Source: Glandiceps talaboti (lineage: Eukaryota; Hemichordata; Enteropneusta; Spengelidae). From it: 64,000 nt of DNA. This document shows, piece by piece, positions 1-64,000 of this stretch. The stretch spans positions 20,623,725 to 20,687,724 of the forward strand of contig NC_135557.1 in NCBI RefSeq assembly GCF_964340395.1. The letters are read 5' to 3'. Below the pieces are notes generated by a model. The model was not told the DNA's origin. It made no database searches and saw nothing but the letters and a program-made list of their open reading frames with translations. The position numbers and the translations under genes are program-made. Each line of letters begins with the position of its first letter. Position 1 is the stretch's first letter.

Positions 1-2
1 TA

Positions 3-3000
3 GAATGTGTGACACATGACAAAAGTGGTCAGTTGGAATGGTACAAAGAAAGCGGTGGTGATCTACTTAAACTCAGTTCTGATACCGATGTTATAGAATC
101 ATTTGACGGCAGGTTAGTCTCTCATCTCGATTACCATATCCATCCCATAATACTCACTTTCTGGCTCAATCTAAGTCTCGGCTACTCAGACTCTCACCTG
201 TGGGGCTCTACTGGACGAGATCACCCAGAGTCCCCCGGTGTGAGAGTATGGGTAACCGAGACTAGATCAATCTAAGTAAACAGTTTGGAACAAGTTTATG
301 CATTTGACTGTTAAAGCATAGAGCTCAGGCTTAGTTAGTTATGTTTAAGGAAACAAACAAACAAACAAATAAACAAACAAACAAACAAACAAACAAACAA
401 ATAATCTAACTAACAAACAAACAAACAATCTAACTAACTAACTAATTAACAAACAAACAAACAAACAAACTAAATAAGCAACATATAAACACTGACAAAG
501 ATGAACGACATGGTAATTAAAAATCAATATCAACAATGTTCATATGTAATAATATTTAAAATATTATGTTTTCCTATATAAGAAATGGTCACTATTGTCA
601 TAGGGGTGTTTCCATAGTAACCATTTCACATATAGGAAAACACTTGATATATAGAAACACTGTTGATATATACTTGTTATTACCATGTCGTTCATATGTT
701 TGTCGGTATATGTTATTTATTTATTTATTAATTAATTAATTAATTTATTTGTTTGTTTGTTTGTTTGTTTGCTTATTCATTTATTTGTTTGTTTGTTTGT
801 TTGCTTGCTTGCTTGCTTGCTTGTTTGTTTGTTTGTTTGTTTGTTTGTTTACTTGCTTGTTTCCTACACATAACTAACTACGCCTGAGCCCCTATAGTTA
901 TAAACCAAAGTCAACAAACATCTGCAAGTCATTGATAAGTAAAATGTCTTTGCACAATCGTTTTAACGCTAAATTCTGTGTTTTTCTTAAGTTCTGGTTC
1001 AAACAGCATTTGAATAGTTATACTTGTAGTTGTCAATTTCACAAGATATTAAATATGTATATAATATCAAATTCACCATCGTCGTAAATAACAACCTCTT
1101 TTACGTCTCTGAATCACTAGAATACAAATTTACTAATATGTAATGAGATAGACTATTCCTACGAATGCATACACAGAGCTAAGCGAATTGTTATGCAACA
1201 AACTTCAATATCGCTGATTATTTTTTTTTTTTAATTTTGTCCGTCACCATGGAAACCATGGACAGGTTTTCAATCACCGGGGATCAACTACAAGGTCAAT
1301 ATATTCTAAGCATATCCAATTTACAATACAGTGACGCCGGCGATTATTTGTGTCATTTGACGACACAAGGTGTACAGCCTTCTGTATGGTCACAACGATG
1401 TGAACTGTCTGTCGAAGGTAAGACTACGACGTAGGTGGCGCTCTTCACTGTCGCCATATATGTAATATTTGTGACAGTCTTGCCCGGGCACATGTGTTAT
1501 ACACGTGGATGGAAACCGGTATCATATATTATTGAATGGAATGGAATGGAATGGAATGGATTAAAATGAAATTGTTTATTTATCAGGTACAGGAAAGAAT
1601 TTAAAAAAAAAAAAAATTGTACATTCCAAACAGAAATAAATTTGATCTCAGAACTAGTATGGGTCACTATTCTATGTCTCTAGTGATACAATCTAAGTCT
1701 ATCACTGAACGTTATATGAAAATGATATCTTATAATATTTAAATATTATCTATACAGATCCAATACCACCTGGTGAAAGCTACCCTGTGTGTGAAATACC
1801 GCCACCACCGTACGAAGAAGGTGATAATATAACGATTATTTGCCGATCACAAGGTGGATACCCATCAGCTCAGTTGGCATGGAGTAGCAATGGTGTTGAA
1901 TTGCCATCAGAAATTCTAGAAACTGGCAGTGGATCAACACGTGTAGCGTTGAATCTAATGCTTGACTACAGCCATTCAGTCTCAGCATTGGTGTGTACTT
2001 CAAGTTATGGAAGTAAATCGTGTCAAGTTGGACCCCTGGCTATCAATCGTACGTAAATATACATATTTTATGTGTGAATTTTATAATGGTAATAAGTTGT
2101 ACTATGTCGCATTCTTGTTTGTGAGTGTTGATATATTTGTTGTTGTTGCTGTTGTTGTTGCTGTTGTTGTTGTTGTTGTTGTTGTTGTTACTTTTTTATT
2201 TGTTTATTGTAAACACCAGTTAATCACATGTTCTCTAAGTCAGACCATGGATGAAGTATTGCTCCTTGGTCACATAGAATTAGGATAAGCATTGAATTCT
2301 GCGGGTCCTCACAATTAACAGGCAATGACGTCGAGAAAATCATGAAGACCCAAGAATTCCCTCTCTCCTAAAACTGGCCTTAGTACCAAAGTTGTGAAAA
2401 TAAAGATATTAACTGGGTGGCGCGAAAATGAAAGCAAAATATTACATATATTTGATATTTCCATTTTGCAGTGTTAACACGAATTCGAGTAGACTTGACA
2501 CCTGAGATACTAGAATTGGAGGAAGACGACTCTGCTAGTTTGGTTTGTAATGCATCTGTCACTGAGGGCGCCCCACCAATCACCAGCTATGAATGGTCGT
2601 ATGAAAACCAAAACATCAACATTAGTGATAACAGGTTTTCCCGAGAAACTCTGAGTGTGACGTCATCAACATTGTTTATACTGAGTGCTGAAAAGAACAT
2701 GGATGATGCCAAAGTTGTGTGCGTTGCTAAGAGTGACGTAGACGCACAGATGGCAACCGCCAGTATAAGAATTGTTGGTAAGTAAATTTTGGTGTACTAT
2801 TATGGGATATATATTGGTTGATTACGTACGTCATAGTGCACGAAGTGATTCGTGGGCTTCATCAAAATGTTGAAAACATTTCTAAACTATTTCGACAGCT
2901 TTAGGGAGACATGGTGCTGGCTTTTCGTTATTAACCGATTGTGATAACATCAGTTAAATCATTTTTCTACTCAATTTGAAATACTATGCAGTTGCTATGA

Positions 3001-3941
3001 TTACGTGCTAGCATAATTTGAAAGTCTCTGTTGCATTGTCAAATTTCTGTAGTTTATGTATCAAGGAAAGAAAACATATCATTAGTCAGTTCGTATTCCA
3101 ACCTGACACGAATTCATTTTGTTTTCAGAATCAACCTTGTTTGGTCTTAGTTATCAATTACTTGCTGCTGTGGTTGCCTTGGTGATAGGTATTGTTGTTG
3201 CACTGATCGTCGTTGGCATAATCATATATTGTGTTTGGAAGAAGAGGCAGCAGAAGGAAGGTGTGTATATTTGTTTGTTTGTTGACATATTTGTTTCATT
3301 AAAAAATTGAAGCTTGAAGTGGAAGAAGAAGTGGCGGTGGGAATATGTGTGTCTTTGTCACGTGTGTTTTTGTCTTCGAATTCGTCTGTGTCTGTGTCGT
3401 CTTGTGTACAGGTAAGACAGATGATATAAGAGGGAAGACTTGAGTATTGTTTACGTCACTCATTGTATAGTGTGCCGACAGTGTCACTTCGATTACCCTC
3501 AGATCAACAAATTTGGTGGTTTGAGCTTAAATGTAGTTGGACCATCTTCGTAAACAGTAGCCTCTTTTACGGCACCGTTCAAGAAACACCACCAAGTAGC
3601 TAGTCTCGCTTACCCAGACTCTCGCCGCTGGGGGTTCTGTCTGACTTCGGAGACCACCCCAAACCTCGTTTAGGAAGGTCTCGTAGGCTAGACCCCTCAG
3701 CGGTAAGAGGCTGGGGTAACCGAACCGCCAAGCAGTGTCGCGGAAGAAATACAATGTTACAGCTCTGGTTTGCAAATGAGTTGGACGGACAGAGTCAAAT
3801 CCCAAACATACAATTTCTACCATGTATAATAAAGTGATGTCTGTCAACTTATTAGTTTATTTAAAATGTGTGATTACTTGTTTTGTAGTCTAGAAGCGAT
3901 CCGTGGACTCGAGTTTTCTCTGATAGCTTCTAAACTACTAC

Positions 3942-3984
<43 letters not shown>

Positions 3985-4582
3985 ATTAATTTGGTACAAT
4001 TTGACTCTTATAGAGGAAGAAGAAAGGAAGATCACCCGTACAATTGAAGAGTCTACAGTATCAGCTAATGTTGGCAGTGGTAATAGAAATGGAGTCCAAC
4101 CTTATGGCAAAGATGATAAATATGATTACTATATTGTCTATAATGGAGGCAAACATAACAGAAGTGCAAAACCTGGAAAACATCGACATAGCAGTAAAGG
4201 TAAACAAAATATCATCGTTCCATACAATGGGAATACACAACTCCTGGATCGATCCCTGCCTCCCATACCATTAGGTGTACCACCACCTTATTACCAGGAT
4301 GATGAACACGACCGACATAAGCGTCGAAAACGTCGTCGTCGACGTCATCGTCGCCATAGTGATGATGAGTATGATGATGATTATGATAAACACCGACATA
4401 GCAGACGTTCGCGTTCAGAGTCAAGGGATAAGGACGATAGAGGGCGCAATGATGACTATGCAGTGCCAAAGAAACGAAGATCGAGAAGGCGAGACAGAGA
4501 TAGCGACAATAAGCGAAGTCGCTCCGAACCTCCCCGATCATCCACCAGGAAACAGCGAGATGACGACAATAGACGGAGATGA
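3..4582 (+). CDS. Type I membrane protein with three Ig domains and an Arg-rich cytoplasmic tail (5' end outside window)
   Basis: Exons 3-112, 1266-1417, 1758-2048, 2472-2777, 3129-3260 and 4014-4582 join in frame (phases 2,1,1,1,1) into 519 visible residues; all junctions are GT/AG. The first two exons form one Ig fold: Cys, then Trp eleven residues later (LEWYK), ending in the classical DAGDYLC strand. Exon 3 is a second Ig domain (ITIIC, LAW, ALVC) and exon 4 a third (SLVC, YEW, AKVVC). Exon 5 carries the only membrane helix, followed by a basic stop-transfer stretch. Exon 6 is the intracellular tail with a PPPY motif and long Arg/Ser/Asp-rich tracts. The architecture fits cell-adhesion or receptor proteins of the Ig superfamily; I cannot name an orthologue. 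The signal peptide and any further N-terminal Ig domains lie left of the window. Position 1-3 reads TAG, so exon 1 may begin at 4; this is undecided. Confidence 0.85.
174..263 (+). repeat. Short inverted-repeat element, family A (90 bp copy)
   Basis: Left end AGTCTCGGCTACTCAGAC and right end GGTAACCGAGACT are inverted matches. Two longer relatives lie at 3601-3723 and 18851-19222. Sits in intron 1 of the Ig gene. Confidence 0.75.
318..897. repeat. 580-bp fold-back element with microsatellite-bearing arms
   Basis: Left end GAGCTCAGGCTTAGTTAGTT mirrors right end AACTAACTACGCCTGAGCCC. Moving inward, the left (AAAC)n tract pairs with the right (GTTT)n tract, ACGACATGGTAATTA with TAATACCATGTCGT-like sequence, and GTTTTCCTATATAAGAAATGG with CCATTTCACATATAGGAAAAC; the centre is near 607. 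Transcribed within intron 1 of the Ig gene, it could form one very long hairpin. No coding sequence. Confidence 0.8.
3129..3260 (+). CDS. Transmembrane exon of the Ig-superfamily gene
   Basis: The exon follows a TTTTCAG acceptor and ends at a GTGTGT donor; phase 1 on both sides. It encodes a short juxtamembrane stretch, about 27 hydrophobic residues (LLAAVVALVIGIVVALIVVG and on), then WKKRQQKEG. The basic residues right after the helix set the orientation: Ig domains outside, tail inside. Confidence 0.88.
3601..3723 (+). repeat. Short inverted-repeat element, family A (123 bp copy)
   Basis: Begins TAGTCTCGCTTACCCAGACT and ends GGGGTAACCGA; the interior shares the GAGACCACCCC and GGTCTCGTAGGC blocks with the 18851 copy. 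Lies in the intron between the transmembrane and tail exons. Confidence 0.75.
4014..4582 (+). CDS. Last exon: Arg/Ser/Asp-rich cytoplasmic tail of the Ig-superfamily gene
   Basis: Starts after a TTATAG acceptor immediately downstream of a (GTT)n tract and runs to TGA at 4580-4582, giving about 189 intracellular residues. Visible parts in order: an acidic start (EEEERK), a Tyr-rich patch (DYYIVYNGG), a proline stretch with PPPY (a WW-domain ligand form), then a very basic block (KRRKRRRRRHRRH), an acidic Asp/Tyr block, and RS/RD dipeptide-rich sequence to the C terminus. The basic blocks resemble nuclear localisation signals and SR-type low-complexity sequence, which is unusual for an adhesion-receptor tail. 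Most of the tail is probably disordered. Confidence 0.85.
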
Positions 4583-5278
4583 AATACTCTAAAAGAAACT
4601 TCCTAATGTGCCAACAAAGCTATATTTTTTATATGAAGTAAAATGTCAAACAAGTAAATAGCGATCGTCAAGTTGTGTCACGTCAGACCGCAGTAGTCAC
4701 GTGATATTCCATCACAGTCACATCATAGTCCTATAGTCACATGATACTTCTCTGAAGTCACATGATAGTTATATGTAGTCACATGACACTCGTCCGACAT
4801 CGTCCAACTGACTGGAAAGATTGTGTAAATGTTTGTTATTCTATTTTTATAGAATTCTCGGATAATACACTTGATACAAAGAACTTATATAAAAATATTT
4901 ACAAAAAATATGTGTGTATTAAAAACTTCCCTTTACGGAATTACGTGCTATTTTTGTAACATTTGAGATTTCTATTCTTTATCTTATATAGCATTATGTT
5001 GTGTTCAATAGTGGTTGACATGGCAACCAACTGATTTTGAATATATGTGCTTTAATTTCACCTCGATATTTGGTATAACACCCTTCCAATCAACAGATAT
5101 GATATTCCAGGCCCAGGACTTATTTAACAAACAAGTTAACAATAAGGTAATTACATCAATAAATACATATATAATGTGAAGAACATGTATATCATACAAT
5201 ATCGGTCAAATATCAAAATCCCTGTTTTTCTTCACTGATTTTCAACAATGTAAATATTTTCACTCCATATATGATAGT

Positions 5279-5450
5279 CTAGAATCCACTCATATGGTGA
5301 CTTTTGGCTATTGCCTTTCCCCCACCATGCCTAGCATTTCACTAGTGACTGTTTATTTAAATCTAAAATTAGATTACAATTTCCTGCAGCAATGATTGAA
5401 TTTGGTCATTGTGGTTATATCATACAACTCAACCCTCCCAAAAGTTCTAA
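5279..5450 (+). repeat. Dispersed repeat, family F, copy 1
   Basis: About 170 bp alignable by eye with 43331-43510 in the same orientation. Shared blocks: TAGAATCCA at the start, CCTTTCC, AAATTAGATTACAATTTCC in the middle, and CAACTCAACCCTCC near the end. A fragment with the middle block sits near 41540. Confidence 0.65.
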
Positions 5451-5822
5451 TTATGTGGTGACACTATATTGATGTCATCTCAGTGAGAAAAATTTTAAAA
5501 CTTATAATTTGCACCTGATTTCTGACCAAAGCTTCATCACTTTTAATTTAAATATTGTAAATTTCCCTTACTCGACATTGAGTTTGAAGAGCCTTTGCCT
5601 CAACAATTTATTGGGTTTAAATAAAGTCAAACAAAATAAACAGCCACAAGCAAAATGCTAGGTATGGTAGAGGAAAGGTTAGAGATAAAAATCCCCACAC
5701 TGCTGGATTCTAAGCTAATTATATGGAGAATTAGGTTTTCAAATTTACACAGATGTTGGTATATTTTCTTTGTTTGTTGATTTGTTTGTGTATAAAGAAG
5801 TGTACAGGTCTTTCCGAAGTTA

Positions 5823-5835
5823 AGGTCAAAGGTCA
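5823..5835 (+). promoter_or_regulatory. Perfect DR1 (AGGTCA-A-AGGTCA)
   Basis: Two AGGTCA half-sites on the same strand with one base between, the form bound by RXR/HNF4-type nuclear receptors. Only the motif is seen; function is not shown. Confidence 0.4.
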
Positions 5836-6031
5836 ATTCAGAAATGACAGACATTTTAGTCTACAAAGGGCAAAGGTCATCTCATAGTGATTATGTATAC
5901 CTCCATTTTTATATAGATACTTGATTATATATGCATATTAAAAGAATTGACTTGCTGGATTGTTATTACAAATTGGCAATTTTTTAGTAGAAAATGTATT
6001 AATATTTTAATTGATGTAGCTTAGGTTGGAC

Positions 6032-6386
6032 AAAAAAATTGTATGGTTCCGATTAAGTTTAGAATAGGTGGGGTAGGAAGATTTTTTATATATTTTTTTT
6101 TCATATGTCTAGTGAGTGTCTAGTTCAGGTAGTTATATTTTCCATTGTTTTCCATATCTCTGTGTTATTGGTTTCTTCTCATCAGATGTACAACCATTAC
6201 AGAACAGAAGAACAGTTTTTTATTGTCTTTTTACAACGTTGTAAGTTGATGTCAGTTTCCGCATCCACTATTACTAGTGAGACTTCACAATTGTTGCAAA
6301 TTTTTTTTTGAATACGTCAAAAAAAGTTTAGGGTTCGCAGTGAAAAACTAGGTGGGGTCGGGTAACCAGAACCAAACAATTTTTTA
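6032..6386 (+). repeat. TIR element, family B, copy 1 (about 355 bp)
   Basis: Left end AAAAAAATTGTATGGTTCCG mirrors right end AGAACCAAACAATTTTTTA. The whole element aligns to 40249-40620 read in reverse complement, including the GTTGATGTCAGTTTCCGCAT block and the paired ends. No transposase reading frame; a MITE-like element. Confidence 0.8.
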
Positions 6387-6747
6387 GGCATTATTACGAA
6401 AATAATAAGTATTTAAGAGTGACATTGCAATATGTCTAGTGCAACTTAATATAAAGTTTATGGTATTAAATTTAGTATATGTATGATTAATGTGTTTTGT
6501 TTTTTGTTTCTGTGTGCTGACTTTAAATAATGTAATTTTACATTATTTCATGTCAAATAAAATATATGACACTGTGTAATATATATCACTATCAAAGTAT
6601 ATTACTTAATACTAGCTAAAATAGGTTGTTTTAATTATTTAGCCTTGATTAGCACTTAGATGAAGATAATTATCTTATCTTATTTATTTGCATAGTAGTT
6701 TGATTATGTAAGCAACTCAATTTTTGTATATGTAAAAAACTAGGTAA

Positions 6748-6947
6748 GGAAAACCTGGAAATTTTTGCTAAAGACTTATTTTCGCTGGAAAAATAAACAA
6801 CACAAAAATAAGTAGTGACTGGAATACCTTCTTGCACATGAACACAATGTACCAGTCTGGTGATTAGAGAAAATAGCTCTTTGAGAACTAGCTGAAGAGT
6901 GTAAAATTGCAAAATTTTGATGTAGTGAAAATACATAGGTTTACAGT
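6748..6947 (+). repeat. TIR element, family C, copy 1
   Basis: Shares with copies at 12743 and 37328 the order: GCTAAAGACTTATTTT, CCTTCTTG, CACAATGTACCAGTCTGG, TTTGAGAACTAGCTGA. The right end reads GGTTTACAGT, the inverse of the ACTGTAAACC left end seen in copy 3. Confidence 0.7.
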
Positions 6948-7217
6948 ATACACAGATGAGGCAACAAACTGAGGAAATTATTGAAAACTAATGTATATAT
7001 AGAGTATGACAGTATCATTTTAATAGATAACTGATGAGAGATAATGGATGTATTTGACTTAGCCTGCATATCTATTGGCTAACTCTGCTATTCCACTACA
7101 CTTGTTGGATATTGGAAATAGTGAATGAATGTAGTGGTATGACAGATTCAACCCATTGATAGGATATAGTAAATACGTGGTCAGATTTAGCAAGATTCAA
7201 AATTATTTTCTACTGCA

Positions 7218-7230
7218 AGGTCAAAGGTCA
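7218..7230 (+). promoter_or_regulatory. Perfect DR1 (AGGTCA-A-AGGTCA)
   Basis: Second exact copy of the 13-bp DR1, 1.4 kb from the first, in the same intergenic interval. Confidence 0.4.
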
Positions 7231-7796
7231 ATTTCTGCACAACATTGACCATTTTACTGTCACATTCATCTGTTCATGATGTCACTCAGTACAAGAAGTC
7301 TGTAAGGCATGCCTTGATAGGGCATCCTCACACGTCAGTCGGTTAACCCTTTCACAGGCCAAGGGTGGACAAGATGACATACCTCACAGTCTACTTTGCA
7401 AGGTGTGTACACGGCTAAACATGACATATTGACTAGTTGTATTAAATTGTAAAATATAAATCCTGTACAAGTGTCATTTCTTAATAAAGCAAGATTTGCA
7501 TATCATTATTGTTAGTCTATTTTATTGTAGTGTTCACAACAGTTATATATCAGTGCTCTCAACGAGGGGTTTTAGCAGGGCACGGAGCACTGGTATCGAC
7601 GGCCACCACCCTGCTTTAATGTTTGGCACCCTGCTTTAAATGATTTACGCCCTGGTATATCAGTCGTGTGCCCTGTTGTCATAGTCTCCCACCTCCGTAA
7701 TGTTCCATGAACATTTGCATCCCCTTGAACACATCATTATTTGTTATCACAAGTATAGTTGGCCAGTCAGTGTATAAGCAGACATGACTAATATAG

Positions 7797-8092
7797 TGGG
7801 TGTGTGTGTGTGATTGTATGTATGTATGTATGTATGTATGTATGTGTGTGTGTATGTAAGTATGTATGTATGTATGTATGCAATGTATGTGTGTATGTGT
7901 GTATGTATGTATGTATGTATGTATGTATGTATGTATATGTATTGTATGTATATGTGTGTACGTCTATGTACGAGTGCAAAAGTAATGAGTCCTGATAAAT
8001 TCGATCCCGATGTTTTGAATGAATATTATTTCACAAAGGCCCAAGCAATTTGCATGTATGTATGTATGTATGTGTATGTATGTGTGTATGTA

Positions 8093-8123
<31 letters not shown>

Positions 8124-8252
8124 ATGTATGTATGTGTGTATGTATGTATGTATGCATGTATGTATGCATGCATGCATGCATGCATGTATGTATGTATGTA
8201 TGTATGTATGTATGCATGCATGCATGTATGTATCTATGTATGTATGTATGTA
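7797..8252. repeat. (TATG)n/(TGTG)n microsatellite
   Basis: Interrupted tetranucleotide repeat with GCATGCATGC patches and a unique insert at about 7970-8050. Open frames here (MYVCMYV-type and HTYIHTYI-type) are only repeat translation. Confidence 0.9.
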
Positions 8253-9361
8253 TTAAACCACACTTACACCATAAACCCCCTACACGTGTAGATGCTTACA
8301 CACATAACATTCATTCAATGTAAACCTTCACATTTCGTCTTTTTCCAAAAAATGCCAAGTTTATTTACAAAGTATTACAGGTGGTTGTTGATAATATACA
8401 AATACACAAAACTTGATTTGATAATAGAGAGAGGTTTGAAGAGAAAAATTAGTGAAATCAACGTTGCCAAAGACAGCTGGTCCAAGTCTATATAATAAGT
8501 CATAGTTTAATCAATGCTGGCATATGATGAAACATGTCATCTACCAATATATTTACAAAATACGCAAGATAAATGTATTATTCAAAACTGAGTTTATGTT
8601 GATAGAAGTGTTCTGCTATGTGTGGCAGTTACTTAGAAATGTATCAAAAAGTCAATACATATCAACGCCCAGCTCTTTTGTTGAAATTCTGATACGCTAC
8701 ACACATGAAACTTATAAATGTCATTTTTAGACACCATATTGTATCTATAGGACGGTATCACTTTACAAGGCAGTTAAAAACAACACTGCCATAATTATAA
8801 AACTTCCTTTGTTAAATCATACTGGGGTAAAGGAAATAATTATGTTCAGTTTTAAAACAGTTTTTGAGGATAAATACAGACCTTAGAATGTAAAATTGGC
8901 CTGGGTTTGTAGATATAATCTCTCAACACAAACAGAAAAGATTGGGTTTCTCACATGCAAGTTTACATAACGTGATCAAATCATAAACACTATCATAAAA
9001 TAAAGGCTGAAATTTCAACTTTTCTACCAATGTTACTTGGCAGGCAGAAATTAACATTATGTAACAGATCTATGGTCTGCATGAAAACTCAAATGTACAG
9101 CAGAGAGTTGGGTAGAGAATATAATATTTTATTCAATGCACAGAAAATTAACGAGATCGTTGCATGTAGTAATCTAATTTCCAGAATTACCGTGAAAGAC
9201 TACACTGAACTGAAGTTAAACTGAATTGGCTCAGTAACAAATAAAATCAAATATAGTCACAGAGTCCAGGTGAACTCAATATCAAATATGCAAATTATCT
9301 GCAGTCCAGGTGTAAACTCTATCAAATATTCAAATTGTATTTAATCCCGATCTTCTTCTAT

Positions 9362-12300
9362 CTATTTTGTTGTAACTAATGATACATTTGGTGCATTTAT
9401 TCTCCTCTCAACTTCAGCACAGTATTTCTCAGGAACTCCAGCATTTCTGAAAAAGTAAAAAAGTAATAAAACAAAATAAGTTATGATATATATAATCTAA
9501 AAACATTCAACTCAAAGAGAGATGCAGACCTAAGAACATAAAATTGTCCTGGTTTTGATACACGTGTAGATGGAATACAAAACAAGAGCACAGAGACAGT
9601 ATAATTTCTATACATGAATCTGTTATCTGTGGGTAGCCATCCCATATATTTCTCAAATATCACAAAGTCAAATATGATTCTTTCTTGTCTATCTTTAAAA
9701 ACCTAGGTAACACAAAGTTTGGTGTAATGTTAGTAGAATTGTGACAAAGAGGTGGAAATTTGGAAACAACTTAGAACACATGGAATAACCACAACTGGGA
9801 ACAAAAGTTTTGTATGTCTTGGGCACGACATATGATGACAACCAGTGTGCCCTCTAATGATAGCCAAATTTTATTGTAGTAAATCAATATTTTTCATTCA
9901 GCCAAGGAAAATATGAGTGACCTAAGGGACCTTTGCAACTAGACAAGTAGTGACAACCCTTAGGTCAAGAGTATTTTCAGGCTGAATGAAGAAAAATATT
10001 GGAGAATAACATTATTATACCAGCGCCAGTAATATCAAAGAAAAATTGGGGTAATGATGACAAATCTTGAATGTTTTGACTCATATTTGAACACTGTAAA
10101 ACCAGTGACATAGACACGCGTTGTCATGACATAAACGTACATTGTTGTGATGTAGAAGGACCTGGGTATATATTCCATATTTTTAGTTTATGCATGTTTT
10201 TTTTTTTTATTTATTTATTTGCAAGTCCACTCAAATAAGTCACAAAACTACCCAAGAAAACAGTTACTCATGTAAATACATGATTAGTCCACAAGTTTAT
10301 GTATGGTTTAATATATCATGTCTTACCTTAATTCTCCTAATTTCTTTCTCTTAATATCATCCAGTTTTGTTCGTCTTGCTCTAGCTTCTTCATCCAGTTT
10401 GATGCCTTCTTCAAAGAATGAATTCCTTTCAGCTATTCTCAGTTGTTCCTTCTCTCTGATTTGTTTACGTACATCGTCAGCATGTCTTAGCTTCCTTCCA
10501 TGTACCTCTATTTCTTCATCCTTCTCTTTGTCCATCTGTTCACGCTGTGCACTGTTAACAAATACAAATTATTAAATTAGTATTCATCACAGGTCTGTCA
10601 AATTCAAAGGAATGAAATGCTGTTTTGTTAAACTACACACAAATTAGTGATGTCATGAAGTGCAGTGGGCTGATTTCACACAAATGAGTGATGTCATGAA
10701 GTGTAGTGTTCTGATTTGTTAAACAACACACAAAGGAGTGATGTCATAACGTGCGGTGTTGATCTGTTAAACCATACAAACGAGTTATGTCATGAAGTGT
10801 AGTGTGCTGGTTTATTAAACAACACACAAATGAGTGATGTCATGCAATGCAGTGTGCTAATTTGTTTAAAGCACACATAGATTAATATGATATATATCTC
10901 TATTCATGCTTAGCTCTTTATAAATTTAGTATTATGTAAAAATGTATAAGGTACTCACAGCAAGACTCTCTCAAATTCAGCTCTCTCCCTGGCAGCCTGT
11001 ACAGCCAAGAAATGTTCCTTATTAGCAACCTGTACTTCACGAGCGTCTTTAAGCATTCTCTCTGTCTCTGCTTTCTTCAGAGCTTCATCTCTCTCTTTCT
11101 TTCTCCATTCTCTCTCTAGTTGTTCCTGGTTCCTCTTAGCTCTCAGAGCATCCTTCTCAGCCTGGTAGTCTTTAGCTCTTTCTTGCATGGCACGTAGTCT
11201 GGCCACTTCCTTTTCTTTTTCTATTCTCTTCTTTTCTTGTTCTGCTTCAAAGGCAGCCTCTCTCTCTCCTTTCTGCTTCATGTATTCCACCACCTTCTGC
11301 TCTTCCAGTCTCTGTTGTTCTTGTTTCATTTCTTTTTGTGTTTCAGCTTCTTGGTTAGCTCTCATGATTTCTTTCTGCGCTTCCATTTGTTGTTCATGTT
11401 TCTTCTCCAATGCTTTCAGATCCTCTACCTGTAGTTTTTCCAAGTACCTAAGCATGTGTTGAGCTTCTTGATCACGACGTTCTTGGTCTAGGAGTCGTTC
11501 TTCTTCGTTCTCAGAAATCTGTTGCAGGATAATCTGCTTACCAACGAGTCGTTCTTCTCTGCGATTATTTTCAATCTCCTCTTGTAGTTTGAGAGCGTTT
11601 TGTCTATCCACCTCCATCATTAAATCAAGTCTTTTCTCTTCATCTGTCATCTCGGATTTAATCTGACCCTTTTCCAGGATTTGTGCATCTCTGATGGCAT
11701 GGCACTTGGCATTCAGGATAAGCTGGAAACATAATATAGAAATAATATAATATTGTGTATTAGCTGTCAGCTGTATATCTCTGATCATATGATATCTCTG
11801 ATCACATGATGCAGTACGAATGAACATGTCGAAGACAAACATCAATTCACAGATCAGCTATGTTTTATGTGAGACCAGTTATATCTCATCAGAAAATTAA
11901 GCACATAGTTAAGAAATACAAGTTACAACCATAATGCTATGAGTGACAGATGATACATGTAGCTGAATTGAGATACAACTGTATCATTTATAGTAAAATA
12001 TGAGACAGAAAACAGATTATGCAACACCAGCAATACGATAGAAGATGAAATACACTTCATCACAACATACAACAACTATAACATTGAGAGACAACAAATG
12101 TATACCAGACTAAGTGCAATCAGTGCTCTAGGTAATTTCAAAGAACTAGACAATGAAACAAAATGTATTACTCTTTTTAATTGATTACCTAAAGTTTAAA
12201 CTTTCATATAAACCGTATTTAACTATTATTACTGTAGTTTATATATTTACTAGTTTCTTTTAGCACCAAAAACTTATTGCAGAAAATGCAATGAAGATAT

Positions 12301-15300
12301 TGTTGGTTTCTTAACAGATACAATAAAGATTGTATTCTATTCTATAATAGTCTGAGGCCGTGCATTGAACCAGGGAATGTAAATGAAAATCCACTGTATT
12401 TGGTTCCTTTTTTCTCCAATCCACTAGCACAAAGTGTTCCTACCTCATTTAGATGTTTGATTTCATCTTCTTGTTCTTCTCTTTGTTCTTTAGCTTTCTC
12501 TAATAAATATTCTGCTTGTTTTTTGGACTCTTCATCCAGATCAGACAATTTCTCATTCTTCTTACGACTACGATCCAATTGTTGAATCAATTTCTTACGT
12601 TCTGAACTGGCATCCTGTAAGGTAAAAAAAAACACACACAAAAACATTTAATTATCACCAAACACAAGATATAGATAAACAATTTACGAACACTTTAAAG
12701 TTTTGAGGTCATCCATCATGTACATATGACTGCTGGCCACATACTATAAACCTGAATTTTTTCAGCTAAAGACTTATTTTTCAAAATAAGTTTTGACTAA
12801 AACACCTTCTTGAAGTTGTACATTTGTACACGAGCACAATGTATCAGTTTGGTAGTTAGTAAAAAATTAGTCTTTGAAAACGTACTGAAAAATTTTTAGT
12901 CACAGAAATATCTTGGTTTACACTATAAATAATCTTAGGACATTCAAGCCAGGACCAAAATCGCCAACAATTTGAAGATTTCAGAAGTTGTACATTTGTA
13001 TTTTGTAGTGTAAACAACAAGAGTAAAATATTTGTGGAGAAAATATTTACCTGAGCATCCTCTTTCTCTAACTTTATTTGGTGCATAATGCTATTTCTCT
13101 CTTCTTCACTTAACACTCTCGATGCACCAATTATTCTGCTATACTCAGTACGTGACAAGATAACTGACTGTCCTGATGGGTCTTCACTGGGAACACTGAA
13201 AATGACAAAATCACATAAATTACCATGGTAACACCAAAAATTGCTTTGTTACATCATACAAGATATATAAGTTGTACACTACAACAGGGCTCAAAATTAA
13301 CCATAGTCCCGTGTCCACAGACTACCAATTTTTGGCATTGGGCTACCATCATTTGCAGCTGGTAGCCCACTCAGGCTACCACTACTTATGTGATGAAGAT
13401 GGAAGATTTATGTGCATAAAAGTATTTTAATAACACACATATTTCTAATAGAGGAACTCTGTTTTCAGTTCAGGAATATAGAACTATTGTCCATATCCTT
13501 GGGCTACCACTTTCTGAAATTGGTAGCCCTCTGGGACTACCAAAGGAAAAAAAGTTAATTTCCAGCCCTGTACAAGAGTGATTGTTCATGGACTCTGGGT
13601 AAACAGTATTAAATGATAATTTCTACTCATGGTGTCAAAATACTTCTTGGAAACAAATTCCAAATTTTCTCAGACCTCTCATTGTGACAATCCAGTAAAC
13701 CATGCATAGATTTCAATACCTAAGCCTTGTACAACACTAGAATTTTTGTGGTTAAAATTAGTAAACATGTGAGTAACCCAATTAGACCTCAGCTACTTTC
13801 TGTATTACATGTTATTACATGCAACTGAATATTACACCAATTTGTTATATACTTACATTAATTTACGAATGAGGTCCTTTGTAATGACCTGTACTTCTTC
13901 CTTCTTCTTTGGCCGTACACGACCTGAACCCCGTCCGGAATAAGTTGGTTTTGCCTCAAGTGTCTCCTCTTTCTGTTGTCGCTGTTTTATAAGTGTATCT
14001 TTATGTGCAGTCCCAAACAGTGATTCGTCTACATCGGATGTCCTGTTGACAGTGTAATACTGACGAGTCTTTGCACGACGAGATCCAGATGATGATCCTG
14101 CAGATGAACTGCCCATTGACATTACACTACGTGGCTGTAAAGACAATACACAATTTTTTGTTAATGACGATAGAGTAAACATAGATACCATACGTTTTAT
14201 ACATGTAGATTGAAAGATCTGGCATGTAGGTACTACTGCCATGATTTGTTGACATGGTTGTATTGTATTGTACCACTGAGTCAGTGCCAACAATAGTGAA
14301 TCTCTCCATAGACCCTCCACAGGGTCTATGATCTCTCAACCTATAAGTACATGTATGCAGTGCCATGATACCACAACTTACACTGAAGATGTTCCCATGG
14401 AAAACAATCAATATTATATAATCTAATATACACATTTGTACCTTCACATCAACCCTAGATAATATTTAGTCTCACAGACTTTGACATTATGCCACACAAA
14501 CAAAGAGTGGCCAGGGAAATTTTTGCCTATCCTGGTATCCATAACAAATCATTTTAAAGATTCAAGCAGCAATATGCAGTTATAGGTGAGAATTGATGTT
14601 CATATATTTTTACCAAAATGTAATCAAACACAACTTTTCCATATATACTTGTACATGAATACATACACAATGTGTTTGCAGCCAACCAACCAGGCTGTTC
14701 TTGAGATCGTGTGACTGCGGTGACAGTAACTTTATGTTTGTTAACTAAAACTTTAGTTTCTTGACATTAGCCATGAAACTGGAGGACATGCTGAAATCTT
14801 ATTAAAGCAAATAATGATAATATTTAGGTAAGAACTCAGCTGACTTGACACAGAATACAACACGAAGAGAGACCTTTGAAGTTTGATAGTATCTGACTGT
14901 ATATATAATCTCAGTTATTGAACTTATTTTCACCATCAGCGATGTAACGCCAATAAATAAAAGCCAAATGAAAACAGCTGTCTAGCTATACCTCGTAAAG
15001 GGACAACAGCTATGCATTCACCTTATAATTTCTGGACTAGAACAATGCTAGACAGGAAAGGGAACGCTATCGACAGGTGCACGCTTGATATTAGCGCACT
15101 AAAGCTGTACAAATACAATGGTAGTTTTGTACACAGTAATTTGTAAACGTCACAACCACAAGAAAAAAACATGGCGACCACAGACATCATCATGAATGTA
15201 TGGCTTTCGTGTACGTTGTTAGACAGATTTTCTCAGGAATATGTATCTCAAATGGCGTCTATTGAAGTTTTCACAAGATAGTATGAAATTGGGTCACATC

Positions 15301-15486
15301 AAAACAGAATTCGGGGAGCTTACGGAAGGGAGACGAGGATATGCTGGCGACTATCTGCAGCTAGCTCGATCGCGAAAACATTTCCTCAGCTTCGAGCGAT
15401 TTTTTAACAATTTTGTCAATGTAAACACTGAAAAACTCGCCCTGTTTCACATATTATAAATTAGTAATCTATGTTGTACTCACCAT
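9362..15486 (-). CDS. CFAP45: Cilia- and flagella-associated protein 45 (CCDC19/NESG1 orthologue)
   Basis: Minus-strand coding exons 15484-15486, 13857-14134, 13051-13195, 12444-12614, 10959-11722, 10327-10551 and 9362-9446 join in frame to 556 aa plus TAG; the vertebrate protein is about the same length. Diagnostic parts: DVDESLFG and VITKDLIRKL near the N terminus, LIVPSEDPSGQS across the exon 2/3 junction, LNAKCHAIRDAQILEK, RLRAMQERAKDYQAEKDAL, and the C-terminal VPEKYCAEVERR. Nearly all of the rest is charged Glu/Lys/Arg coiled coil. Family knowledge: CFAP45 is a microtubule inner protein of ciliary and flagellar doublets. Oddity: the first coding exon contributes only the ATG, immediately followed by the GTGAGT donor; Met6 and Met8 in exon 2 are alternative starts. 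It is divergent from MRPL39, and an X-box motif lies upstream. Confidence 0.95.
9844..9881 (+). repeat. Family E element fragment
   Basis: GTGTGCCCTCTAATGATAGCC then AAATTTTATTGTAGT: the left end of the family also seen at 38407 and 44935; the rest is missing. Confidence 0.6.
10617..10872. repeat. About 57-bp tandem repeat, 4-5 copies, in CFAP45 intron 5
   Basis: Each unit holds GTGATGTCATGAAGTGCAGTG followed by a TTGTTAAACAACACACAAA-type spacer. The unit contains the palindrome-like TGATGTCA core in each copy. Confidence 0.75.
10959..11722 (-). CDS. CFAP45: Large coiled-coil exon 5 of CFAP45
   Basis: 764 bp between a TTTCCAG acceptor and a GTGAGT donor. It starts LILNAKCHAIRDAQ and ends EFERVL, with the split codon CT|T completed by exon 6. 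It encodes about 254 residues of continuous heptad-rich helix, the best conserved block of the protein. Confidence 0.93.
12743..12928 (+). repeat. TIR element, family C, copy 2
   Basis: Left end ACTATAAACCTGAA, right end TTGGTTTACACTATAA. Lies in the CFAP45 intron between exons 3 and 4. Confidence 0.7.
13285..13570 (+). repeat. hAT-like TIR element, family D, copy 1
   Basis: Left end CAGGGCTCAAAATTAAC, right end GTTAATTTCCAGCCCTG: inverted ends of CAGGGNTNGAAATTAA type, as in many hAT elements. Internal GGTAGCCC/GGGCTACC palindromes. No transposase frame. Copy 2 is inverted at 41791. Confidence 0.8.
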
Positions 15487-16171
15487 GGTGCCTTTTCTGT
15501 GAAATCTTCCCAAAATCTGTAAAAATGGTCACAATTATTTCAACCTAACTCGCAGCTCTGTGTGGTTTACGTAGTTCTGCGCCCGAGTTTCTATGGTCGA
15601 ACAGATCTATTTACGTTGGCAGTCGCCATGACAATCCCGTCTGGCAAGCAAGCCACGAGAAGAGACGAGAGCGTGATTTACCCGAACCATTATTTATTAG
15701 GGGTGATACATTTGTAAAATGGGGGTTATTGGATATTTTTACATCGCTCACTGAACAAATAATTTGTATTTTTGATTTGATGATATTAGTTTGAATACAA
15801 ATGCATCAGACTATCATGAATTATATTCAGGGTATGAAAAGATATGTTCAACAGCGTGAAGATTCCGAAACCCTCCCTTCAAAAAATATGCTGTTTACCG
15901 AGTGCGACTGCACGCGATGATATCATACCGCGAAGATTTTCGATATTAATCAGTATATTTTTACATTTTAGGATGCTAGATCAAGTTAAATCGAACGTTT
16001 TTGAAGAAATACAATATATATGTACAACAATTTTCTACAAAAATACATATAGAATTAAAACTGTGAGATTTTTATTTTCTTACCCGCGGAATGATAAATG
16101 AGTTCATAGTTTTACTGCCGGGTCAGAGGTTACTGTCGTGCTACATGTGTGTTTCAACTTAGCATGCAGTT
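15487..16171. promoter_or_regulatory. Shared divergent promoter interval of CFAP45 and MRPL39
   Basis: Only 685 bp separate the two start codons, so both 5' UTRs and promoters must fall here unless upstream non-coding exons exist. The CFAP45 start lies in GGCACCATGG, a good Kozak form. No obvious TATA box near either start. Confidence 0.6.
15622..15635 (-). promoter_or_regulatory. RFX X-box motif upstream of CFAP45
   Basis: On the CFAP45 strand the 14 bases read ATTGTCATGGCGAC, matching all positions of the published X-box consensus RYYNYYATRRNRAC. It is 135 bp upstream of the CFAP45 ATG. RFX factors binding X-boxes drive ciliary genes in animals, and CFAP45 is a ciliary gene, so the context supports it. 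Confidence 0.6.
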
Positions 16172-16235
16172 ATGATGATGGAAGTTCGAATGTTAACGCA
16201 ACGATTAGCAAGCTTCGCAAGATTTCAATGTACAA
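16172..16235 (+). CDS. MRPL39: MRPL39 exon 1, mitochondrial presequence
   Basis: Three consecutive ATGs open the frame; the first is used here but any could serve. The 21 residues contain Arg and hydrophobic residues and a single Glu. The donor is GTAAGT in phase 1, and A|GG makes the Arg of RKYSS with exon 2. Confidence 0.8.
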
Positions 16236-16767
16236 GTAAGTACAACGACAGCAATTGACTATGTTTACGACAGTTCAGTCAGGTATTGAGTAACAAAGAA
16301 CAATTGCTCAATGTTAAACAGCATCATGACGAACCAGTTTCTACCTTTACACTTGATGACAATGATGTGTTATTTACTAGATATCTTTGCATGATGATGA
16401 TGATGATGATGTAGGTTAAAACTAGTCCTTCTTGCAGGTCTAGATTACTGACATGACCCTCAACACCTTAGGAGAAGGGAGGGCCAATAGTCAGAATCGA
16501 GTCCCGAATGACTCTGTATGCAAGCAGGATTAGGTCAAAACGAGTGCTAATGTGAAAGATAATACAGACCCGAAAAATAGGTAAAATCACAAATAAAAAA
16601 TTCTGCAATAAACTGGAGACAGAATAATCATGGGCACAAGACCTAATACTCACTTGTGAAATGATGATTGTTCATGGTTCCAGGACAGTAACATTTGAGA
16701 ATAGAAGCTGCAATAATTGTAGCGTTAGTTTTATTTTGAGGTTTGATATTTAAAATTTTTTTTAACC

Positions 16768-16800
<33 letters not shown>

Positions 16801-19800
16801 CCGGGGTTTGCACTCAAAACTAATGTTAGTTTTGAATTTAAACACCGGAACAAAAAGAAACAACTCAAACCCCCCCCCCCCAAAAAAAAAAACAACAACC
16901 TTAAATCAAAACTATCACTACAGTTATTGCAGCTAATATCAGAACATCACATTCATTTCTAATTCTGATACCATCCCAAAGTAACTCTATTTTACTGTCC
17001 TATAAATTATATCATTTAGACTTAAACTTGTATGCAGAGTAACTAATATTGGATTTGGTTATATTGCATACAGACTAATGATACCCAAATTTTGTTGTTG
17101 TGGGTCAACATGATAAAAACTGGGATTTCTTGTGAGTTATCACATAGTAAGAGATGGAGGAACACAAAATATTGGTGCATCACTAGAAATTGTGTGTGTC
17201 AGTGATGTGTCAAATTAGCGCAAAGGGCTGCATCCAGTATGAGTAATATTATTTCTTTTCTTACTTTTTCTGTTGCTATGGTAATTTCAAGGGAAATACA
17301 GTAGTATAGCAAGTCCTACCAACTCTGAAGTGAGAAGAATTCAGAATGAATTATTTGAGAAAGAAAAACAAAGACAGTTATCTCTTGTTACGAGAGTGGA
17401 GAAGATTGAAGTAAAAAACAAAGATGATATTAATCCGTGTACTTTGATAATGAACAAAGGACTCTCAACACCATATCATATAGCAATGCGTAAGTATCAA
17501 CCACTTATCACTATATATCACATAGCAATGCGTAAGTATCAACCACTTATGACTATATATCACATAGCAATGCGTAAGTATCAACCACTTATCACTATAT
17601 ATCACATAGCAATGCGTAAGTATCAACCACTTATCACTATATATCACATAGCAATGCGTAAGTATCAACCACTTATCACTATATATCACATAGCAATGCG
17701 TAAGTATCAACCACTTATCACTATATATCACATAGCAATGCGTAAGTATCAACCACTTATCACTATATATCACATAGCAATGCGTAAGTATCAACCACTT
17801 ATCACTATATATCACATAGCAATGAGTAAGTATCAACCAGTTATCACTATATATCACATAGCAATGCGTAAGTATCAACCACTTATCACTATATATCACA
17901 TAGCAATGCGTAAGTATCAACCACTTATGACTATATATCACATAGCAATGCGTAACTATCAACCACTTATCACTATATATCACATAGCAATGCGTAACTA
18001 TCAACCACTTATCACTATATATCACATAGCAATGCATAACTATCAACCACTTATCACTATATATCACATAGTAAAGCGTAAGTATCAACCTGCACAGTGT
18101 TTTTTGCAAGGTCTGGGAACCTGTAACAGAAAGGGGTAAATCTGGTAAATGTAACAGCTAAAAAGAAATCATGAAGTGTTCACTACATCGGATTTTAATC
18201 AGATTGGGGGAGGGGTAAAGTATCAACTGTTTATTCTATGGTTGTATATAAATACCATCATTTTGAGTAACCAATGACAACACCTGTTTACACTTCATAG
18301 TCAGATGTTCCTTTGTGAAATTCTAAGTTACAGTTTACTGAGTAGATGATTATTTTTTTCATATCTCAGATTTCGATAAAATGTACAGAGATAGGTCAGC
18401 ACTTGCAGTAGTGAATGGTGAAATTTGGGATATGTATCGACCTTTGACCTCAGATTGTGAGGTCACATTACTGCATTTCAAATGTGACCAACCAGAGGAA
18501 GTCAATAAGGTGAGTCAGAATAAGCAATGTATCCTTTGTAATGTGTTATTCTACATCAGGTGTGCTTTGCAATGTGCTATTGTATACCAGTTGTAGTATA
18601 TGTAACTCTACAAAAGATGTACCTTGCAATATAATACATATAGTCTGTAATGGCTGTATCTTTATCTGTTGTGGTATGGGCCAACAATCTTCACAGATGT
18701 GTTATATACAATGAGTAAATCAAAACCAGGTGTGCTATAATTGTGAACCAGGTGTACTACATATACAATCTGTAAATCAGAACCAGGTGTGCTATTATTC
18801 CAAATGAGGTGTGCTGCAGTTACAGTGAGCAATTCGAACTAGGTGTGCTATAGTCTTGGTTACCCAGACTTTCACCACTGGGGACTCTTCTATGAGACCA
18901 CCCAGACGAAAGTCTGGAGAAACCACATTCCAACTTCCCCACGACGGAAGTCACACAGTACATTTCTACCAAACATAAAAAATGTGCTTATAAGACCTGT
19001 TTGTTGTAATTAATATATATCAGTCACTTGAGAAGTGATAATCTGTAGTGAAAGTACCCAAATTGTTCAGCCTGCAATGTTGGATGTTAACTATTCCCAT
19101 GATGCACTGCTCCAGAGGCTACTTCCTGTGCGGGATAGTTGGAATCTTCTTTCCCCAGGCGCTCATTTGGGGTGGTCTCGTAAGCAGAGCCCCAAGCAGT
19201 GAGAAGCTGGATAACCGAGAATAGGTGTGCTATAATTACAAACCAAGTGTGCTTCATTTATTAATTCCAAACCAGATGGTTTATTCATGCATAATATACT
19301 ATGCAATTTCCAGTGAATTTATAACATTCATGTATATTTTTTCACCATAAAATCTCTAGAAATGTTTCTTGCCAGTGATACATCTCTTTCTTTTTATCAA
19401 GGCTTATTGGAGAGCATGTACCCATATATTAGGATCAGTGATTGATAAATCATTTAAAGATGATTATAATATAGAACTTGTCAACGTACCTGATGTACCA
19501 GGTAAGTAACAACTTTTATTGTGTATACTTTATCAGAATTCCTTCCATAGTAACAGTTTTACATATATTAGTAAAGAAATGTTCTTGAATGACAGTGCTT
19601 TGAGTGTATTCAAAACTCCTGTTGCTAACATAGTTGATGGGATAATAGGAGTTTCTGTCACATTTTGGTATATACGTGTATATACTAAATTCTATCATTG
19701 AACTGTTTATTACAATTTTTATTACAGCTTTTTATCTCAAGTTAGAGTGTCAAAATAGAACAAGAAGGTCAACTTATTCTCACTCATATAGTAATGCATG

Positions 19801-20880
19801 TGAAGCGTGTGGATCAGAGGTGTTGACCAAGAAATTGAATGTTTGTTATTTTTATGATGCACCTAGGCAGTACTATTGTATTTCAGGTACTAAGAATTGC
19901 TATGTTCTTATATGATGTGATTTCTATGTTGTAGTGAGTGCTGGTTGCTTCTGTTATGATGTAAACCTTAACATGGATAACTGGACACCTACAAAGGGAG
20001 AATTAATGTGTCTGAGTCAGGAAGCTTTCCGATTATATGAGAAGTCACTGCCATTTGAAAGACTTGAAGTAGATACCAATCTAGCCATACAAATATTTAG
20101 CTACAACAGGTAAGGAAGGGACATAAAGTCCAGATTCAGATTCGGAATCAGATTCAGATTCAGGTTCAGATTGGAAGACTAGTCTCATATTGTCCCCAAT
20201 CTGAATCCGAATCTGAATCTCAGACCAACTTTATACACATAAGGAAGAGATGCATTATTAGATTATTTATGTCATATATTTTCTCAAGTTGATTGCACAA
20301 CGATTTCTATAATTTTGTTGACAATATTATTGTGGTTTACTGCTTCTGGGTATATTAATGACTGACTAACAGTAAACATGCGCTTCTCTCAAACAGCAAG
20401 TGTATGTGCCCTATTGTAATACAAAGTCACGAGTGTCCAGTCTCATATGTAGCAGTGTCACACTTATGGAACAGTATACCTCTTGAACTGCATTTGTAAT
20501 TCACTGTCAATACTTTCAAGAAGGACATCATGGCATGTCTATTTGCAAGATCTATCAAACTTTTACATCAATCTGCTATTCTTCCTGTTCATCCATTTTA
20601 CCAATCTTAGAATTTTTATATTCTATGTGTATGATATTGTAGTGAACGTTTTTCTCTCAAAAGATATGATATATACATCACTAGCAACTGTCGCCATTGC
20701 ATTTCTGTAATATTTATAGGTATAAACAAGACAAAATAGAGAAATCAGGGAAACCCATGACAACACTGTATCGCTGTGGTGACTTTGTTGACTTAAGTGA
20801 TGGTCCAATGGTGGCTAATACAAGTTTTGCACAACATTATGTAGTTACTTTAGTGAGTATTTCTTTCTCTTCATCCATCC

Positions 20881-20956
<76 letters not shown>

Positions 20957-21095
20957 GTCTGTCTGTCGGACTGGCTATATGGCTGCCTGTCTGTCGCTAT
21001 GTATGTGTGTATGTATGTATGTATGTACGCATGTATGTATGTATGTATGTGTGTGTGTGCGTGTGTGCGTGCCTTCGTGCATGTTTGTGTGTGTG

Positions 21096-21127
<32 letters not shown>

Positions 21128-24100
21128 TGTATGTATTTATTCCTGTCTGTCTATGTATGTATCTGTCTCTGTCTGTATGTCTGTCTGCACATTTTTATGT
21201 ATATATGTGTGGGCATATATGAATGTTTGGTTAGATAGACTGAAAGATATGTTATCATGTCCTTCTGATCATCCCCACACATGATTGAATGCAGGATTTG
21301 CAATGTTTGATCTATAGCAAAATCAAGGTACAAATACTTGTGCTAGGAAGTATGATGGAATCTGTGTTGCCCAGAGTTTTAAAATTCATCTGAACACATT
21401 GTTAATTACTCCTAATCTTTCTACTTGTATCAAATATTTCAGGTTCATGACATCAAGAGTAATTTGATAGACACTGTAAGTACTAATGGTTTATTGTTTT
21501 AACGTTATATCTTATTATATAAGTACATCCAAATATGTAACTTTCCAACATCAAATTACAGTTAAAATAATGTAGGCTTAGTGTTTCACTCATGGGACAT
21601 TACATTTTTGACACAAAGATAGACATATATCAACTCAAGACTAACAATAACAGAGATACAATAAACACAACAGGATTCATTGCCAAATCACATTGAACAC
21701 TGATAAACATTACTATTCTTTCACACTGCAGTAAAACAGGCTTTTAATGAAAACATTACACATTGACATGATGATTTTAATGGCTGCAATTGTTTAGTTT
21801 CTAACTGATAATCAACATTTCAACTTGACTACTTCTACATCCCCACTGTGCACGGCACCTATGTAATTGTTTCTTTTGTATTAGAAGTTATCTGGGGGTC
21901 AGTTTACAGGAGAGAAACACCAAGCCTACATCATTTTAACTGTAAAAGACTAGCTTCTAGATCTAGTTAGTTAACTAGAAATCAACCAACAGAGGACTAA
22001 TTATGGACTAACGATTGACTATAAAATAACACTCTATGTTTACTTTGCAGCAAAAATTACAGAGATTTCAGGGTGTTGCTTTACCAGCTGACTTTCATAA
22101 GGTGAGTTGAATGTATACATGTAATTGTATACATAGAATCTATGTATTTGTTAATTAGTTCTATTTGGCATTTGTCATAACAGTAAAAACAGAGGTCTTC
22201 AGTCATTTTAAAGTGGCCATATGGATGATGATTGGGTATTTATTTTTGATTTTTAGTTTACAAAAACAATTTTATCATGGCTTTTTGAAACGAAACATCG
22301 CTTTCATTTCCAATTTATCATTCCAAAGTAACTGTATTGTACTGTCATATTGATTGTTGGAACCATGAACAATATATTGTCCATAATTTGAGAAGCTGAG
22401 AGTTTTCGACTGCAAACTGTCAGTCCTGTTTACTCTATGATAGAGGGCGCTGTTGATAAGCTGAGAGGTTTCGACTGCAAACTGTCAGTCTTGTTTACTC
22501 TATGATAGAGGGTGCTGTTGATAAGCTGAGAGGTTTCGACTGCAAACTGTCAGTCCTGTTTACTCTATGATAGAGGGCGCTGTTGATAAGCTGAGAGGTT
22601 TCGACTACAAACTGTCAGTCCTGTTTACTCTATGATAGAGGGCGCTGTTGATAAGCTGAGAGGTTTCGACTGCAAACTGTCAGTCCTGTTTACTCTATGA
22701 TAGAGGGCGCTGTTGATAAGCTGAGAGGTTTCAACTACAAACTGTCAGTCTTGTTTACTCTATGATAGAGGGTGCTGTTGATAAGCTGAGAGGTTTCAAC
22801 TACAAACTGTCAGTCCTGTTTACTCTATGATAGAGGGCGCTGTTGATAAGCTGAGAGGTTTCGACTGCAGACTGCCAGTCTTGTTTACTCTATGATAGAG
22901 GGCGCTGTTGATAAGCTGAGAGGTTTCGACTACAAACTGTCAGTCCTGTTTACTCTATGATAGAGGGCGCTGTTGATAAGCTGAGAGGTTTTGACTACAA
23001 ACTGTCAGTCCTGTTTACTCTATGATAGTACTTCTGTTAATAACCAATGTTTTGTTTTGTCTGTTAGATTCATCTCACTACCTGGGAGCCAATAGAAGAA
23101 AGGGCATCCAAACCAGTAAGTTTAACTTATAGAGTATGTTATACATTAGTCCAATCATACTAACGTCCAGTTTCACTTCGCAGCCAAGTTCTCATATAAG
23201 CTGATGCCTCTTCTACATTTACGAACTCAGTTTCCACCAATTTCCTTAGCTTTACCAGGTACATTTGAATGTTGATTTGAATGCGTTTTCTCTTCAAAGT
23301 GTTGTTTTTCTGTAAAAAAGAAGATAACTCAAAAATACCAAATCTGCATTACTGTTCTTTTTAAATTGCTATATCCATGACCTCTGTGTGACATCCAGGT
23401 GTTCCTGGAAGCACATGAAAGCACTATTCAATTGTCCTTTATACAATTGACTGTGGGGGCGCTGTTCTTCCTGTCTGTGTGTCCCTGGGGGTATTACCTT
23501 TGCACTAGAGGGCACTATTTTCTCCACTTCTGGTTTGCATTGTACAATAGGCAATTCAAATGAGAATTTAAATCTTTTTGATATTGTCGCTCACTTTTGA
23601 AACCTACCTTAACCCTAACCCCAACCCCTGCCATAACCTTAACCCAATAAAATCTTTTGAGAGGTATTGTAGAAATGAGGAACAAAACTGCAGGATGGAA
23701 TACTTAAAATAATATGTAAATTTCTTCAAATATGACAACTGACATTCATAATGTGTTGCTTTATTCAGAGTACCATGGCCATGGCCTAGCATACACAAAT
23801 CAATATATACAAAAACTGCGAATGTACAAGTTTGTTCTGACGAAAAGCAATGGCAGATACAAATTCAAATAATAATATTTTTAAAAAAAAAATAGTCGAT
23901 CATACTTTGACGTAAACGGAAAGTAAAAAATACAAACTTTGCTAAATTATTCTGACTATAAACATGATTTGTTGTCATTGAATAATAACATTTAAATTGA
24001 GACATTCTACCGGTAGTCCAGTATTACAGAAAGATTATGATAGTTGACTGTTAACACACCAACTTTAAGTTTACCCAATGTAGACTAAATCAGTATTTTT

Positions 24101-24231
24101 CTTTTCTTAAGACAAAATTATTGAATGTTTTGTTTCAGGTGTATATTGATTGTAATGGTCCATGGCAAGGTGAAAGGAACCAGGCAAGAAGACAAGATGA
24201 TGAAAAAGCCACAACTGTGTCATCGCTTTAA
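16172..24231 (+). CDS. MRPL39: Mitochondrial large-subunit ribosomal protein mL39
   Basis: Exons 16172-16235, 17292-17489, 18370-18509, 19402-19501, 19935-20109, 20720-20852, 21443-21475, 22051-22101, 23068-23115 and 24139-24231 join in frame to 344 aa, close to the vertebrate length. Recognisable blocks: LFEKEKQRQLSLVTRVEKIEVK, MNKGLSTPYHIAM, WDMYRPLTSDCEV, AYWRACTHILGSVIDKSFKDD, GCFCYDV, SLPFERLEV, GDFVDLSDGP, RFQGVALP. The family derives from threonyl-tRNA synthetase-like N-terminal domains and is a structural, non-catalytic part of the mitoribosome. Exons 1-2 give an Arg-rich, acid-free N terminus ending RKYSS, a mitochondrial-presequence cleavage context. Odd: intron 2 begins inside a 42-bp tandem array that repeats the exon 2 donor, and intron 8 holds a 65-bp array. 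First AATAAA after the stop is at 24671. Confidence 0.95.
17073..17225 (+). repeat. Family E element, MRPL39 intron 1
   Basis: Shares CCAAATTTTGTTGTTGTGGG, TGATAAAAACTGGGATTTCT, AGTAAGAGAT and a GGTGCATCACTAGAAATTGT block with the other copies; both ends are eroded. Confidence 0.7.
17292..17489 (+). CDS. MRPL39: MRPL39 exon 2, ending in the first unit of the donor array
   Basis: Starts after TTTCAAG and ends ATG C|GTAAGT. Joined to exon 3 this gives AMHFDKMYRDRSALAVV, which keeps the conserved Met-His of the family at the junction; that is why the first of the repeated donors is taken as the normal one. Confidence 0.88.
17473..18092 (+). repeat. 42-bp x 15 tandem array spanning the MRPL39 exon 2 splice donor
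   Basis: Unit: CACATAGCAATGC|GTAAGT followed by ATCAACCACTTATCACTATA. Copy 1 includes the true exon end. Twelve copies keep GTAAGT, two have GTAACT (copies 12, 13) and one has lost GT (copy 14). The unit is 14 codons with no stop on either strand, so the frame is open through the array to 18139. Confidence 0.93.
18851..19222 (+). repeat. Short inverted-repeat element, family A (about 372 bp copy)
   Basis: Left end TAGTCTTGGTTACCCAGACT, right end AGCTGGATAACCGAGAATA. Longest of the three copies; no coding capacity. Lies in MRPL39 intron 3. Confidence 0.75.
20882..21222. repeat. Compound (TG)n/(CTGT)n/(TATG)n microsatellite
   Basis: Starts 30 bp after the MRPL39 exon 6 donor; the open frames through it are repeat translation. 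Confidence 0.9.
21557..21944. repeat. TIR element (about 388 bp) in MRPL39 intron 7
   Basis: Left TACAGTTAAAATAATGTAGG (then CTTAGTGTTTC) mirrors right GAAACACCAAGCCTACATCA (then TTTTAACTGTA): a terminal inverted repeat of about 31 bp with three mismatches. No coding sequence. Confidence 0.8.
22391..23029 (+). repeat. 65-bp x 10 tandem array in MRPL39 intron 8, CTCF-like core in each unit
   Basis: Each unit: AAGCTGAGAGGTTTCGACTG, CAAACTGTCAGTCCTGTTTA, CTCTATGATAGAGGGCGCTG, TTGAT. Nine units carry TAGAGGGYGCT (seven GGGCGC, two GGGTGC); the last is cut short. The array ends about 40 bp before the exon 9 acceptor. Confidence 0.92.
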
Positions 24232-24670
24232 ATCTCAGAATATGATCTGTATCATTTGAACTCTGACCTCTTGGTATTTGCATAATACATTTACCAGAAA
24301 TTTGGTAGTGACCATATATATATATATGAATATTCAGGACTTGTCAGTAAACATAATAAGCCAATCAGAAAGGGAATATTTTTGGATTAATTGATTTCAC
24401 CATACAGTGTTGTGGTATCTATGTAGATGGAATAATGGCCACTCCTATCATGATAATTCAAATACCAATGAATGTAATTTGGGGTTTGAAATCTGCGGTT
24501 AGATTTTGATCTAAGCAGGGAATGAGATGACTTATCAAACCGTAGAGTAACACACACACACAAACAAACAAACAATATTTCACATATGTAATGTTTTTAA
24601 TTTCCTGTTCATCCCACTGTCTCTGTTTGTATGCAGTGACAGTTTCATTTGCCACGCATGGTAGTTTTCA

Positions 24671-24676
24671 AATAAA
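24671..24676 (+). terminator. Candidate MRPL39 poly(A) signal
   Basis: First AATAAA after the stop codon, giving a 3' UTR of roughly 450-470 nt. A second (AATAAATAAA) lies near 24861. Confidence 0.45.
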
Positions 24677-24772
24677 ACCTTTTAACTCAATGGTTCAAGA
24701 AAATCATACTGTGACTTATTCAACAGGTTCATTTTGAATTTTCTGTTGGATGATCAAAATCCTGTAAGTTTG

Positions 24773-24785
24773 AGGTCAAAGGTCA
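24773..24785 (+). promoter_or_regulatory. Perfect DR1 (AGGTCA-A-AGGTCA)
   Basis: Third exact copy, about 550 bp downstream of the MRPL39 stop codon. Confidence 0.4.
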
Positions 24786-25762
24786 AATAACAAGTCGTGA
24801 AGTATTAATTATTCTTCACCAGAGTGAAAAGTAGTTTATTGTGTAGTGTACTGTTTTGTAAATAAATAAAAAACAATATTAATCTGACTTGCACTGTGTC
24901 CAGGATACAATCTGAATATGGATCCAAAAACAATATTCAGTCGATACCTGACCTGGCCTGTACCTGCATTTTGTATCGACCGTTTCAAGAGAGATATCAT
25001 TCGAGTTCAGAGTATAGACGTTTTCAACAGAACGTGAACATATTCTAGAACTAACATTGTTGAATTAGCATTGAAAATGAAGATAAAATTTGCCATGATC
25101 CGAATGTGAATGTGAATGTTAATTTCATAAAAAAAATAGTCAGTCAATACCTGGCCTGGCCTAGCCTAGGCCCGGCCTGTACCTGTGTTTTGTACCGACC
25201 GTGCATGATATAGCCCGTTGAATGCAGAAGTGAGCAAAACAGAAGCAAAACAATCAGATTTGTCAATGAGAAGTACATTGTATAAGTATGAAAGTACTGT
25301 CTTCTATTTAACATGTGTATAAAGTATCGTTTCACATGTTTTGAATTGCTTAGAAAAGTGTCCTCACTGGTGTTGTTAGTGACAAGTCGCATACAGTGGT
25401 AATCGTGCGGGGGTCACGACTCGAGGTTTGACAATGACATGCCTTCCCTCTCCGCCGGGGTTCCTCCCTATCTCTAACAACGAGACTGCGAACTTCGCAC
25501 GGAATTGGAGAATCAAAATAACTCCTACCCTTGCTAATGACTATAAAATACAGAAATAAACTTTAAATCACTAAATTCAGCCTACGTCTTGTCTATTCTG
25601 TCATTTCTTGTCTAACGATCCCTCGAGCCGCAAAGAGTAGAACACGTATATTTGTGTGAGATTATTGGGGGGGGGGGGTGCTTTTATTTTGTCACGCTAT
25701 TCAGGCGGATTGCCAAAAGGGCTCGGGACTACCGTAAAAGAGACTATTTTTTTACGACATTA

Positions 25763-25860
25763 TAGTCTGGATGCCAACGTGGTCTCTAACTAATGTGAAT
25801 GTAGGTGTAAATAGTCTAGTTACGATGTATACCTTCACTCACAGTTGGCATCCCGGACTA
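25763..25860. repeat. Small TIR element (98 bp)
   Basis: TAGTCTGGATGCCAAC at the left mirrors GTTGGCATCCCGGACTA at the right. Similar TAGTCTGG...GGATGCCAGGCTA ends surround the hairpin at 37193-37277. Confidence 0.6.
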
Positions 25861-26349
25861 AGGTGTAAATCGTAACGATAACCTATAGGAACTAGATAGA
25901 CTAGTACGATGTGTGTACATGAGTCTGACGTGTATGTGTACACTGGTCTGACGTCCGAGTACGTGTGTAAACAGAATAAATAAACATTAGAGCATTTGTC
26001 GAGTCAACTTACTGTAATTTACTGGGTATCCATATAGATTGATCACAGCGCAAATATAAGAACAACACATGTACATCGAAAATAACAACAAAAATTATTA
26101 GCAAAAAGTTTCAATTTGAATTACTCAGAACTTAATCTCCTATTTGACTACAGAGAGCTAATTGATCCGTACCACTTAGCATGACATTGAAAACTAAAGT
26201 GCCCGCCCGCCCGTATGTATGTGTACATTCAAAGGGCCACTTGGAACCGCGCTAATCTTTCACCATATCTACCCAGTTAATATGTAACTCTGCAACCACG
26301 ACTTCTCCGTCACGTATCCATTTTAATGTGTAACTGAGTAACCACGACT

Positions 26350-26707
26350 CTCCTTTGATATATATATAATATATATACAGAGCAGAGGGAAGATCCGGTA
26401 TTGAACGCAGGTGTGGTGGTGGAGACGACCCTGCGGACTGACTGTAGTGATATACTTTTATATATGTGCAGTGGAGGAACAGTCAACATGTCCGTTCTTT
26501 AGCTAAATCTCAATAAGTGGTGAATATTTTTTACTTGGTGATTTGTGGCATAGGTCGCTACACGTAATGGGTATTGAGGTCACGCCCATATTTGTATGAT
26601 TGTCGTCGACCAGAGCAGCTACCGTCGTATTGTGTCAGTGCTACACCTACTAAATATCACACCAGAAATCAGTGCCAGAAGACGAGACACAAAAAGCGAG
26701 TGTTTGA
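26350..26707 (+). promoter_or_regulatory. Possible promoter and non-coding first exon of the TRIM-NHL gene
   Basis: An alternating TA tract (26357-26378) is followed by sequence ending TTTGAG|GTACGT at 26707/26708, a possible donor that could pair with the TTTATTTCAG acceptor at 28751, 16 bp before the ATG. The acceptor is convincing; this first exon is a guess. Confidence 0.22.
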
Positions 26708-28183
26708 GGTACGTGTGAACAATGACATACAATTCAATCTATACCATTGGTAAATAACCTACATTTTAATATTTGTTGTTCAGAGACGTGACACCTACGT
26801 CTCCATACCAAATATAACCCATCTCGTATGCCATGATCAGGAAGCTGAGTAGTATTCAAGAGATATATTGAACCTTGGCCTTGACTTGGTCACATGGTGA
26901 CCTCTTGGACAGTTAGATACAATCCTTATTCATACCATGCAGTAGATAGATTGTAATGTCATTTTAAAATTTCCTTATATTCTGATATTTGTTAGTGTGT
27001 GTTGCGTTCAACCATATACCAGTACAGTACTATACACAAATAGTTTGAACCCAACCATGACACCAACACACCTGCGGGCAAATTTGTACTGGCCCTGGAC
27101 ACTTCAGTTTATCATAAGCCTATGATAAAACCTGGCAAAGGTCCAACCTAAACGACGCTACAGTGAGGAAATGACTATCCCCGCAGATTGGTTGGGTGGG
27201 GATGAGGTAAATTTCCCTCAAATTAAAGTTAAAAAAACAGTAAAAATTAAGAGATGGGGGTTGGGGGTTGGTTGGGTTAAAAATCAAACTGCTGTACGAC
27301 TATGGTATAAACGACGCACACGTTTGTGTATTGTTGGTTAATACATTCATTTCGTTTGCAAGTCTAATCACGTCATTACTAGACCGTGCCATACAATGGT
27401 TTCACTGAATACCAATACAATGTAGTGAAGTAGACCGTCTCATGGAGTGTACACTGCAATGATTACTAATACACAAGTCAATGAAGTGTAGCATGTAGGC
27501 CAAGTCTCCAGATACCATGTTATGTAAAGCTGTCACCACATGTGTATAGATCCTGGTATTATTTCTAATCTTAGGTATTGTATTGTGTTACTGTGTAAGT
27601 CAATATGTCACTTCCTACTTCTCCATGTTTCGCTGTAATGTGCCCAACAAATATTGAAAATAGGAAAGTAAAATTATGACGCCATTTTACACGATTTTAT
27701 TCGCGCACTTTTGTTTTAATTTCAGTTGACGAAATTGCACTTGGCAGTGTAAGTTACAAAACACATTTGTTGTTTCTAGTATGTATACATACATATTATG
27801 GCCATAAGTAGATTGAGATTGTTACCATGACACTAAACTACGCCCCCATCGGTAGATATGTTTACACGCAGTGGTGAGACCCCGGGGCGACACTCCCAAT
27901 CATGTGAATGCAGATGTTTCATGTTTCTTTCCATTCGAGCTGAAATTCTATATTTTCATCACCGTACTATATGATTTCTGTCAATTGTTGCTGTATATAT
28001 AAGTGGCATTGGTGAAGGTCAAAAAGCATAGCAACCATGGCCTTTCGATCATATTTGATTACTTCAAATTAGAGTAACAAATATGATTGTTACTCCAAAA
28101 CATCCAAAGCTATGTTGTCTTTCTTATAATAGTAAAAAATATTAAACTATTTATTTTTAGCATAGTCAGTTGTTCTATAACTT

Positions 28184-28284
28184 AGAGACTTGTCTTGGTG
28201 TTACTATCTCAAAAGAACAAGAAGCTCTCTATACCTTTGCACGGTGTAGAGTTTCTTGAGATAGTAACACCAAGTCAAGTCTCT
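28184..28284. ncRNA. Near-perfect 100-nt hairpin, unknown nature
   Basis: AGAGACTTGTCTTGGTGTTA and ACTATCTCAA on the left mirror TTGAGATAGT and AACACCAAGTCAAGTCTCT on the right; one mismatch in 29 bp, then a small internal loop and a second stem closing on TTTGCAC. Pre-miRNA-like in shape but the outer stem is unusually perfect, so a small fold-back transposon is equally likely. Confidence 0.4.
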
Positions 28285-28767
28285 GGACCAGCTTTATAGG
28301 TATTATAGTCTCTCGTTTTTGTTGTTTTCCTTTCTTTTTATTTCATATTTCCAATATTTTCTTTTTCTTTCTTAACTTTTTCATGCTTTGTTCGGAATCG
28401 ATCCTAAACATACCGCATCTTTCCCTGCAGTGAATATGGACTAATTCATCGTTATGACGTAGCGTTTAGGAAAGTTGTAAATGAATGTGTTCGACTAGGA
28501 AGATAATATGTAGTTATTTTCCAGTGGATGTAATATATGTTTATATACTTGATATGCCTCTATCCATAGTACGGGACCTTGTTCTGGGCATGCGCCTAGG
28601 CCGAGGCTTTGGCGATTATCTTTTGATCAGTGTGACATCCGTGTTTAAAAGATTTAAGGAACGGGAATAGGTCAGGTGGGGATTGAGAGTGATTCAATTT
28701 AGTTTGTCACTTAATTTAACTTTAACAAATTACCTGTATGTTTTATTTCAGAACTTGATAAGTGATT

Positions 28768-30735
28768 ATGGCGTTCAACTTTGACGAATTAAGTGGAAGG
28801 GGATTTTTTGACGAGAATCTTCAGTGCCCCGGATGTAAGGAAGACTTGGTAAATTTGAAAGTTCTACCGTGTTCTCACTATTTTTGTTACGATTGCTTAC
28901 TACATATTGCTGTCTCATTGGCGGGAAAGTTGACATGTTTAACATGTGGCGAGCCACATCGATTACCAAATGGGGGCGTACCAGCACTACCAGATCTTAG
29001 ACCATGGCTGGGGAGAGCTAGGTCACGTGACAGCTATATATCATATGACAGTAGTTCGATCGCTGCCGACCATATGGTCACATCACCTAGCAACGAATAC
29101 GTGTATTATGGCGTACCTGGTGCCGTGCGTAATGACGTAGAAGCCAGTTCACAAGTAGACAGTGATATTAACCAAGAATACACTGACACATTACGTTCCA
29201 AATCTGGAAAACTTTATGCAAATAATGAAAATGGTGTGCCTCAATCACCTGTCACCTGCGAACTGTGTGATGCCATGGCAACAAGTCAGTGCACAACATG
29301 TCAACACAAACTGTGTCGAAACTGTACTGCTAAGCATCGACAGTCATGCTATTCTGAGGGACAAGTGGTTGCTAAGGAAGCAATCGAATCGTTTCAAGAA
29401 CCTATCCGTCGTCATGACTACCGGGCAGTACATAGCATAATAGATGAAATACCCGATGAGGAAACTTCATCCGTTTTCAGTGACGCAAATGTGACGTCAG
29501 AGCTGCCAAGCTTCGATATATCAGAAGAAGAACAAGTAAAAAAAGAGGCTATCCACGCAACTGAAAGTATTAGAAACTGGGCAAAGAAAATTACTGCAGA
29601 AGTGTCGAGACAAGAACGTGAATTGGTGGATAAAGTGATGTACCACAGCTCCGTGGTTAGAGAAAAACTACGTAATCAGTCACTTAGCAACGGTCACACT
29701 GGGTCAACTGCAATAATTCCAGAATATCTAATGTTTGGGGAAAGTAGAGAAGTCTTAGAAATGATACAAGATGTCCACATCGGATCCCTGACGAAAACTT
29801 CTCTCTTGAGTACAGATTATAACCCAAATCACATAGACATTAATTTGAATTCATTGACATCACTAGAAATGTCAACCACCTTAAAATCATCAACTTTGAA
29901 ATATAGTAAAACGGCTATGATTGGTGGACATGACGACCAATCAGCGAAGCTCAATGTCCCAGTGGGCGTTGCCATGACGACATATGGGGATTGTTTAGTT
30001 CCTGATACTCTTCGCGGAGTGATGGTATTTGACAATCAATACAATTACAGATATCATTTCTCAGTGGATGACGAGAGTGAATTCGAACCACGTGTTATAC
30101 ATTTATTGAAAAATGATGAGTTAGCGATCACAGACATCGAGCAAGGACGGGTGGTTTTGTGTAACACCCAGGGAAGGAAAAGAGTCGAATTTGGCCAAAC
30201 GTCACTGCAAGCTCCCTTAGGTATCAGCAGCGTCTCCAACGGCCAACTTTATGTGACAGATGTTGAGAGTCACTGTATCAGAATCTATGATTTGAATGGT
30301 AGATATTGGAAAAGTTTTGGTGGCTATGGTAGTGGTGATGGCCATTTTAGATTCCCATGGTCAGTTGCTGTAAATAGCTTAGATGACGTCATTGTTAGTG
30401 ACTACTATAATCACCGTATCCAGGTTTTTGATTCGGAAGGGGAATTTGTCTTCCAGTTTGGTAAGCATGGCAACGGCAATGGTGAGTTCGAATACCCGCG
30501 AGGCGTGGCTACTGATTATCGAGACAACATATATGTTTGTAGCAACCATAAAGTGCAAATATTTTCAGCGACCGGAAAATTTATTCGTTGTCTTGGTGAT
30601 GGCAGTGATGACCTTTGGTACGTGACTGGAGTAGCTGTCAGCCAATGGAAACCAAGTGATGTACTCGTAACACATCACTTAGAGAAGTCTCTGTTGTCAC
30701 CATCAGTGGTGTCAGTATTCTCACCATTTCGATGA
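28768..30735 (+). CDS. TRIM-NHL protein (RING, B-box, coiled coil, six NHL blades) in a single exon
   Basis: 655 aa from ATG 28768 to TGA 30733. RING: C20, C23, C35, H37, C40, C43, C57, C60, the full C3HC4 set, so ubiquitin-ligase activity is plausible. B-box at about 164-195 (CELC, CTTC, CRNC, KHRQSC). Helical region at about 250-305 (EEEQVKKEAIHATESIRNWA) fits a TRIM coiled coil. From about 393 to the end six NHL-type blades can be counted, with PVGVAM, PLGISS, PWSVAV and PRGVAT starts and DLNGRYWKSFG, DSEGEFVFQFG ends, enough to close a six-bladed propeller. Relatives (TRIM2/3/32/71 type) act in ubiquitination and RNA control; substrate is unknown here. No filamin domain between coiled coil and NHL is evident. 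A TTTATTTCAG acceptor at 28751 implies a 5' UTR intron. Confidence 0.93.
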   Translation: MAFNFDELSGRGFFDENLQCPGCKEDLVNLKVLPCSHYFCYDCLLHIAVSLAGKLTCLTCGEPHRLPNGGVPALPDLRPWLGRARSRDSYISYDSSSIAADHMVTSPSNEYVYYGVPGAVRNDVEASSQVDSDINQEYTDTLRSKSGKLYANNENGVPQSPVTCELCDAMATSQCTTCQHKLCRNCTAKHRQSCYSEGQVVAKEAIESFQEPIRRHDYRAVHSIIDEIPDEETSSVFSDANVTSELPSFDISEEEQVKKEAIHATESIRNWAKKITAEVSRQERELVDKVMYHSSVVREKLRNQSLSNGHTGSTAIIPEYLMFGESREVLEMIQDVHIGSLTKTSLLSTDYNPNHIDINLNSLTSLEMSTTLKSSTLKYSKTAMIGGHDDQSAKLNVPVGVAMTTYGDCLVPDTLRGVMVFDNQYNYRYHFSVDDESEFEPRVIHLLKNDELAITDIEQGRVVLCNTQGRKRVEFGQTSLQAPLGISSVSNGQLYVTDVESHCIRIYDLNGRYWKSFGGYGSGDGHFRFPWSVAVNSLDDVIVSDYYNHRIQVFDSEGEFVFQFGKHGNGNGEFEYPRGVATDYRDNIYVCSNHKVQIFSATGKFIRCLGDGSDDLWYVTGVAVSQWKPSDVLVTHHLEKSLLSPSVVSVFSPFR

Positions 30736-31541
30736 CGTGTACACCACTTCTATCCCAGCAGTCATTGCTGGTGTCACAACTACAATAACTAATGAGATGT
30801 TGCGTTATCACCTGATGTGACTTAGCTCAGTGACAAACCTCTCCTTGTAAACTAGATGTAAACTAGGTGGCCATGGAAATGTGTCTTGAAGTGACATCAC
30901 GTTCATATATGGTAACGTTCCAGACTACCTGTGACTGATATAGGATTACACTATTGAACAATCTTGTAACCAAAGTTTAGTATTTACAATATTTACAATA
31001 TCGACACCACTTATATATACGCCTTCACATCTTGCTCGTCGGACTTCAATCACACAGTTTAAAATAAGGATTCGAGAGTACTGGTATATTCCAATTGTAG
31101 TCTAGATGTTATCATGGCTTCGAAATGTTTCTCATATCACGTGTAGCTCAATGAACAGATTAGATGAAATTTCAAATTCAAACGAAGCCGCCCATACAGT
31201 CATTAACACGTCGGGGTTCCCTCATTTTCATGAACAACATTTAGTTCATGATTTCTCTTCGAGCTAGACGTGGTGAAGAGAGATCTTGAGATTCTAAGCC
31301 ATGCATAACCTCTATACTATACAGCCCAATGTGGTGACAGCTAAGTGTGCTTACGTCAAACTCATACTAGTAAGTTTATGTTCAGACTTGGTGGTCTATA
31401 GTTTATGATATAGCATAGTATCCGTAACGTATGTTATGATCTGACTGATTCGCGTCTCACTACACATATGAGTGACTACAGGTCATCCAACAAGTAGAGA
31501 TACTAAACTAAGGTTTACGACGCCAGTGTGCACGATTTTGG

Positions 31542-31547
31542 AATAAA
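31542..31547 (+). terminator. Candidate poly(A) signal of the TRIM-NHL gene
   Basis: AATAAA in TTGGAATAAAGAAG, about 800 nt after the stop codon; no earlier AATAAA is obvious. Confidence 0.4.
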
Positions 31548-32164
31548 GAAGACATCATATTGGACTGACTTTGAACCTTCACTGGAGAGCAGCTGGTCAT
31601 GCATGACAATGTCTTCTCAACCCACATCGTCAAAATCAACTTAGTGAAGGTTCCAAGTTAATATTCAACCGATCGATTTTATAATGGTGGGTTTGAATCC
31701 AGATATTGTTTGATGTTTAAATTTTTAACAAGTTTGTTTTCGACCATACTAGTTGAAAAAATGTTTAAATGATTACTTTGGGGTGTTTTCGTATCAAAAC
31801 TTGTGGCGTATTGAAGTCCAATGAACGAGAATTATACAGCCTGTATATACCTACAATATATTGTAGATGCTAAAGTTTGGTTACAAGGCTTTTCAACAGG
31901 TGGTTTCTATCAGGTACTTAAAATGGAAGTAAAGTCCATAAAGTTGAGACAAATGGATTTTGATATAAGTTCAGTATTTATTTGCCTTCACATGTTTGAT
32001 GGTACTTATTACACGGTAAATGTTAGCTTTAACTAATAACTTGACTCTTCATCATTCGTGAAATGTGTAGTAATGACATACATCGATGAAAACACTAACC
32101 CAGTGTAAATAAACAAATATTAACAACAATTAACAGCCATGATCTAATGATTTAATACCGGATA

Positions 32165-32616
32165 AACAGTAACGGACATTGTATCCAGATGGATGTAACA
32201 GTAACGGACATTGTATCCAAGAAAATGTAACAGTAACGGACATTGTATACAATTAGTCGAATAGTAACGGACAATGTATCCAAGTAAATGTAACAGTAAC
32301 GGACATTGTATACAAGAAAATGTAACAGTAACGGACATTGCATCCAAGTCGATGCAACAGTAACAGACATTGCATCCAAGTTGATGTAAGAGTAACTAGA
32401 CAGTGTATCCAAGTCGATAAACAGTAACAGACGTAACAGTAACGGACACGGTATCCAAACATTGTATACAAGCAGTCCAATAGTAAAGGACATTGTATCC
32501 AAGTCGATGTAACAGTAACAGACATTGTGTTTAGATTGATATAACAATAACGGACATTGTATCCAAGTTGATGTAACAATAACGGTCATTGTATCCAATT
32601 CGATGTAAACACTCAA
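32165..32616 (+). repeat. About 32-bp tandem repeat, roughly 14 copies
   Basis: Unit of the form GTAACAGTAACGGACATTGT followed by ATCCAAGTCGAT, with drift in spacer length. The long minus-strand frames here are repeat translation. Confidence 0.88.
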
Positions 32617-33878
32617 GAACCGTTTTATCGTAACGGGGGATCGATGTATTAACGTGCATCGTGTATGTCACTATACAAAGGATCAACTACGTTTTAAAAT
32701 GTTACGAGCTCACCTGAGTAAAGTTATAACAAGTTGTATTGGCATACTCCCTCTTTGTTTGAAATAACCATGACGACCAACATGAGGGGTGTGAAGGAAT
32801 CCCAAACATGTAATGACAACAAGCAGTGTACATGTAGTAGATACCATTTGTACAATATATAAGTATTACTATCACATATGTGGGACGAGTGAGACGGCTC
32901 GTTAAGAACGGTGCCGTAAAACAGGCCGTGGTTTGCGACGATAGAAATATACGGTCACCTACTTGCAGCTGTGTATTACGAAGTTGTCGACGTTCCAATT
33001 GAAGCTCTCTTTTGTCACATGACCCAGTTGAAGCTGTCTCTTTTGTCACATGACCGAATTTCTTCTCAATCATAGACACACACATAACACTATGTGTAAT
33101 TGTTTTTACGTACAGTACATCGAAGAGAAGTTTTTAAAGGGACACAAAGTGAGTTTATATATATTAGGACAAAATGTTTTCTACATATTTAAAAGACATT
33201 CGCAGTATTCTACTTACTGCAACATAAGTAATCACCACATGCAATAAGCTTATTGAGTAAACTCAAACCTGGAATTACATATGAATGATCCGATGACGTC
33301 ATTTATTGTTCGTATAAAAAATGTTGAATTCCCTGCTATACAATCAAATGTTGTAACAATGCCAGAAAATACAATTGCCATATCATAGAAGGCAGACATA
33401 GACGTTTACCATATAGTTACCGCTTTTATGTAAGTATTTTCACTTGACTAAAACGCTTATAAACTCAGCCTGTGATACTTTTTTAACATGTATATTGCTA
33501 CGTTGGGATTTACCAAAAGTTGTTCTCTTTCTTTTTCATTTAGACTGTTGTTAAACACGAATTTGTTTTCTTACACGCCGATTATGATATTAATTACCTC
33601 TCGAACTTAATAATAAAATCTAACGGCATTCATTTTAATATCCCGTGTCTCATTCTTGTATCTACGTTTTTAAAGTTCAGAATACATATTGAAGAAACCA
33701 ATACTGGTAAATAATCAACGGAAGGAGTGCGAAACACTTAGTCACACTGTATTGATGACTTGCAGACCGTCCACCGATCCTAGCTGATTAAAATCTGATG
33801 TGCGGCTAGATGCATATTTTTATCTCGTTTTGTGTTGATTGTTTTGTTCCGAGTGATCACTGTCTTCCCAAATAAAGG

Positions 33879-34003
<125 letters not shown>

Positions 34004-35715
34004 GATTACTAATATGATATTTGGAACTCTGATGAGGATTGTTTGGCGACAAACACATATCAAAATAGATTTGTTTACAAATTTAGCATTTTATAGTTTT
34101 ATTATTGTTTCCTATTTGATGCTACCAAAGAAACAAGATCCAAGAGTACAGTGTTCACATGATAATGTTTTAAAAAGATACTATTTGTGTAATTTATACC
34201 CAGGCTGCTATGCAGTACTCACTGATATGTATTCTCTCCAAGTTTTGGGCACAAATGACGTCTTACCCAGAAGGCACACAATATTACCGTGAATAATTAA
34301 TTGATCCATTTGGGCCTGACAATATTGTACTGAAAGGCGAACACGTACGGCTAGCGTTCAAACATGGCAGAGAAGTATATTTTCCTGCATGCTTTAGAAC
34401 ATCCTAAATGAATTTATGACAGTTAAAATGTCATACATTAAAATCCCGGAATTTTTTTCAATCGATTGGTTTTTGTTTAAGATAATAACATCTTTCCATA
34501 AAAACTTAAAAAAAATGATGTCACTGTTTATTAGTCTAAGTTGAAAACTATATCAACATCAATGATTTGATCTTAAAACCCCTTTACTGTAAGCTTAAAT
34601 ACTATCACGTGATAAAGACTGTATGACTGTGATTTGATCTATATTTGTTTATTCAAATGTCAATGTAGCGGATACTAGCAACATTTTTTTGTTATCTTTT
34701 TGGCATATCTTGGAACAGCATGTCCTTGTAGATTAGACTTGGGGTTATATCCGCCCAGCAAAAAGTTTTCGGTTCCGGGCTTTGAGTACGAGAAAGCTTC
34801 TGGGCCCAGTAAATGTAAAGAAAAATACTTAAAATGATGCATTTTTCACTTTTCAATGCATATTTTGACGCGCACCTGTATTTACTGAACACAGAGTGTA
34901 AAATGGCACTTAAGCAAACCATTTACAGTTTTACACTTTAGAATCTACAGAACATAGTTCTTATTTACTCATGCCTCATATGTGAAGGCCGCCATTTGTA
35001 CATATTACCTGTGGTCGCCTAGGAACTAGCGTCGTTGACGTCATGTTTCTGTATGTAAATGATCTGCATATTATTGTCCACTTGTTATTCAAACGTACTC
35101 CCCAGCGCGGCTTAAAACGTTGTCTTTGATTGGTTGATTTCCTCTCCCGAGATTCGTCGATTTCTGCCTGAACTATGAACATTTTGTACTTTTTATATTG
35201 CCTCACACTTTAAAACGCACAATTCTGGCTATCTGGCAATTTGTTAGACGCAAAACTGTCATTTTATTTGATTTCACACATAAACAGTTTGCAGAAAGGC
35301 AATTAACATATGCACCAATCAACAAGGTCCTTATGACTAGGCCGCCCATATTGTGTCATAAGGAAAGTTGTGAAACTCCGTGCGAAGAAGGAAGGAGGCC
35401 GAAGTTGGGAATTAACTAAAGTTTTCTGTCACCCAGTTCTGTCACCATACTATTATTGTGTTCGGCCATAATAAGGACAGCGACAAGGATATTTAAGTGG
35501 TCACTAGTGGCTGTGTTGCCACTTTCTTTTGTACTGTGATTGTGCCGAGTAGCTGATCGGACTGCTTGGCAGACACGATCGACGGACACCATGATTTCTC
35601 GGTGAAGGTGGTCGGCAATATTTAGACTTGACCAAAAACATATGCAATTTCGTCCATTTTATTTTGTATATTTGTAAATAAGAAGATATTCTATAGAAGA
35701 TTTTTTGCAAGAAAG

Positions 35716-63545
<27,830 letters not shown>

Positions 63546-64000
63546 GTAAGTATCTGTATTCAAAGTTTATAGTTTAATTGGAGAATGAAACAAATTGGAG
63601 AAATATATTGTCAATTTGGAATGTTTTGAATTTTATTTTGAGTAACACATGGTAACCATTGATGTCACCACATTGAGTCACTATCAGAGAGTGTGGTGAT
63701 ATCGTACAGAAGAAATTTAATACAACATTGCTGCCGAGATGTTGAGTGACCAAAACGTAATCACGTACTTTCTGTTGAATATATGCAACTAGCATGCATG
63801 TCGTGTAATATGTTGCTATATATTTAACATTTGTCGTTAAATAGGTTGTCGACTTTTCAGTCCAATTGTATTGCTTGTATATTGTTTAGCTAATGCTATG
63901 TGCACATGTCCATCAACCTTATATCTCCCTACACTGTGTATTGCAGTGTTTATCATTATTTTTCACTATGTTGTTGACTATTACACAATGGTACATTAGC

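Follow-up and report, generated by a model that had tools for sequence, protein, structure and literature searches.

When the end of an exon and its splice donor are repeated in tandem, which of the copies is used, and can the use of several of them produce a series of proteins of different length? The question is raised by a minisatellite of fifteen units within the MRPL39 gene of the hemichordate Glandiceps talaboti, in a stretch of 64,000 nucleotides (the window) which was analyzed together with the next 20 kb of its contig. Tandem repeats lying across exon-intron boundaries, on either side of the exon, are called "mirages" in a report on the globin genes of amphioxus that also cites Adh3 (PMC3087553), and the term is used here for arrays of the same structure.

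The MRPL39 gene and its array

Ten exons join into an mL39 (MRPL39) protein of 344 residues, the first ATG being assumed as the start. The gene and its array comprise:

16172..24231, + strand: coding region of MRPL39 (mL39), assumed ATG through stop codon, placed by splice consensus and continuity with the family sequence
16172-16235, + strand: coding part of exon 1, placed on the same basis
17292-17489, + strand: exon 2; its final 17 bases form the exonic portion of unit 1
17473..18102, + strand: array of 15 x 42 bp, a probable donor-type mirage minisatellite
17490..17495, + strand: first donor, GTAAGT, which restores the family sequence; the other copies stand at 17490 + 42n
18370-18509, + strand: exon 3, beginning ATTTCGATAAAATG; the codon for the conserved His is split by the junction (C/AT)
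19402-19501, 19935-20109 and 20720-20852, + strand: exons 4-6, from splice consensus and family continuity
21443-21475, 22051-22101, 23068-23115 and 24139-24231, + strand: exons 7-10, likewise

The sequence-only reading had named the gene MRPL39 and had described fifteen copies of the end of exon 2 and its donor at 42-bp intervals. The homology searches bear out the first point: phmmer against the solved mL39 chains gives an E value of 1.9e-77 over residues 2-243 of 249, the TGS domain (PF02824) scores 23.5 bits against a cut-off of 22.2, and the protein is 72% identical to that of Saccoglossus kowalevskii and 65% to that of Ptychodera flava. A protein search of the 590-Mb assembly, in which the best candidates were scored, found no second copy or haplotype of the gene; of the seven matches, six fall on its own exons and the remaining one on a place on C13 with 29% identity. 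The array was in turn confirmed by unit alignment and by TRF (17473-18090, 14.7 copies, 97% matches, score 1159).

Each unit corresponds to the final 17 bp of exon 2 together with the initial 25 bp of intron 2, the consensus being ATATCACATAGCAATGC before the exon/intron junction and GTAAGTATCAACCACTTATCACTAT after it. Unit 1 is the genuine end of exon 2, and the body of the exon continues into this unit only, which places the genuine exon at one edge of the array. The first fourteen units are complete, and the most diverged, unit 15, can be aligned over about 30 bp. Units 3-8 and 10 are identical to one another, and one substitution is common to units 2 and 11; a C common to units 12-14 changes GTAAGT to GTAACT, and unit 14 has also lost the GT (ATAACT). 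The GT is present in 14 of the 15 units, as had been claimed when fourteen donors were called usable, but the strong form GTAAGT is confined to twelve (units 1-11 and 15), units 12 and 13 having GTAACT. Where the coding copy reads CAT, units 2-15 have CAC, from which it follows that the body of the array evolves separately from the coding copy.

A DNA search of the whole genome with the unit returned its own array and one 67%-identical array on C15, in the inspected stretch of which no GTAAGT occurs. A dispersed mobile repeat is unsupported, since the unit is found at one genomic place besides this look-alike. Seeding of the array through microhomology between the tail of the exon and the head of the intron was also considered, and the 18-column alignment was not significant (shuffle P 0.06). 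A candidate for a diverged, older copy farther down intron 2 is weak (shuffle P 0.026). An array on C15, at about 1430-2180 of an extracted locus, has units of approximately 40 bp and to the eye lies inside an apparent reverse-transcriptase-type reading frame.

Reading frame and donor strength in MRPL39

The unit amounts to 14 codons without a stop. Whichever of the fifteen positions is joined to exon 3 (18370), the product stays open, with a length of 344 + 14n residues (344 to 540), a count of 15/15 that includes the unit 14 position despite its lost GT; the earlier statement that the unit is stop-free and that all copies leave one phase is thus correct. Every extra unit would contribute RKYQPLITIYHIAM, ending in YHIAM ahead of the conserved His, and the peptide YQPLITIYHIAM would mark an inserted unit in the mL39 protein.

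Splicing from the first donor yields ...STPYHIAM-HFDKMY..., which is contiguous in 120/120 of the homologues listed (the best 120 of 363). Both the proposal that this donor restores the family sequence and the conserved Met-His noted at the junction hold in this set, the residues flanking the junction being MH in 113, LH in six and KH in one, with no insert in any. Three peptide words from the array are absent from the same 120 listed homologues of the 363 found. The AlphaFold2 model of the protein from Saccoglossus places the exon 2/3 junction within helix 77-84 of the TGS region.

In RNA duplexes with the 5' end of U1 the donors of units 1-8, 10 and 11 have energies of -7.6 kcal/mol. Unit 9 stands at -7.5, unit 15 at -8.3, units 12-13 at -1.6 and unit 14 at +1.5; the remaining eight donors of the gene range from -5.6 to -13.7. 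Ten downstream donors are approximately equal to the first and the last is slightly stronger, so that strength alone does not pick the first donor. Of two duplicated donors the intron-proximal one is classically preferred, and this preference would favour a downstream copy in MRPL39.

Boundary-spanning arrays in other genes

Ten boundary-spanning arrays were found beyond MRPL39, nine of them (three within the window) in a Cys-rich gene and one in a Sushi gene. The former is the other large gene of the window, with Ephrin_rec_like repeats (PF07699) scoring 46.7 bits for the joined exons 51235 and 52794 (cut-off 23.1), and 22.1 bits, slightly below this cut-off, for the joined exons 43702-48707. 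Cys-rich exons go on in the next 20 kb of the contig and are taken to belong to one gene; six more arrays, five of the donor type and one of the acceptor type, lie in that extension, where the numbering of the window is continued.

43702..43798, + strand: exon of the Cys-rich, PF07699-type gene
43783..44918, + strand: mirage array of donor type, in which a 59-bp unit, the end of exon 43702-43798 with a GTAAGT donor, recurs about 19 times
56446..56870, + strand: acceptor-type mirage array, 79-bp unit, 5.4 copies, comprising a TTATAG acceptor and the beginning of the exon at 56824
57083..57492, + strand: much diverged acceptor-type array, 95-bp unit, with acceptor and start of the exon at 57430
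69384 (continued numbering): donor-type array, 100-bp unit
74082 (continued numbering): donor-type array, 49-bp unit, diverged
77839 (continued numbering): donor-type array, 59-bp unit
79451-79904 (continued numbering): donor-type array, 30-bp unit, 15 copies, in frame
80662 (continued numbering): donor-type array, 53-bp unit
81654-83412 (continued numbering): acceptor-type array, 41-bp unit, about 43 copies of TTTCAG followed by GGGTACATTTC

Exon ends of the Cys-rich gene were placed by eye within the window and with a splice matrix in the extension. The array at 57083-57492 rests on a TRF row and reading by eye, the alignment test having missed it. Two sites in the extension score weakly (the acceptor at 74785 and the donor after 83965) and both exons were dropped from the base-level alignment control described below, for which the acceptor listed as 83361, one copy before the last, was also replaced by that near 83402. 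The last acceptor of the 81654-83412 array leads directly into the exon body.

The Sushi array, a donor-type array on C6 with three copies of a 46-bp unit, was the one case among 22 loci; these were kept from 30 after eight in or beside an intron-less ORF on C7 had been excluded beforehand, and were assumed to be spliced exons, one of them having been given the wrong strand so that its two boundaries are unreliable. A very long open reading frame on C7 (C7:23180650-23190388, 2138 aa listed) is full of Sushi domains.

When reading is continued past the first donor, a stop is met before the second in six of the eight donor-type arrays. Some motifs in this read-through test also matched inside the arrays, and the line starting from the exon body was used. 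The array at 43783-44918, for example, has an in-frame TAG across its first donor, and joining exon 43702-43798 to 46925-47012 gives the plausible reading CEPGYYCVGG. Two arrays escape this: that of MRPL39 is open throughout, and the one at the exon ending at 79468 stays open through about nine added units (KPIRVACLLG) until a stop is reached; the latter is a second candidate for a length ladder. It follows that in the six arrays protein must be made from the exon-adjacent donor, and by the same logic, the periods of the acceptor arrays (79, 95 and 41) not being multiples of three, that the last acceptor is probably the one used there. Arrays tolerated without keeping of the frame are most easily understood if splicing uses the copy that adjoins the body of the exon. 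Since most arrays cannot give in-frame products, the frame-keeping of MRPL39 looks like a chance property. Periods divisible by three number two among the eleven boundary-spanning arrays, against 3.7 expected (binomial P of two or fewer 0.23), and selection for frame is unsupported by this count.

Whether arrays are enriched at exon boundaries hinges on the null chosen. In the window by itself four of the 24 arrays include one of the 52 boundaries. The expected number is 0.55 for the window as a whole (P 0.002), 1.07 if placement is confined to the gene spans (P 0.023) and 5.7 when whole arrays are placed randomly. For the two gene spans and the 20-kb extension, ten of the 27 arrays include one of the 90 boundaries; the expectation is 2.0 with one unit per array placed randomly (Poisson P 5e-5; 0/20000 permutations), 2.6 with collapsed arrays (P 4e-4) and 11.5, hence no excess, with whole arrays. 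The base-level alignment control (threshold 30) likewise gave no excess, tandem copies being less frequent at boundaries than at randomly chosen sites: 8/68 versus 238/767 in the Cys-rich gene, 1/18 versus 35/209 in MRPL39 and 1/44 versus 25/506 in the Sushi loci. Two of the nine Cys-rich arrays do not reach the threshold, with scores of 25 for 74082 and less than 24 for 57083. The enrichment is gone under these two nulls, and because the base-level control shows no excess, dense minisatellites and chance may be a sufficient account of the boundary arrays. TRF arrays with a period of at least 10 cover 12.6 of the 48.4 kb in the two gene spans; for the counts of arrays at boundaries, rows of period below 10 were dropped and overlapping rows merged.

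Six of the array loci with donors that lie within the first 3.4 Mb of C1 have, by eye, no clear coding exon end at the array, which indicates that many donor-like arrays are not mirages. A pattern census of the genome gave 6098+6432 matches for GTAAGTA three times at 27-57 bp spacing (control 9252+8371) and 157+357 for CAGGTAAGT three times (control 103+126), these figures being counts of matches and not of loci. The excess of the latter is no evidence of a preference, because the single 9-mer CAGGTAAGT already outnumbers its reverse by 19 to 3 in a gene-rich, array-rich sample of 217,874 bases. At C2:8200407-8200525 the unit of an array looks like the end of an EGF-like exon (CGGYGVCVAG) followed by GTAAGT, and may be a further mirage.

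Known systems and competing explanations

The original amphioxus Adh3 paper is said to be that of Canestro et al. in 2002. Amphioxus mirages are reported to be unstable in length, and Adh3 data and globin RT-PCR suggest that splicing is regular (PMC3087553); PGBD5 and TnC have been added to the list, with accurate splicing again reported to be undisturbed (PMC3902484). As described there, the amphioxus mirages (Adh3, BflGb6/BflGb9, TnC, PGBD5) are boundary-spanning repeats like the MRPL39 array, with units of tens to more than 100 bp, many of which carry a splice signal; the genuine exon lies at the edge of the cluster, and the boundary units are left out of homogenization. The MRPL39 array has the same hallmarks, a unit containing the boundary, an exon at one edge and a splice signal in most units, but it comes from another phylum, each of its units keeps the reading frame, and it is known from the DNA of one assembly. 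A hemichordate-directed literature search, which does not establish absence from print, showed among the 20 of 22 papers listed no title announcing such arrays in a hemichordate; the structure was already known from amphioxus, and we have seen no earlier hemichordate report.

The minisatellite of the human gene IFI6 has a 12-bp unit and makes in-frame additions of 4 residues. It is reportedly the minisatellite of the interferon-induced gene 6-16 (IFI6/G1P3) treated by Turri, Cuin and Porter in 1995. According to one paper, two downstream repeat units of IFI6 (6-16, G1P3) serve as donors and give different isoforms, Turri et al. 1995 being cited (PMC4526556); the same reference appears in the lists of PMC2572611 and PMC3618361. 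The likeness to MRPL39 is that of a minisatellite offering several donors to one transcript with a frame-keeping unit (15/15 products in MRPL39), and the differences are the longer unit (42 bp), the other gene and the restriction of MRPL39 to genomic data.

Unlike the array, the gene, the frame, the continuity with homologues and the comparable arrays of two further genes, the choice of donor, its frequency and the growth and variability of the array are matters on which we infer. The MRPL39 array is probably a mirage minisatellite in which the donor at 17490 is productive and the other copies are near-silent decoys within the intron. It would have arisen by local tandem amplification of sequence straddling the exon 2/intron 2 junction, and the near-identity of the units suggests that slippage or unequal exchange enlarged it. 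The donor adjoining the body of exon 2 would be the productive one, and the remaining eleven strong and two weak donors would be intronic and hardly used. If a downstream donor were occasionally used, each unit would insert 14 residues into the first helix of the TGS domain and the frame would survive, the unit being by chance 42 bp long and free of stops; such use is expected to be at a low level, as noise. Against the decoy reading stand the U1 energies of the downstream donors (-7.5 to -7.6 for ten, -8.3 for the last), the use of downstream repeat donors in IFI6 (PMC4526556), the classical preference for the intron-proximal donor, and a boundary enrichment that varies with the null.

These same facts, near-equal donor strength and the several donors used in IFI6, can be read as pointing to a substantial or functional ladder, in which several donors are used and mL39 isoforms, longer by 14 residues per unit, vary between individuals. 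All spliced products being open in frame, and every inserted unit ending in YHIAM before the conserved His so that the helix sequence is re-supplied, this would be feasible. We nevertheless think it unlikely, with no insert in any of the 120 listed homologues, the junction inside a modelled TGS helix, six of the eight donor-type arrays of the genome closed to read-through, and splicing reportedly undisturbed in amphioxus mirages (PMC3087553 and PMC3902484). The unit might also be selected to remain at 42 bp and stop-free, as a fail-safe against mis-splicing; the open MRPL39 array and the roughly nine open units of the 30-bp array at 79468 accord with that proposal, the count of periods divisible by three speaks against it, and we hold it to be very improbable. 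Lengths of assembled arrays are often inexact, and the array could on that ground be an assembly artefact or a collapsed or expanded repeat. This we regard as the least credible explanation, given that the MRPL39 units differ by shared and private substitutions and that comparable arrays with different units occur in two other genes.

Eleven boundary-spanning arrays in three genes of one hemichordate invite the broader, and rather doubtful, proposal that boundary minisatellites are widespread in hemichordate genes, with the exon-adjacent copy consistently chosen and individuals carrying protein-length ladders where the unit is in frame (MRPL39, 79468). If it were true, a spliceosome choosing the copy on the exon body among up to about forty near-identical ones would constitute a natural test of exon definition, and, if general, mirages would be no amphioxus oddity. 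Mirages are a natural series of near-identical competing splice sites whose rule of choice can be read from RNA-seq, and they also offer raw material for intron gain, which was proposed for them from tandem copies of splice signals (PMC3087553). The likeness to intron gain by tandem duplication of proto-splice sites is that tandem copies with splice signals could become new introns; MRPL39 differs in having no sign of a new intron, its array sitting within an existing one.

Among the minor features of the window are two nearly identical 282-bp Cys-rich exons (50174-50455 and 51235-51516), about 1.06 kb apart, which look like a recent duplication, and a single open frame of 655 aa at 28768-30732 with a RING finger and NHL repeats by Pfam, which is TRIM-NHL-like.
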